From Chloropicon primus (taxonomy: Eukaryota > Chlorophyta > Chloropicophyceae > Chloropicales > Chloropicaceae), in contig CP060771.1 of the NCBI GenBank assembly GCA_023205875.1, forward strand, positions 1 to 64,000: a DNA stretch of 64,000 nt. The letters are read 5' to 3'. Each line of letters begins with the position of its first letter. Position 1 is the stretch's first letter. The position numbers were made by a program, and so were the translations under genes. Below are positions 1 to 64,000 of the stretch, piece by piece. Under the pieces are notes generated by a model that was not told the DNA's origin, ran no database searches, and was given only the letters and a program-made list of their open reading frames with translations.

Positions 1-575
1 AAACCTAAAACCTAAAACCTAAACCTAAAAACCTAAAACCTAAAACCTAAAAACCTAAAACCTAAAACCTAAAACCTAAAACCTAAAAACCTAAAACCTA
101 AAACCTAAAACCTAAAACCTAAAAACCTAAAACCTAAAAACCTAAACCTAAAACCTAAAACCTAAAACCTAAAACCTAAAACCTAAAACCTAAAACCTAA
201 AACCTAAAACCTAAAACCTAAAACCTAAAACCTAAAACCTAAAACCTAAAACCTAAACCTAAAACCTAAAACCTAAAACCTAAAACCTAAAACCTAAAAC
301 CTAAAAACCTAAAACCTAAAACCTAAAACCTAAAACCTAAAACCTAAAACCTAAAACCTAAAACCTAAAACCTAAAACCTAAAACCTAAAACCTAAAACC
401 TAAAACCTAAAACCTAAAACCTAAAACCTAAAACCTAAACCTAAAACCTAAACCTAAAACCTAAAACCTAAAACCTAAAACCTAAACCTAAAACCTAAAA
501 CCTAAACCTAAAAACCTAAAACCTAAAACCTAAAACCTAAACCTAAAACCTAAACCTAAAACCTACAAACCTAAA
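1..575. repeat. Telomere array, (CCTAAAA)n on the + strand
   Basis: The window opens with uninterrupted copies of CCTAAAA, mixed with CCTAAA and CCTAAAAA variants. Read toward the chromosome end this is TTTTAGG with a variable T-run. The C-rich strand running 5' to 3' inward is the orientation expected for a left chromosome end. Every unit carries two Cs rather than the three of Chlamydomonas-type TTTTAGGG. The array decays at about 560-580 into CCTACAAA-type units before the subtelomeric repeat starts. Confidence 0.96.
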
Positions 576-580
576 CCTAA

Positions 581-1280
581 GGAAGGACGACCTGGCCAAG
601 GAAAGGAGCCGGAGAACAAAAGAAGCCTAAGAGAAAGACACCGTCGCATCATTCAAGCTTTCCGTTGTGCCTCCGAGTCACCGCGTTTCCTAAAGCCTTG
701 GGAGTCCTAAAACCTAACGCCTAAAAGGCCCTCTCGTGGGTCCGAAGTGCCTTGAGTAGGGTTTGTCCGAGGAAGAAAGGAAGGAAGTCCTGGCCAAGGA
801 AAGGAGCCGGAGAACAAAAGAAGCCTAAGAGAAAGACACCGTCGCATCATCCAAGCTTTCCCTGGTGCATCCAAGCCACCGCGTTTCCTAAAGCCTTGGG
901 AGTCCTAAAACCTAACGCCTAAAAGGCCCTCTCAAACCAACCTAACAACCTAACAACCTACAAACCTACAAACGTAAGGAAGGACGACCTGGCCAAGGAA
1001 AGGAGCCGGGGAACAAAAGAAGCCTAAGAGAAAGACACCGTCGCATCATCCAAGCTTTCCTTGGTGCCTCCAAAGCACCGCGTTTCCTAAAGCCTTGGGA
1101 GTCCTAAAACCTAACGCCTAAAAGGCCCTCTCGTGGGTCCGAAGTGTCTTGAGTAGGGTTTGCTCGAGGAAGAAAGGAAGGAAGTCCTGGCCAAGGAAAG
1201 GAGCCGGAGAACAAAAGAAGCCTAAGTGAAAGACACCGCCGCATCATACAAGCTTTCCGTGGTGCCTCCAGCCACCGCAC
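581..1280. repeat. Subtelomeric tandem repeat, 397-bp higher-order unit
   Basis: Four related blocks begin near 581, 777, 978 and 1175. The core TGGCCAAGGAAAGGAGCC recurs at 397-bp spacing between blocks 1 and 3 and between blocks 2 and 4, so the array is a two-block higher-order repeat present twice. Each block carries the telomere-like string CCTAAAACCTAACGCCTAAAA. A short degenerate telomere stretch (CAACCTAACAACCTACAAACC) lies between blocks 2 and 3. Block 4 is cut short at about 1280. No coding potential is seen. Confidence 0.92.
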
Positions 1281-2112
1281 TTTTTCTTTCTGGTATAAGT
1301 TTTAAGTGTGATCTGGGTTTTAGTCGGCCATAAACCAGGTCGCATAAGACGACGGATTCCAGCAGAAGAGTGGATCAGGGTAAGGTTTACGATTGGACCT
1401 CTTCATTCTCTGGTGCCCTAGATTGCACTCCACCCGGAACAGGTCTCTCCATCACGGGCTCCATTCACATAACATCATCATCAGCCATGGAGGGCTGTGG
1501 TTTGGGTTTTAGTGGTTCGACAGATGGACCTCTACAGGTTCAAGGACGACGGGAAGATACACCATATTACAAGAGTATCCAAATATAAAATACAAACGCC
1601 TTCTGACAAAGTTTAATAGCCATCGGACACGAACTGGATCCGTCACTCCACTATTCGTACCAAAAAATAGGCCCCAAAATAGGCAATAAAGGCAACAGAA
1701 TCATATCATACACATCTACATTACACAATCAAGTCACCATTTACCAAACCAAGAGGATCCAAGCCACGCACTACTACCCACAAGCACCTCTCCTTGCCTC
1801 CCCTGATCTCCCACCCCCCCTGCATCACCCTCAACACCGTCCTCGACACCGGTGCTTGCTAAGCACTGCTTGGGCCCTTCCCCCGCTCCAACGGCCCACA
1901 CGTCGACGTGAAACTCACGAAACTTCTTCCAAGCCCAATCCACTCTTTGGCAAACATTGCCCCTCCTCTTCCCTCTCTCCCCTCCCCTGTCACGTCCTCG
2001 TGATCCCCCTCCTCCTCCTCCTCCTCCTCCTCTGCTCCTGCTCTGCCAGCTCACGCACACGTTGCTTTTCGCTTTCGATCGACTAAGCTCTCGACGGACC
2101 TCAACCGACACT

Positions 2113-2158
<46 letters not shown>

Positions 2159-2242
2159 GGCCGAGTCGTGTGGAGGAGCAGACCCAGACCTAGACCCAGA
2201 CCCAGACCCGGACGCACGCACCTGACCGCACCGCCCGTCGTC
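1281..2242. other. Subtelomere-to-gene transition without a gene
   Basis: No convincing gene is visible; short open frames such as 1370-1588 are not supported. From about 1950 the DNA becomes pyrimidine-rich. It then carries a (CTC)n run near 2003-2035, a (CA)n-(GA)n microsatellite at about 2113-2155 and a CCAGAC minisatellite at about 2184-2212. This is probably the promoter and 5' UTR of the next gene. Confidence 0.6.
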
Positions 2243-3515
2243 ATGCTCTTGCGGCAGAGAGCCTCTGGTGGATGCGCGGGGAGGAGGCGAGGCTTCCTCC
2301 AGCTCCAGTCCTCCGGCTCGGCGAGGGTCCAGGGCCGGCACAACCACGGCGGGGGCCGTGATCCCTTCCACTGGGGTGCGGACAGGCGCAACGTCTGTCG
2401 GTTGGCCGTGAAGGAGAACGGCAAGGGCAACGACGGGTCTCCTGCCGAGTCGAGCCAGGCTCAGCAGCAGCAGCAGCAGCAGCAGAAGGAGGAGAAGAAG
2501 AAGACGGAGACTGCAACGGTTGGAGCGGACGCTTACCTCGAGCTCGAGGAGGAGGTGCAGGGCATGGAGCATCTCGTCCGCCAGTCCTTGCGGTCGCAGC
2601 TTACGGGTGGAGTCCAGGCGACCACGGCGACGCTGGACCTGCCGGAGCCTCAAGTGGCTGTCCGCAATCTGGTGGAGTACGCCAAGCATGCTCACATGAG
2701 CACGGTGATGAGCAAGGCCCAGCACCGGCGGGCGGGGTACCCCTTTGGGAGCATCGTGGAGTTTGCCGTGGACGCGGAGGGGGCGCCCGTCTTCGCCATG
2801 TCCTCCCTCGCCATTCACACGAGGAACGTCCTCGCCAATCCCAGGTGTGCGATACAGATTCACGCGCCAGGTAAGTGGAAGCCAGCCACCCCCCACAAAC
2901 CAAAGCAAACCTGGCTTGACTGACTCGTCCTCTCTCTCTCTCTTCCTTTCCTTTCCTTTCCTTTCCTTTCCTTGCTTGCTTGCTTGCTTGCTGGTAGGCT
3001 GGACGGGGCTGAACAACTCGAGGGTGACGCTCTTCGGCGACGTGTACCCGGTCTCCCCGGAGAGCGCCTCGGACGCCAACGAGCTGTTCGCCAGCAAGAG
3101 GAGGAAGCTGACGCCGAGGGGAGCGAGCGGCGGCGCGTCGTCGCAGTCGGACTCCACGAGGATTCCCCTGGCGAACACGAGGTACTTCGTGATGGACAAG
3201 ATTGTGGACGTCCTGTTCGTGGGCGGGTACGGGACGGTGACCTGGATCAACCCCAAGGACTACAAGGGGGCGGAGCCCGACTTCATACTGGAGGACATGT
3301 CTCACGTCATCAAGACGTGCAACGAGACGTTCGCCCACTCCATCAAGAAGGTCGTGAACGCCGACGACGTGGTCTTCATCTCCGTGGACAAGAAGGGGGT
3401 GGAGCTCCGAGTCAGGGAGGGCATGGAGGACACGGTGAGGAGGCTGGTGTTCAAGAAGCACTGCTACACGGTCGACGACATCATCAAGGAGCTCCGCGAC
3501 ATCATCAAGGTCTAG
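2243..3515 (+). CDS. FMN-binding split-barrel protein (PNPOx-like), probably plastid
   Basis: Two exons, 2243-2870 and 2998-3515, flank a GTAAGT...TAG intron and give 381 aa. The ATG at 2243 opens a basic, Ser/Gly-rich leader compatible with an organelle transit peptide. A poly-Gln run (about residues 74-81) and an acidic linker follow. The region from AKHAHMSTVMSKA to GWTGLNNSRVTLFGDV matches the pyridoxamine-phosphate-oxidase-like FMN-binding split barrel of plant chloroplast proteins. The C-terminal region (FILEDMSHVIKTCNETF onward) resembles the DUF2470-type domain often attached to it, as in haem-degradation or GluTR-binding relatives. The intron splits a Gly codon and splicing restores frame exactly. 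The substrate is unknown. The gene is tail-to-tail with the PsbP-like gene. Confidence 0.82.
2871..2997 (+). other. Intron of the FMN-binding protein gene
   Basis: The donor is GTAAGT after CGCGCCAG and the acceptor is TGGTAG. Inside are a (CTTTC)n tract and a (CTTG)n run that serve as the polypyrimidine region. Joining the flanks gives the conserved HAPGWTGLNN sequence. Confidence 0.85.
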
Positions 3516-3621
3516 ACGCGGTAAGCAGCGGGTGGTTTTAATGTAGACGAGTGAAAACTAAAGGTGCGACGATAACAAGGACAACGCGACGAAAAAAACA
3601 CCACCCTATAAAGGTGCGAGA

Positions 3622-4695
3622 TTACTTGATTCTGAACGAGTCCACGATCTTCCTGGCGGCGTCCTCGGCGGCCTCCCTGGTCTCCGCGTCGCCCCCCATC
3701 TCGGTGGTCACCGCCAGCCAGTACACCTTCCCACCTCCCGCGGCCAGCACCAGCCTGACCCTCTCCCTCCCCCCCGCCTCGCCGGCCTCCTTGACCCTGG
3801 TGAAGTTGTACGTGTAATAGAACTTTGGCGGAGGGGTGTACATGCCTGCCATGGTCCCCGTGTCCCTGGCCGGTGCGCTGACCTTCCTGTTCGTGATGGA
3901 AAGGTCCCCAATCGACCCGCCGCTCGGGAGGACCAGGGAACCCACCTCCTCCACGCCCCCGTACTGGGTGATGTCGGTCACCTGGACGAGCGTCGGCTTG
4001 AACTGGGCACCCACGGTGTACGCCACGTACACGTTGACCACGTCGTCCGGACTGCTGAACTTGGCGAGCACGCCATTCGTCTTGGCCCCGATCCTCTTGC
4101 CTGGCGCACTGATCCCAAACCCAAGGTAAGCCGGGCCCGAGTCCCCCTCCCCCTCCGCCTCACCTCCGGTCGCCGTGGACGCTTTCCTCGCCTCCTCCTC
4201 CATGTCCTGCTCCGTGTAGGACTCCGGCACCCCGATTCGGAAGGCCCTGTAGTCCCTCACCCTCGTGACCTCCTCCCTCCTCCTCCCGCCGTCCTCCACG
4301 CCCAACGCCGGCGCCATCATCCCACCGGCCTCCTGCAATGCCGTTCCCCCTTCCTGCCTCTGCTCCGTCCCCAGTACCTCCTCCAACGCCACAGCGGGGT
4401 GTTCCACCACCCCACCCGTCACCCCAGTCATCACAGCACACGCCACCCCCACTCTCCACCCCCACATCTCCCTCCTCCCTCCCTCCTCCCTCCCATCCCC
4501 ACCATCCTTCCTGCTGGTCCCCTCATCCTTCCTGCTGGCCTTCCTGGTTGTGTTCCACCTCCTGGTGTTGTTGATGTTGTTGCTGGTGGTGATGAAGGTG
4601 TTTGGCTTTATTCTGTTGGTCCGATGTGTCCTGCCCCTCGTTGCTCTTGGCCTCGTCGTTGCCTTGGCCTCGCCTGAACACACCACCGGCGCCAT
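3622..4695 (-). CDS. PsbP-domain thylakoid lumen protein
   Basis: The ATG at 4695 gives 357 aa. A long basic N-terminus serves as a stromal targeting peptide. A twin-arginine (GGRRE), a hydrophobic stretch (VGVACAVMTGVTGGVV) and an AVA cleavage site then form a Tat-type thylakoid transfer signal. The mature part has the PsbP fold signatures: YRAFRIGVPESYTE near the start, VNVYVAYTVGAQFKPT, a YYTYNFTRV strand, YWLAVTTEM and the terminal KIVDSFRIK helix. It is longer than canonical PsbP and lacks the standard PSII N-terminus, so it is better called a PPD/PsbP-like protein than PsbP itself. Its likely role is in photosystem assembly or lumen homeostasis. The in-frame upstream codons to 4851 are probably not used. 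Confidence 0.85.
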   Translation of the reverse strand: MAPVVCSGEAKATTRPRATRGRTHRTNRIKPNTFITTSNNINNTRRWNTTRKASRKDEGTSRKDGGDGREEGGRREMWGWRVGVACAVMTGVTGGVVEHPAVALEEVLGTEQRQEGGTALQEAGGMMAPALGVEDGGRRREEVTRVRDYRAFRIGVPESYTEQDMEEEARKASTATGGEAEGEGDSGPAYLGFGISAPGKRIGAKTNGVLAKFSSPDDVVNVYVAYTVGAQFKPTLVQVTDITQYGGVEEVGSLVLPSGGSIGDLSITNRKVSAPARDTGTMAGMYTPPPKFYYTYNFTRVKEAGEAGGRERVRLVLAAGGGKVYWLAVTTEMGGDAETREAAEDAARKIVDSFRIK

Positions 4696-5083
4696 CGTCC
4701 TCCTCCACTGCCCACAACACCAAAGGCAGAGGAGCAGGCGCTTCCCTTGAGAAACAAAAAGAAACACACACGACACGACGACACGAGGACGAAACACGAG
4801 GAGGACGAGGAAGGGAACCAACCAACCAACAACACCCGTTACCATCATCATACGTTAGCCATCACCATCCGTGAGCATCGTCTATCAATAGCTTCATCAT
4901 CAATAGCTTCATCATCAATAGCTTCATCATCAATAGCATCATCATCAATAATCCATCGTTGATGAGGAGGGAGGGTTGAAGAGCAGGGAAGCGACACGGC
5001 AAGCGCAGGGTCTGTCGCATCGCATCGCATCGCATCGCATCGTGTCGTGTCGTGCTGGTGGTGTGAGGAAGGACGGGGGTGGG
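4696..5083. repeat. Divergent promoter region with two minisatellites
   Basis: This 388-bp gap separates the divergent PsbP-like and DHHC genes. It contains about four copies of a 15-bp unit (ATAGCTTCATCATCA) at 4887-4950 and a (CATCG)n pentamer run at about 5017-5042. No gene is seen. Confidence 0.8.
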
Positions 5084-6490
5084 ATGTTGTCCTACGTGTG
5101 GAGTGTCCTTGGGTTGGACAAGGAGGGAGGGGGGTTGGCCTTGTTCCTCTTGGGTTACCTCGGGTTCATGGCGTTCATCGTGTTCTCGGTGCTGTTCGGG
5201 GAGGCGGAGGCCTTGGAGAAAACGGTGGTCGGATGGTGCAACAGGTTCCTCATGGGTGGATGGTACGACGCGGTGGTGGGAGTGGCGGGGAGGCTGCCCT
5301 GTCTGGGCAAAGCCTGTGGCGCGGGGCTAAGGGTAAGTGCGCACGCCTTTGTGTGAGGACAATCCGCAACCACATCCGCATCCGGGTGGACGGCTCGGTC
5401 GAACAATCCATCCATCCATCCATCCATCCATCCACCGCAGTCGATCGTACTGCATTGCTTGCGCACGGGACTGACGCACGCACCTCGGATGAAATGGCTC
5501 CCTCTCTCTCTCTCCTTGTCCTTGTCCTTGTCCTTGTTGTTGTGGCAGGCCGCGGAGGAAGAGTGCTGCGGAACGCCCAACCCCTTCATGCAGGTGCTTT
5601 ACCTCGGCCTGGTCGCGGGGGGCTACCACGTGGCGAACATCTACGTCCTATCGGAGCAGGAGGCTGAGGCTGGATTGACCCCGACCTCGTCGGCATCATG
5701 GGGCTGGGCCCTTGCCCTCCTGCTGGAGAGGGCCGTGGCCGTTGCCCTCCTGCCCAGCCTCGTGGTCCTGGGACTGGTGCTCTTTGCGCTCACGTCCTTC
5801 TCGGATCCGGGAACCCTGACGAAGCAAAACTGCGAGGCCAAGGCCAAGGCTTACCCGATGGATGGCGTCCTGTACGAGGAGAAGGACTGCGGGACGTGCC
5901 TGCTGAGGAGGCCGGCGAGGTCCAAGCACTGCAGCGTCTGCGGCCGATGCGTCTGCAGGTTCGACCACCACTGCCCCTGGGTGAACAACTGCGTCGGGGA
6001 GAGGAACTTGAAGTACTTCCTGCTCTTCCTCCTGGTGCACTTTGCCTTGTGCTCCTACGTCAGCTGCATCATCGTCGCCCACGTGAGGCGGCAGTACCAC
6101 CGGAGGTTCGACTTTGGGCAGGGCAGTCCTCTGGGGTGGGGGGAGTGGATCCTCCTCGTCCTTCACTTTTGCTTCAACTCCTACCCGATCCAGGCGGTCG
6201 CCACGATCATGACCACCGTGCTGGCGATCATGCTGGGCGGGTTCCTCGGGTACCACCTCAGGCTCGCGGCGATCAACATCACGACCAACGAGATGTTCAA
6301 GTTCGAGAGGATCGAGTGCTACGAGAGGGCGGAGCTGGAGAAGAGGGGCGGGGCTGGTGCCGCCGCGAGGACTTGGCTCGGTTGGCTCGGGGACACGGTG
6401 AGCTCCGTGACCCACAGGAACCGGGTGCGTAGGAACATGTACGACAGGGGCTGCCTAGGGAATTTTGGCAGCATAATCTTTCCGGCGTGA
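5084..6490 (+). CDS. DHHC-type protein S-palmitoyltransferase
   Basis: Exons 5084-5332 and 5549-6490 give 396 aa, joined in phase 0 by a GTAAGT...CAG intron. Three hydrophobic segments precede a Cys-rich domain: CGTCLLRRPARSKHC, then CGRCVC, then DHHCPWVNNCVG, with the DHHC at residues 222-225. Two to three further TM helices follow. After them come a TTNE motif (the TTxE element) and an NMYDRGCLGNF segment matching the C-terminal PaCCT motif. The complete motif set predicts an active S-acyltransferase of the ER/Golgi or plasma membrane. The intron ends next to (CTTGTC)n repeats and contains a (CCAT)n microsatellite at 5402-5432. Confidence 0.93.
5333..5548 (+). other. Intron of the DHHC gene with (ATCC)n microsatellite
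   Basis: The donor is GTAAGT and the acceptor TTGTGGCAG. The intron holds an (ATCC)n run and a TCTC/CTTGTC pyrimidine tract. Splicing is in phase 0 and joins GAGLR to AAEEE. Confidence 0.85.
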
Positions 6491-6718
6491 AGGGTGTGTT
6501 GGTTTAGGGCTCCACCCAAAAGAAGAAAAACGACTAAGTGTGTGTATATTGGAACAACAACAAAAAGAACTACTATCTATGGGGTCTTGTGTTTTACTTT
6601 TTTTTCTTTCATTTTTTTTTGCCGATGATAGTCTCTCTCTCTCTCTCTTTGGTACACGCGCGCGCTGCTTGCCTTGCCATGCCAGCATCATCCTCGTCGT
6701 CTGCATCACCGCCGCCCT

Positions 6719-7828
6719 CTAGGAGAGGATGGTGGTCTTCGCTATGAGGGAGGTGACGACGTAGGGGTCCATGTTGCTCGCTGGCCTCCTGTCCTCCATG
6801 TAGCCCTTCCCGTCCCTCTCGGTGTCCCTGCCGACCCTGACGCTTGCACCTCTGTTGGCCACTCCCCAGGAGAACGCGTCGATGGAAGCGGTCTCGTGGG
6901 CCCCGGTCAGCCTCCTCTCGTTGCCCTCGCCGTAGGCCTTGATGTGCTCCATGTGCTTCTCCTCGAGCTTGCCGATGGCCTTCTTGATGTGGGCCATGCC
7001 CCCGTCCGCCCTCATGGACTTGGTGGAGTAGTTAGTGTGGGCCCCGCTGCCGTTCCAGTCGCCGGGGATCGGCTTGGGGTCCAAGGACACGACGACTCCT
7101 GCCATCTCGCAGATCCTCTCCAGGAGGTACCTGCTGATCCACATCTGGTCCCCGCTCTCGATTCCGGTGCAGGGGCCTATCTGGTACTCCCACTGGGAGG
7201 GCATCACCTCCCCGTTCGTTCCGCTGATGTTCAGGCCGGCGTACAGGCAGGCCTTGAAGTGCGCGTCGCAGATCTCCCTGCCGCTGATCTTGTTGGCGCC
7301 CACCGCGCAGTAGTACGGACCCTGGGGCCCCGGGAACCCCTGCTCGGGCCAGCCGAGGGGCCAGTTGGTCTTCGCGTCGAGCAGCGCGTACTCCTGCTCG
7401 ATCCCGTACCACGGCTCCTCCCCCTTCACCTTGGGGTCCTCGAAGATCTTGGCCGCCGCGCGCCTGGAGTTGGTCTTCAGGGCGTTCCCGAACGGGTCCT
7501 CGCACTCGCACATGCAAAGCAGGTGCTGCCCACCCCTGAAGGGGTCCCTGTAAATCGCCTTGGGCACCAGGATGACCTCCGAGTCCTCCCCCCCGGCCTG
7601 GCCGGTCGAGGACCCGTCGAAGTTCCACTTACTGAGCTGGTCGACGGAGGTCACCCTCTTGGTCACGACCCTGGCCTTGGACCTGCAGTTCTCCATCGTC
7701 CCGTCGATCCAGATGTACTCCACCACCGTCGAGCTCAAGGGCGTAGGCATCTTCAGCAACTCCTCCACGGAGGTCGCACCCGTGTGCTCCTTCACGTCCT
7801 CCATCGCGATCCCGTTCCCCTTCGTCAT
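6719..7828 (-). CDS. GLN: Glutamine synthetase, type II
   Basis: At 369 aa this is the usual eukaryotic GSII length, and it starts at a clear ATG. It makes glutamine from glutamate, ammonia and ATP. Signature segments are [12 protein letters not shown] (beta-grasp domain), the [12 protein letters not shown] glutamate/metal motif, [17 protein letters not shown] (ATP and metal loop) and [10 protein letters not shown]. No N-terminal extension is present, so a cytosolic enzyme is likely, though the first ~20 residues (to EDVKEHTGA) are not conserved. The gene is tail-to-tail with the DHHC gene, about 230 bp apart. Confidence 0.97.
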
Positions 7829-8881
7829 GCTCTCGTGCTCCGTCTCTCTCGTGCGCGTGCCCTCTTAGCGATTATCGCTTGCCGTTGTCGTCCGTCGGTT
7901 ACGTTCCTCTGCTCCTCTCCTCTGCTCCTCTGCTTTTTCTCTTGTCAATCTTCTTGGCCGCAGCACGTGGGGGAAATGTGTGGCTCACAGCTTCGCTTCG
8001 TTCAAGATCAAGATGAGATGAACGAGGAAGGAGGAAGGAGGAAGGAGGAAAGGAAGGAGGAAGGAGGAAGGAGGACAAGAGAAAGGGAACCGGGACACCT
8101 TGCTTTTCTTGCTTTCTGGGGTACTTCCCTTGCTGGGTCGAACAACTGTGGCTTCAGAGCTTCAGAGACGACGACTCAAACAAATTCTTCCAGGCGTTAC
8201 GACCAACAGGACCACCGTTGTCCCGCGCGCTCAAGCAGGAGAAAGGAAGCAAGTCTCTGCTCCTTGAAACAACGAAGTGAGGCCTCGTTCGACTCCCCCA
8301 AGGCATGGAAAGAAAGAACGGTTATTGTTGTGCGGGAGAAGGAGCGGAGAGATCGATCGAGGGTTTGGTCAGCTTCAAACTGTAGAGTTGGCTCTGAAGA
8401 TCCGGATGTAGAAGGACCTGGTTTACGACGACGTAGTGATCTTGTTCTCTCCTCCTGTACGCACCCGATTCCAGTGAAAGAAAGGACAGTTCCGACATCG
8501 CATCACCAGTCAGTCCAGCCGTCCCTTGCTTGATCGATCCTGCGACCGTGACGCCCCGTCCAACCCCCCCCCCTTCGTGCCAACTTGGCACTGCCAGGTG
8601 AGTCAGGCTCACGAAGAGAGCGAGAAGAAGAGAGAGAGAGAGTCCGAGCCAGAGCTAGAGAGGCACTGCATTGATCCCATTCCCCCTGGATTGATCCCCT
8701 CCGTCCTCCGCCCTCTGTCCTCCATCCTCCTCCTTTGCTCCTTTGGTGTCCGTTGGCCTCTTCTTCTTCTGCTGGTTTTGTTTTCGAACGGAGGGAGAGA
8801 CAGACGAAGAGATAGAGACAGAGACCGCTCCTCCACTCCAGACGAAGACGAAGACGAGGACGAGGACGAGAGCGGAGGAGA
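7829..8881. other. Divergent intergenic region (glutamine synthetase / FSIP1-like)
   Basis: About 1.05 kb separates two divergently read starts. It holds GGAGGAA tandem runs (8025-8075), pyrimidine tracts and (GAG)n microsatellites such as 8629-8643. The long + frame crossing it (6674-8533) is an antisense artefact of the GC-rich glutamine synthetase gene. No conserved gene was recognised. Confidence 0.55.
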
Positions 8882-10072
8882 ATGGACGAGAACAACGCAC
8901 CGTCGGGTTCGTTCCTGACCTCCCTCTCCTTGGAGGAACCGGCGCTTGACTTCCAACAAGAGCAAGAGCAAGAACAAGAACAAGAACAAGAGGGCCAAGA
9001 TGAGGTGGAGGTGTTCATGGAAGAACAAAGGAAGAGGAGGGAGGAGCTTGCGGGGTACGTGAACAAAGTTCAGGAGGACGCGAGGTCTCTTCTGGGCAAC
9101 CACGACCGTGGGGAAGCCGGGAGGGAGGAAAGCCTCGTCCAAACGATAGCCTCCATGGTGAAGACGAACGTGAAGAACAAGCGGAACTTCCTCAAGGACT
9201 TGCAGGAGTACTCGAGCAGGAAGGCTGGACTCGCGGAGGAGGGGGAGAAGCCGTGGGAGGCGGACGAGAAGATCAACACCGGGCTGGACAAGATCAAGAA
9301 GCTCGACGATAAGCTCAAGGGGGTCGAGGACAAGCTCAAGATCTTGTCCGCGGAGCTCTCGGCGTCGGGCTCCGGGAGTGCCGGGGAGGGGAGCAGCGAG
9401 GGAACCGCCGCGGTGGCCAAGCACAAGTCCAACTTCATGAAGGCCAGGCAGCTGAAGCGGGTCCTGGGACCCGTGTCCGAGAGGACGGACCTCACGGCGC
9501 ACGAGAAGAGGAACGCGGCTGCGGTGGCCCTGGGGACGGACGCCGGGCGGTGGTTCACCCTGAGCGAGGAGGACGAGAAGCTGGTGGAGGAGGTGCTGTC
9601 GAGGGACGACGACGACTTCGAGAACGAGGAGGACCCGTACCAGGACGTCTTCCTCGGGACGGACCTCCTTGGCCCGGAGGAGGACCAGGAGGGCGGGGCC
9701 ACCTCCTCCCCCTCCCCGTCGCTCTCCGGAGCGGCGGGGCGCATGGCGGAGATCGACAGGAAGCTGGAGGAGTACTCCCAGTGCGGAAGCGTGCCCCCCA
9801 CGCCGAAGATGAGCTTGTCCTCCCTGTCCCTCCCCTCCTCCTCGTCTCCAGACTCGGTGATCTCGCCCAACTCGAAGAAGCAGTCTTACGTGCAGGAGGC
9901 CAGGGAGGTGAGGGCCCTGCTCCGGATGGAAAGGGACCTGGACGCCAAGATAGCGCACCTCAGGCAGTCGGAGCTCGTGCTGGTACCGAGGGAGGAGATT
10001 GACATGCTGCTGCTGAACCTCTACAACACCTCCGCACCGGCCGGGGAAGAAGTCGCCGTGGTGGCGAGCTAG
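8882..10072 (+). CDS. FSIP1-like coiled-coil protein (tentative)
   Basis: This is a 396-aa, highly charged protein starting at an ATG. An N-terminal QEQEQEQ run is followed by an EEQRKRREELAGY helix. The order of short motifs then resembles fibrous sheath-interacting protein 1: GLDKIKKLDDKLK, HKSNFMKARQLKR, LSEEDEKLVEEVL, RMAEIDRKLEEYS followed by a Ser/Pro stretch, and a final RDLDAKIAHL with EEIDMLLLNL. In human FSIP1 comparable segments (KKMKKLDKIL, HNQDFIKR, KRLVELL, LAEIDIKLQEL) occur in the same order. If correct, this is an axoneme- or cilium-associated protein. The match rests on memory of weak motifs, so a generic coiled-coil protein remains possible. Confidence 0.75.
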   Translation: MDENNAPSGSFLTSLSLEEPALDFQQEQEQEQEQEQEGQDEVEVFMEEQRKRREELAGYVNKVQEDARSLLGNHDRGEAGREESLVQTIASMVKTNVKNKRNFLKDLQEYSSRKAGLAEEGEKPWEADEKINTGLDKIKKLDDKLKGVEDKLKILSAELSASGSGSAGEGSSEGTAAVAKHKSNFMKARQLKRVLGPVSERTDLTAHEKRNAAAVALGTDAGRWFTLSEEDEKLVEEVLSRDDDDFENEEDPYQDVFLGTDLLGPEEDQEGGATSSPSPSLSGAAGRMAEIDRKLEEYSQCGSVPPTPKMSLSSLSLPSSSSPDSVISPNSKKQSYVQEAREVRALLRMERDLDAKIAHLRQSELVLVPREEIDMLLLNLYNTSAPAGEEVAVVAS

Positions 10073-10138
10073 AGCTTTTGCAGCACGAGAACCGTTAAAG
10101 TTACACAGAGAGTAGTTGAGTTAATTTATTTTTTGCTT

Positions 10139-12025
10139 TTACGCCATGGGGATGACGAGCCACTGGAAGAACGAGCACGACACAGTGAAGGTGACCACTG
10201 ATATGGCCATCTGGATCAGCACGAGCTGGGCCAGGGACTCCCCCTGCTCCAGCCTGCCGTGCACCAGCAGCAGCATGACGACGTTCTGGGCGGTCGGCAC
10301 GGCGCTCTCCACCAGGATCACCAGCTGCATGATGGGCGTGTGCCCTTGGATGTCCGGCACCAGCTTGAGGGCGTTGAGGCACCACCACCACCCCAGGCCC
10401 ACAAAGGGCATGAGAAGCGTCCTTCCCAGAAGGATCGCCGTCGTCGCCGAGGCGGAGAAGCCTTGGTGGCCGTTCTTTTGGCCCTGCGGCGTGTCCGGAT
10501 CCCCCTCCCCTTCGGCCCCCTTGGCCTCCGCCACCGTCATCTTGATCGCCTTTTTCCGCAGCCCCTTCATGTACCTCAGAGTCGCCGTGCCGGAGAGCAT
10601 GAGCATCGAAACCGGAACTTGAGCCTGGCCCAAGGTGGAGAAAGCGTCGTACACGAAGTAGAGCGGGGGGACCTTGGTCGAGTCGCTGCCGCTGATGATC
10701 AGCAGGCTCTTCAGGGCGGGGATGCTGGCCAGGAAGATGGCGGACACCGCGGCCTGCAGGGCGGGGGTGCGAGCCAGCCGCACGAGAAGGACCAAGATCC
10801 AGTCCGTTACACTCGTGTACGTGGATTTGACCCTCCTCGCGCTCGTGTACACAAAGGTTGCAGCACGCTTGATCGGGCTCTTGACCTCCTCCCCGCCGTC
10901 CCCCCCGACCTCGCCGCCGCTAGTTCCGAGCAGGGCCTGGCGCATGCTGTCGCCCCCTCCATCCCGAGGGTCGCCCCCTTCGCTGTTGGCCATGCCCGGC
11001 GGTGCCCCACCCTCCTCCAGGAACCTCTCCCGCTGCAGGTCCTCCTTGGAGCTGCTGATGTAGTGAAGGTACTGCTCGATCGTGTCCCTGAGCTTGTGGG
11101 TGGGGGAAGACCCCATCTCCACCGCCAGGCTGTGGTCGCACTCCAGGGCGAGGTGGGACTGGACCTTCTTCAGGCCGTCGTGGCCGAGCTTGATGGTGTA
11201 GGAGGGTCTCGTCAGCGGGGTGCTCCTCCTGGTGAGTCCCCCCGAGCCGGGGAAAAGGACCCGGGCGCTGTCCCTCAGGTGGGGGGGCGGGTAGGGGGAG
11301 ACCCTGCAGAGGTAATCCTCGCTGGGAGACTCCTCCGTGCTCGTCCTCCTCCTCGTGTGCATGCCTCCGGTCTCGTCCTCCTCGGTGATCTCGACGTCCT
11401 CCGTCGCCGCCGTGGCGACGGACGTCCTCGCGCTGCCCGACCCCCCCGCTGCCCCCTCGCTGGCCTCCGGGTCGCCGGCCTCGCACAAGCCGGGGTCCTC
11501 GCGGCGGGGCTCCGGGTCGTCGTCCAGGCTGACCATGAGGCTCTCGCCCCAGGTGAACATCAAGAGGTTCTGGGTGATGAGGTAGAAGGCGATGTACGAG
11601 ATGGCGATGGAGCTGCACTCCTGCTGGGAGCCGGCCAGGGACGCCAGGGACTCGGAGTGGCAGAGGGAGTCCAGGACCGCGATGGCGAGGGCTCCTACAT
11701 TTCCGAACATCGTGGAAGCGATCCCGACCCTCCTCTCCTGGTTGCTCTGGACGCAGAGCAGCCTGCCGAAGACCTCGCCCACGACGAACCCCGAGGTGAC
11801 GTGAAGGAAGCAGGAGAAGGGCAGGATCCACAGCAAGTGGAGCCTCTCCACGGTGAACTCGTACAAAATTTTGCTGAAGAGGAGGCAAGGCAGCGAGATG
11901 TGGTACACGAGCTTTCCCATATCGCTCACCCCCTTGGAGTCGAAGACCCCCTTGAAGGCAAAGAAGGACCCCATCAGCACGAGGAACGCCACCGACAAGT
12001 TCGCCTCCGTCGTCGCCTTCAGCAC
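10139..12025 (-). CDS. PIN/PILS-type auxin efflux carrier family protein
   Basis: The roughly 628-aa frame has an N-terminal hydrophobic block (VAFLVLMGSFFAFKGVF, VYHISLPCLLFSKILYEF, GNVGALAIAVLDSLC, SYIAFYLITQNLLMF). A long hydrophilic loop of about 270 residues follows, then a C-terminal block (ILVLLVRL, MLMLSGTATL, VESAVPTAQNVVMLL, VTFTVSCSFFQWLVI). This is the architecture of the membrane-transport/auxin efflux carrier family (PF03547); PILS-like ER carriers are the closest idea. The frame has no ATG before 11974, which would remove half of TM1. Either a 5' exon is unrecognised or initiation is unusual. The gene is tail-to-tail with the FSIP1-like gene, about 66 bp apart. Confidence 0.85.
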   Translation of the reverse strand: MLKATTEANLSVAFLVLMGSFFAFKGVFDSKGVSDMGKLVYHISLPCLLFSKILYEFTVERLHLLWILPFSCFLHVTSGFVVGEVFGRLLCVQSNQERRVGIASTMFGNVGALAIAVLDSLCHSESLASLAGSQQECSSIAISYIAFYLITQNLLMFTWGESLMVSLDDDPEPRREDPGLCEAGDPEASEGAAGGSGSARTSVATAATEDVEITEEDETGGMHTRRRTSTEESPSEDYLCRVSPYPPPHLRDSARVLFPGSGGLTRRSTPLTRPSYTIKLGHDGLKKVQSHLALECDHSLAVEMGSSPTHKLRDTIEQYLHYISSSKEDLQRERFLEEGGAPPGMANSEGGDPRDGGGDSMRQALLGTSGGEVGGDGGEEVKSPIKRAATFVYTSARRVKSTYTSVTDWILVLLVRLARTPALQAAVSAIFLASIPALKSLLIISGSDSTKVPPLYFVYDAFSTLGQAQVPVSMLMLSGTATLRYMKGLRKKAIKMTVAEAKGAEGEGDPDTPQGQKNGHQGFSASATTAILLGRTLLMPFVGLGWWWCLNALKLVPDIQGHTPIMQLVILVESAVPTAQNVVMLLLVHGRLEQGESLAQLVLIQMAISVVTFTVSCSFFQWLVIPMA

Positions 12026-12278
12026 CAGCGCCAGGGAAGACGACGACGAGGAGAGGAGGAGGAGGACGACGACGAATCATAGCCACCCGTCATCGTTGCC
12101 GATTCTTCCATCCCCGTCACCATCGCCAATGGACCTGGACCTGAACCTGGACCTGGACTCTCCCCCCAACTCCACGCGTCTCCAGGCAAGCCGAGCCGAG
12201 CCCCACCGAGCAAAGCAAAGCAAAGCGAAAGAGGGAGAGACTCGTTCCGCCCCCGTCGTCGTCTTCCTCGCCGCCGTC

Positions 12279-12314
<36 letters not shown>

Positions 12315-12680
12315 TTTCTGTTGCAGCCGTTTTTTTCTTCCTCGTATTTGTTTTTATATTTGTTTTTATTAGTTTCATATTTATGATTGTTTTTCGGCCA
12401 ATGAAAATGAACCTCCTCCTGGAGCCTCCAGAAGTGGATAAGGCAAACCCAACACAACCCAACACAACCCAACACAACCCAACACAACCCAGGGGGTAAG
12501 ACAAAGGAGGACGACGAGGAGGACATACACAACACAACACGCTACAAACTCTTTCCATACTGAACAACAACACACCGCTAACTCCGCCTTCCCTTCGCTT
12601 TTTGTCCTGGACAATGCAGAGACAGGTATTGATTCATTGATTGATTCATTGATTGCGGTTGCTTGGTTGATTGCTTGGTT

Positions 12681-12714
<34 letters not shown>

Positions 12715-12719
12715 AGACG
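12026..12719. repeat. Intergenic region with several minisatellites
   Basis: This divergent gap holds a (GGTCGT)n run at 12283-12316, about five copies of a 10-bp AACACAACCC unit at 12445-12490, a TTGATTGATTCA/TTGCTTGG repeat at 12627-12685 and a (GT)n tract at 12684-12711. The last two could be intronic (see the ALAD entry). Confidence 0.75.
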
Positions 12720-13991
12720 ATGAAGACGAGGATGACGGGCGCGATGGCATCGAGGTCTTCCTCTTGTCCTTCTTCTCTTAGAGGGCAAGGGCAAGGGCAA
12801 GGTCTTGGGATGAGGACGGCCAGCAACAGAAGGCTTGGGGGGGGTGCTGGGAGGACGGCGTCCTCCTTGGCGGAGAGGAGGGAGGGAAGGACGGAAGCGG
12901 TGAGCCAAGCGGCGGCGGAGTTGGGGGTGCCGGTGGGGACGCCGACGAGGGAGGCGTGCAAGCAGGAGATTGCGGACAGGCCCAGGAGGAACAGGAAGGC
13001 TGCCATCTTGAGGGAAGCGATTAGGGAGACCCCACCGGTGCTTCCGGCGAACATGATCTACCCCCTGTTCGTGTACGACCACGTCATGGAGCCGGAAACT
13101 GAGACGGAGATCTCGTCCATGCCGGGCGTGAGGAGGCATACCGTCGAGGGGGTGGTGAAGGAGGTGGGGGAGGCGATCGCGGTGGGGGTGAAGCAGTGCG
13201 TCGTCTTCCCCAAGACGCCGGACGCCCTGAAGACGAGGCTGGGCGAGGAGTGCTACAACTCGGAGGGTCTCGCCCAGCGCACCATCAGGGCACTGAAGGA
13301 CGCCTACGGGGACGAGGTCTTCGTGCACACGGACGTCGCCCTCGACCCGTACAACACGGACGGCCACGACGGCATCGTGGACGACCTCACCGGGAGGGTC
13401 CTCAACGACGAGACTGTCCTCATGCTGTGCAAGCAGGCCGTGTCCCAGGCGGAGGCCGGGGCGGACTGCGTGGCCCCGAGCGACATGATGGACGGGAGGA
13501 TCGGGGCCATCAGGCAGGCCTTGGACGACAACGGCTTTGAGCACGTGAGCATCATGAGCTACTGCGCAAAGTACGCGAGTGCTTTCTACGGACCGTTCAG
13601 GGACGCCCTGGACAGCGCCCCGGTCGCCGGAGGCGTCCAGAGGAAGGTCCCCAAGGACAAGAAGACCTATCAGATGGACCCGGGGAACTACAGGGAAGCG
13701 CTGAGGGAGCTGGAGGCCGACGAGGCCGAGGGGGCGGACGTGGTAATGGTCAAGCCCGGCATGCCTTACCTGGACGTGATCAGGCTCCTCAGGGACAACA
13801 CCTCCCTGCCGGTGGCCGCGTATCACGTGTCTGGCGAGTACGCCATGCTCAAGGCCGCCGCCGCGAACGGTTGGGTGGACGAGAGGGAGTGCGTCCTAGA
13901 GGCCCTGACGTGCTTCAAGCGGGCGGGCGCGGACCTCATCCTGACCTACTACGCCAAGCAGGCCGCCGCCTGGCTCCAGGAGGAGGATTGA
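12720..13991 (+). CDS. HEMB: 5-Aminolevulinate dehydratase (porphobilinogen synthase), plastid Mg-type
   Basis: At 423 aa, it condenses two 5-aminolevulinate molecules to porphobilinogen in tetrapyrrole (chlorophyll/haem) synthesis. An Arg/Ser-rich leader of roughly 85 residues suits a plastid transit peptide. The metal region DVALDPYNTDGHDG has Asp/Thr where zinc enzymes carry three Cys, the plant Mg-type signature. The Schiff-base lysines lie in SYCAKYASAFYGPF and VMVKPGMPYLD, and CVAPSDMMDGR is intact. Four codons (M Q R Q) at 12614-12625 could be an upstream exon: GTATTG donor at 12626, GCGTAG acceptor at 12716, in phase with the 12720 ATG. That would give a slightly longer N-terminus. 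Confidence 0.96.
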   Translation: MKTRMTGAMASRSSSCPSSLRGQGQGQGLGMRTASNRRLGGGAGRTASSLAERREGRTEAVSQAAAELGVPVGTPTREACKQEIADRPRRNRKAAILREAIRETPPVLPANMIYPLFVYDHVMEPETETEISSMPGVRRHTVEGVVKEVGEAIAVGVKQCVVFPKTPDALKTRLGEECYNSEGLAQRTIRALKDAYGDEVFVHTDVALDPYNTDGHDGIVDDLTGRVLNDETVLMLCKQAVSQAEAGADCVAPSDMMDGRIGAIRQALDDNGFEHVSIMSYCAKYASAFYGPFRDALDSAPVAGGVQRKVPKDKKTYQMDPGNYREALRELEADEAEGADVVMVKPGMPYLDVIRLLRDNTSLPVAAYHVSGEYAMLKAAAANGWVDERECVLEALTCFKRAGADLILTYYAKQAAAWLQEED

Positions 13992-14234
13992 AGACGAAAG
14001 CCAGAGAAGAAGAAGAAGTAGAAGGAGTAGAGCTGTGGGTGTGGCTGGGGGGGGGGGCGGGAGGAAGGAAGGAAGTTAAAAAAAGAAAAAGCGATTCAAT
14101 GATTTTTTGGTTGTTGCTGGCTTGTTCACAGCAGCAGAGTGGTAGTACAGGCTATGCATCATTACTTTACAATTCCCCTCGTCGCCATTTATTCGCTTCT
14201 TTTATTCTCCTTCTTTTATTCTCCTTCTTCTTCT

Positions 14235-15389
14235 TCAAGAGGCTCTTATGATTGCCGGGTTGACGCTGACCCCGTCGTTCATCATCGGCGCGTAGATCTT
14301 GCTTCCCAGAGACTTTTTTATCCTCTCCCGGATCCCCGCGGACGAGCTGTTGACGTAGGAGCACACGTTGTTCACCAAGGAGCCCGCGAGGGAGCTGGCG
14401 CTGGACGAGGTCGCGAGGGTCGCCGGGCCCTTCGTCGGCGTGCACGGGAGCCCGGGGTTGCTCAGGTCCCTGAAGGATGACCCGCTCGAGAAGCAGCTGT
14501 CCCAGCTCCAGCTCCTCGAGTGCTCCAGGCCCCTCCCGCTTGGAGTCCTCTTCGACGACGACAACGACGACGAGTCCTTGAACTCGTCCCCGAGGAGGTC
14601 CTCCGAATTCCTCCGGCTGTTTCGCAGGGCGTAACGCCCCTCCGTCAGCACGTCCGCGGGGGCCTCCTCCACCTTGGCGGTGATAGACACGTTGGTCATC
14701 TTCAGCGGCAGAAGCAGGGAGGCCAAGGTGCCGGCGCCCCTCCTCCGCCTCAGCCCCGACGGCGCGATCTTCATCAGGCCCAGAACCCCCACGAGGTTGT
14801 CGTCGTCGTCGTCGTCGACGACGTTGGAGGCCTGGCGCCTCCCCCACCTGCGCCGCGAGGACTCCTTGGTGCTGCTGCTGCTGTGGGGGCTGAAGCACAC
14901 CGAGTCCCCCGCGTCCCTGTAAAGCCCGTTCAGCGTCACCTTCGCCGCCTGCGAGTCCTGCGAGTCCTGCGAGTCCGAGCCGGGGGAGGCGGCCGCATTG
15001 CGGTCGTCCACAGAGTGCGGCGGCGGGTCGTACTGCACGAGCGTCCCGTCGTTCCTCAGCACGATGAGGGGGAGAATCGTCGCCAGCTTCCTCCTGCAGC
15101 TCCCCTCGTCGTTGGAGAATATCGTTCGGCCGGATTTCCCCTCCTCCCCCGAGTGCAGCTCCTCCACGCCGTACCTCTCCCTCGCCACCCTCAGGCCCTC
15201 CATCCAAGCGAGCTCCTGCCTCTCCCACTCCGTCCTCACCGCGGCGCGCTCCATGGGCGACACCGGCTCCAGGGCGGTGCACGACACGCAGTGCCCGCAC
15301 GTCAACTGAGGCTGCACCACCACGTGCCGCGCCGGCCGGAACGACGACGACGAGGTAGCACAAGTCGCCACCGGACACAAAAAAGTCAT
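14235..15389 (-). CDS. Unknown Ser-rich protein
   Basis: The ATG at 15389 gives 384 aa; the open frame continues to 15467 without another ATG. I do not recognise the family. Visible features are a Cys cluster (QLTCGHCVSCTAL, about residues 28-40), a charged helix (MERAAVRTEWERQELAWMEGL), an Asp run (VVDDDDDDN), many basic-Ser motifs that would suit kinases, and a C-terminus ending in IYAPMMNDGVSVNPAIIRAS. The coherent composition and lack of stops support a real gene. It converges on ALAD, whose end is 244 bp away. Confidence 0.6.
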   Translation of the reverse strand: MTFLCPVATCATSSSSFRPARHVVVQPQLTCGHCVSCTALEPVSPMERAAVRTEWERQELAWMEGLRVARERYGVEELHSGEEGKSGRTIFSNDEGSCRRKLATILPLIVLRNDGTLVQYDPPPHSVDDRNAAASPGSDSQDSQDSQAAKVTLNGLYRDAGDSVCFSPHSSSSTKESSRRRWGRRQASNVVDDDDDDNLVGVLGLMKIAPSGLRRRRGAGTLASLLLPLKMTNVSITAKVEEAPADVLTEGRYALRNSRRNSEDLLGDEFKDSSSLSSSKRTPSGRGLEHSRSWSWDSCFSSGSSFRDLSNPGLPCTPTKGPATLATSSSASSLAGSLVNNVCSYVNSSSAGIRERIKKSLGSKIYAPMMNDGVSVNPAIIRAS

Positions 15390-16239
15390 CCTCTCCTCTC
15401 CTGCTGTGGTGGCTGTGGTGGTCGCGTGGCGGAGACGAAAGCGAAGCGAGTGCGAACGCGAACACAAAGTCTTCCCTCCGTGTTACGGTGCGTTGTGTTG
15501 TTGATATTGTTGTTGTTGTTGTTCCCTTCCCCCTCCTGGTTGTGTTACGTCGTCTCCCTTCCTTTCCCTTCCCCTCGTTGTTCTGGCGCGGCGCCGTCGT
15601 TTGTTTTTATGCGGTTGTGGTTCTGGCTCCTCTCCTCTTCTCACGGATTGGGATTGAAAATCAATGGGCGGGTGATGAGCGTTTCAAGGAGGCGTTACTA
15701 CTTGATGGGGAACATGGGAGGGAGATCGAAATTCCAAAAAAAACTTGGCGGGAAGATCAGGATCAGGCGGCCGAGGAGGAGGAGGAGGACATGAGGGGAG
15801 ATGGTGATGGTGATGGCGATGGTGACAAGCACACCACTAGACTTGGGAAACACAGGAACACACCACTTATCCAGGAAGAAAACACAAGGCTCCTACTACA
15901 TTGGACGACTGGGGATCAACACACAATAATACGATCAGAAGATCAGCATCAGGAATCAGGATATGGCCCGCCAACGAGGAGGAGGAGGAGGAGGACATGA
16001 GGGGAGATGGTGATGGTGATGGTGACAAGCACACCACTAGACTTGGGAAACACAGGAACACACCACTTATCCAGGAAGAAAACACAAGGCTCCTACTACA
16101 TTGGACGACTGGGGATCAACACACAATAATACGATCAGAAGATCAGCATCAGCACGATCCCCTATCCCCCCCCCTATATCCATCCTCAAAGTCCTCCTCC
16201 TCCTCCTCCTCCTCCTCGTCGTCGTCATGACCATCACGA
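15390..16239. repeat. Intergenic tandem duplication, ~206-bp unit
   Basis: A block running from GGACATGAGGGGAGATGG to GATCAGAAGATCAGCATCA appears at about 15787-15952 and again at 15993-16152, almost unchanged; the second copy has lost one 6-bp GATGGC-type unit. Each copy begins with a (GAG)n tract. The near-identity indicates a recent duplication. The region lies upstream of the unknown Ser-rich gene and downstream of the METTL17-like gene, and no gene is seen in it. Confidence 0.85.
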
Positions 16240-17634
16240 TCACGATCGTCCCATCGCGATCACGTCCCCCCACTTTTTGGCCTTGAGTTCGCCGTACTCG
16301 GGGTCGGATCGCGTCACGACCACGTTGGAGACCCTTCCCCCTCCTGCTGGCCCCTCCTCATCATCGCACAGGCGGAAGATAACGTGCCCCCCGCGCTTCC
16401 TCGGGGTGCCCACGATCCTTCCCTCTCTTCCCCCTTTCCTCTCCCCGCCCACAAGCTGCTCCACGATCGAGTTCCCCTTCCCCTCCTCCCCCTCCTCCTC
16501 CTTCTCCTTCTGGACCGCGAGGTACGAGAACTTCTCCGAGTAGCCCCCCTCCCTCCTCTCCCTCCTTGGACTCAGGGAGGCCCCGGGCCTGGCCCTCGCG
16601 TAATTGGCCCAGTGGGCGACCGGGGCCAACGACCCCTTCCTCGATCGATCCCCCTCCCTCCGGTACGGCTGCGCAAAGTGGCACCACTCCCCGACCTTCT
16701 TCTTCTTCAGATTCTTCTTCTTCTTCTTCTGGCTCCTCCCCTCCTCCTCCTCCTCCTCCTCCTCCGTCGTCGTCGCCATGGGGCAGGAGAGGAGGTGGGT
16801 GCACGGGGCCAATACCCTGAGCCCCCCGTGCTTTCCCATCTCCAGCACCCTCTCCCTCACCTTGGCCACCGTGTGGAACCCCCTGGGCGTGCCGGGCTCC
16901 ACCACCACCAGGAGCCCCCCCGGCCTCACCAAGCTCCATATCTTGTCCAGTTCCTTGGCCCTCCTGGCTCCCTCCTCGATCTCGCTGAGCGAGAAGCAGG
17001 CCAGGGCCACGTCGTACCTCGGGCCGGCCCTGGACCCGGTCAGGGTCCTGATCCCCCGGGACCAGAAGGCGTCGGGCACGACCCGGAGCCCCGAGCGCCT
17101 CAGGGCCTCGCTCGGCTCCACGCAGTCCAACCGAAACTCCAGGGGAGACCTCTCCAGCCCAGGGGTCGCCTTGGCGGCCAAGGGCAAAACCTCCATGAGG
17201 GCCAGGGAGGAGGAACCGCAACCCGCGCCGTAGTCGAGCACCGAGACCGAGACCGGTCCGCTCGCGTCGTCGGTCACGCTCGGCTCCGTTGGCCCCGCTC
17301 GTCCGACCTCGCTCACGTCCACACCCAGGGCACTCGCAATCGCGTGGACCGAGGCAACAAAGGTGGGAGGTCCCCTCAGGAGCGTGTGTGCCGCCACCAG
17401 GCTCCCTGCCTTCTTGCTCTTCCTCCCTCCTCCACCCTCCAGGACGTGCTTCCACCCAGGAGGCCCAGGCCTCCCTCCCTCCTCCTCCTGCCGAACTGAG
17501 CCGCCTCCCACCGCCACTCTGTCCACGAGCTCCGTGGCCGCCCTGGCCAGCTGATTGTTCGTCAAGGGATTCCCTCGCTTGGACAAGAGCGCCTGCTGAA
17601 ACCTCTCCAGCACCCGCGACGGCACCACCAGCAT
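16240..17634 (-). CDS. METTL17: METTL17/Rsm22-like mitochondrial small-subunit assembly factor
   Basis: The ATG at 17634 gives 464 aa (the frame extends to 17685 without an ATG). The methyltransferase-like core has VLDYGAGCGSSSLALMEVLP (SAM-motif I), CVEPSEAL, ACFSLSEIEEGARR and LVRPGGLLVVVEPGTPRGFHTV. The Fe-S cluster Cys set typical of METTL17/Rsm22 is present: APCTH, LLSCPM, EWCHFAQ and FRLCDDE. An insertion of Glu and Lys runs lies between the second and third Cys. The family binds the mitoribosomal small subunit and is needed for its assembly; whether it methylates RNA is doubtful. A mitochondrial location is inferred. Confidence 0.9.
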   Translation of the reverse strand: MLVVPSRVLERFQQALLSKRGNPLTNNQLARAATELVDRVAVGGGSVRQEEEGGRPGPPGWKHVLEGGGGRKSKKAGSLVAAHTLLRGPPTFVASVHAIASALGVDVSEVGRAGPTEPSVTDDASGPVSVSVLDYGAGCGSSSLALMEVLPLAAKATPGLERSPLEFRLDCVEPSEALRRSGLRVVPDAFWSRGIRTLTGSRAGPRYDVALACFSLSEIEEGARRAKELDKIWSLVRPGGLLVVVEPGTPRGFHTVAKVRERVLEMGKHGGLRVLAPCTHLLSCPMATTTEEEEEEEEGRSQKKKKKNLKKKKVGEWCHFAQPYRREGDRSRKGSLAPVAHWANYARARPGASLSPRRERREGGYSEKFSYLAVQKEKEEEGEEGKGNSIVEQLVGGERKGGREGRIVGTPRKRGGHVIFRLCDDEEGPAGGGRVSNVVVTRSDPEYGELKAKKWGDVIAMGRS

Positions 17635-18004
17635 GCTCGCTCGCCAACCTCTCTCCCTCTCTCTCCTCTCTCCTCTCTTCGTCAATCCCCTCCCGACTCC
17701 TTGCCCCGCCCTTCACCGACAACACGAGACCCTCCTCCTTGCCATCCGCACAAACCTCCCCCTCCTGGTCTCTTCTCAATGCTGCATGGCTGGATGCCTC
17801 CTCCTCCTGTTCCTGATCCTCCTCCTCCTCGTCCTCGTGCTCTGATACTGATGCTGATGCTTGATGCGTCAAGCAATGACCAGCTGGATGGGCAGGGCGG
17901 CAGGGCGAGGACTCCTCCCTCTCCTCCCTCTCTCCTCGTCCTCGTCCTCGTCCTCGTCCGCGGCGCTCCTCTCTGCTCTGCTCCTCAGAACTGAAGCACG
18001 AGTG

Positions 18005-18039
<35 letters not shown>

Positions 18040-18567
18040 AGCAGGGAACGGGGACGAGGACGAGGAAGAGGGCAACACCAGGAAAACCTACGTCTCAAGG
18101 GCTTTCGTTTGGTACCGGCATCGAGGCACGAGCGCTTGGGGGCAAGTGAAGGAGAGGGAGAGGGAGAGAGGGAGGACTGTGGGGCGCTTTGGGGCAAGTG
18201 AAGGAGAGGGAGAGGGAGAGAGGGGAACGAGCGAGCGAGAGAGAGGGAGAGAGGGAGGACTGTGGGGCGCTTGGGGGCAAGTGAAGGAGAGGGAGAGGGA
18301 GATAAGGGAACGAGCAAGAGAGAGAGAGGGAGAGAGGGAGGACTGTGGGGCGCTTGGGGGCAAGTGAAGGAGAGGGAGAGGGAGGGAGGGGAACGAGCGA
18401 GAGAGAGAGAGAGGGAGAGAGGGAGGACTGTGGGGCGCTTGGGGGCAAGTGAAGGAGAGGGAGAGGGAGAGAGGGAGGACTGTGGGCTTGGGCTTTCGTG
18501 GACGGAGCAGTCGGATTGCTTGATTGGTTGGGAGCATCACATCGCATCGCATTGGATACGTTTGAAG
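17635..18567. repeat. Divergent intergenic region with CTC/GAG tracts and a minisatellite
   Basis: From 17635 to 18120 the DNA is pyrimidine-rich and then switches to (GAGGAC)n near 18010-18040. From 18130 to 18490 there are five copies of GCGCTTGGGGGCAAGTGAAG, at 18131, 18185, 18267, 18349 and 18435 (spacing 54, 82, 82 and 86 bp), separated by variable GAGAGGGA runs. The array sits directly upstream of the CysQ-like start. Confidence 0.85.
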
Positions 18568-19449
18568 ATGCGTGACTTGAGAGAAGGGAACGTGGGTCTG
18601 GAGGACTTCCCCTACGTGCTGGATGCAGAGTACCTGGTGGAGGTAGCGAGGAAGGCAGGGGATGCGGTGATGGAGGTGTACGGGGAGAGCGAGGAGGACT
18701 GGGGGGTGCAGAAGAAGGGGGACGAGAGTCCGGTGACCAAGGCGGACCTCAAAGCCAACAAGGTCATTTGCGATATGCTGGTGAGCGCGTACCCGAGCGT
18801 ACCCATAACGAGCGAGGAGAACAAGAAAGTGGATTGGGAGACGAGGAAGGACTACCTGTACAGCTGGAACATCGACCCCCTGGACGGGACCAAGGAGTTC
18901 ATCAAGAGGAACGGCCAGTTCGCTGTGAATATCGCCCTGGTGAAGCGGCAGGAGGCGGTGGTGGGCCTCGTGCAGGTGCCGGTGACAGGACGGACCTACT
19001 GGGCGGCCAAGGGGAAGGGCTCGTACGTCCGCACCGCCTCCGGGGAGGAGACCCGACTCCAGTGCAAGGCGTTCAGGGAGGACGCCGCCGGCCTCGGCAT
19101 CATCGTGAGCCGCAGGCACATGAGCAAGGAGACGGAAGACTTCATCTCCAGGTACGACTCCCCCGTGTTCACCCAGATGGGCTCGTCCCTCAAGTTCACC
19201 AAAATTGCGGAGAACGAGGCCCACATCTACCCCAGGATGGCCCCGACCTGCGAGTGGGACACTGCCGCGCCCCACGTCGTGCTCTCGGAGGCCGGGGGCG
19301 AGGTCCTTCAGTGCGGACTGTGCACGTCCTCCGGCGAGCTTTTGGAGGATTGGAAGGAGGTTCTCGTGAAGCAGGTCCCCGTGGTGTACAACAAGGAGAA
19401 CGACCTCAACCCCTTCTTCGTGGCTTACGGGAAGAGAATCAAGGATTGA
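18568..19449 (+). CDS. 3'(2'),5'-bisphosphate nucleotidase, CysQ/SAL1-like
   Basis: The ATG at 18568 gives 293 aa. This is a Mg-dependent, Li-sensitive phosphatase of the inositol monophosphatase superfamily that hydrolyses PAP/PAPS in sulfur assimilation. Motifs are GDESPVTKADLKAN, ITSEEN (metal Glu), WNIDPLDGTKEFI (the Asp-x-x-Asp-Gly-Thr signature) and CEWDTAAPHVVLSEAGG (the second metal motif). The DPLDGTKEF form is typical of bacterial-type CysQ, so a bacterial or organellar origin is possible. No obvious transit peptide is seen. Upstream in-frame codons (18262 on) only read through a minisatellite and are discarded. Confidence 0.93.
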   Translation: MRDLREGNVGLEDFPYVLDAEYLVEVARKAGDAVMEVYGESEEDWGVQKKGDESPVTKADLKANKVICDMLVSAYPSVPITSEENKKVDWETRKDYLYSWNIDPLDGTKEFIKRNGQFAVNIALVKRQEAVVGLVQVPVTGRTYWAAKGKGSYVRTASGEETRLQCKAFREDAAGLGIIVSRRHMSKETEDFISRYDSPVFTQMGSSLKFTKIAENEAHIYPRMAPTCEWDTAAPHVVLSEAGGEVLQCGLCTSSGELLEDWKEVLVKQVPVVYNKENDLNPFFVAYGKRIKD

Positions 19450-19909
19450 TGGATGGATCCACAGCCAGCTTAACACCACGACTTGACCAAACTGAAAAAA
19501 AGAGGCAACTTCTTTCCTTTTCGATTGCCGTGAGTGATCACACCTCGCCAAGTGTTTCCCCTCCTGCCTGATCCCGTACCAATGCCGTCCCTCCCTCCCC
19601 CCTCCCAGTCCTCACCATGATCCCTTTCACCATTCCTCCCAAGTGAGAGCTCTTTGGAAAGAGCAAGAGACAACGCATTCATCTATTCATGATGCCTCCC
19701 CCCCTCCCCCTCCTTCCATTCACCCCCTCCTTCCATTCACCCCCTCCCGCCGTCCGTTCTCCTCCGCCTCCGAACCATCCGTAACGCTTGGCTGGGTCGA
19801 CGATTTCAAATTCAGGGAGCGACAGATCGACAAAGAGCCAGCGACGACGAGGACGACGAGGACGACGACGAGGACGACGACGAGGACGACGAGGAAGAAG
19901 CGCGGCGCC
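19450..19909. other. Intergenic promoter region
   Basis: No gene is seen. It contains one copy of the conserved palindromic element (19649-19664), pyrimidine runs around 19690-19750 and a (GACGAG)n tract at about 19849-19892 just before the next start. Confidence 0.7.
19634..19680 (+). promoter_or_regulatory. Conserved palindromic element, copy a
   Basis: The sequence CCAAGTGAGA leads into the exact palindrome GCTCTTTGGAAAGAGC, followed by AAGAGACAACGCATTCATC. It lies about 250 bp upstream of the ATG at 19910, on the same strand as that gene. Confidence 0.6.
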
Positions 19910-20929
19910 ATGGAGGAGAACAAACCCATCCTTTACCCTATCGCTCTCCCCAACGCCAACAAGAAGAAGAAAAGCAACGGAGGTAAGAACAAAACAAAAC
20001 GAAACAAAACAAAACGAGGAGGCGAGGGCTTCATGTCACATCGAGGAATGGCCACGGCTCGGAGGTTTGTTCGTGAGCGGCGGACTGACGGACTCCCTTC
20101 CCTTGCTTGGTGTTGGTTCATGTTGTCAGGCGGAGGGCTTGCGTGCGCGGTGGGGAATTGCTTTGCGAACACGAATGGAAAGACTTACACCATGACGCCC
20201 TCGCCCTTTGGAAAGGGAGGAGGAGGAGGATCTGGTGCCATGGCGATAGGAGACAGGGAAGACAAGGAGAACAGCAATATCGAGGCGGCGATGGAGGGGA
20301 TTCGTGCCATGAAGGAGGTCCTCTCCAGGAACAACAGCGCCCACGAGCTCGACATCGAGGTCACGAGCAGGGCGGTGAACATGCGCCACAACCACGTGAA
20401 GCCGCCGAGGAGGGACACCCCCCCGAGCAAGGTGTCCGTCCTCGCGAAGATCGACAACGTTCTGTCCGAGTCGGCGAAAGTCACCCCGCTGGCGAGCCAG
20501 GCCAGCAGCGGCAGCAGCGCGTTCACGCTGCAGGACGAGGTGATTGGGAGCTTGAGCTCGACGCCAAGGATGGCCTCGCACTTGGACGTGACCCCGCCGA
20601 AGAAGAGCGGCACCGCCGGCTTCATCGACATGGGGACCCTCCACTCGAACGGGTCCTCGAGCATCACCTTCTCGAACGATGCCACGCCGGTGAAGGACTG
20701 CGACAGGATGCTCCAAGAGATGATGGGAAGCAGTAACGCATCCCCAAAGTCGCCCACCACGATGCTGGCGCACTCCCTGTACCTCAAGGCCCAGGACACG
20801 GCGCCCGCCGAGCAGAGAAGCAAGTCGAGGAGCAGCAACAGGGTGCAAGTGGTGGCGAGCCTCTTGGGGGCTGTGGCCTTGTTCACCGTGACTAGGCTCG
20901 TCGGTGGGGGAAAGAGAAGCAGAACCTGA
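19910..20929 (+). CDS. Unknown tail-anchored membrane protein
   Basis: Exons 19910-19982 and 20130-20929 give 290 aa. The GTAAGA...GTCAG intron is 147 nt, a multiple of three with no in-frame stop, so retention would insert 49 residues without breaking the frame. I do not recognise the family. Visible are a short Lys-rich N-terminus (NANKKKKSNGG), a helix (NIEAAMEGIRAMKEVLSRNN), a Ser/Thr-Pro-rich middle (KVTPLASQASSGSS, LDVTPPKKSG) with possible CDK sites, and one C-terminal TM helix (VQVVASLLGAVALFTVTRLV) followed by basic residues. That suggests a tail-anchored ER or outer-membrane protein facing the cytosol. Confidence 0.65.
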   Translation: MEENKPILYPIALPNANKKKKSNGGKNKTKRNKTKRGGEGFMSHRGMATARRFVRERRTDGLPSLAWCWFMLSGGGLACAVGNCFANTNGKTYTMTPSPFGKGGGGGSGAMAIGDREDKENSNIEAAMEGIRAMKEVLSRNNSAHELDIEVTSRAVNMRHNHVKPPRRDTPPSKVSVLAKIDNVLSESAKVTPLASQASSGSSAFTLQDEVIGSLSSTPRMASHLDVTPPKKSGTAGFIDMGTLHSNGSSSITFSNDATPVKDCDRMLQEMMGSSNASPKSPTTMLAHSLYLKAQDTAPAEQRSKSRSSNRVQVVASLLGAVALFTVTRLVGGGKRSRT

Positions 20930-21084
20930 GGAGGACGAGCGACGGCGACGACAAGACCCGAGTCAAAAGGGCAGTGCACCTCGTTAAAACATAGCATGTA
21001 ATCACAAGGGCCGCCAAGACCTGCTGAGAGGACCTTTATATACACAAGTCGTGTGTCATCCACCGGTGGGCCTTTTGCCCCTGC

Positions 21085-22014
21085 CTACCGGATGTGTGAA
21101 AACTGAGAGAACTCAGAGTTGTTGAAGGAGAAGGGCTGGTCCGCAGACCTCGTGACGTCTATCCTCGGGCCAAAGACCTTGATCTGCCTCAGGTGCGTGT
21201 CCCTCCCGTTCTGATGGTTGCTGAGCACGGCGATCTGCAAGCAGTGGGTCCGGACGAACCTCTGCCCCTCGTGGTTCTCTCCCCCCTTGACGGCGTTCGG
21301 GTCGTCCGAGGAGGTCCCCGCGGCGCCCGTCCCCGCCAGGGGTATTACCACCCAGCCCTGAGGCTCCTCCAGCTCCACGGTCTTGATCTCCTGCAAGTCG
21401 TAGTAGCTGTTCCCAACCCGGAAGCTCACCTTTCATCGTGGTGGTGAAGATGAAGAAGAAGTGAAGCGTTTCATGTCAGTCAGCAAGTCTCTGCCGAAGT
21501 CGTCTGCCCGCCTTCCCTCTCCCTGGCTTACCTTTTGAGGCGTGTAGGACTCATCGTTCCTGTAGTCCACGTACATGACAACCTCCAGGACCCTGACCTT
21601 CCTTTGGAATTGGATGTTGACCAAGTGTGGTTGAGTTCCATCCGACTGCCAGAAAGTTTCCACGTTGTTGTCTCGGAGATACTCCACGCCGTTCCCTGGT
21701 TTGTTGCTCGTCACAGACCACACCGCAAGGCAACCCACCTCCCTCTTCGAGCTGCAGGCAGCATCTGAAAAAAAAAAAAAAGCAGAGGTCAGCTTGAGCT
21801 TGCTCCATCCCCTTCCCTTTTGCTTGTCTGGGTCCATCCATCCATGGGTTGTTTTCTTGTTCTTGTTCTTACATTCTGTTCCTGGTACTTGGTGTACTCC
21901 GTCGTTTGCGGGAGGATCTCGCGGTGGAGAGTCCCTCTCCCCCTGGAGGTCCTCCCTGTCCACCTCACCCTCCTGGTCGTGGTCCGTCCAAGTCATGTCA
22001 GCCTCCATCGCCAT
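21085..22014 (-). CDS. APC10: Anaphase-promoting complex subunit 10 (APC10/DOC1)
   Basis: Three exons on the minus strand (22014-21873, 21764-21532, 21429-21085) give 239 aa. Intron 1 is GTAAGA...TTTTCAG with a 13-T tract and intron 2 is GTAAGC...AAAG. The DOC jelly-roll domain is nearly textbook: [51 protein letters not shown] joined to VSFRVG, then [19 protein letters not shown]. It ends in the IR tail (SQFSHIR) that docks on CDC27/APC3. It helps recruit D-box substrates to the APC/C ubiquitin ligase. Splicing is confirmed by the uninterrupted family match across both junctions. Confidence 0.96.
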
Positions 22015-22431
22015 CGCCTCTGCTGTCGTTCAGCGCTTTTGAACTGCTGATGACAGAGGAGGAGTGGGGATGGTAATGGAGGGAGAGAGGGAGGGATTAG
22101 GGCCAGGAGGGGTGATGGGTGATGGCACCTGCCTCTCTATCCGCCTTTCACACACACACACACACACACACACGCTCTCTGATGGGTTGGGAAGGAAGCA
22201 GGGGGGATGATACCATTCTCCTTGCTCTCTGCTGATGACAGAGGAGGAGTGGGTGAGGGTGAGGGTGAGGGTAATGGAGGGAGAGAGGGAGGGATTAGGG
22301 CCAGGAGGGGTGATGGGTGGCGGCACCTGCCTCTCTCTCTCTCTCTCTTTCTCTGATGGGTTGGGAAGGAAGCAGGAGGGATGATATTATGCAATGCAAT
22401 GCACTTCATTACATGCTTCGCCGAGGTCGTG
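22015..22431. repeat. Intergenic 185-bp tandem duplication
   Basis: CTGCTGATGACAGAGGAGGAG begins copies at 22044 and 22229. Both copies continue through GGGATTAGGGCCAGGAGGGG to GATGGGTTGGGAAGGAAGC. They differ at internal microsatellites: (CA)n at 22150-22173 in copy 1, (CT)n at 22331-22351 in copy 2. The DNA lies between the APC10 start and the end of the HAD gene. Confidence 0.88.
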
Positions 22432-23553
22432 TCACTGAAAGTGTTCTGATACAATGGTTGGAAGGACACCATTCGTGTGGACTTGAGCCAGGGCCTCGAG
22501 GGCTTCCGCGTCAAAATCCTCACCTTGGTTTGGATGCACGTCGGTTTTGTGAATGCCGCTCGTGATGAACAAAGAGTCGACCCCAAAATCGACGGCGCCT
22601 TTGATGTCGTGCTCGATGGAATCTCCAACGGCGACTGTCCTCCCCCTGTCGCTCTTCTCGATCCCGTACCTCATCGATGCGATGTCGTAAATCATTTTGT
22701 TCGGCTTACCCAGCAAGTGGACGTGCTCTTCCCCTATGCCAAGTTCGCGATACCGTCGGCCAAACTTGCCTGGCATGTCAACCAACTGACCCCCGCTCAC
22801 TGTGACGAGGTCCGGGTTCGCTACCAGCATAGGCAATCCCAGGTCAGCGCAGGCCACGAGCACTCCGTCGATCTCCTCCCGAGAGCGGGGCACCACCCTG
22901 CGCTCCCCGCCTCCCTCGACCACCGTTTGAGCTTCCGTGCCGTGGATCAGGATGAAGTCGGCATTCTTGGGCTCGTTGACGGCCCTGACCCTCGGAACCT
23001 CTTTCAGGGGGTCAAAGGCGCTCTTGAAACCGTCGCTTGATCCTCTCTCCGACCAAGTGAAGTGAATGCAGCTCAAGTTCGCCGCAACCGAGCCCTCCTC
23101 GCCCGCAGGAGGTAATTGTAGGTCTCTCCAAAGGCCTTCGTAACCTTTGTCCGATGTCAGTTCCTTCCCTTGGCTCGCGTTCAGGGCGTACTGCGCCACA
23201 TCCCCGGACGTAACCGCCCCGAGGAACCACTCCTTCCGGAACCCCATGCTCTCCAGGCGGTCGAACGTGGAAGAGGAGAGCCTCGATGAGTTGCTCAGGA
23301 TCACCAGGCGTTTCCCCTCGTCCTCCGCGAGCGCCCTGCACAGCTCCCTCGCCCTCGGGTACGGTTCCTTCCCATCGTGAAGCACACCAAACTGATCGAG
23401 GAAGAAAGTGTCGTATCTCTTGGTGAGGACCTCAAGGAGTCCCTCTCCCTCCGGCCTTGCTGAGGCCCTCGTTCGAGCAGCACACTCCTTCCTCCTCGCC
23501 ATGGAAGCACCCATCCCAGCACCACGAGCGGAGGAGCACCACAACCTCACCAT
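22432..23553 (-). CDS. HAD-superfamily class IIA phosphatase (TIGR01459-like)
   Basis: The first ATG in the frame (23553) gives 373 aa; ATGs at 23514 and 23502 are alternatives that shorten a basic, organelle-type leader. HAD motif I is FFLDQFGVLHDG, where the nucleophile Asp and the DG of the C2-cap class are seen. Motif II is LVILSNSSRLS. The cap contains VLVACADLGLPMLVANPDL, the Lys motif is HLLGKPNKMIYDIA, and motif IV is VAVGDSIEHDIKGAVDFGVDSLFITSGIH. This matches the bacterial/plant TIGR01459 family, whose physiological substrate is not known. Confidence 0.88.
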   Translation of the reverse strand: MVRLWCSSARGAGMGASMARRKECAARTRASARPEGEGLLEVLTKRYDTFFLDQFGVLHDGKEPYPRARELCRALAEDEGKRLVILSNSSRLSSSTFDRLESMGFRKEWFLGAVTSGDVAQYALNASQGKELTSDKGYEGLWRDLQLPPAGEEGSVAANLSCIHFTWSERGSSDGFKSAFDPLKEVPRVRAVNEPKNADFILIHGTEAQTVVEGGGERRVVPRSREEIDGVLVACADLGLPMLVANPDLVTVSGGQLVDMPGKFGRRYRELGIGEEHVHLLGKPNKMIYDIASMRYGIEKSDRGRTVAVGDSIEHDIKGAVDFGVDSLFITSGIHKTDVHPNQGEDFDAEALEALAQVHTNGVLPTIVSEHFQ

Positions 23554-24196
23554 CCAAACCAATCCAATCCAATCCACTTTGCAAGCCACCGATGACCCTG
23601 TGCCTCTGTCTCTGTCTCTGTCTCTTTCTCCGTGTCTGCCTATGTTGGTTCCTATCCCAATGAGGCCAGGTCCACAAGGCCGAACTCCAAGGTTCCCTTC
23701 CCTTCCCTTCCCTTCCCTTGTCCCTCACTCGTGGGTTCCCTCCCCAATGCCCCTGCCCCTCCCCTCCATGAAGCGATGCCTTTGTCCGTGTTCGTTCGTC
23801 AGTGTCGTCAGTATGTTGGAGTGCGGTGAGGTGGCGAGCGCCGGGGTCAACCTCCACGTCCACGTCCACGTCCACCCTTCCCCTTCCCTCCTCCGCGTCG
23901 TGTGTTCGGTCAGCGAGGAGGCGAGGAGGCGAGGAGTGTCCCCTTCAGAGTCACCATCACCACGGCGACGAGGAGCAAGGACGAGGAGGAGGAGGAGACA
24001 GCGGTTGGGTTGGCGTCGAGGCGCAACACACTAGACACCGCACGACACGACACGACACGACACGACACGCACTTGACTGACTCACTGACAGAGAGAGAGG
24101 AGAGTGAGATTGAGATAGAGAAGCAGCTTCCACTTCATCAGCAGAGCAGGAGCAGGAGGGGGAGAGGAGAGAGGCTTCAGGGTTTGGAAAGGAAGG
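23554..24196. other. Divergent intergenic region
   Basis: No gene is seen. It holds CTCTGT repeats (23600-23625), (CTTCC)n at about 23697-23722, (CGTCCA)n at 23858-23875 and a (CACGA)n pentamer run at about 24040-24068, followed by purine-rich DNA up to the next start. Confidence 0.6.
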
Positions 24197-26037
24197 ATGA
24201 AGAGGTGGATGGTGTTTTATGTTGGTGTGGGATTGGCTTTCGCATTGTCCTTGGTCCAAGGGAGTTCGTATACCTCGCCTGAGGACTACACAAAGTATTC
24301 CACCTCACAGGTCTACACCTTTCCGACCAAGTCCACCAACCTGGACAAGGCTCTCACCTGCCAGAGTTCTATCACATGTTCGTCCACAGCAACTCCAAGG
24401 AGGAGAACTCCACGAGGAGGGTCAGCATTCCAACACAAGGTGGACTAGAGGACGCTCACCCAGTCCATGGCATTCAGACGAGTGAGGGATCCATGGTCCT
24501 CTGTGGCAAGGCATCGGTCTTGGAGGGGGAGGCTGAGCTTGGTTCAGAGGCCTTTGCGATCAAGGTGGATGGCCTTGGAGGATTGGTGTGGTCCTGGTCG
24601 AGTGGGCTGGTAAGGAAAGGAAAGGGAAGTAACGTCGCCAACGCCGTCGTGCAGGTTTCCTCCAAGGAGGTGCTTGTCGTGGGGTACTCGACCATTTCCG
24701 GATCCAGCGGTGCCAAGTCAGGAGCGAGAACGATGTGGAAGCTCGACCTGCAGACAGGAGGAGAGCTGTGGAAGGCTGAGCTCGGTCAGAATGACGCAGG
24801 GTCGAAAACCAGCGCGTATGAGATGGCGGAGGTAGACGGGGATTCATTGTTGTTGAGCGGCGTTACCAACAAGGACAACTTGGATGAGATGTTCTTCAAG
24901 AGTTATGGCAACGTCGCTGAAGGTGTCGCCTTTGTGGAGAGCTTCCCGCTGTCTTCGATTGCAGGACTCGTGACGCCCAAACCAACTGACAGCGCTCGCA
25001 GCTGGATCACGACTTTTGCTGGTTACTCCACTGCGAAAGCCGCGCGAGCGGCCGGGGACTCTGTCGCCGTGCTACTTTACGGTGAAGATAATGAGAAGCA
25101 TGCAGGGCTTGCTGTTGTGAACAAGAAGGATGGGGCGCACGGATCTTCCTGGCCAAAAAATTACGGAAACAGCCACGGAGAAGCAACTGACCTGGTGGTG
25201 AGCCACGACAAAAAGGCTGTGGTGATCACGGGACACAAGAGCGTCGAGCCCGGAACCTATAGCGGGGCCTTATCGAAGATCACCTTGGACCAAGGCATCC
25301 TCTCCTGGAGTAAGTTTTACGGCGCAGGAGGCAACCCGTACCTGATCTACAATGAGTGCTGGTCGGTTGCGAGGGTGGGCACTGACGGTTATATCTTGGG
25401 ATGCGGAACGGGGATTGAAGGATGCGAGGACACGGCGGCCAAAGAAAAGGGGTTCTATGATGATTGCGTAAAGGGAAAGGGTGACACCAGGGATGGAGCC
25501 ATTAACAGACCCCCTGGGGTCTGGCAGTCTTACTTGAACGTCGTTTCCGAGGACGGAAATCTCCTTTATTCTCGGGTCGACCAGTACAGACAAGCCGATC
25601 CGCTGGATGAGTTCCCCTTGGGGGCTCCAAGCTGGTCTGAGAATAGAATGCAGAGCAGCGCTGCCGAGTGGGTGTTTGAAACGACGGACGGGGGTATCAC
25701 AGTCATCACCGACGAGCAGTTCGGTATCGGTCTTTTGAAGTTGAAGGGATCGACGACGACGACGCCAGGGGGACCTGCATCGCCATCGCCAGCACCCACA
25801 CCAACACCCACTCCCACACCAGCACCAGCACCGGGCTCGCCTGGTCTAGTAACGGGGAGAGCTATGTACAACCAGGATCCCCAAGTTGAGGAGAAAGGCG
25901 ACGACACCCTGACTCTGGTGCTGATCATCGTCGGCGCCGTGCTCGGTTGTGCCATTCTCGGCTACGGGGCTTTTGTTCTTGTCAACAGAAGGAAGGCCAA
26001 GGCCGGCGAGTGGACAGTTGTGGCTGGAGAGCTCTGA
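24197..26037 (+). CDS. Secreted/type I membrane protein with beta-propeller-like repeats (frame break near its 5' end)
   Basis: The ATG at 24197 opens a signal peptide (MKRWMVFYVGVGLAFALSLVQGSS). The main frame, open from 24283 to 26037, is offset, so the two must join between about 24300 and 24440 by a very small intron or a frame error. The lumenal part has repeats of the form AFAIKVDGLGGLVWSWSSG, TMWKLDLQTGGELWKAELG and GALSKITLDQGILSWSKFYG, like PQQ/kelch-type propeller blades. Cys pairs (GCGTGIEGCED) follow, then a Pro/Thr stalk (PAPTPTPTPTPAPAPG), one TM helix (LTLVLIIVGAVLGCAILGYG) and a short basic tail. Function is unknown; a surface receptor or adhesion role is a guess. Confidence 0.75.
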
Positions 26038-26159
26038 ACACGATGGGCACGATGGGCCCCACCGGATTCCATCATTATCATCACCACCACCATCATCACC
26101 TCCCTCCTCCTCCCCTTGGCCTGATCAGTGATGATCCATGACCTTCTTTCCCGGTTACC

Positions 26160-26205
26160 CCATCAAGCGAGGGCTCTTTGGAAAGAGGGAGAGGAGCGTG
26201 AATTC
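26160..26205 (+). promoter_or_regulatory. Conserved palindromic element, copy b
   Basis: TCAAGCGAGG leads into GCTCTTTGGAAAGAGG at 26173-26188, followed by GAGAGGAGCGTGAATTCATTG. It is about 307 bp upstream of the acyl-CoA oxidase ATG and in the same orientation. Confidence 0.6.
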
Positions 26206-26321
26206 ATTGTCCTTCGACCTCCCACCTTCCCCCTCCTTCCCCGCCACCACCACCATCATCACCTCCCTCCTCTCCCTTTGGCCTGATCAGTGATGATCCA
26301 TGACCTTCTTTCCCGGTTACC

Positions 26322-26367
26322 CCATCAAGCGAGGGTTCTTTGGAAAGAGGGAGAGGAGCGTGAATTC
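26322..26367 (+). promoter_or_regulatory. Conserved palindromic element, copy c
   Basis: TCAAGCGAGG leads into GTTCTTTGGAAAGAGG at 26335-26350. It differs from copy b by one base in the core and arose with the 162-bp duplication. It is about 145 bp upstream of the acyl-CoA oxidase ATG. Confidence 0.55.
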
Positions 26368-26494
26368 ATTGTCCTTCGACCTCCCACCTTCCCCCTCCTT
26401 CCCCGCCACCACCACCACCATCATCACCACCACCACCCACCACCATCTCATCCATCATCTGTGGCTGTGGCGCATTCTCATTCTGAGGCGAGGG

Positions 26495-28615
26495 ATGGCG
26501 GACGAGAGAGCGAAGAAGGTGTCGGAGGAGGCGACCGAGGCGGTGAGGAGGACGTGGAGGGACCCAAAGGTCGACATCTCGAGGGAGAGGGAGGTCTCCA
26601 CCGTGGATTCTGGTGCTCTCGCTTGCGTTCTCGCGGGAGGAGAGGAAAGCTTGAAGAGGAGGGGGGTTCTGAGCCGGCTTCTTCAAGCGGAACCATGGGC
26701 GAACAAGGCCGACAGGTACTTCCTGTCGCGGGAGGAGCTCCACAAGCGAGGCCTCCAGGTTGCGATCGGAATCCGGGAGCTCGTGGAGAAGCACGGCCTG
26801 TCTTATGACGATGCATTGACGATGAGAAAGCTGGTGGACTTGCCTGGTGGTTTCGAGCTGCACTTCGGGATGTGGATGCCAACGCTGCTCAATCAGGGGA
26901 CGGAGGAGCAGCTCGAGAAGTGGATGGGGCCGTCGATAGGGATGGAGATCCTTGGGACGTACGCACAGACGGAGCTCGGCCACGGCACCTTTCTGAAGGG
27001 GCTGGAGACCACCGCGAGCTTTGACGAGGAGAGGGACGAATTTATAGTCAACTCTCCGACGAATACGGCGACCAAGTGGTGGCCGGGCGGCCTTGGCAAG
27101 ACTGCAACCCACGCCGTGGTGATGTGCCGCCTCTTCATCAAGGGAAGGGACTACGGGCCGCACCCTTTTGTCGTGCAGCTGAGGGACCTCGAGACGCACC
27201 TGCCGTTGCCGGGGAGAACGATCGGCGACATCGGGCCAAAGATGGGATACAACGGCGTCGACAACGGATTCTTGAGCTTCGATCACGTCAGGATCCCACG
27301 AGGAGCTTTGCTGCAGAGGTACACGAAGGTCACGAGGGAAGGTTCGTACGTCCCTCCGCCGAAGCAGAACGCAAAATCGAGCTACGCGACCATGGTGAGC
27401 GTCAGAGCCGACATCGTGGAGTATGCCGGGGAGGTCCTGTCCAAGGCCGTGACCATCGCGGTCAGGTACAACGCCGTGAGGCGGCAAACCACCTCGGTGC
27501 CTGGCCAGCCGGAGGAGATCATTCTGAACTACCAGCAGTCTGCCCGGAACCTTATCTCGCAAATTGCCATCTCGTATGCGTTGCTCTTCATGGGCAGGTC
27601 GATGCACCAGATGCACGAATCGTTTGAAGCAGATCGGGAAAGCGGCGACTTTGGGCTCCTGCCCGAGCTCCACGCCACGAGCTCGTGCCTCAAGGCCCTG
27701 TGCACGTGGCTGACGACGTCGGGCATTGAGATTTGTCGGCAAAGTTGCGGGGGCCAGGGCTACTCGGTATTGTCGGGGCTGCCGGGATTGTACACGAACT
27801 ACGTCCAGAACCTAACTTGGGAGGGCGACAACACCATCCTCTGCCTGCAGACAGCGAGGTACTTGACCAAAACCTTGATGAGCATCTTGCAGGCCCACAA
27901 GAGGGGGGACAGTCAGCCCGCCTTGGCCGAAACGGTGGCCTACCTTGCCGGGACCGTGCAGGAGGACCCGTTCCTGGACCTCTCCAGGCAAGATTTGGAG
28001 CTGCACGACCTCTTCAGCTTTGAGGTCCTCGATTCGTTGATGTCCCAGCGGAGCCTCTTTGTCGCGAAGCAGGCGCTGGAGAACCTCGAGGCCAATGCCA
28101 GGAGGATGGAGGTCCGGGTGCAGCTTGGCGAGGGGCTCGCCTGGAACGCGTCTCACGTCTCCCTGGTCAAGCTCGCAAAGTGCCATGGCTGGCTTCTCCT
28201 CCACAGGAGCTTCTTCGGTCAAGTCGCCGCGCTGGAGAAGGACGCGAAGCTGCCTGACTCCTCAGTGAAGGTTTTGAGGGACGTGGCCTTCCTTTTCACA
28301 TTGTGTCACGTGGAGGACTCCCTCGGTGACTTTTTGGAGGGTAACATCCTGCTGCCCTCGCAGGCCTCCGTGATTCACGAGGCCGTCCAGGAGCTCCTCA
28401 GGAAGCTGCGCACGGAGGCCGTCGCGTTGGTCGACGCGTTCAGCCACGATGATTACTCCCTCAACAGCGCGATCGGTTCGAGGGACGGTGATGTCTACAA
28501 TCGCCTGTTGAGGATGGCGCGGTCCAGCCCCTTCAATGCGACCCAAGAGGGCCCTGCCTGGGACGCCATCCTCAACCCCTTCTTCAACAGAGGGAAAAGG
28601 ACCGCAAAGTTGTAG
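26495..28615 (+). CDS. ACX: Peroxisomal acyl-CoA oxidase
   Basis: The ATG at 26495 gives 706 aa; the open frame upstream to 26300 reads through promoter repeats. It catalyses the FAD-dependent first step of peroxisomal beta-oxidation, passing electrons to O2. Seen are the substrate/FAD motif GTYAQTELGHGTFLKGLETTA, NTATKWWPGGLGKTATHAVV, PKMGYNGVDNGFLSFDHVRIPR, the GGQGYSVLSGLP motif and LTWEGDNTILCLQTAR, which carries the catalytic Glu. The last three residues, AKL, form a PTS1 import signal. Length and domain order match plant long/medium-chain oxidases. The promoter carries two copies of the palindromic element. Confidence 0.96.
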   Translation: MADERAKKVSEEATEAVRRTWRDPKVDISREREVSTVDSGALACVLAGGEESLKRRGVLSRLLQAEPWANKADRYFLSREELHKRGLQVAIGIRELVEKHGLSYDDALTMRKLVDLPGGFELHFGMWMPTLLNQGTEEQLEKWMGPSIGMEILGTYAQTELGHGTFLKGLETTASFDEERDEFIVNSPTNTATKWWPGGLGKTATHAVVMCRLFIKGRDYGPHPFVVQLRDLETHLPLPGRTIGDIGPKMGYNGVDNGFLSFDHVRIPRGALLQRYTKVTREGSYVPPPKQNAKSSYATMVSVRADIVEYAGEVLSKAVTIAVRYNAVRRQTTSVPGQPEEIILNYQQSARNLISQIAISYALLFMGRSMHQMHESFEADRESGDFGLLPELHATSSCLKALCTWLTTSGIEICRQSCGGQGYSVLSGLPGLYTNYVQNLTWEGDNTILCLQTARYLTKTLMSILQAHKRGDSQPALAETVAYLAGTVQEDPFLDLSRQDLELHDLFSFEVLDSLMSQRSLFVAKQALENLEANARRMEVRVQLGEGLAWNASHVSLVKLAKCHGWLLLHRSFFGQVAALEKDAKLPDSSVKVLRDVAFLFTLCHVEDSLGDFLEGNILLPSQASVIHEAVQELLRKLRTEAVALVDAFSHDDYSLNSAIGSRDGDVYNRLLRMARSSPFNATQEGPAWDAILNPFFNRGKRTAKL

Positions 28616-29010
28616 GGGAGGGGGGAAGAATCGACAAAAACAACTCCCTCTCTATCTATATCTAAATCTATATCTATATTTTATCAATACTGTGATTAAG
28701 TTTATACGACAAGTGGATGAAAAAAAAAAGGTAATGAAGTGCAATGCCATTCCTATTCTTGTTCCCAGCCTCAACCTCCAAACCAATCCACTTTGCAAGC
28801 CACCGATGAACCCCGTGCCTCTCTCTCTCTCTCTGCCTCACCAACCCCCCCCCCCCCTCCTCCTCTGTCCAAGCTCAGCCGTTATGGATAACGAAGGAAG
28901 GGCTCCTCTCTCTCTCGGCGTCTCGCTCGCTCGTTTTCTTTCTGTTCGTGTTCGCGAGGGACGCGACGGCGACGGCGGCGGAGGACAACGCGACGACTCG
29001 ATAGGATAGG
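28616..29010. other. Intergenic region
   Basis: No gene is seen. An A/T-rich stretch with TATCTA repeats (28648-28684) probably belongs to the oxidase 3' end. CT- and C-rich tracts precede the next start. Confidence 0.6.
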
Positions 29011-30675
29011 ATGCTCGGCGACGGCGACGGTGGTCTTAGGGGTTTGTGGGAGGCGGCCTCTGCCCTCAAGGAGGAGGCGGGACCCTTGCTCGCCTCCCTG
29101 AAGAAGTGCGACGCCGGATTGGTCGACTTTGGTAGGACGCTGGAGCTCGGGTACGGGTATGGTGGCTCGGAAGAGGAAGGGGAAGGGGGTGCGAAGGCTC
29201 GCTCCTCTTCCTCTGCCGTTTCCGTTTCCCTCGTGCAATCGATGCACAGGTTCCTGGCCAAGGCGAGGTTCAACCTGGGGATGTTCGCCTTCTTCGCGCC
29301 GTGGGCGGGGGCCATAGCCCTGAGTGGGCTCGCCACCGCGGCGGTGGTCATGGCGCTCTTCCCCGTGACGGTGGTGCTGGAGGTCGTGTTCTACGTCTTC
29401 ATGTCTCGGAGGAGGAGGGGACTGCTCTTGGTGAGCGAGGAGGGGACCAAGCCCATCTGCAAGGAAGAGTGCGTCGGGCACATGAAGCAGGTGCAGGAGT
29501 CCATGGTGGATCTGGCGAGGGACTCGCCGGGGCTCGCGACGGCCTTCTTGTCGGATTGGTTCAGGGGTGGGGACCCGGGGGGCGTGACTCGGGCGGACGC
29601 CCTCGAGTGGATGTCGCAGAACTTCATGTTCCGGGATTATTGCGACCTGGAGACGGAGGCCGAGAGGGAGACGGTCCACGAGGTGGTCGACGTCGTGGAG
29701 GACCTCTTCGGCCACGAGAAGCTCTTGGGATCCGGATTCAAGTTCCAAGAGGGGGGAAGGAGAATGCAGTGCCTGAAGAGCGGCTTCAGCGTCTACAAGG
29801 ACTACGAGACTCGGCACTACCCTCTCAGCGTCTACCTGGGCATCCGCGTGTTCAAGCAGCTGGCGGAGGTCCTCGTCGGGCAGTTGGGGTTCGAGCGGCA
29901 CGAGGGGTCGGGCCTGACGTACTGGCTGAGGGGCGGGGGCAGCAGGAGGGGGAAGGGGGCGAGGCCCATCGTGTTCTTCCACGGGATAGGCACCGGGGTG
30001 TCGTCCTACGCGGTGATCCTGAAGGCCCTGTGCATCGCCTACCCGGACTCGTCCATCATGATGGTTGAGCTGCCCCTGGTGGCCATGGAGATGCCTTGGG
30101 GCGAGGGCTGGATCGCAGAGCGGCCCACCTCCAGCGAGGAGACCCTGTGCAAGCCTCTGCTTCAGGTTCTGTTGAAGCACGAGCTCCTGCACCGGCGCCC
30201 CGTCGTCATGGGCCACTCGTTCGGGTGCTTTGCGTGCCGGTGGGTTCTCAACCACAAGGAGCTCGCGAGATGCCTCGGGGGGTGCGTCCTGCTCGATCCC
30301 CTCGTGTTCCTCCTCCCTTACCCCGACATCAGCAAGAGGCTCGAGGGGGAGCCCAAAACATTTTACGAGTTCTTCGTCAGGAAGATCATCATGAGGGAGC
30401 CGGGTGTCGCGTTCGCGCTGAACAGGAAGTCCAAGTGGCCAAAGTGCTGCCTGTGGCAGAAGGACCTGGAGGACATCAGGCAGGACAACGCGGACTTCAA
30501 AGTGGCCATCGCCCTGAGCAAGAGGGACTGCTTCTTCGACGTCACGGTGGTGGAGAGGCACCTGAAGAAGAAGCCCTGGCAGCACCACGAGACTTACGAC
30601 TGCACCCACGGCGAGCTCATTTTTCGCCCGGACCTAATATGTGGAACCATGAAGATGATCCACTTTGTGATGTGA
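29011..30675 (+). CDS. Membrane alpha/beta hydrolase
   Basis: This 554-aa protein starts at the ATG at 29011. Two adjacent TM helices occur at about residues 90-135 (LGMFAFFAPWAGAIALSGLA, VVMALFPVTVVLEVVFYVF), followed by a basic SRRRRG stretch. The C-terminal half is an alpha/beta hydrolase with oxyanion motif VFFHGIGTGVSSY, nucleophile elbow VMGHSFGCFACRW (Ser403) and a likely catalytic His533 in YDCTHGEL. The acid is probably in the IALSKRDCFFD segment. It resembles fungal and algal uncharacterised lipase-like hydrolases. The substrate is unknown; a lipid ester or acyltransferase role at the ER or lipid-droplet membrane is only an inference. Confidence 0.85.
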   Translation: MLGDGDGGLRGLWEAASALKEEAGPLLASLKKCDAGLVDFGRTLELGYGYGGSEEEGEGGAKARSSSSAVSVSLVQSMHRFLAKARFNLGMFAFFAPWAGAIALSGLATAAVVMALFPVTVVLEVVFYVFMSRRRRGLLLVSEEGTKPICKEECVGHMKQVQESMVDLARDSPGLATAFLSDWFRGGDPGGVTRADALEWMSQNFMFRDYCDLETEAERETVHEVVDVVEDLFGHEKLLGSGFKFQEGGRRMQCLKSGFSVYKDYETRHYPLSVYLGIRVFKQLAEVLVGQLGFERHEGSGLTYWLRGGGSRRGKGARPIVFFHGIGTGVSSYAVILKALCIAYPDSSIMMVELPLVAMEMPWGEGWIAERPTSSEETLCKPLLQVLLKHELLHRRPVVMGHSFGCFACRWVLNHKELARCLGGCVLLDPLVFLLPYPDISKRLEGEPKTFYEFFVRKIIMREPGVAFALNRKSKWPKCCLWQKDLEDIRQDNADFKVAIALSKRDCFFDVTVVERHLKKKPWQHHETYDCTHGELIFRPDLICGTMKMIHFVM

Positions 30676-31239
30676 CATGCAACACAGCGCGGTTTCTTCC
30701 TCCGAGGAGCTACATCCTGTCCCATCATTTCCTTTCTCTCACTGGATCGATCGATCGATCCAGGGCAACCTCATCGGAGCGAGTTCCTGATGGATGTTCT
30801 GAAAACGTCCTTGGGAGGCCAAAACCCCCTTCTCCCTCCCCCTCCCCTCCTCCTCCTCCTCCTTCATCACCAGCCTCTCCATCCTCAATCCATCCAATCC
30901 CTCTGCTCCTCGGAAAGAGGGAGGAAGAGGGGCGGCAGAGGAAGACAAAGCAGCGGTTCCACCTGCAAGTGCTGGCCCTCCTCCTCCTCCTCCTCCTCAT
31001 CATCATCATCCTTGCTCCTCTCCTCCTCTCTTCCTCCTCCTCATCATCATCATCCTTGCTCCTCTCCTCCTCTCTTCCTCTTCCTCGATTCTCAGGAGAG
31101 GCTCGTGCGTTAAAGAAGAACAGAATTCCGTTGGCGGAGACGGAGAGCGAGGACCTCGACGACGACGACGACGACGACGAGGGCGACGACGACCAGAGAG
31201 AGGGTGAACGAAGGAAGGGCGTTATACTGAACCGACACC
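30676..31239. other. Intergenic region rich in (CTC)n / (CATCAT)n
   Basis: No gene is seen. CTCCTCCTC and ATCATCATC tracts recur at 30845-30870 and 30980-31085, where CATCATCATCATCCTTGC is present twice. A (GAC)n run lies at 31156-31180. CTCGGAAAGAGGGAGG at about 30915 is only a weak match to the palindromic element. Confidence 0.55.
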
Positions 31240-32063
31240 ATGGACGTCGGTGCGATGGCGACCGCGAGGGGAGGACTACTCGGAGCAGAGTGGGTGAGTG
31301 GAGGATGAGCGTTGCACATACCGAATTACCCTAGGGCGTTACGTTACGTTGGGTCCGAGTCCGAGTCCGAGGAAGAACATCACCTCGCCACTGCCACCGC
31401 CATCGTCATGAGTTATGAGTCATGACCACCGCGTCGTGGCCTGAGCTGCGGTTGACACTGACCTTCCCTCTCCCTCGCGCTCTCGCTCTCGCTCTGTCCT
31501 TGTTTCTCTTCGGTGGTGGCGGTGGGCAGCTCACCTCCCTGATCATGTTCAGCACGATGGCGAGCGCAGGGGACAGAGACTCCGCGCGAGGGTACGTCAT
31601 TGCCATAGGAGTTATCATGTGGCTCCTCACCAGCGCGATTGCGGTGTGCTACTTGCTGTCGTACAACCACGAGCTGCCGATGATCCACTTGGACCACCAA
31701 GGACCAGTGGTGCAGATCACCGGGAAGCTCACGCTGGAGTTGGTGTACTACGCATTGTTCTCCTTCCTTTCCCTCGTCGCGTTTTTCTGCGCGGCATCGC
31801 ATGCACACGGCTCCGGCGCTGCTGCGGCCTCGGCGGTAAGTCTTCTGTGGTGCGCTTTGGATTGACGATAGACTGACCTTACCCGTCCGTTTCAGTTCTT
31901 TGGAGTGGTCCTGTCGATTTGCACGATGACGTCGTGCTTCGTGACGTACAAGGATCTCGCCGAGGAGTTCCAGGGTCACATTGGTCCGGGTCTGACGCCA
32001 GGTCAGCCCGCCAGCATGGCGCAGCCAACGTCGTCCGGGGTGATCCCAGGCTCGCAGTTCTGA
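31240..32063 (+). CDS. MARVEL-like four-TM membrane protein
   Basis: The proposed exons are 31240-31293, 31530-31835 and 31896-32063, all phase 0, giving 175 aa. The second intron (GTAAGT...TTCAG, 60 nt) is secure. The first (GTGAGT...GGGCAG) is inferred: it joins GGLLGAEW to LTSLIMFSTMASAGD, which completes TM1. Helices are about residues 13-27, GYVIAIGVIMWLLTSAIAVCYLL, LVYYALFSFLSLVAFFCAA and FFGVVLSICTMTSCFVTY, then a short Pro/Gln/Ser-rich tail. This topology and spacing fit MARVEL/synaptogyrin-type vesicle membrane proteins. The alternative is a start inside the 31422-31865 frame without the first exon. Confidence 0.68.
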
Positions 32064-32188
32064 GAGCTCAAGGGAATGGGCAGGGGGAGGGAGAGAAGAC
32101 AATTCAAAAGAAGCATTTTCATGTTGTTGTTTGTTTTCCAAAGTTGATGTACAGTATCAGTCCCCTCTTCGATAGAAAAAGTATGCGT

Positions 32189-33457
32189 TTACGTGTTCAC
32201 GGAAAGTGGCGACCAATTGCAAGACTCTTCCGTCTCGCTGCACGGGGTGTAAGCTCCTTCCCCCATGGACTTCCTTCTGCCAGCGAGGCTCCTCCTCAGC
32301 TCGGTCATCAGCCCGCTGCTCTGCTTCCCGGTGCTCATCGGCGTCGGCGTGAACGCCACGCTTGGGTGCACGTTCTCCAAGCCAGTCACCTCGTGAGGGT
32401 TCCCCCTTCGCCCCTTCCCTCCAAACTTTGCAGCGGGGGGGTGCAACTTCACACCTTGCCTGATCTGGGCCAAGATGTTGAGGTTCTGCTGCAGCGGGAC
32501 CGGCATCCTTCCCCGCGTCATCGGCGCCGGAGCCGCCTCCGTCACGCGTTGCGACGTGACCTCCTCGCACGGCCCCGCGATGGCGGGGGTCCGCAGAGAG
32601 ATCGTTTTCTCGGCTGAAATGGCTAGGCTTCCTCCATCCTCGGCGCTCCTCCGGCTGCTCACGGGAGTTTCCAGCCACTTGTTGCCTTTCCTCGGCCTGC
32701 TTCGTGCTTTGGGCACAAAGTCTTCCCCTTCAAGGTCCTCCTGCAGCGTCCTCGTTGGTGCCAGGCCGTCCCTTCCGCTGACGCCCGCCTCGTCGCCGAC
32801 CAGCGTCTCGAGCCTTGAGATCAGCCTCTTCGCTTCGCTGACCAGAGCTGCCTCCTCTTCTGCTTCTTTCTTGCCCGAGTCCTGTGCAGGAGCAGAGGAG
32901 CTTCCAAGGAGGAACCGTGAACTCACTCTGTCCAGGAAGTGTATGCAGGTGGGTCCAATCCTGGTCTGTGGCCTGGCTTTATTTGCCAACACAATTTGGT
33001 TTCCCTTGGACTTCCCGTCCTCTGAGGTCTCAAGGACGAACCAAACTCCCCTATCGTCCACTCTCTTTCCTTCTCCGTACCCTCGAAGCACGACCTTGCT
33101 CCTCCCTCTCCTCCCTGCTGTCCTCGTGTCCAGGCAGAGGACTCTGCCACCACTGGAGACCGAGCGGATGATCAAAGCAGGCCGAGAGGAGCAAACCTCG
33201 TCCCTGCTGATGTCCTCAAAAGTGAAAAGGAACCGCGTCGGGTCCACCTCTTTCCCTTCCCTCACCACTTCACGTTCCAAGGTCCACAAAGATTCCATCT
33301 TGGCTGGCCTTGGCTTGAGCAACCATTTCTTGGCCTGGTTTGTTCCACCACTGGAAGCCTTTCGGTGACTGCACTGGCACACCTCAATGGTTGCGACCTT
33401 TGGCCTCCTGGGCCATTGCCTGGTGGCCGTGTCCTCGTCCTTGTCCTCCGTTGTCAT
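32189..33457 (-). CDS. Unknown protein with a WH2-like motif
   Basis: The ATG at 33457 gives 422 aa. The N-terminal half has alternating strands (TRFLFTFEDI, ALIIRSVSSGGRVLCLDTR, KVVLRGYGEG, GVWFVLETS) that suggest a folded beta domain of unknown type. A charged helix (EEEAALVSEAKRLISRLETLV) and a disordered tail follow. Near residues 323-340, NLNILAQIRQGVKLHPP fits the WH2 actin-binding pattern (LLxxIRxGxxLK). The tail has GRRKSMG and TPxP sites. I do not recognise the family; actin binding is an inference from one short motif. Confidence 0.65.
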   Translation of the reverse strand: MTTEDKDEDTATRQWPRRPKVATIEVCQCSHRKASSGGTNQAKKWLLKPRPAKMESLWTLEREVVREGKEVDPTRFLFTFEDISRDEVCSSRPALIIRSVSSGGRVLCLDTRTAGRRGRSKVVLRGYGEGKRVDDRGVWFVLETSEDGKSKGNQIVLANKARPQTRIGPTCIHFLDRVSSRFLLGSSSAPAQDSGKKEAEEEAALVSEAKRLISRLETLVGDEAGVSGRDGLAPTRTLQEDLEGEDFVPKARSRPRKGNKWLETPVSSRRSAEDGGSLAISAEKTISLRTPAIAGPCEEVTSQRVTEAAPAPMTRGRMPVPLQQNLNILAQIRQGVKLHPPAAKFGGKGRRGNPHEVTGLENVHPSVAFTPTPMSTGKQSSGLMTELRRSLAGRRKSMGEGAYTPCSETEESCNWSPLSVNT

Positions 33458-33950
33458 CCCAGTCGAGACGCTGCTTTCCTCCTTTCCTCCTCAGCTGTCG
33501 CTCTCCTGGCCCAAGGCTTCAACGGATGGATGCAGAGGGGAGGGAGGAGGAGGAACGGGGAGGAACAGAGGAGGAGGAGGAGGGGGATGAGGGCAAGGAG
33601 GGGGAAAGGGGAAGGGGAAAGGGGTGGAAGGGCTTTTGATGGACGGAAGCATCGCACTTCTTGTCCCCGTCTTCTTTTTTTTGGGGGGGGGAACTAGACT
33701 GACATCGGTGGGGCAGCAAGAAGGTGATGAAAGGGTAAGGAAGGTTGAGGGTGTTGAGTTGTGCCCGGTATGGCAAGGAGGTGTGGCTGGCGGGGTTCAA
33801 AGCCTCAGCTTGAATTGTTATTTATAATCTTTTCTTTTCTTTTCTATCCTTTCCTCATTCTTTCCTTACGCTTCGTCGAGGTCTCTGTCTCTCTCTCGAA
33901 GGAAGAAGCGAAAAAAGGAGGCGGCAAAAGCACGGTCCTTGGAGACGCAC
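33458..33950. other. Intergenic region
   Basis: No gene is seen. Purine-rich DNA (33535-33635) is followed by TTTTCTTTTC-type T-rich DNA downstream of TOM40's 3' end. Confidence 0.55.
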
Positions 33951-35330
33951 TTACTCCATACCCACTGTCATTCCGAACCCGAACCTGTAGTCCTTTCTAT
34001 AGTGGTCGAGCTCCGCGGAGAGGACAAAGTTCACGCCAACGTTAAGCCTCTCCTCCAAAAAAGCGGTGATGACGCCCGAAGAGTCGACCCTTCCTCGAAG
34101 CCGGCACTGCCTCAGGATGTAGTCGTAACCAAAAGCGGCGCTGGCCTCTCTGGCGTTCCAGTTCCACATCAGCTCACTCGCCAAATAAACCTTCTCGGAG
34201 ACCTTGTGGTGGTAAGTGGCAGAGAGCAACCCAGTCGTGGCGATTTGACACGTAGCGATCCCTGGGTCACCTTGGTGCCTGGCCGCAAAACCCACTCCAG
34301 ACTTCCTTTGGCTGCCGAGGTAGAAGGCCTCTCCGCCGAGAGCAAGGTTGTTCGTGACGGACTGGAAGTAGTTGACGCCGACAAACTGGTTGTTTCCCAC
34401 CTTGACCTGGCCGTTCCAGTCCAAGCCCTTCACGTCAACATCAAACATAGTCTGAGAGTACTGCTTCTCCTCCGCAAGCTGAGCTTGAACCTTGAAAGAC
34501 AAGGCGTCGTTGAGGTCGTACTTGACCCTCCCGGACATCCTTCCGTCGGTCAGCATCCTGCCGATCATCATGCCCTTGTTCCCGATCAAGTTGGCCCCGA
34601 ACTCGTAAGAGCTCACTGGGATCTTCACGATCTGCTGAGGGTTTGCCGTCGGCATCTCCGCGGCACCCATCTGCAGAGAGTGTGACAGGGAGAAACTGCA
34701 GATTGTTTCCCACAAAACAGAAACAGAAACAGAAACAGCCAGAGGCCAAGGGAAAGGAGCGACGTGTCAGACGATGCGATGTGATGATCCAATAATGTTG
34801 TTGTTGTTGTTGGGGCAGATCTATCTTCCCTTCGTCACGTCCATCCGAGGACAACAGACAGAGAGAGAGAGAGAGGGAGGGAGAAGAAGAAGACGGGAGC
34901 TCGTTGACCGAGTGACTCACCTCTGGTTGAGGGGCTTGGTAAAGTCAAACCTCATGCCCTCGAAAGTCTCCGGCCTGAGAGACATGAGACACTCCTTCTG
35001 GAGCTCTTCATATCTCACGGGTTGCGGGAGTTCCATGTAGTCCGTGTCCTTGGCGACTCCCTGTGCAGCGAAGGTTGGCGCCTGCTGCGCCTTGCCAAGA
35101 TCTTCCGCACTCGCGTTCATCTCCTTGTCACCTTCCTCCGTCGTCGCGACGCTCGGTATCAAACTCATTCCCTCTTTCGCTTCCACAACTTCCATCTCAA
35201 ACCTCTTCCCCTTGACGTCGTTCCACAACATCCTCTTCACCTTCCCTTGCATGAGAAGAGGAGCGCTCGCCGTCGTCCCGAACGCCATGCCTCCCCCGCA
35301 ACTCGCCTCCACGCTCTGCCTCGCTCCCAT
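33951..35330 (-). CDS. TOM40: TOM40, mitochondrial outer-membrane import channel
   Basis: Exons 35330-34921 and 34695-33951 give 384 aa. Splicing (GTGAGT...CTGCAG) joins FDFTKPLNQ to [11 protein letters not shown], reproducing the family motif at the start of the barrel. This is a 19-strand beta-barrel pore that imports nuclear-encoded precursors. A roughly 110-residue N-terminal extension precedes the conserved [10 protein letters not shown] helix. Strands such as [42 protein letters not shown] and [22 protein letters not shown] are typical. The C-terminal [10 protein letters not shown] is a beta-signal for SAM insertion. Confidence 0.94.
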
Positions 35331-35814
35331 CCTCTCCTCTCCTCTCCTCTCCTCTCCTCGTCGTCGATCGATCGCGCGCTCCGCTCCTCTCCGCCGCCGT
35401 GATCGATCAGTTTTACACTGCACAGGGGGCGGCGGACTCCGCCGGAACGAACGGGGAAAGGAGGGAGGACAAAGGCAAGGAAGGGGAGGGGAACATCACA
35501 AACGTGTGGTACGGATCCAGGGCTTTCCATTGATACCTCGCTTGCGTCTTGGGGTGCGGTCATTGCGAAGCAGTGCCGGGATTAGTGCAGCACTCTGCAG
35601 CACCAGCAGGTGGTGGACTCGAGGGCAAGAGAGGCGTCCTACGAGGGGGGGAAGAGGGTGGAGGGCGCCAATAACACGACAGAGGTGTGGTACGTCTCCA
35701 GAGAGTTCAACTGATACCTCAATCGAGCGGTTTGGTTCCGATTAGGTTGGATTGTAGTGGTGAAGGTCGAATAAGTCTGCACCTTGTCTCCACCAGAGAG
35801 GGTGCACAGAGAGG
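35331..35814. repeat. TOM40/NOL10 divergent promoter with a degenerate 181-bp repeat
   Basis: Two diverged copies start near 35425 and 35606 and share GGCGGACTC/GGTGGACTC, GTGTGGTACG and TTCNANTGATACCTC at 181-bp spacing. The beginning of a third copy seems to run into the NOL10 leader near 35780. A (CCTCT)n run at 35332-35358 lies just upstream of TOM40. Confidence 0.65.
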
Positions 35815-37728
35815 ATGAAGGTGACCGCGGCAGATGGGGTCCAGGTGTACGAGCTGAGCGCCGGGAAGCGCTTGCCTCACTGGCTCTCGGACAGGAAGAG
35901 GAGGACCCTGTCGAAAGATGCGGATATTAGTCGTAGGGTGGACATCATACAAGACCTGGAGTTCCCCGCGGGCTGCGGGAAGATAAAGCAGAGTGAGGAC
36001 GGGGAGTTCATTCTCGCCACGGGGCTTCACCCGCCACAGGTGCGGTGCTACGAGCTCAAAGAGACTTCCATGAAGTTCTGGCGGGTCTTGGACTCGGAAA
36101 TCATACAGTTCCAGATCCTGTCCGAGGACTACAGCAAGCTCGCCTTCCTTTGCGATAACAGGACGGTTTGTATCCACGCAAAGTTCGGGAATTACTACAA
36201 GTTCAGGATACCAACGCCGGGGAGGGATATGTGCTACAACCCGGAGACGTGTGACTTGCTCTTGTGCGGCTCGTCGAGCGAGGTGTTCCGGTTCAACTTG
36301 CACGACGGGAGGTTTCAAACCAGTTTGAGGGCGGAGAGCACGGGAAGCGGCGAGGATTCTGGGGTGGAGGCGTGCGGGCTGTCGCCGATCCACGGCCTCT
36401 TTGCGACCTGCGGGTCCTCCGGCCACCTCGTTTGCCATGATCTCAGGAGCAGGAGAAGCGTGGCGACTTTTGACGTGGCCGCGTCGGTGAACCAAAACGG
36501 AGTCGGGCTCACGAGCATGAGGTTTGACGACACGGGGTACAACTTGGGCGTTGGCACGGAAACTGGCCTGGTGGCTCTGTACGACTTGAGGTCTTCCAAG
36601 CCCCTGGTGGTGAAGGACCACCTGTACGACACGAAAATAGTGGACATTAAGTTCAGAAATCCAACCAAACTGTCCAACTCTTACTCGTCCAACGCGTCGA
36701 GCTTCTGCGTGCTGAGTTCAGACAGGAAAGCTTGCAAGCTGTGGCGGGGGGACAACGGTGCGACAATCACGAGCATACAGCCCACCAACGGCGGCATCAA
36801 TGACGTGTTGTCGAACCCCTCGGATGGTCTCCTGATGCTTGGCTGCGACTCCCCGAAAATACAAGTCTACTTTGTGCCGATGCTGGGGCCGGCACCAAAA
36901 TGGTCGAGCTACCTGGAGAACGTGACGGAGGAGCTCGACGAGTCCTTCAAGCAGACTGAGGTGGCCCCATCGGCCTACGACGATTACAGGTTCGTCACCA
37001 GGGAGGGCGTCAAGCAGCTGGGTCTTTCTCACCTGCTTGGCACCCCAGTGATGAGGGCGTACATGCACGGCTTCTTCGTGGACAACAGGCTGTACCACAA
37101 GGCAAAGTCCTTGAGTGATCCTTTTGCTTACGATAGGTACAGGCAGCAGGTCGTGAACGACAAGCTCGAGGAGGAGAGGAAGTCCAGGATCAGCATCGCG
37201 AAGAAGATGCCCAAGATCAATGCCAGGCTCGCCTCCAAGCTCCAGGAGGATAAGGAGAAGGAGGAGGAGGAGGAAGAAGAAGGAGGGGACAAGGCGAGCC
37301 AGCCAAAGAGCTTGCTGGACGACGACAGATTCGCTTCTCTGTTCAAGGACGAGAGGTTCAAAATCGACGAGGAGAGCGAGGAGTATCGCATGCTTCACCC
37401 CAACGCTCCCACGACCAAAAAGCCAAGGTTCGCAAAGGAGGACGAATCGAGCGACGAGGAGGAGCAGGAAGGTGATGAGGATGCCGGTGGCCACTTGGCG
37501 CCCAAGATGTACTACGGGAGGAAGCACGACGAGATCGCTTCCATGCCCCTCGATCAGAGGGTGAACAGTCAGGACGACGGTGGTAGTGGCTTGACCTCGG
37601 TGGCGAAGAAGATCACGGGATCCCGAGAAATGACCTATTTCCCAGAAGAAGGGAGGAAGAGCAGAAAGGACGAAGGCGCAAAGCGGGAAAGCAAGTCCAG
37701 GAGGAGGAGGAAGATGGGAAAACTTTAA
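35815..37728 (+). CDS. NOL10: NOL10/ENP2-like nucleolar WD40 protein
   Basis: This 637-aa protein has the unusually conserved N-terminus of the family (VQVYELSAGKRLPHWLSDRKRR). WD-type repeats follow (RRVDIIQDLEFP, IIQFQILSEDYSKLAFLCDNRTV, GLFATCGSSGHLVCHDLRSR, YNLGVGTETGLVALYDLRSSKPL). Then come the C-terminal family regions AYDDYRFVTREGVKQLGLSHLLGTPVMRAYMHGFFVD and DDRFASLFKDERFKIDEESEEYRML, with basic/acidic tails and a final KSRRRRKMGKL. It is a component of the SSU processome in 18S rRNA maturation. Starts at a clear ATG and has no introns. Confidence 0.95.
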   Translation: MKVTAADGVQVYELSAGKRLPHWLSDRKRRTLSKDADISRRVDIIQDLEFPAGCGKIKQSEDGEFILATGLHPPQVRCYELKETSMKFWRVLDSEIIQFQILSEDYSKLAFLCDNRTVCIHAKFGNYYKFRIPTPGRDMCYNPETCDLLLCGSSSEVFRFNLHDGRFQTSLRAESTGSGEDSGVEACGLSPIHGLFATCGSSGHLVCHDLRSRRSVATFDVAASVNQNGVGLTSMRFDDTGYNLGVGTETGLVALYDLRSSKPLVVKDHLYDTKIVDIKFRNPTKLSNSYSSNASSFCVLSSDRKACKLWRGDNGATITSIQPTNGGINDVLSNPSDGLLMLGCDSPKIQVYFVPMLGPAPKWSSYLENVTEELDESFKQTEVAPSAYDDYRFVTREGVKQLGLSHLLGTPVMRAYMHGFFVDNRLYHKAKSLSDPFAYDRYRQQVVNDKLEEERKSRISIAKKMPKINARLASKLQEDKEKEEEEEEEGGDKASQPKSLLDDDRFASLFKDERFKIDEESEEYRMLHPNAPTTKKPRFAKEDESSDEEEQEGDEDAGGHLAPKMYYGRKHDEIASMPLDQRVNSQDDGGSGLTSVAKKITGSREMTYFPEEGRKSRKDEGAKRESKSRRRRKMGKL

Positions 37729-37746
37729 GAAAAATTGTATATATCA

Positions 37747-38814
37747 TCATTGGGTCGAGAACCTTTCCCTTCCCATGTAAATGCTCCTCGCATGCTTCTT
37801 CCTCTTTGGCAAGCCCCTTTCCACATCTCTCAGGATGCGGCAACCCAAAGCTTCGACACCGCGCGTGATCCAATCCCAGTTTGCCCTCTTCACGACGCCC
37901 CGGAAGTGGTCTGGCTTGGGGGTGCACATGATGCAGAGCCGCAGGGAGCCGGACTCGCAGACCTTGACAAAGCAACCCATGCCGGAGTCGCAAGGCTCGT
38001 CCCTTTCCCCGAACCGCAGCGAAGACCTCACATATACCTCGCCAGGCACCAACTCGTCATCGCCATGCGGGGGGACGTTGCACAAGAGCCACGGCAAGAT
38101 GCACTCTCGTAGGTCATCGGCGTAAGTGACCTCGTACGAGCCGTCCGTGGCGTGTTTCGAGAGGATCGTGAAATGCAGGTCGAACACCGAGAGAAAGTAA
38201 GAGCTCGATCCCGACTCCAGCAAATGGCGGACGATCACATCCCTCACTTTTGTGCATCTGTCCGCGTCCCCGGTCGCCGCAAGACGACGACTTGCCTGAC
38301 CCTCTCCGAATCCTGCCAAGAGGGAGGTAAGCCAGGGAACCGCGTCTGGCACGCGATCACCCGCCAAGGTGTGCAGTTCCGCGTCCCCTGACATCCCGTA
38401 GCCGCAGGCCCCCAGCACGAGGAAGACGAGCTCGGAGGCCACCTTGAAGTTGTCTTGGTCTTGGCCTCCGCCCTGAGTTGGGCGGGCGAAGACGAAGAGA
38501 ACTTCCGTCCCCACCAGCCTCCTGAATGCAACTTGAAATTCCTCCTTGCGCTCCTTTGTCTTCCATTTGCTGACCGAGCACGTGCTCAACCTCGACCCGC
38601 ACACGTCCCTGTGCAAGTTGTCTATCGATATCAGGTACCTGTGCAGGTCCTCCCTCTCCCCTTCTGTTTCGAAGCCAAGGCTGGGCTTCATTCCGCCCTC
38701 AGACCCGCTCCCCTCGCAATGCTCCAAGCGGAACAGTGTCTCGCAGGCGCTCTCCCCATCGTCCGCCTCCTTGGACAGGTCGTGCTTTCGTAGCACGAGC
38801 ACCAGACCTCTCAT
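37747..38814 (-). CDS. Unknown protein, possibly longin-like
   Basis: The ATG at 38814 gives 355 aa (the frame continues to 38880 without an ATG). The opening MRGLVLVLRK strand, long alternating strands and helices (TEVLFVFARPTQ, DNFKVASELVFLVLGACG, SSSYFLSVFDLHFTILSKH) and SLRLCIMCTPKPDHFRG look like a folded multi-domain protein. A longin or roadblock-like fold is conceivable, but I do not recognise the family. The gene is tail-to-tail with NOL10, only 18 bp apart. Confidence 0.6.
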   Translation of the reverse strand: MRGLVLVLRKHDLSKEADDGESACETLFRLEHCEGSGSEGGMKPSLGFETEGEREDLHRYLISIDNLHRDVCGSRLSTCSVSKWKTKERKEEFQVAFRRLVGTEVLFVFARPTQGGGQDQDNFKVASELVFLVLGACGYGMSGDAELHTLAGDRVPDAVPWLTSLLAGFGEGQASRRLAATGDADRCTKVRDVIVRHLLESGSSSYFLSVFDLHFTILSKHATDGSYEVTYADDLRECILPWLLCNVPPHGDDELVPGEVYVRSSLRFGERDEPCDSGMGCFVKVCESGSLRLCIMCTPKPDHFRGVVKRANWDWITRGVEALGCRILRDVERGLPKRKKHARSIYMGRERFSTQ

Positions 38815-39069
38815 CACTGATGGACACTGCTGTGTTGGACTCCTCGGAACAATCCGTTCAATCGCTGCCCTTCCATCCAATGGACCAGGCAGGAGTAATG
38901 CAAGGCACCACGGGACTGAGTTCTCGAGCGTGTGCGTGTGGACTTGTTCACCGCAATGCCGAGCTTCTCATGGTATCGAGTCCAGTACCGAAGAGCCTCC
39001 CTTGGAGGATAAAAAGCCAAGGCAAAGGACAATTCAGTCCACCCTGTCTCTCAATTGGTTCCAAATGAA

Positions 39070-39112
39070 TCGAGTGATGGCTCTTTCGAAAACTCGTGAG
39101 ACGATTCTTCCA
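39070..39112 (+). promoter_or_regulatory. Conserved palindromic element, copy e
   Basis: TCGAGTGATG leads into GCTCTTTCGAAAACTC, then GTGAGACGATTCTTCCATCC. It lies about 265 bp upstream of the 38814 minus-strand start and faces the CAS-like gene. Confidence 0.55.
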
Positions 39113-39221
39113 TCCAGTCCCTTGCTTTGACCTTTGAGTCCAGCCTCGTCACTGCAAGGTCGCCATCAGTCATGCAAGACTCCCCTCTGCTGCACTACCT
39201 TGTCCTTGGGATCCCTGCACT

Positions 39222-39247
39222 AAAACCTAAAACCTAAAAAACCTAAT
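39222..39247. repeat. Interstitial telomere-like sequence
   Basis: CTAAAACCTAAAACCTAAAAAACC is in the same register and two-C form as the terminal array and sits about 39 kb inside the chromosome. Confidence 0.8.
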
Positions 39248-39359
39248 CTTATCCTAAACAGGATCTCCAATTGGTTCGCCTAGCCAACCAGGACGAACGA
39301 GAACTTGAGGAGGTGAGTAGACGACGACAATGGCGACGGGTCCACGAGGTGCAAGATTA

Positions 39360-39409
39360 GATGAAAAGATCGTCTCCGCAGCTTTCCAAAGAGCTCTCAC
39401 TCGAAAGAA
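39360..39409 (-). promoter_or_regulatory. Conserved palindromic element, copy d
   Basis: Read on the minus strand, TCGAGTGAGA leads into GCTCTTTGGAAAGCTG, then CGGAGACGATCTTTTCATC. It is about 377 bp upstream of the CAS-like ATG, in opposite orientation. Confidence 0.55.
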
Positions 39410-39772
39410 ATGACGTCGGAATGAGAATGGGAGGAACTGAAACAAGATTTTTGATGGCCTTCTTCGTCCTTGGGTTTTGATGGATGATGTTCCCAGTCCG
39501 TTTGGAAAGGTGAGTTCCAGGCGACGCGGAAGGGTTTGGCGGGCAGAAGGGTCGCCAGTGTCATAGCCTCCATCCGTTCCTCTTTCCTTGGACCCCTCTC
39601 TCCAAGGGAATGACGTGGTGACTGACAGATTTACAGATACAGATCCCTTTCGTTTTGGTGTTGTGTTGTGTGTTGTGCAGCGGCTTGGTCGACTCAAGCG
39701 ACGCCCAGCGTTCGGAATTGAGGCAAAGGAGAAGCCTCGAAGCGTTGGGACTGGAATCGATTTCGTTTCACG

Positions 39773-42700
39773 ATGAATGGCCAACTTCTGACGCGGCGTG
39801 GGCCGGTGAAGCACGTGGAGAAGAGCGGAGTGAAGTGGACGGGAACCCAGAACAACGCGTCGTGTCGGAGGAGGAGTGCGAGACGGCAGCAGAACAGAAA
39901 GGACAGGGTGCACCTTAAGGCATGGAAGGGTCTGAGCCTGGGTGACATGGCCCTTGACACGTCGTCATCGACGAAGCCAACACCCCCAAGCGATGCGATG
40001 AAGAAATACTTGGAGATGACGCAGGGAAGTCAGCAGCCCAAGGCTCCCCCGGAGCAGAAAGGCCTCTTTGAGTTCAACTTTAAGATGCCAAAGATGGAGA
40101 TGCCGAAAGAGGAGGCGCCCTCGAGCGCACCGGAGCCTCCTGCGGTTGTGGACAAGGTGCAGCCCTTGGACATCATCGAGACTCCCCCCCCGGACACGGC
40201 GGCAACTCCAGACGTGATGCCCAAGTTCGAAGCGCCCAAGTTCTCCATGCCCAAGTTTGAGGCACCCAAGATGCCAAAGATGGAGGTGCCAAAGATGGAG
40301 ATGCCAAAGATGGAGGCGCCCTCGAGCGCACCGGAGCCTCCTGCGGTTGTGGACAAGGTGCAGCCCTTGGACATCATTGAGACTCCCCCCGCGGACACGG
40401 CGGCAACTCCAGACGTGATGCCCAAGTTCGAAGCGCCCAAGTTCGAGGCACCCAAGTTCGAGGCGCCCAAGTTCGAAGCGCCCAAGTTCTCCATGCCCAA
40501 GTTTGAGGCACCCAAGATGCCAAAGATGGAAGTGCCAAAGATGGAGGCGCCCTCGAGCGCACCGGAGCCTCCTGCGGTTGTGGACAAGGTGCAGCCCTTG
40601 GACATCATTGAGACTCCCCCCGCGGACACGGCGGCAACTCCAGACGTGATGCCCAAGTTCGAAGCGCCCAAGTTCGAGGCACCCAAGTTCGAGGCGCCCA
40701 AGTTCGAAGCGCCCAAGTTCTCCATGCCCAAGTTTGAGGCACCCAAGATGCCAAAGATGGAAGTGCCAAAGATGGAAGTGCCAAAGATGGAGATGCCAAA
40801 GATGGAGGCGCCCTCGAGCGCACCGGAGCCTCCTGCGGTTGTGGACAAGGTGCAGCCCTTGGACATCATCGAGACTCCCCCCGCGGACACGGCGGCAACT
40901 CCAACCCCAACCCCGCCAAGCGACGCCTTGAAGAAGTACATGGACATGACGCAGGGAACCCAGCAGCCAGAAGCCCCGGCAGCCGCTCCACAAGGAGGCT
41001 TTGAGATGCCCAAGTTCGAAGCGCCCAAGTTCTCTATGCCCAAGTTTGAGGCACCCAAGATGCCAAAGATGGAGGTGCCAAAGATGGAGATGCCTTCCAT
41101 GCCTGAGCTTCCAGCTGCTCCAGAAGCTCCAAGTGCTCCAAGTACTCCGGAACCTGCATCTCCTCTGTCGTGGAGAACGTGCAGCCCTTGGACATCATCG
41201 AGGCTCCCCCCGCGGACACGGCGGCAACTCCAGACGTGATGCCCAAGTTCGAAGCGCCCAAGTTCGAGGCACCCAAATTCGAGGCGCCCAAGTTCGAAGC
41301 GCCCAAGTTCGAGGCGCCCAAGTTCTCCATGCCCAAGTTTGAGGCACCCAAGATGCCAAAGATGGAGGTGCCAAAGATGGAAGTGCCAAAGATGGAGATG
41401 CCAAAGATGGAGATGCCTTCCATGCCTGAGCTTCCAGCTGCTCCAGAAGCTCCAAGTGCTCCAAGTACTCCGGAACCTGGATCTCCTCCTGTCGTGGAGA
41501 ACGTGCAGCCCTTGGACATCATGGAGACTCCCCCTGTCGTGGAGAACGTGCAGCCCTTGGACATCATCGAGACTCCCCCCGCGGACACGCCGGCAACTCC
41601 AGACGTGATGCCCAAGTTCGAAGCGCCCAAGTTCGAGGCACCCAAATTCGAGGCGCCCAAGTTCGAAGCGCCCAAGTTCGAGGCGCCCAAGTTCTCCATG
41701 CCCAAGTTTGAGGCACCCAAGATGCCAAAGATGGAGGTGCCAAAGATGGAAGTGCCAAAGATGGAGATGCCAAAGATGGAGATGCCTTCCATGCCTGAGC
41801 TTCCAGCTGCTCCAGAAGCTCCAAGTGCTCCAAGTACTCCGGAACCTGGATCTCCTCCTGTCGTGGAGAACGTGCAGCCCTTGGACATCATGGAGACTCC
41901 CCCTGTCGTGGAGAACGTGCAGCCCTTGGACATCATCGAGACTCCCCCCGCGGACACGGCGCCCCCTCCAAGCACCATCGAAGTTGAGCCAGCACCACCG
42001 GCGCCGTCAGTCCCAGCTCCTGCTGAGGTCATAGAAGCGCCACCTGCGGCGGCTCCTGAGATCCCCGTGACTCCTCAGCCAGAGGAAGCATCCGGCCTTG
42101 CTCAGCAGAAGTATTTGGAGATGACGGGAGGAAAGGGGGCAGGTGCCGGCGCCGACAGCCAAATGAATTTGGAGATGCCAAAGCTGGATGAGCTCGAGCT
42201 GCCGAAGATCGAGCTCCCTGACGTTGGGTCGGCGATCTCCAACCTCAAGTCCCAGGTGCAAGAGTCCATCGGTAATGTGGACATTCCAGAGGCACCCAAG
42301 CTGCCGGAGGTCCCCAGCTTCATCAAGGATTTTGAACCTGGCTCCGCCGTGTCTGCGGCAAAGGACCAAGCTTTGGATTACCTCCACTCCTTGCCCTTGC
42401 CCGAACCAGTGAACCAAGCGATAGACACTGCCGCAAGCCAGGATCCCAAAGTGTACACGGCGCTCGCTCAATACGGGTTGCCGCTCTTGGCTTTGCTTCT
42501 TTGGAACGACAAGTATGCGGGCTACGCTGGGATCATCTCCCCAAGAAAGATAATCAAGGAGCTGCTCGACGAGAATTCCGATTGCGTTTTGATCGACCTG
42601 CGAGACGACGTGCAGAGGGAGAATGATGGCATCCCAGATCTGAAATTCAAGGCCAGGGAGAGGGTGCAAGCCATCCCTTTCCAAGGGACTGTCCAGGTCG

Positions 42701-43290
42701 CTGCGGGTACGATGAAGAAGGTGTCCTCTGGGGCAACCAAGCTGCAGATCGAGCTCACGGCTCTCCTCGTGTCTTCCCTGCGAGCCATCGATCCAAAGAA
42801 GACGAAAATTTTCTTGATGACCAGCAACAAGTCGACCACCAACGGTGCGGCAAAGGACCTTGCCAGGAGGCTGAGGAAAAAGGGGTGTAAGAGGCCATAC
42901 ATCATGGAAGGCGGCTTCAGGGAGTGGGAGAGGGAGGGCTTGCCTGTGGTGTACGACACGGCAAATTACCAGAAGGGCACGATCAAAGTTGTTTCCGACA
43001 GGGCAGAAATCTTGGCGTCCGAAGCCTCTGAGATCATCGCAGACCCAGTCGTTGCTGTGGGTGCCGCGCTGGGTGCCGGCGGGTTGGGCCTCGCGCTGCT
43101 GAATTACCACTACGTCTTGCAATTCATCGGAGTCTCGGTAGTCTTGGCCAACTCTGCTTCGTACTTGTTTGGTTTTGACAACAAGGAGGCCCTTTGGGGG
43201 GATATGGAGGGCAACATCGGGGATGTCCTGGACAAATCATCCAAGCTGGCCTCGCAGGCCAAGAAACTCACAGATAAAGGCAGAGAGTGA
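39773..43290 (+). CDS. CAS-like thylakoid rhodanese-domain protein with a long Pro/Lys/Glu repeat region (one frame break)
   Basis: A basic leader of about 60 residues (plastid transit peptide) is followed by PSDAMKKYLEMTQG, a motif that recurs twice later. A huge repeat region (40080-41960) holds PKFEAPK and PKMEVPKMEM pentads alternating with VDKVQPLDIIETPPADTAATP blocks. The C-terminal third has a TM helix (VYTALAQYGLPLLALLLW). It then has a rhodanese-like domain (IISPRKIIKELLDENSDCVLIDLRDD to MEGGFREWEREG) without a catalytic Cys, and a second hydrophobic region. This matches green-lineage CAS/TROL proteins of the thylakoid, linked to Ca signalling and photo-acclimation. The frame shifts by one base near 41160-41170, where one repeat reads CTCCTCTGTC and its sister copies CTCCTCCTGTC. 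This could be a sequencing error or a real lesion. Confidence 0.85.
41181..41918 (+). repeat. Two near-identical 369-bp coding repeats
   Basis: GCAGCCCTTGGACATCATCG begins at 41181, 41550 and 41919, exactly 369 bp (123 codons) apart. The two complete units differ at very few positions. They lie within the repeat region of the CAS-like gene. Confidence 0.93.
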
Positions 43291-43967
43291 TTTTTTTCCC
43301 TTTTCATTAAAAAGTCTGTAAAACAAGCTAACCAGTAGTAGTCTACCACCAAACACCCATCAGATCAGATCAGAGAGAGAAAGAGAGAGAGAGAGAGAGA
43401 GGTCTCACCGCCACCACCACGCCTTGGTGTATTCTTCCCTTCCTCCTATCATGGTGGTTGTCTCCTCCCTGCTGCTAGCAGCTTGTGTACAGAGTCAGAG
43501 AGCGAACAGAGAAGAGAGTCAAAGAGAGAGAGAGAGAGAGAGAATGAGACAAGGGAAGGGATGGAAGCATTCCATGTCTATCCTTGATGTGATGCTAATG
43601 CTCCCCTCCATGTTTCCATGTCTCCTTGTTCTTCCTCCTGGATGGATTTGGGTGTATCTCCTTGTACACTTGTTGCGAGACTTCAGTCAACGAAGGCACG
43701 AGGCGATCAACATCAACGGCACCAAAGAAGCGGAGGAGAGCGTGACGCCCATCCATTGTGTGTGAGGTCCCTGGCTGGAGACACAAGAGAGGGGACTCGG
43801 GGCCACAAGTATCAACACATTAGCACCGGCCTATCGCTTTGAACACGGCCAAGACTCTGCCTTTGGATTGAATTCAGAGAATCTTGGAACTCAAGGCCAA
43901 GGTTGGCTGACTCTGCCTTTGGTTTGGTGCAGCAGCGAGACAAGTTGTGAAGAGGAGAAGGATTGTG
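43291..43967. other. Intergenic region
   Basis: No convincing gene is seen. (GA)n runs lie at 43374-43400 and 43521-43542. An open frame at 43424-43765 lacks an ATG at its start and has low-complexity composition. ACTCTGCCTTTGG is repeated at 43854 and 43910. Confidence 0.55.
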
Positions 43968-45857
43968 ATGGAGAGCGGGACTCTGATGACGAACGTGGGT
44001 CAGCCGAGCCCACCGAGGGCGGACTCGAGGACGAGCGACGACGCTCCGGTACTTGTGCCGAACGACAACTCGGCAACGTCCTTGGAGAACGTTGTATCCC
44101 AAGACTCTTTGAAGGGTGCAGGTGTCCAAGGTGCGGCGGACTTGGGGCCGAGTGGGGATGCACAAGCCCATAAGCAGTTCCCGACGATCAAGCCGTTCCA
44201 GATGCCCTCGGATGACGACCTGTTCACGCTGAGGGAGCAGGAGAGAGAGATGAAGCGCATGGAGAGACAGAGGAACAAGAACCTTCAGGTGCAAGACAAG
44301 ACAACTTTCAGTAGCCGCATGTCGAGGACGTGTCCAAGTGACAAGAGCATGAACACCATTGTGAATCCTAGCGGGACGGCTACGGGAGCGGCCGGCATGA
44401 AACCTGTTGGGACGACGGGCGGACAGTTTGGCAAGTCTGGGTTGTCTGGCGCGACGTCCCAGCAGCTTGTGTCGCAGAGGACGAGGCTGGAGAGGGAGAA
44501 CATGTCTGACTTCATCGCGAAGAAGAGAGAGATCTTCTTGGTGCAGATGTCCCTCGACACCAAGAGGGCTGAGATCAGGAAGCTGGAGGAGAGGGCCTTG
44601 CAGAGAGAGGAGGCCCTGAGGAGGTCCGAGTCCATGCTCGAGGAGGACAAGCTGAGGTTCGAGGAGTTCCTGCGAGAGAACGACGAGAAGGTGAAGGAAG
44701 CCATCACCAAGGCAGAGGTCGAGACAAAGGCGAAGCAGGACAAGGTCAATGAGATCAAGAGGCTGAACGCCGCCATCGCGACCTTGAGGAGTGAGCTCAA
44801 CAAGTACGAAGAGCAGCTCGAGGACTGTCGAAAGTACAAGCAGTTCTTGGATTACTTGACCCCGTCAGAGTGGTTCGCGCAGCAGGACGAGAAGAGGAAG
44901 GAGCTGATAGAGAAGCGGCAAAAGGCTTTCAAGGAGAAGCTTGAAGCCTGGGACGAGGACCAGAGGAAGGCGATGGAAGCCGTTACGGCAGCCGAGCAGC
45001 TCCTGGAGAAGGCGAGGACCCAGCAGGAGGTGGACATGAACGAGAAGGCCCTGTCCAGAGCCAGGGAGAGCTTGGCTGAGGCCCAGAAGGCCCCAAAGCC
45101 GGTTCAGCCCACGTCCTACCTGACGGACGAGGAAGAGGAGCAGCTCTCCAGCGAGATGCACTTCAAGCACCCGCAACAACTCTTGGACATCTTTGCCCAG
45201 CTTGAGGAGCAGAACCTCTTCCTGATTCAGAACTGTCAGGAGACGGAGGAGGCTTTGGAGGAGCTCAAGACCAAGTACAGGGAAACGAAGCAGCAGATGG
45301 ACGCGGAGATCAAGGGCCTCGACAGCCAAATATCCTCCCTCGAGTCGTCCATCGGAGTGGAGGAGGAGAAGTCTCGACTCCTTCGGTCTCTCACCGACGG
45401 CACCGAGTCAAAGACCAGCGTGGCCAACGGGAAGACCAGTGAAGGAACTTCGCTGGAGGCCCTCTCCGCCAAGGTCTCAGAAGTCTACGTTCGCTGCGGC
45501 TTTGACAACGACGCGAGTTTGAGCACGCTGCAGATGCTCACGAACATCGAAGCGAAGTTGGACGAGTACTTTTCGATCATCGAGACCATGCCGACCGAGT
45601 TCGTGGAGCAGGCCGAGAAGGCCAAGGAGAAGGAGAGGAGGCAAAGGGCCAGGGAGGAGAAGCTTGAGCAGCAGAAGAGGGAGCAAGAGAGGAGGGTCCA
45701 GCGATCCTTGGAGAGAGCACAGGCACCTGTCATGAAGAAGACGGGCAAGCCTGTGATGTTCAGGTCTCACGTTGTGAAGAAGAAGGTGGTCGGGTCCAAG
45801 AACGTCAAGAAGAACGACGAGGAAGCTGAGCTCGAAGCTTTCCTTGGCCGTGTATAG
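43968..45857 (+). CDS. CFAP100: CFAP100/MIA1-family cilia protein (CCDC37-like)
   Basis: The first ATG (43968) gives 629 aa. The family N-terminus is NPF-like: PFQMPSDDDLFTLREQERE, then DKTTFSSRM. The core signature MSDFIAKKREIFLVQMSLDTKRAEIRKLEERA (44500-44595) begins a long coiled coil that runs through RKYKQFLDYLTPSEWF and the HPQQLLDIFAQLEEQNLFLIQ segment. A basic coiled C-terminus ends in DEEAELEAFLGRV. In Chlamydomonas, MIA1/FAP100 forms the modifier-of-inner-arms complex with FAP73, which regulates inner dynein arms. Its presence argues for a motile cilium. Confidence 0.93.
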   Translation: MESGTLMTNVGQPSPPRADSRTSDDAPVLVPNDNSATSLENVVSQDSLKGAGVQGAADLGPSGDAQAHKQFPTIKPFQMPSDDDLFTLREQEREMKRMERQRNKNLQVQDKTTFSSRMSRTCPSDKSMNTIVNPSGTATGAAGMKPVGTTGGQFGKSGLSGATSQQLVSQRTRLERENMSDFIAKKREIFLVQMSLDTKRAEIRKLEERALQREEALRRSESMLEEDKLRFEEFLRENDEKVKEAITKAEVETKAKQDKVNEIKRLNAAIATLRSELNKYEEQLEDCRKYKQFLDYLTPSEWFAQQDEKRKELIEKRQKAFKEKLEAWDEDQRKAMEAVTAAEQLLEKARTQQEVDMNEKALSRARESLAEAQKAPKPVQPTSYLTDEEEEQLSSEMHFKHPQQLLDIFAQLEEQNLFLIQNCQETEEALEELKTKYRETKQQMDAEIKGLDSQISSLESSIGVEEEKSRLLRSLTDGTESKTSVANGKTSEGTSLEALSAKVSEVYVRCGFDNDASLSTLQMLTNIEAKLDEYFSIIETMPTEFVEQAEKAKEKERRQRAREEKLEQQKREQERRVQRSLERAQAPVMKKTGKPVMFRSHVVKKKVVGSKNVKKNDEEAELEAFLGRV

Positions 45858-46609
45858 AGAAGGCCAATCAATCGCCACACAAAATAATCAAATCAAATCC
45901 ATCCACTTGTAACCTATCGACAGTACACCATTTTGCATCAGCAGAAATAGGATATTGGTTGGTCCCAAAGACACTGGGGTGACCCTTTCCCCTTTCCCTG
46001 CGTCCTCCCTCCAGTCTTCACCAGCGATGGCTCCGTGAGAGCCCCGAGGCCCTTCCTCCTCTCGTCCTCCTCCTCTCGTCCTCCTCCTCTCCCCTGATGC
46101 TTGATCATGCTGCTGCTGCTGCTGCTGGGCTTCTCCCTCGTCGCCTAGCCGTTGGTCTGTGCATCTGATGTGGTTTACAATATTGTAAATTATTGTAAAT
46201 TATAGAAAGAGGGGAAGGAAGAGAGCGCAGAGCGCAGAGAGCAAGAGAGACATCACCAGAACTCCCTCACAAGCCGACCAAGGCGAGGCATGACTGAGGC
46301 AGGGAGGGAGGACACAAGGTGAACTAAAGCCGACACAATAGTAATAGTATACGACACGATAACGATACGATAACGATACGCACGTGTGGAGGTGTCAGTG
46401 CCGCACACAAGACAGCAAGACTTTGCCTTTGCGGTGAGGAGTCTGTTGTTGTGCCCGCCGGCAGGAGGAGAGAGAAGGACCAAGACGAGACTTGCCTTGT
46501 GACCGGCGGTTTGGGACAAAGGGTATAGGGAATTTCAACACGAGTGAGGCTCGGGACGTTGGAGAAGTAGGTCTGGTGACGAAGGCAGTGGCCCGAGGAA
46601 AGGGAAACC
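45858..46609. other. Intergenic region
   Basis: No gene is seen. A/T-rich TATTGTAAATTATTG (46180-46205) may be the 3' end of CFAP100. (CTCGTCCTC)n lies at 46060-46095, and GATAACGATACGATAACG is repeated at about 46357-46380. Confidence 0.55.
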
Positions 46610-49600
46610 ATGTCCAAGTATTCTTTCTGGCTGCTCAAGCCGCACCAGAAGCCGGTGTCTTGCCAATTTGAGATTACGGAGGGCACTGGAGTGCGTCTGC
46701 TCCGTGACTCGGGAGGGCAACTTTTCAAGTTCACTTTCGAGAAGATTGTCAAGTGGAACCTAGGGAGGGACCCGAACTTCTTGGAGCTTCAGATACAGAT
46801 AGGCAAGACTGGTCCTGCAGGTAGCCTCAAGTTCCAAGTGAAAGATGGCACGTCCACTGACGACATCCACAACATCTTGGAGATAATCACGAGGTGCAAG
46901 GGAGGAGCAAGTGACGGGCAAGGTTCTAAGCCAAAGGCTTCATCCGTTCATGAGAAGACCAACGTGGAGAGGAAGAAGGAGGCCGAAGACATTCAGAGGG
47001 CCTCCAAGGAAAAGCTCAAGAAAATCAAGGAGGAGAGAAAACAGCAGTCCATGGTGCTGCAGCAAGCGAACGTGACCGTGGCCCCTCCCAAGAAGGACGC
47101 CGAGGCGATCAAGGACAGGATGGCACACCACAAGAAGAGCATCCAGATGAAGGTGGAGAGAAAGAGAAGTTTCGCTGTCACGACAAAAGAGCCGCAGAAA
47201 GAGGAGCAACCCAAGAAGGACCCTCCACCGCCTCCGCCTCCCAAGACGACCGAGAAGGCAAGGCGCAAAGCAAGCTCGAGGGCGTCCATCTACTCCTTGG
47301 CGAGCAGTTCGAACTACGAAGAGGAAGAGGAAGAGGGCTCGCCAGCCAAGGACGCCGTCCCTCAAGCTCCTCCACCAAAGCCCGCGGCGCAAGCATTGAA
47401 GCCAAAGGTGATGAAGAAAGCAAGGCAACCTTCCGGGATCATGCCAGCCTCTCGGGTGGTGTCCAAGGCCAAGCCACCGCCACCCTCGCTGTCAGCAATT
47501 GGAGAGGATGAAGGAGAGGAGGACAAGGGCGCCGCGAAGAGAAAGTCGGTTCCACCACCACCTCCAACCAGCCCAAGCCCGAGGAAACTGTCTTCTATTG
47601 CCGCCTCGTCTGCGACAAAGCCCCCTCCTCCTCCGAAGCCTTCGCCTCAGGCGGAACAGAAGAAGAAGATGAGCTTGGTCCAAGCAAGGAGGAGCATGTT
47701 CCAGCAGATGGACGGTGATTCGAACGTGAGGTCGAGCATAAGGTCAAGATCACCTTCACCGAAGCCAGGAGTGCGGAAAGAGGAAGCGGAGGGTGCTGCC
47801 ACGCCTCCGACCCCAGCTGCGCCTTCAGCGGCTCCGGCGTCCCCACCGCCATCACAGAAGAAGAAGACACCGCCCCCACCTGCTCCTGCTGCTGCAGACC
47901 CAAGCGCGAGCAGCGAACAGGTGGCTCGGAGTCCTCCAAAGGCAGAGAGCAATGCCGGCAACAGCGCGGCGGCTCAGGACACCGTTCCCGTGGCCGAGAA
48001 GCGGCCCAAGAGAGGATCTTTCATGCTGAACAAAATCGATGCCTCGAGCCAACCAGACTTGGCCGAGGCCAAGTCCACGATCAACATGCTCAAGATGGAG
48101 CTGCAGAAGCAGATGGAGAAGAGCCAGAGCATCGAGAAGAAGCTGGTCGACGCGAATACTGAGCTGGGAACCGTTACATCCAAGTACGACAGTGCCGTAA
48201 GGGAGAGGGACGCGTACCTTGAGGAGATCACAAGCTTGAAGAAAGCGAAACTGTCGCTGGAAGAGCAGCAAAAGGCAGGAGATTCTGGCGCGGGTCCAGA
48301 TTCAGAGGAGAACTCAAATCTCAGAGAGGAGAACTCAAACCTTTTGCAGTCCGAGGCCCTTCTTCTCAGGTCCGTAGTCGATGCAAGCGAGCGGCTCGGG
48401 GCTCTCAGAAACCGGTTGTGGCAAGTCTGCGAAGTCGGTGAGGAGGCTCCTGAGGGCGAGGAGTCAGAGGCAGATGACGCGGACGCCGATTTGCAGGAGC
48501 TCAGGCGCACCATCACCTCCCTGGCAAAGGCCGTGGAGACGATGGAGTCTGAAAAGCTGGAGAGGGAGGAAGAGAAGCAGCACCTGGAGAAGAAGCTCAA
48601 GAGAGAGCAGGGTCACAAGAAGAAGATGGAGCAGCAAATCAAGGAAGAGGGGGAGGTCACTTCTGCGCTCATGACCGAAGCGGAGGCCGCTGCGATCGAG
48701 GGGGAGGACATGAGGTCCATGATGGAGGAGTTCAAGCGAATTGCCGAGGAGAGGTCGAACGATCTGGAAAGCATGCAGATGCAGAAGGACCAGGCCTACA
48801 GCGAGCTGGCGAGAGTCACTAGGGATTACGATTTGCTCCGTGCAAACGTTGAGGAGTCCGTGGAGAAGGCCATTGCCGAAGAGCGGACGAAGAGTGTTGC
48901 TCACCTAAAGTCAGAGCTCTCGAAGGAGAAGCAAAAGTACGAGGGAATGCTTGAGGACTTGCTTCGGGACGAGGAAGAGAGGTCCAAGATGGAGGAGGAC
49001 CAAGCCGAGGAAATCGAGAAGCAGGTGGCGCAGGCACTGAAGGAGAACGAGAAGGTTCTTCAAGAGAGGCTGAATGAGCTCGAAGCTGAATTTGCTTCCA
49101 AGATGCAAAGTCAGGAGCAGGCAGGCAAAGCGGAGCAGGACGGCGCCTTGGACGAGGCGAAGGCCGAGTTGGAAGCGTCCAACGCTAAAGTGGGTTCCCT
49201 CGAAAAGGAGCTCCAAAAGGCGAAGGACAGGAACGCCAAGGACAAGGAGAACCTCGTTCGAATGAAGAGCGAGATCAGGGTGCTCTCTGCGAGGACGAGT
49301 AGCGCGTACCGGGCGGTGGAATCCTTCGTCGACCAGTCGACGACTTTTGCCGATTCTTCCATCTCTGCGCTTTTGCAAAAGTCCGAGGACTTCTTGCAGT
49401 CTGTTGAGAGGGAAGCATCCGAAGTGCTTACCGCACTGGAGGAGGAGATCGAGGAGGTCTCTAACGAGCTCAACTCTCATTTCCCAATGCCCAGCACCAT
49501 TGACATGTCTCCCTCCTCGACGGAGATGTCCCCGATGTCGAAAACGGGGCCAGAAGAGGACGAGGGCGAGGACGAAGGCGACGTTACGGAAGTTACGTCA

Positions 49601-52576
49601 ACCCAGAAATCCCCAGCCGCAGAATCATCCCCCAAAGCTCGCAAGAGCAAGGTCAAGAGAAAGAGCACTGCCCGCAAGTCTTTCATGTCTCCAACAAAGT
49701 CCTCCGAGGGCAAAATGGTTCATGTCGATCTCAGTCAGTTGCCAAAGAGTTTGGTGGGTAACTTGGCCGACGCCGCGGGAGAGAAGTCCGAGAAGCCAGC
49801 CACTTCTGCGAGGAAATCTTCCGTTGCAGCATCCACAACGCCTTCGGGAAGGCGAGAAAGCGTCGTGAAGAAGGCGGACTTGGAGCTGCTTTCTAAGGAA
49901 ATCTCAGACAAGGTCCGCAAGGAGTTCAGGGAGGCCATGAAGGACGATGAGGCCACTCGAGTCGAGCTTGCGCAGCTGAAGGAGGCCTACGAAGCTCTGC
50001 AAGAGGAGCTCCAGGCTTCCAAGGAAGGACTTGAGAGCTCCAAGAAGAAGGAGGCCGAGGCGGACTTGATCTGCGCGGCTGTTGAATCGCAGTGCCGCAC
50101 TTTGGCACTGGAGCTCGCCGCCCAGAAGCTTGTCAATACCTCCAATGCCGTGACAGGGGAAGAGGACGTGCTGGTGAAGGATTCCTCTCGGTCCGCCTCG
50201 TCTTTGGACATGGGGTCCAACAGGCTGGTGGTCCCCGTGGATATTGTGAAGGACACTTTGCCCCACTACACGTTGCTCGAGCTGGGCGACGTTGGCATGA
50301 AACTCGGTGCCTCTGAAGTGGCTTTGGCGAGGAAGCAGACGTGGGATTTCCCTTGGGATCGCGTCAACCAGATCACGGTCGGCATCGCGAACGAGTACGT
50401 CTCCCTGGATCTCTTTGAGCACGCAAACGCTGAGGCGGCTCACCTCCGAGTGAGGGACGTTCGCCACCTGAACACGGTGCTAACGGTGATCACGAAGAAG
50501 CGCATAGAGGCTGCCCTGGCGTCAACTACCTACGCCACCGGGGCCCGGGCCGCTACCTCTGGGTCTCCGGATGGCCTAGACTTTGGCCTGAACGTCACAA
50601 GGGTCTACCAGGATCCAGGGGAGGCAGCGGAGAATAAAGCCATGGGAATGCAGCTGAAGAGCACCGGTCCCGGCGGTTCCGTAACGGCTGGTGGGCGCCC
50701 AGGCCAACCGCCTGCTTCCACAACAATGTCTCCGGCTGTTGTTCGCATAAGTTCCGTTTCAAGAGGCCTTGCGAGGACGCATGCCAACTTGAAGAGGAGG
50801 CTTCTGTCCGAGGGACTCAGCTCCCAAAAGCCTTCGGTCGGGGACCAGCAAGATGTGAACCTTGGCGGCGCGGGTCCTGACCAGGTGGACATGCTAGAGT
50901 TCTCGGATGTCTGCAGCGAGGGGGGCGACTTGACCGATGCGAGCCTGCGCAAGATCGAGGAAGAGACCGAGAGGGAAAGGAGCCTTTGCTCCAAGGTGGC
51001 TTCTCTCGAGGCAGTTCGGAATGACTTGGTTCATAAGCTCGCCACCCTCCGTGTCAACGCAGTGAACGCTGTGATGCAGTCTCACAACGTCGTCAAGTAC
51101 CTGGCCAGCGCGAGCAGGGAGGACATGGCGTCGGACTTGAAGAAGATAGAGAGCGATGGAGCCCTGGACGAGGAGGTCAGAGATCTCCAAAAGGACGAGG
51201 ACGAGTCAGGAAAGTTCAGAGTGCCGAGCTGGAAGCCTGTCAACGAGTCTGTGAAGAGCCTGCTGAGCGAGAGCCTGTCTTGGTCGGCCAGCGACTTCGC
51301 GACCAGCAAGGGAAGGGCTGGGGGCACGGATTTCAGCTTCGGCATGAATGATGCCGAGAAGGAGGCCTTCTTGGTGGCTCAGGCCGAGGCCGAGCTCACT
51401 CAGAGTGCAGTGAACTGCCTCGAGTCCCTGTGGAGCGACCGGGTCAAGAAGGTTCAGGGCCAGCTGGCTCTGGTGTCTCAGAAGGGAGAGGAAACGCAGG
51501 AGCATGAGTCGACCCTTTTGCAGGACTTGGCAAGCGCAAGGGCGCAGGTGGCCACTCTTCAGGAGGAGCTGACGTTCTCCAACAGAGAGTTGAGCACGCT
51601 GAAGCACGTCTACGAGTCTCAGGAGTTGGAAGAGAGGGAAAGGCTCAAGGTCGGTGACCAGGACGAGCCTGAAGTGATCTCGGGCGATGGCTTGGCGGAC
51701 TCGCAATCTCAGGAGATGGCCATAGTCTTGACGGGCGGTTCGAGCCCAACCAAGCAGCAGCAGCAGCAGTCCGGGGTGCCCGCACCTGCTCGAGGCAAGC
51801 TCCCTGACCACATCGTGAGCTCAGTCCAGGTCATCAAGCCGTACACCTACCTTGCCCCGAAGAAGGAAACCAAGGAGAAGGGTGGCGAGCCCTCTCCCTT
51901 GGAGGAGGTTGTGGACGCAAAGCAGACGGAGGACATGGTCAACGAGGAGAATGAATCCCGCCAGCGGCTTATCGTTGCCAATTACGATGACATCCAGATG
52001 AGGCAGAAGCAGCTTGCGCTGGAGGTCTCCGAAGCGGTGGAAAACTTGAAGTACATCGATGAAAAGCTCTCAGATTTGGACAATGCCGCCAGCGTTGTGG
52101 GTGAGAAGGTGGAGTCTTACTTTGAGAACTTGACTTCGATGGAGGAATCCTATGACAGGAACAAGCAGAAGCTCGGTCAGATCGAGCAGGAGATCTACGA
52201 GCAAGACCGCAAAATAGCTGAGGTGAAGTCTTCTGTTGGAACCGTTACGTCCCAGCAAGAGAGCTTGGCCCAGCAGCTGCGCCAGCAGACCGCCCCACAC
52301 AGCGTGCCGAAGAAGGTTGTGACGTTCGCGTCACCTCCGTCGGCCGAGACGGGCGTCTCACCCCTTTCGGAGAGGAAGGAAAACAATGGGGTGTCGAGCG
52401 TGCCCCCGTTGGCCTCCATGATGGACCTTGGCATGATGTACGGACAGAGTGTGCCCTCCACGCCCACTGCGCAAGTCTCTTCCCCCGTGACGCCCCCGAG
52501 CTCAAGGGTCTCGCTGAGCGTGAAAGCCAAGAAGCTTGAGAACGTTGTCCAGAATATCATGGACCTCATCGGTTAA
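46610..52576 (+). CDS. Giant coiled-coil protein with two PH-like regions
   Basis: This is a single-exon 1988-aa protein. Residues about 5-95 (FWLLKPHQKPVSCQFEI to DDIHNILEIITRCKG) look like a PH-type domain. A basic helix follows, then a Pro-rich linker of ~240 residues with PPPPPPPK and PPPPPTSPSP profilin/SH3-like motifs. A long coiled coil spans about residues 490-960. A second PH-like region at about 1204-1305 (PVDIVKDTLPHYTLLELGD to HLNTVLTVITKKRIE) is followed by further coils (about 1440-1480, 1570-1680, 1770-1900). I do not recognise a named family. The organisation suggests a membrane- or cytoskeleton-linked tether or scaffold. It follows CFAP100 on the same strand, which may or may not hint at a ciliary role. 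Confidence 0.85.
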   Translation: MSKYSFWLLKPHQKPVSCQFEITEGTGVRLLRDSGGQLFKFTFEKIVKWNLGRDPNFLELQIQIGKTGPAGSLKFQVKDGTSTDDIHNILEIITRCKGGASDGQGSKPKASSVHEKTNVERKKEAEDIQRASKEKLKKIKEERKQQSMVLQQANVTVAPPKKDAEAIKDRMAHHKKSIQMKVERKRSFAVTTKEPQKEEQPKKDPPPPPPPKTTEKARRKASSRASIYSLASSSNYEEEEEEGSPAKDAVPQAPPPKPAAQALKPKVMKKARQPSGIMPASRVVSKAKPPPPSLSAIGEDEGEEDKGAAKRKSVPPPPPTSPSPRKLSSIAASSATKPPPPPKPSPQAEQKKKMSLVQARRSMFQQMDGDSNVRSSIRSRSPSPKPGVRKEEAEGAATPPTPAAPSAAPASPPPSQKKKTPPPPAPAAADPSASSEQVARSPPKAESNAGNSAAAQDTVPVAEKRPKRGSFMLNKIDASSQPDLAEAKSTINMLKMELQKQMEKSQSIEKKLVDANTELGTVTSKYDSAVRERDAYLEEITSLKKAKLSLEEQQKAGDSGAGPDSEENSNLREENSNLLQSEALLLRSVVDASERLGALRNRLWQVCEVGEEAPEGEESEADDADADLQELRRTITSLAKAVETMESEKLEREEEKQHLEKKLKREQGHKKKMEQQIKEEGEVTSALMTEAEAAAIEGEDMRSMMEEFKRIAEERSNDLESMQMQKDQAYSELARVTRDYDLLRANVEESVEKAIAEERTKSVAHLKSELSKEKQKYEGMLEDLLRDEEERSKMEEDQAEEIEKQVAQALKENEKVLQERLNELEAEFASKMQSQEQAGKAEQDGALDEAKAELEASNAKVGSLEKELQKAKDRNAKDKENLVRMKSEIRVLSARTSSAYRAVESFVDQSTTFADSSISALLQKSEDFLQSVEREASEVLTALEEEIEEVSNELNSHFPMPSTIDMSPSSTEMSPMSKTGPEEDEGEDEGDVTEVTSTQKSPAAESSPKARKSKVKRKSTARKSFMSPTKSSEGKMVHVDLSQLPKSLVGNLADAAGEKSEKPATSARKSSVAASTTPSGRRESVVKKADLELLSKEISDKVRKEFREAMKDDEATRVELAQLKEAYEALQEELQASKEGLESSKKKEAEADLICAAVESQCRTLALELAAQKLVNTSNAVTGEEDVLVKDSSRSASSLDMGSNRLVVPVDIVKDTLPHYTLLELGDVGMKLGASEVALARKQTWDFPWDRVNQITVGIANEYVSLDLFEHANAEAAHLRVRDVRHLNTVLTVITKKRIEAALASTTYATGARAATSGSPDGLDFGLNVTRVYQDPGEAAENKAMGMQLKSTGPGGSVTAGGRPGQPPASTTMSPAVVRISSVSRGLARTHANLKRRLLSEGLSSQKPSVGDQQDVNLGGAGPDQVDMLEFSDVCSEGGDLTDASLRKIEEETERERSLCSKVASLEAVRNDLVHKLATLRVNAVNAVMQSHNVVKYLASASREDMASDLKKIESDGALDEEVRDLQKDEDESGKFRVPSWKPVNESVKSLLSESLSWSASDFATSKGRAGGTDFSFGMNDAEKEAFLVAQAEAELTQSAVNCLESLWSDRVKKVQGQLALVSQKGEETQEHESTLLQDLASARAQVATLQEELTFSNRELSTLKHVYESQELEERERLKVGDQDEPEVISGDGLADSQSQEMAIVLTGGSSPTKQQQQQSGVPAPARGKLPDHIVSSVQVIKPYTYLAPKKETKEKGGEPSPLEEVVDAKQTEDMVNEENESRQRLIVANYDDIQMRQKQLALEVSEAVENLKYIDEKLSDLDNAASVVGEKVESYFENLTSMEESYDRNKQKLGQIEQEIYEQDRKIAEVKSSVGTVTSQQESLAQQLRQQTAPHSVPKKVVTFASPPSAETGVSPLSERKENNGVSSVPPLASMMDLGMMYGQSVPSTPTAQVSSPVTPPSSRVSLSVKAKKLENVVQNIMDLIG

Positions 52577-52644
52577 TAAGAGTAAACGTAGGAAAACAAA
52601 ACAAGATTAATATATATAAACAAACAAGATACAAAAATATGCTA

Positions 52645-54101
52645 CTAATGTTCTTCGGTGACCGTGACCATGTAGGTGGGTCCGTAAAAGTATCTCCTCA
52701 CTCGGGTAAACAAGCCCCTTCGAGATGACGATGAGTCCGCTCTCCCCTCCCCCAAAAGTGGCGTCTCGGCTGACGAGTCAAGCCCGGCCGAACTCTCCGG
52801 CGCCTCCTCGTCATCATTCGGCTCACTGCTTCTCGTCGAGAGGGCGGCGCGTATCGCGTCCGCGGAGGAGTTCTTGACGTGCTTCCCAATGTCAAATTTG
52901 CAGAGGGGGCACACAGAGTTCACCTTGGTGAGCCATTCGTCTATGCAGGAGATATGGAACCTGTGCCCGCACGGGAGTTCCCTGAGCCTGTCCCCGTCCT
53001 CGTACTCTTCAATGCAGATGGCGCAAGTCTCGGTCGACGAGTCGAGCGCGTCGCTACAGGCCGAGTCCTCCTCCGCGGGAACGCCTTGCTCGACGTCCCT
53101 TTCCTCTCCGTCCTTGTCGACGTTGGCCTCCTCCGAAGCGGCCCCCTTCATCGGCGCTCTCTTGTGCAGGACCTTGGGTATGGTCTCCACCTCCTCCTGA
53201 GTCAAGATTTGCTTTTGCCTCCTCCTTGACCTCCCGGTCTCCTCGAGGGCGTCGTCGTCGTCCAGGTCCGGCGGAGGGAAGCCAAAGCCGGCGCCGTGCT
53301 GGTACTTGGCAAACACGAAGAGGACCATCACCGTACCTATCGCGAGGATTCCCACCGTGGTCGAGGTGAAGATGCTGATCCACTTTAGCTGCTTGCCCGA
53401 GAGGAAGAAGACGATAGGGTCGGTCTCCGGGTTGCTCGACAACTCGATGAGCTTCTGGAGTTGCTGGCCGCTCCTGAGGGAGACAAAGACCGAGGGGATC
53501 TCCGGCTGCAGCATGGGGTCCCACGGCATCGGCGCCATCCTCTTCAGGGGTTCCTCCTCGTCGTCAAAAACAATGGCTGCTATCGCTCCGGCCTCCTGGG
53601 CCCTGATAACTTTGCGCACAAAGCTGCAGTTGTCGTCCCCTGGAGATATCTCGTGCTTGCCGTTGGTGGACCGCTTTATGAGCGCCACCCAACCCATCTC
53701 TCCGATGACGGACGGCGGCTTGAGGGGCTCACAAGCATCCAGGGGGTTCGCTTCCTGAGCACCGCAACAAAGTCACCAACCCACCCACGAAAAAGCACAA
53801 GAGAGAGAGACAGAGAGAGAGACAGAGAGAGAGTCAGTTCCCTTTCTCTTCACAAAAGAAAAGAAAAGAAGAAAAGAAAAGCTTCGTGACGTGACATGAC
53901 GTGACGTAACGTGACGTGACGTACCTTGAGGACACCCCAGAGTCTTTCCTCTCCGGCGGGTACCGGAGGACCGAACATGGCAGGAAGGTCCGCATACGGT
54001 GGGAACGTCACGTTGTCGCTCTGCACCACGAGCTCTCCCTGCACTTGAAAAACAAAAGTAAACAACAAAGCGAGTTGCGTCCCAAAAGATGAAGCTGCCA
54101 T
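52645..54101 (-). CDS. PA-TM-RING ubiquitin ligase (RNF13/RMR-like)
   Basis: Exons 54101-53925 and 53754-52645 give 428 aa, joined in phase 0 (GTACGT...CTCAG). A signal peptide (SFGTQLALLFTFVFQVQG) precedes a protease-associated domain (MGWVALIKRSTNGKHEIS, SFVRKVIRAQEAGAIAAIVFDDEEE, IPSVFVSLRSGQQL). One TM helix (WISIFTSTTVGILAIGTVMVLF) follows. The cytosolic RING-H2 domain is CAICIEEYEDGDRLRELPC, then GHRFH, then CIDEWL and CPLC. The family acts in endosomal/vacuolar sorting and ubiquitination. The splice restores an uninterrupted PA domain. The intron carries an ACGTG-type tandem run next to its donor. Confidence 0.93.
53755..53924 (-). other. Intron of the PA-TM-RING gene with GACGTGAC repeats
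   Basis: The donor is GTACGT and the acceptor GGTGCTCAG. Next to the donor is a run of GACGTGACGTAACGTGACG type (53886-53922), and inside is a (CTCT)n tract. Confidence 0.82.
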
Positions 54102-54214
54102 GGCGTCCAACGCAGCGTCTCTCCACCCTCCAACGCCAACGTTATCGTTATCCTACGTGGATGGACCGAACCACAAAAACTTTGGTCAGCCAAGGTGAAC
54201 GTGAACGTGTCCAG

Positions 54215-54272
54215 TTTCGTTCAAGGGAGGGCTCTTTCGAAAGAGAAAGAAGAGACGCTTCGTTCTGCGTGA
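54215..54272 (+). promoter_or_regulatory. Conserved palindromic element, copy f
   Basis: TCAAGGGAGG leads into GCTCTTTCGAAAGAGA at 54231-54246, followed by AAGAAGAGACGCTTCGTTC. It lies 130 bp upstream of the PA-TM-RING start, on the opposite strand. Confidence 0.58.
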
Positions 54273-54433
54273 TCCTCTTGCACGCGAGGGAAGCGCCTCG
54301 ACCGCCACGCTCGCGCAAAAGGACTCACCTTGGTCTCCGAGTGCCGACGTCGCCTCGTCTTCGTCTTTTCTTTTTTCAGTTTGTCTTTTTCGGAATCGGT
54401 GTAAAAGAGTCGCACAATGAGTGTAATGAAAAT

Positions 54434-54458
54434 AGGGTTTAGTTTTAGGGTTTTCGTC
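54434..54458. repeat. Short telomere-like sequence (three-G form)
   Basis: TAGGGTTTAGTTTTAGGGTT resembles TTTTAGGG/TTTAGGG units and, unlike the terminal array, has three Gs. It may be chance or a fossil telomere insertion. Confidence 0.45.
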
Positions 54459-54792
54459 CAAGAATGAAGCTCTGGCGCTGTGGCTGGAGCCTGGTTCATC
54501 AGCCAACAAATGGTTCCTCTCTCTGCCTCTCTCTCTCTCTGTCTCTGTCTCTCTCTGTCTTGGTCGATTGACCCCCACGACAAGAAGGATGGTGATGATG
54601 ATGAGCGGTCGGCCGTATACGCTCAGAGCAACAGCAGCAGCAGCAGCAGCAAGCTGTCTCTCCTTGGGACTTGTGTGAGTCCTCTCTCTCTCTCTCTCTC
54701 TTTATGTATGTGAATGTTGATATAATACTCAATAGGCATTTTATGTGACGATATTGAGAAAGGAGTGGCCCAAAACGCCCGCCATATTTGTT

Positions 54793-57700
54793 TTACTTTT
54801 GCATGCTAATGAACCTCGACCGCTTCTTCTTCACTTTCTTCGTGGCGACTGGCAAGTTGGCGACGACGTCGTCCTCCTCGCCCTCGGCAAACGTTCTCAG
54901 AAGACTCTTTCGCTTCTCCTTCACGAGGTGGGAGATCTGGTGGTGCTCCACGTTCTCGTTGGAGCCCTCCAGGAAGTAGGTGTGCATGATGCCCTTGCCC
55001 TTGACCTGGATGTCGCCCCTTTCCCTGATCTTATAGTTCCCGCCCTTGAGGAAGTTCTGGGAGGCTTCCGTCATCTGGCACGTTCCCGGAATACCCGTGC
55101 TGATCATCCTCGACGCCGTGTTGACCGTGTCGCCAAAGATGTGGTAGAACGGACGGTGGACACCAATGATTCCGGCGGTGACCGGACCCGAGCTCATTCC
55201 AAAGTTGATCTTCACGTCCAAGCCAGACTTGTTGTTCTCCCGAGGAACCCAGTCATCCGTCTTCAATATCAGCAGCTGGGACACGAAGTTCGCCACGAGC
55301 TGGGCGTGGTTGTTCTTGGCTTTGGGCATGCCGCTGGCGGCCAAGTACATGTCCCCGACCGTCTCCACCTTGTACAGCTGGTGCCTGTCGACGAGAATGT
55401 CGAAGACGAAGAAGATCGTGTTCAGGAGCTCGACCACCTGGACGGAGTCCAACACTTTCGTGACGTGCTTTTCAAAGCTGTCGATGGAGCAGAACACCAG
55501 AGTCACTTGCTTGAACTCGTGGCAGATGGGAAACACGGTGGCCCCGTAAAGCTCCTTGGCCACTGCCTCCGGAAGCATGTTGTTGAGCACGATGTGAGAC
55601 TTTTGCCTCTCCAGCTTCTGGCCGAGCTCGCCAAGGAAGTCCTTCCTCTGGTTGTACTCCATGGTGAAGACCATGTAATTCACGAGGGATGCGAAGGTCA
55701 TGACGTAGCCCAAGGACCAGAACAGGTGCTCCTCCTTGAACTCGAGCCAGGGCTTCGCGATCTGATCGGCTATTACGAAGTAGCCCACGATGCTCGTATG
55801 CAGGACAGCGATGATGTAAAGCAACGGAATCGTGACGACGGACCTCAAGCGAAGGAAGAACCCGCAGAACAAGATGTAGAGCATGATCCCTCCGTAACCT
55901 GGCTCCTTGCCCACCACCGACAAGAAGCTGCAGGCGATGCCCAGCAGCGTGGCGAGCAGCATGCTCACCGAGGTGTAGGCTTTGGGCCTGGTGTACCACT
56001 GAGTGAAGGAGAACGCCAGCCAGATGACCGTCAAGGGAAGGGCCCCGAGGTACCTCACCAGCAGCAGGCTCTCCAGGGCGCTGTCCTTCCTGATCACGTA
56101 GTCGTACAAACCGAGGGTGGCAATGAAGAAAAGGAGGCAAGTGATGTTGAACCTCCTCCAGGGAATCTCGTTCGAGAGTCGAAGCTGGAACAGGGACTCG
56201 GCCCTGTCGTAGTCGAACAGCAGCGTGATCCCGTTGATGTTGGTGTTCTTCAGGACAACTCCTTCCACCATGCACTCGGCAAGACTGGCCTCCATGGAGT
56301 GTCCCACCCACGAGACCGCGCCCTTGAAGATTCTGTTTGTGATCTGGCTCACGTTGTTGGTAAAAGACTCGAGCTTGATGGAGGAGAGCTCCATCCTGCC
56401 CCCCCCCCTCCTCGCGCCAGGCTCCTTCTTCTTGTACCTGGCCTTGATCGGGATCACCCGCGTCATCTTGTTCCTCCTGTACTGGCAGCAAGACATCAAC
56501 TTCCCCGATATCGACTGCAGGAGGCCTTCTCCCCCATCTGGGATCTCCTCCTCGTCGTCCTCGCTGTCTTCGCTCCCCTTCTTTCCTCGCATGATCGTGG
56601 GACGCATTCCAGGGAAATCCTCCCTGCTTCCAGGGAAGGCTTCCTTCTTGTTGTTCGCCTTCTTCTCCTTCTCCCCAGCCTTGGGGCTGAACGGAGATTC
56701 AGGGATGTCGCCTATGTCATCGTCGTTCAGCCCCACTTCCAAAGAACCGACGGAACCAGTGTCTTCCCTCTCGTTGGTTTCGTCCATGTTTCCAATCACG
56801 GACCCCACCCCTTTGACCACGCTGTCCAGGAGACTCTCCTCTGGCATGATGCTGATGCTCTGCCTTCTCGAGACGTTCCTGTTCAAGGAATGCACGGAAT
56901 CGATGTACAGCCTGTTGATGCACCACATCCTTAACCCCGGGTTCTTGGCGATGTAATCCATGAAGTTCTCCTTCTTGATCTTGAAGGCCATTCCCCTCCT
57001 TATGCATTCCGCCTTCGTTACGCAGGGGAGGCTCTCGCTGTCAAGCAAAGCGTTCATGTCTCCAAGGATGGAACCGACCCCGAACTTCAAAGTCTTCGTC
57101 TTTTCCACCTCGATCGTCAGCTGAATCGTCGCGGACAAGTTGATGATGCAGTACTGAGCCACGTCGCCGATATCCCAAAGCACGTCCCCTTGGTTGATCT
57201 CGTACCTCTCGGCGATCGACATCAAGTTCGTCTTCTGCACGGAGGTGAGATCCTTGAACATAGTGTTACAGAGCAGGGTGTCGAGGAAGCCAAACGCCTG
57301 CATGTCAAGCATCTTGGTGATCTTCTGAGAGGCCTCGGGCATCTCATCAAGCATCTGCTGGAGGTCCTTTCCGCTGATGCTTATGGCTTCCACGTCCGTG
57401 AGGGCCGAAATGTCCACGTTACTCAGGTGGCCCGGCAGCAAGCAGCACTCCCCAAAATAGTCCCCAGAATAAGCTTTGGAGTGTATCTTTCCCATGTCGC
57501 TATCGATGTTAACGATTCCCAACCGAATGATGAAGAAATTGTCGACCCTGTCCCCTTCCTTGCAGATCAGAGATCCGGGGGAGAACTTGACGTTTTGGGC
57601 AAGCTGGAGAATGTCCCTCGCCCTGTCGCCGGTCATGAAGATTCCCTTGAAGAATGGTATCGTCTCCAGCAGCTCGAGGACCTCCACCGCATCCCCGCTC

Positions 57701-60700
57701 TCCTTGGCCTCGATGTCCAAGACCAGCGTGTTTTCCACTCCCTCTCGGGCCAGCTTAAGGCCAAGGTCGTTCGGAACGTCCTTCTCCGCGATGTGCACGA
57801 GCCACATCCTCTCCTTGACGTCTTCAGGCAAGGAGCTCAGGCTTCTCACAGGCGTATGAATGGGAGGAACTCCGCACTCGTGCAGTATGAGAGAGTAGTC
57901 CCAAGTCTGCTGCAGCAGCATGTCTTTCCTCTCGTTCGACATCACGCCCTCCTTGTGCATCTTCTCGATCAGCTCCACGTCATTGCAAGTGTCGCCAGAG
58001 TAATAGATCGTCTTCCCGCAGAACTTTGCCACGATACCGATGGCAGGAATGGTGTGCATCGTGTAAAACACGTTGATTTCTCCTCCGTTGATCAGGATGG
58101 GCTCGCCCACGATCGCGGGCCTCGCAATGAATAGCGTCTGCAGGAACTCCTCCTCAAGGTTCGTGAGGAGCGAATACTTTCTGATGAAGGAGTTCAAAAT
58201 TGCCGTGGTCGTGATCACGGTGCACTGGGTCTCTGCGAGAATTTTCTGCAGAGTTCCGCCGTCGTGGTCCGCGTGACAATGCGTCACCATCACCGCATCG
58301 ATCAGCCTGGCAGGGATGCCATAAGACTCCAACAAGGCCACCGAATTGAGTGGAGGGTCAACCATGATGCCTCTGCGGTTCATCCACAGCACAAAACCCG
58401 TCGTGGTTCGGTTCGGATCGAACCCATGGGAGGAACCAAGGATGGTTACGCCAAACAGTGGAGGGTCGAACTTCCGGGATGGGGTGTGAACGTGCTCGTT
58501 CAAAATCTTCTTCAGGGCGTGGGACTCCGTGGCGATCTTCGTGGGAATTCTCGCAATCGTCTCCCCGTTCTCTCGGACCTCAAAGCCGCTGACAACGTCC
58601 TTGATAACGACCTCCACGGAAGAGTCGATGTTCTTGCTTCCCGAAGCTTTCAGCTTCTCCAGCAGCTCACTTGTGATGTTGATCTCCCCAGAGGTCTTGT
58701 CAAAATGAATGAACTCCATCAGCTGGTCTGGGTCATCGAACGTTCTCAGCGAGGCGCACTCCTTGACAACATCTGACCTGCATTCTTTGGGAAAGTTTTC
58801 GCTGTACTCGATATCGTAGTCAATCGTGCTTGGCCCCACAAGAGTCTCTCGAAGCACTTTCCTGAGCCTCCTTTCCACCGAAGGATAGGTCAAGAACGTG
58901 GGCTTCCTGCCGAGCACGAAAAAGTTGAAGTAGGTTGGGAACTCCACCTCTGCCATGCAGATTCCGCACTTCTGGTCGAAGAGCTGGTGGGGTATGACGT
59001 AGCACACGGGCATCTTGTCCCTGATATCCTTTGCGGCCTCCATCTTCATGAGCATTGCGTCCTTGATGGTCTCCGGAGGGATTCCGAACTGGATGTTGCC
59101 TATGGCGGTGCGAACCATCACACCACCCCTTGGCAGCTGGACCACGCGGTCGCCGAGACTCGCCACGTTAATGGGGGCGCTCTGGTCTTGGTGGTTATCC
59201 TCGAAGTAGGAGGTCTCCTTCTCGTCCTCCGTCTCTTCGGTGATCATGCTCGTGGACTGGCCCTGCTTGAAGAACGTGGTTCGCCTACGCGTGTGCTTTC
59301 TCAGCGCCATCTGCGTGTGCTTCGACTTTGTTTTCCCCTGACCCTGCTTTTGCTGCGCCATCTCCTTGAGCCCCGCGGTGGTGAACTTGCCACTCTCATC
59401 AGGCACGGGCTCCAGCTTCTCCTCCGGCATGTCTATGTCGTCGGGACCCATCATCTTACCAAACTTAGTGGTCTGGGCGTGAAGGTCTCCCCTGATGCTT
59501 CCGAACACAGGAAGGCTAGCCCTCTTGGCAAATTTGACTTTCTTAGACTTCTTCCCCTGTATCTTGAAATCCTCCTCCTGTTCCTTGAGCTCGTCCACGC
59601 GCTCCTGCACCAAGTTCTGCAGCTTCTCCCTAGCCTTTTCTATCTGCTTGGTGATGCTATCGTTCCCTCCTTCCTTGGGGCCAATCAACAAGTACGTCTC
59701 CATCTTCTTGTCCTCGTGGCCCTTGATCTCGATCCAACCTCTCCTCTGCAAAATGAAGTACTCTTCCAGCAGTGTCTTGGTATAACTGCTGACCTGTATC
59801 GCACCTTCTACACCCCCTGCTTCAAGGTGCTCCGCAGTCGCTACTGTTTCTCCCCAAAGATGGTACCTCGGCATCTTCATCCCGATCACCCCAGCGATGA
59901 TGGGGCCGGAATGGATACCTATGCGGATGTTCACTGGATAATTGTTCGTGCTGTTGATGATCGGAATCTGCTCCAGCATACTGAGGCCGAAGTTCGTGAT
60001 GGACGCGGCGTTGATCTTGGACTTGAGAGTGATCTCCCTCTGCGTCAGCTTCCTGTCGTCCACGGAATCGTCGTTCATGTCAAGCCCACTGACCGCCTCG
60101 TAGGCGTCCCCGATCGTCTCCACCTTGTACACCCCGTAAATGTCCGTGAGCCTATCGAAAACGCAGTACAAGTTGTGCAACAAGATACAGATGTCCGAAG
60201 GATGCTTGTCCCCGGACAGCTTGGTGAACCCAACGATGTCGCTGAACAGAACCGTGGCCACTGGGAACTCGTCCGCGATGGCTTGGGTCCCGCTGCGAAG
60301 GGCCTTCACGGCCGAGGAAGGCAACAGGTTGTGCAAAAGATGGTTCATCTTCCCTGCCTCTAGTTGCACAATCACCGCGTTAAGGAACTCGCCCCTGAGC
60401 GTATTCTCTTGTACGTAAGACCCATACATGCAGCAGATATCGAGCAGCAGCAGCACGCCCACGTCGTTGAAGATCTTCCGGTTCCAGTCCGGCCTGTTGA
60501 ACTTTGGGTACTCGTTCCCAAGGTCGTCTTCACTCTTTACATACAAAAAGGCGTAGTGCGCCCCAATGATACACAACGTGCTCACGCTCGCCTTGAAGAA
60601 GCGAGACTGTGTGACGTGCGTCCCATCAAGCAGGCCAGAAAGAAAGAGAGAAAGAAAGAGAGAGACAAATTGAAATTGTTGTGGGTCAGCATCACTCCCA

Positions 60701-61491
60701 CCTAAGCTCACGAGGGGCGTGCATGGTCGCCATCGCGTTCTTTCTCTCCCACCGGTGCTGGTGCTGGTGTCGGTGACGGTGACGGTGACTTACCTTGGAG
60801 AGAAAAAAGGTATAAAATACAAACATGAAGACTGGTCCGTAGCCGGCGTAGTCTCCACCCAAGACGGCCATCGCAGAGAGCCCCGTGCCAAAGATGAAGT
60901 TGAAGATGGAGATGGCATACTGGATGTAGTGCTGGTACGTTTTCGTGGTCGACAGCAAGAGCAGCATGACCCCGAGGGGCAAAAGGGCCGCATATCGAAT
61001 GATAACGAGCGTGCCCAGCGACAATATCGAATCGTGATCGTTGTTGACGTGATACGAAAAGTCTGCGATACCTAAGAGCGCCGTGATCACTAACAAACAA
61101 AAGCACGCGATCTGACTCCTTTTCTTCACCAGCGTGTAATAGTGTGTGCCGAAGTCTTTCTCAAGCTTCGAGTCTTGGAAAGTCAGGAGGATGCGGTTTG
61201 TCTTCACATTCTCTACCGCTTTCTGTGGTTCGGGCCGTGGCGGCGTGGCAAGAAGAAACGAGAACACAAGCAAGTCAGTCTATCTGCGAGTCGGAGGAGG
61301 AGGAGGAGGAGCAAACCTTCCAGAAAACCATAGAGGAGGCTTTCCATGGTTTGTGTTTGAAACATTCAACTTGCCTGCTTGTGGTGCCAATTGATCAGCT
61401 CTTCTATTCCCGAGGCGTGGACCGTGGGCTTCCCATTGTCGTCCGTTTTCTCCTCGGGCAGGATGTTCGACAATTTGAGACTCCCCGACAT
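54793..61491 (-). CDS. 12-TM class III cyclase with an embedded MBL-type phosphodiesterase and two cNMP-binding-like domains
   Basis: Exons 61491-61375, 61222-60794 and 60606-54793, all phase 0, give 2119 aa. Six TM helices (about 75-247) lead to the LLPSSAVKAL signalling helix and cyclase domain C1 (about 297-495). A charged linker follows, then a metallo-beta-lactamase fold (about 900-1157; ligands H958, H960, D962, H963, H1033, D1054, H1120). Two cNMP-binding-like domains come next (about 1169-1272 and 1317-1402), then six more TM helices (about 1668-1831), NMLPEAVAKEL and cyclase domain C2 (about 1872-2062). C1 keeps both metal Asp (305, 349) but lacks the catalytic Asn/Arg. C2 keeps Asn2011, Arg2015 and the KGKG Lys but has Ser1889 for a metal Asp. 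Glu1930 in C2 favours GTP. It probably makes and degrades a cyclic nucleotide at one membrane site. Confidence 0.93.
57684..58455 (-). other. MBL-fold phosphodiesterase domain inside the cyclase gene
   Basis: Two-metal motif THCHADHDGG at 58252-58284, TMHTIPAIG, YYSGDTCND and WLVHIAEKD supply the full ligand set. The following cNMP-binding pair matches the order known from Dictyostelium GbpA/GbpB (PdeD/PdeE). Confidence 0.85.
60607..60793 (-). other. Second intron of the cyclase gene
   Basis: The donor GTAAGT follows CTCTCCAAG and the acceptor is GTCACACAG. It contains a (CTTT)n tract. Splicing joins FYTFFLSK to SRFFKASVSTL between TM helices 4 and 5. Confidence 0.85.
61223..61374 (-). other. 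Apparent GC-AG intron of the cyclase gene
   Basis: The exon end CACAAGCAG is followed by GCAAGT, the standard GC donor consensus, and the acceptor is CGAACCACAG. Both sides are phase 0. No GT donor nearby keeps the frame as well. Confidence 0.7.
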
Positions 61492-62209
61492 AACTGAGGT
61501 CCACTTGGTACTACGACTCTTATCGTTCAAGTATAGTTCAAGTACGCCATTCTCTCACCAAGCTCCCGAGACACGCAAGCTTCCCCCCTTGTTCAACGAA
61601 TGAATGCAATGTACTCCGGTCCCAAGGTTTCAACCTAAAGCCTTTCAGGCCGAGTTCATATATCCTGCCCCCTCTCTTCCTCCGGCTCCCCTGTGCAGGG
61701 TTTGAATCCCACCACCCCCTGGACCTCTTGCCTTCAAACCGGTAAGGCGGTTTCGGTTTAGTTGTGTGAACCAATTGCCTCCTCACTCTTGTGCCGTCCA
61801 CTTGGACCCAACCAAAGACAGAGACCAGGAGAGACAGAGTGAGAGTGAGAGAGAGAATGACAATGCGAGTGCGAGTGTATCGCTCCAAGGGTCAGGGGGC
61901 TCCTCCGGGTCGCTCCTGTTGCCCTCTCTCTCCTGGTTGTCCTCAAAACCTTATTCCTTTCCATCGTCATCGTCTAGGACCGTCTTGGTTTCGGTCCTTG
62001 CGATAATACACGTTACCCGAAGAACCCGAAGAACCCGAACAAGTGGAGAGCACGAGAGTAAACATTCCACATGGGACCAGAACGAAAGAGAGAGAAAGAG
62101 AGTCACGAGATGGAACGTCTTGGGAAGAATGAAAACGACAATTGAATTCAATCCTCTCTCAAGGTCTCAAGAGAACGACAGAGAGAGAGAGAAAGAAAGA
62201 GACACAGAG

Positions 62210-62246
<37 letters not shown>

Positions 62247-62650
62247 TGTGGCTTACTGCCTCCTCTGGTCTCCTGTCTCCTGTGGGATTAAGGTTTTTCC
62301 CTTCTCCTCCTTCGTTTCCTTTTCTTCTCCTCCTTTTCTCCTCTTCTTCTCCTTTCCTTTAATGATCCGGTCAATCCACCTCATAAGGGTGTAAAGGATG
62401 AGGAAGAGTGTACCGCACGAAAACACGAACGAAGCCAGAGCGCGACGACGACGACGGAGGACGTGGTTTCAGAGGACGAAAGGACCGCGAAGAGGGGAAA
62501 GGACGCGAGAGTTCGACGAGCAGGACGAAAGAGTATCTCGTGATCTTTCCAAAGAGCTCTTACTTGGCTCATTTGGCGTCCGGAAGAGGGAGACGGGTTG
62601 GCATTGGACACAGTTTGGGTTGCTGTTTGTAGAACAAGGGGGAAGGAAGG
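61492..62650. other. Divergent intergenic region
   Basis: No gene is supported in these 1.16 kb. There is a (GA)n run at 62178-62242, GAACCCGAA repeats at 62016-62040 and one palindromic element at 62542-62559. GTTTGAATCCC at about 61700 superficially resembles a tRNA B box but lacks a matching cloverleaf. Confidence 0.55.
62520..62580 (-). promoter_or_regulatory. Conserved palindromic element, copy g
   Basis: Read on the minus strand, CCAAGTAAGA leads into GCTCTTTGGAAAGATC, then ACGAGATACTCTTTCGTCC. It lies 92 bp upstream of the CWC15 ATG, in opposite orientation. Confidence 0.57.
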
Positions 62651-63696
62651 ATGACTTCGGCGGCGAGGCCGACGTGGGCACCCGCCAAGGGTTCCGAGGA
62701 CCAGGTAAGTTAGAACGTCGTCCATCCCTCCGGCCATCCCTCGCTCGACGAAACAAACCACTGAACCACCAACGTTGTTGTTGTTGTTGTTGTTGTTTGA
62801 CATGACATGGCATGGCAGGGAGGCAGTAAGATGTTTGGATCGAGGACCTCGTACTCGAGCAAGGACCTTCCGGGCCACAAGGAGCTGAAGTCTCGTGCTT
62901 TGGGTCAGGACGGGGCGGAGGAGGTGGGCAAGAGGGACCTGAAGAGGGAGCTCTTGGAGAAGGAGGCCAAGCACTTTGCCAACAAGCCGGAGCTCCTGGC
63001 GGCCAAGCAGCTCAAGGTAAGTCGCGAGCGTCCGAGTGCTCGATTCGATCAGCAAAAAGTTCCCGAGCCTTTGCCTGACTGAGTTGTTTTGTTTTCGTTC
63101 TGCTCTGTTTGCGCCTTCGCTTCGACGGCGGAACACAGATACAGGCGCTGGAGCATAAGATAAAGGTGCCGGGGGTCGTGGACGCGGAGTTTGCGGCGAC
63201 TGGGGACCTCGTGACGCGGGAGGCAGACGCCGACGAGGACTTTGATTTCGACGACGGAGAGGGGGAGGACACGAAGGCCCGGTCGGCCCTTGGGGGCGGG
63301 GTGGAGGGCGCGGACGGCGGTGCCGCCGGGGTTTCGGAGGAGGAGGAGGACAGCAGCGACGAGGACGACGACGAGGACGACGACGAGGCAGAGCTTCTGG
63401 CGGAGTTGGAAAAGATAAAGCGGGAAAGGGCCGAGGAGCGCCAGAAGAAGGAGCAGGAGGCGGCGGAGGAAAACATGCTGGGCCAGAAGGACGAGATCAT
63501 GAGGGGCAACCCGCTGCTCAACATCGATGGCGGCGCCGGCGGTGGTGGTGACGACTTCCTGGTCAGACGGCGGTGGGACGACGACGTCGTGTTCAAGAAC
63601 CAGACCAGGAATGAGCCCAAGAGACAGAAGCGGTTCATCAACGATACGATACGATCAGATTTTCACCGTCGTTTTCTTGATAAATATATCAAATGA
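62651..63696 (+). CDS. CWC15: Spliceosome-associated protein CWC15
   Basis: Exons 62651-62704, 62819-63016 and 63139-63696, all phase 0, give 269 aa. The invariant N-terminus MTSAARPTWAPAKG is on exon 1; exon 2 adds the YSSKDLPGHKELKSR motif. The acidic middle (SEEEEDSSDEDDDEDDDE) leads to ELLAELEKIKRERAEERQKKEQE. The C-terminus RFINDTIRSDFHRRFLDKYIK is the family hallmark. It is a PRP19/CDC5L-associated subunit of the catalytic spliceosome. Both introns are GTAAGT...AG. A palindromic element lies 92 bp upstream. Confidence 0.96.
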
Positions 63697-63784
63697 CACA
63701 TCCTTTTGCTTTGGTGCGTGTGTGTGTGTAATCCTAAAGAAACTGTTTGTTTGTCTGTCTGTCTGTGTGTCTGTCTGTTCGTTA
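63697..63784. other. Short convergent 3' gap
   Basis: The 88 bp between CWC15 and the convergent partial gene contain (GT)n and (CTGT)n runs (63717-63778) and no gene. Confidence 0.6.
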
Positions 63785-64000
63785 TCACCTTTCACCTCTG
63801 AACTTGCGAGACTGCTGCTGCGACATCACTTTGAGGATGAGTTGGTCCGCCTTCCTCACCGCCTCGAGACAATCCCTCAGCTCGTGCTCTAGCCTCTCAC
63901 ACCTCTCGACCAGCTCCTGGTTGGCCCGGTGGAGCTCAAGGTTTTCCCTCTTCACCTCCTCCAACTGCAGGAACCTCGCATCATCCTGGTCCGTGGCGCT
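63785..64000 (-). CDS. C-terminus of a coiled-coil protein, cut by the window edge
   Basis: The 216-nt minus-strand frame is open from the window edge to a TGA at 63785-63787 (71 aa seen). The sequence is an uninterrupted amphipathic coil (FLQLEEVKRENLELHRANQ, ELVERCERLEHELRD, AVRKADQLILKVMSQQQ) ending in SRKFRGER. Family and function cannot be judged from this fragment. It converges on CWC15. Confidence 0.7.
   Translation of the reverse strand, partial: SATDQDDARFLQLEEVKRENLELHRANQELVERCERLEHELRDCLEAVRKADQLILKVMSQQQSRKFRGER

Follow-up and report, generated by a model that had tools for sequence, protein, structure and literature searches.

The window analysed here, the first 64,000 bases of a contig of the green alga Chloropicon primus (C18:1-64000), opens with telomere repeats and carries on its reverse strand a gene predicted to encode a membrane protein of 2119 residues. 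The bulk of the gene is a stop-to-stop frame of 1998 codons (54793-60789) that holds both cyclase domains and a large insert; when the bases of the locus were shuffled 200 times, no stop-free frame exceeded 265 aa. The predicted coding sequence (61491-61375, 61222-60794 and 60606-54793, all on the minus strand) is open throughout, and its ends are exactly the gene limits given in the preliminary description (61491-54793). Exon 1 (61375..61491) starts with the ATG at 61491 and encodes 39 residues. Two donors were tried for the following GC-AG intron (61223..61374): the GC donor alone leaves the frame open, and the alternative GT donor was rejected because it produces 41 stops. Exon 2 (60794..61222) encodes TM1-TM4 of the first membrane domain and aligns with the second 6TM half, and exon 3 (54793..60606), beyond a GT-AG intron (60607..60793), encodes the remainder of the protein and the stop in a frame open from 60789. 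The two 6TM-cyclase halves align with each other (29% identity, E 2e-42), and their TM parts alone do so at E 8e-9, with an alignment that spans the junction of the second intron and thus supports this predicted splice. Residues are numbered on the spliced protein (frame number + 121).

A number of arguments favour a single polypeptide. First, no stop separates the domains. Second, GC content at the third codon position is high (0.67-0.88) in 22 of 22 blocks, linkers included (100 codons each in 21 blocks, fewer in the last), as against 0.50-0.53 in each phase of the 1 kb upstream, so that nothing points to an intergenic gap concealed in the frame. The hypothesis of two genes read as one was rejected on these two grounds. 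Separation of the cyclase and metallo-beta-lactamase (MBL) parts by transcripts or by processing, which would leave no bifunctional molecule in the cell, could make use of the long linkers on both sides of the insert, and we regard it as very improbable given the uninterrupted frame, the uniform codon-position GC through those same linkers, and the fact that the cyclase domains flanking the insert look complementary.

The protein has the order 6TM, cyclase C1, an unnamed conserved domain, MBL, two cyclic nucleotide-binding domains (cNBDs), 6TM, and cyclase C2, and this overall architecture is close to certain. It agrees with the order first proposed from the sequence, with one addition: the GbpA/GbpB-type succession MBL-cNBD-cNBD is indeed there, and the preliminary description had overlooked a conserved domain of about 200 residues ahead of the MBL. 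In Pfam searches of the whole protein, Guanylate_cyc matches two stretches (E 6e-96) and cNMP_binding two others (6e-19). Lactamase_B_2 reaches 26.6 bits on the whole protein, just below the 27-bit cut-off, and 31.9 bits, above it, in the genome search; the MBL assignment is mainly based on the full-length bacterial relatives, the metal ligands, and the predicted fold. Each of the two cyclase homology domains is preceded by six TM segments, as in 12-TM two-domain cyclases such as the mammalian transmembrane adenylyl cyclases (tmACs) or Dictyostelium GCA, and the alignment of the two halves bears out that comparison. A simple hydropathy scan detected five of the six segments of the first membrane domain (60418..61111, spliced residues 77-245, with the second intron inside) and all six of the second (55669..56148, residues 1669-1828); the same scan also gave four peaks in soluble parts, one of them reaching 1.81. 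The scan missed TM4 of the first half, which is located at the exon junction and was placed by alignment with the second half.

The two cyclase domains have lost different catalytic residues. C1 (59683..60267, minus strand; Guanylate_cyc E 2.2e-49; alignments to AC5, AC8, and NPR1) and C2 (54964..55518, minus strand; E 3.7e-46; alignments to AC5, AC8, and AC9) were compared at positions whose roles are described in PMC2576301. C1 retains the pair of metal-binding aspartates, D305 (FSDI) and D349 (IGD), and its transition-state Asn and Arg are replaced by A438 and H442, with GETVATAEH where the Asn/Arg helix is expected. C2 has lost the first metal Asp (S1889, FCSI) and retains N2011, R2015, and K2051 (VKGKG). 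Metal aspartates in one domain and Asn, Arg, and Lys in the other are what a heterodimeric site requires, and since the losses are complementary they point to one composite site with C1 as the metal donor, in the order found in tmACs. C1 would thus give the two metal aspartates and C2 the residues for base, ribose, transition state, and triphosphate, in a single active site at the C1/C2 interface of two halves that would fold like those of a mammalian tmAC or of GCA. Judging from these residues, the cyclase is likely active. The base positions of C2 are E1930 and H2004. Guanylyl cyclases are recognised by Glu and Cys at these positions; here the Glu is present and the second position is atypical, being a His in both cyclase domains, i.e. 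neither the guanylyl Cys nor the adenylyl Asp. From the Glu, we consider, with moderate confidence, that the product is probably cGMP and the enzyme a guanylyl cyclase.

The insert is a cassette of about 740 residues between C1 and TM7, i.e. in the C1b position. Its N-terminal domain (58495..59139, minus strand), which contains the motifs PPETIKD and EFPxYFNFF, corresponds to the strongly conserved stretch of about 200 residues ahead of the MBL; it has columns that are invariant between the alga and 41 bacterial rows, and it matched no family in the Pfam search of the whole protein. The MBL phosphodiesterase-like domain (57730..58479, minus strand) has the HxHxDH, His, Asp, His ligand set of class IIb phosphodiesterases, and none of the seven ligands (H958, H960, D962, H963, H1033, D1054, and H1120) differs between the alga and any of the 41 relatives. 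AlphaFold2 models were produced for the whole cassette (pLDDT 86.4, pTM 0.90), whose nearest solved structures are the tandem cNBDs of PKA and PKG, and for the MBL alone (pLDDT 91.8). In a Foldseek search of the PDB, the latter model has as its four best matches chains that belong to three Apyc1 entries (TM-score by query 0.68-0.71); further down come MBL folds of other kinds, among them YhfI, tRNase Z, PhnP-type proteins, an arylsulfatase, and a cAMP-bound MBL protein (7e3w). Apyc1 anti-Pycsar proteins degrade cyclic nucleotides. They are stand-alone phage or bacterial proteins that share the MBL fold with the algal domain and match its sequence weakly, with 17-19% identity over the aligned part. 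The proximity of tRNase Z, PhnP-type proteins, and arylsulfatase, which act on other substrates, counts against the phosphodiesterase reading. The MBL phosphodiesterase is nevertheless likely active, and the competence of both enzymes, on which the proposed unit of synthesis and degradation depends, gains support from their catalytic residues. No feature that would set the base preference of the MBL was found in its sequence.

Both cNBDs are identified downstream of the MBL by Pfam and by the model, and neither has the phosphate-binding combination of Glu and Arg, as judged by residues only. In cNBD1 (57316..57699, minus strand; Pfam cNMP_binding), the Glu of the FGE motif is kept and the Arg that holds the cyclic phosphate in such domains (PMC3080414) has become Ser (S1244), a position where 39 of 41 relatives have Arg. 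In cNBD2 (56920..57282, minus strand), which takes the tandem cNBD fold in the model, the phosphate-binding motif is missing, with Asp instead of Glu and no Arg, and its motif columns are unconserved in the bacterial relatives too. The loss is not general in the alga, since the cNBD of a paralogue on contig C11 retains FGELALLKDQPRNAT. Because cNBD1 has lost its Arg and cNBD2 has no motif, feedback by product binding, the role first suggested for these domains, is not the best reading of the protein, and we consider it doubtful. Domains of this kind might still bind something. For the same reasons, their probable role would be to couple the phosphodiesterase structurally to the cyclase and not to sense cyclic nucleotides.

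This drift could also mean that the cassette is a regulatory insert that has no catalytic activity or acts in some other way, a scaffold in the C1b loop of the cyclase. By eye count, among the positions that 85% or more of 45 relatives conserve, the alga keeps 10 of 19 in cNBD1, so that nine have drifted, the Arg being lost, and a quick tree of 92 rows gives the algal module a long branch (1.35 changes per column). We nonetheless find a silent insert quite unlikely, for the seven metal ligands are retained together with 63 of 73 MBL-region positions (same eye count and threshold), and the MBL, at 38-51% identity to bacterial relatives, is better conserved than the cassette as a whole, where identity reaches about 38% with the N-terminal domain included.

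These relatives were not matched in bacterial/archaeal genome contigs or in viral contigs when the algal module served as a single query. A degenerate, hand-made pattern derived from the motif EFPxYFNFF was used against the bacterial/archaeal contigs and found 67 loci, 62 of which encode a relative and five of which do not; the same pattern found nine stretches in viral contigs, in none of which a frame of at least 100 aa contains the motif. Of the relatives, 45 were aligned by script and 41 entered the alignment used here (A1), the rest, many of them cut by the end of the locus, being omitted. The bacterial proteins, mostly encoded in frames of about 700-900 aa, are homologous to the algal insert across the whole cassette, N-terminal domain included. 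Counted as cassette matches at E ≤ 1e-100, they occur in 89 of 198 genomes of Spirochaetota (the phylum of L097, from a Leptospiraceae MAG) and 28 of 39 of the Candidatus Wallbacteria phylum (L084), as against six of 246 of Planctomycetota (the phylum of L058) and three of 235 of the phylum to which L054 (Myxococcales) belongs. The cassette thus ranges from common to rare, depending on the group. In the quick tree, the algal row lies near rows of Planctomycetota and Myxococcota; we make no claim of horizontal transfer from any named bacterial phylum.

Two bacterial loci have a cyclase gene beside the cassette. In L084, a class III cyclase gene ends in a TGA that overlaps a GTG in the frame of the cassette (GTGA at 3529-3532), and in L065 a CHASE2-cyclase frame lies 1.4 kb downstream of the cassette on the same strand. 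As these are two of 132 loci with short flanks, in which some genes are counted twice, the pairing is uncommon and only suggestive. No fusion of the two was found: among 139 bacterial loci (132 with the cassette), two frames give a match to the cyclase model, and the cassette is encoded in neither of them; eight bacterial proteins, including long frames of 1076-2413 aa, have no cyclase in Pfam. For cassette matches without a cut locus, fusion was judged from frame length alone. In three of the four phylum surveys, no frame with a cassette match is longer than 874 aa, and the remaining survey has five frames of 1037-1496 aa, four of which match the lengths of Pfam-scanned frames without a cyclase, the fifth (L190) having been checked with the cyclase model only.

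We also searched the rest of the C. primus genome (17,584,162 bases in 20 contigs). It contains no second MBL-cNBD cassette, the other 27 matches covering the cNBD part only. The C11 paralogue, of 1588 aa, has a cNBD ahead of a TM region and carries the two cyclase domains in reverse order, C2-like first and C1-like second; further two-domain cyclases, or neighbouring pairs of cyclase frames, occur on contigs C5, C7, C9, C12, and C15. PDEase_I has seven matches in the genome and none in the fusion protein, and PDEase_II has none in the genome. A class I phosphodiesterase fusion of the CAPE type was rejected, as none of the seven matches lies beside a cyclase match. According to the first genome paper (PMC6731263), guanylyl cyclases, with 30 genes, are among the largest gene families of this alga, so that the present gene is probably one of them. 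The words "phosphodiesterase" and "cyclic nucleotide" are absent from the main text of that paper, where we encountered no description of a cyclase-MBL fusion.

How does this protein compare with known systems? A close precedent is CAPE, found in Marchantia and other streptophytes, with CAPE-like proteins that arose independently in oomycetes (PMC5159850, PMC8115329). In the Marchantia protein MpCAPE, a class I phosphodiesterase at the N terminus is joined to a class III adenylyl cyclase at the C terminus, and activity has been measured for each of them (PMC5159850, PMC8115329), so a cyclase carrying its own phosphodiesterase is not a new idea. CAPE and the algal protein both unite the two kinds of domain in a single membrane polypeptide, and control of one messenger, proposed for the former, is likewise proposed here. 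CAPE has a single adenylyl cyclase domain, with TM regions between it and the phosphodiesterase, whereas the algal protein has two complementary cyclase domains with a Glu at the base position, a phosphodiesterase of MBL type inserted at C1b, two cNBDs, and 12 TM segments. What is new here is thus another class of phosphodiesterase and another layout. In mammalian tmACs and in GCA and ACA of Dictyostelium, no phosphodiesterase is known in the C1b position. They share with the algal protein the two 6TM-cyclase repeats and the one composite site (PMC11988041). GbpA and GbpB also have an MBL catalytic domain followed by two cNBDs, a likeness in domain order, and show that such an assembly can be a cyclic-nucleotide phosphodiesterase, with reported feedback by product binding (PMC11988041). 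They are cytosolic and activated by cyclic nucleotides, whereas the algal cassette is fused into a cyclase and its cNBD1 has no phosphate-binding Arg. The preliminary description knew of no such enzyme: the exact combination was indeed not found in the literature searched, and undescribed relatives may exist in other algae; the joining of a cyclase to a phosphodiesterase in one chain had, however, been described before, in CAPE. We met no described function for the bacterial cassette family in the literature searched.

On balance, we favour a bifunctional membrane enzyme in which cyclase and phosphodiesterase are both active, a reading that the residues and the models make somewhat more probable than its alternatives taken together. 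The composite site would most likely make cGMP, and the C1b position would be filled by a complete phosphodiesterase cassette of stand-alone type (N-terminal domain, zinc MBL, and two cNBDs) whose most likely role is cyclic-nucleotide hydrolysis close to the site of synthesis. More tentatively, one molecule could make and destroy the same messenger, probably cGMP, with intramolecular coupling. The phosphodiesterase would then be held in the regulatory loop of the cyclase, and the non-binding cNBDs would convert the conformation of the cyclase directly into phosphodiesterase activity, giving short, self-limiting pulses for which no product binding is needed; the fusion would have an independent origin, in the insertion of a bacterial-type cassette into a 12-TM cyclase. 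Alternatively, both enzymes could be active on different nucleotides, cGMP being made and cAMP destroyed (or the reverse), so that the protein would translate one signal into a decrease of the other. The Glu at the first base position suggests a guanylyl cyclase, the MBL sequence leaves its preference free, and GbpA and GbpB show that this class of phosphodiesterase can prefer either nucleotide (PMC11988041); yet co-location in one chain is most simply explained by turnover of one messenger, and CAPE is reported to make and destroy cAMP (PMC8115329), which leads us to consider the two-nucleotide enzyme unlikely.

If both domains of the bifunctional enzyme work, they would form a unit of synthesis and degradation with a fixed 1:1 ratio at one spot of the membrane, and models of cyclic-nucleotide microdomains could be tested in a single molecule. 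Together with CAPE and the oomycete CAPE-like proteins, this would mean that fusions of cyclases and phosphodiesterases arose repeatedly, here from an unrelated class of phosphodiesterase. The cassette and its N-terminal domain, which matched nothing in Pfam, also mark a family of bacterial proteins.

The segment of the gene (window 58495-59139) that precedes the metallo-beta-lactamase domain (MBL) encodes a conserved domain of ~200 aa, recognisable in the alignment of the cassette with 41 bacterial rows by the motifs PPETIKD ... EFPxYFNFF, which has no Pfam match and, in the bacterial loci, is widespread in Spirochaetota and also present in other bacteria. In a Candidatus Wallbacteria locus (L084:1715-5700, + strand), the stop of a class III cyclase gene overlaps the likely GTG start of an MBL-cNBD-cNBD gene (GTGA).

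The C. primus genome encodes other two-domain cyclases. A paralogue of 1588 aa on contig C11 (L039:3175-7938, + strand of this locus, i.e. C11:689674-694437) has a cNBD followed by two units of TM region plus cyclase, the first cyclase being C2-like and the second C1-like; relative to the window gene, the cyclase domains are thus reversed and the cNBD, which keeps its phosphate-binding motif, is N-terminal. Cyclase matches also revealed repeated near-copies of two-domain cyclases at C7:767811-778951 (three pairs of matches) and C15:362595-374588 (two pairs, with a stop within a match). The RCC138 genome has seven class I phosphodiesterase matches (contigs C1, C2, C3, C4, C13 and C19) and none to PDEase_II, against the 30 cyclase genes reported for strain CCMP1205 (PMC6731263).

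The first splice of the gene is predicted to remove a GC-AG intron (window 61223-61374). Two long open frames lie opposite the gene on the + strand (732 aa, 54736-56934; 528 aa, 58777-60363) and would be expected as by-products of a GC3-rich gene. Positions 1-300 of the window carry AAACCTAA-type telomere repeats, and in C. primus RCC138 chromosome 18 begins with this window.
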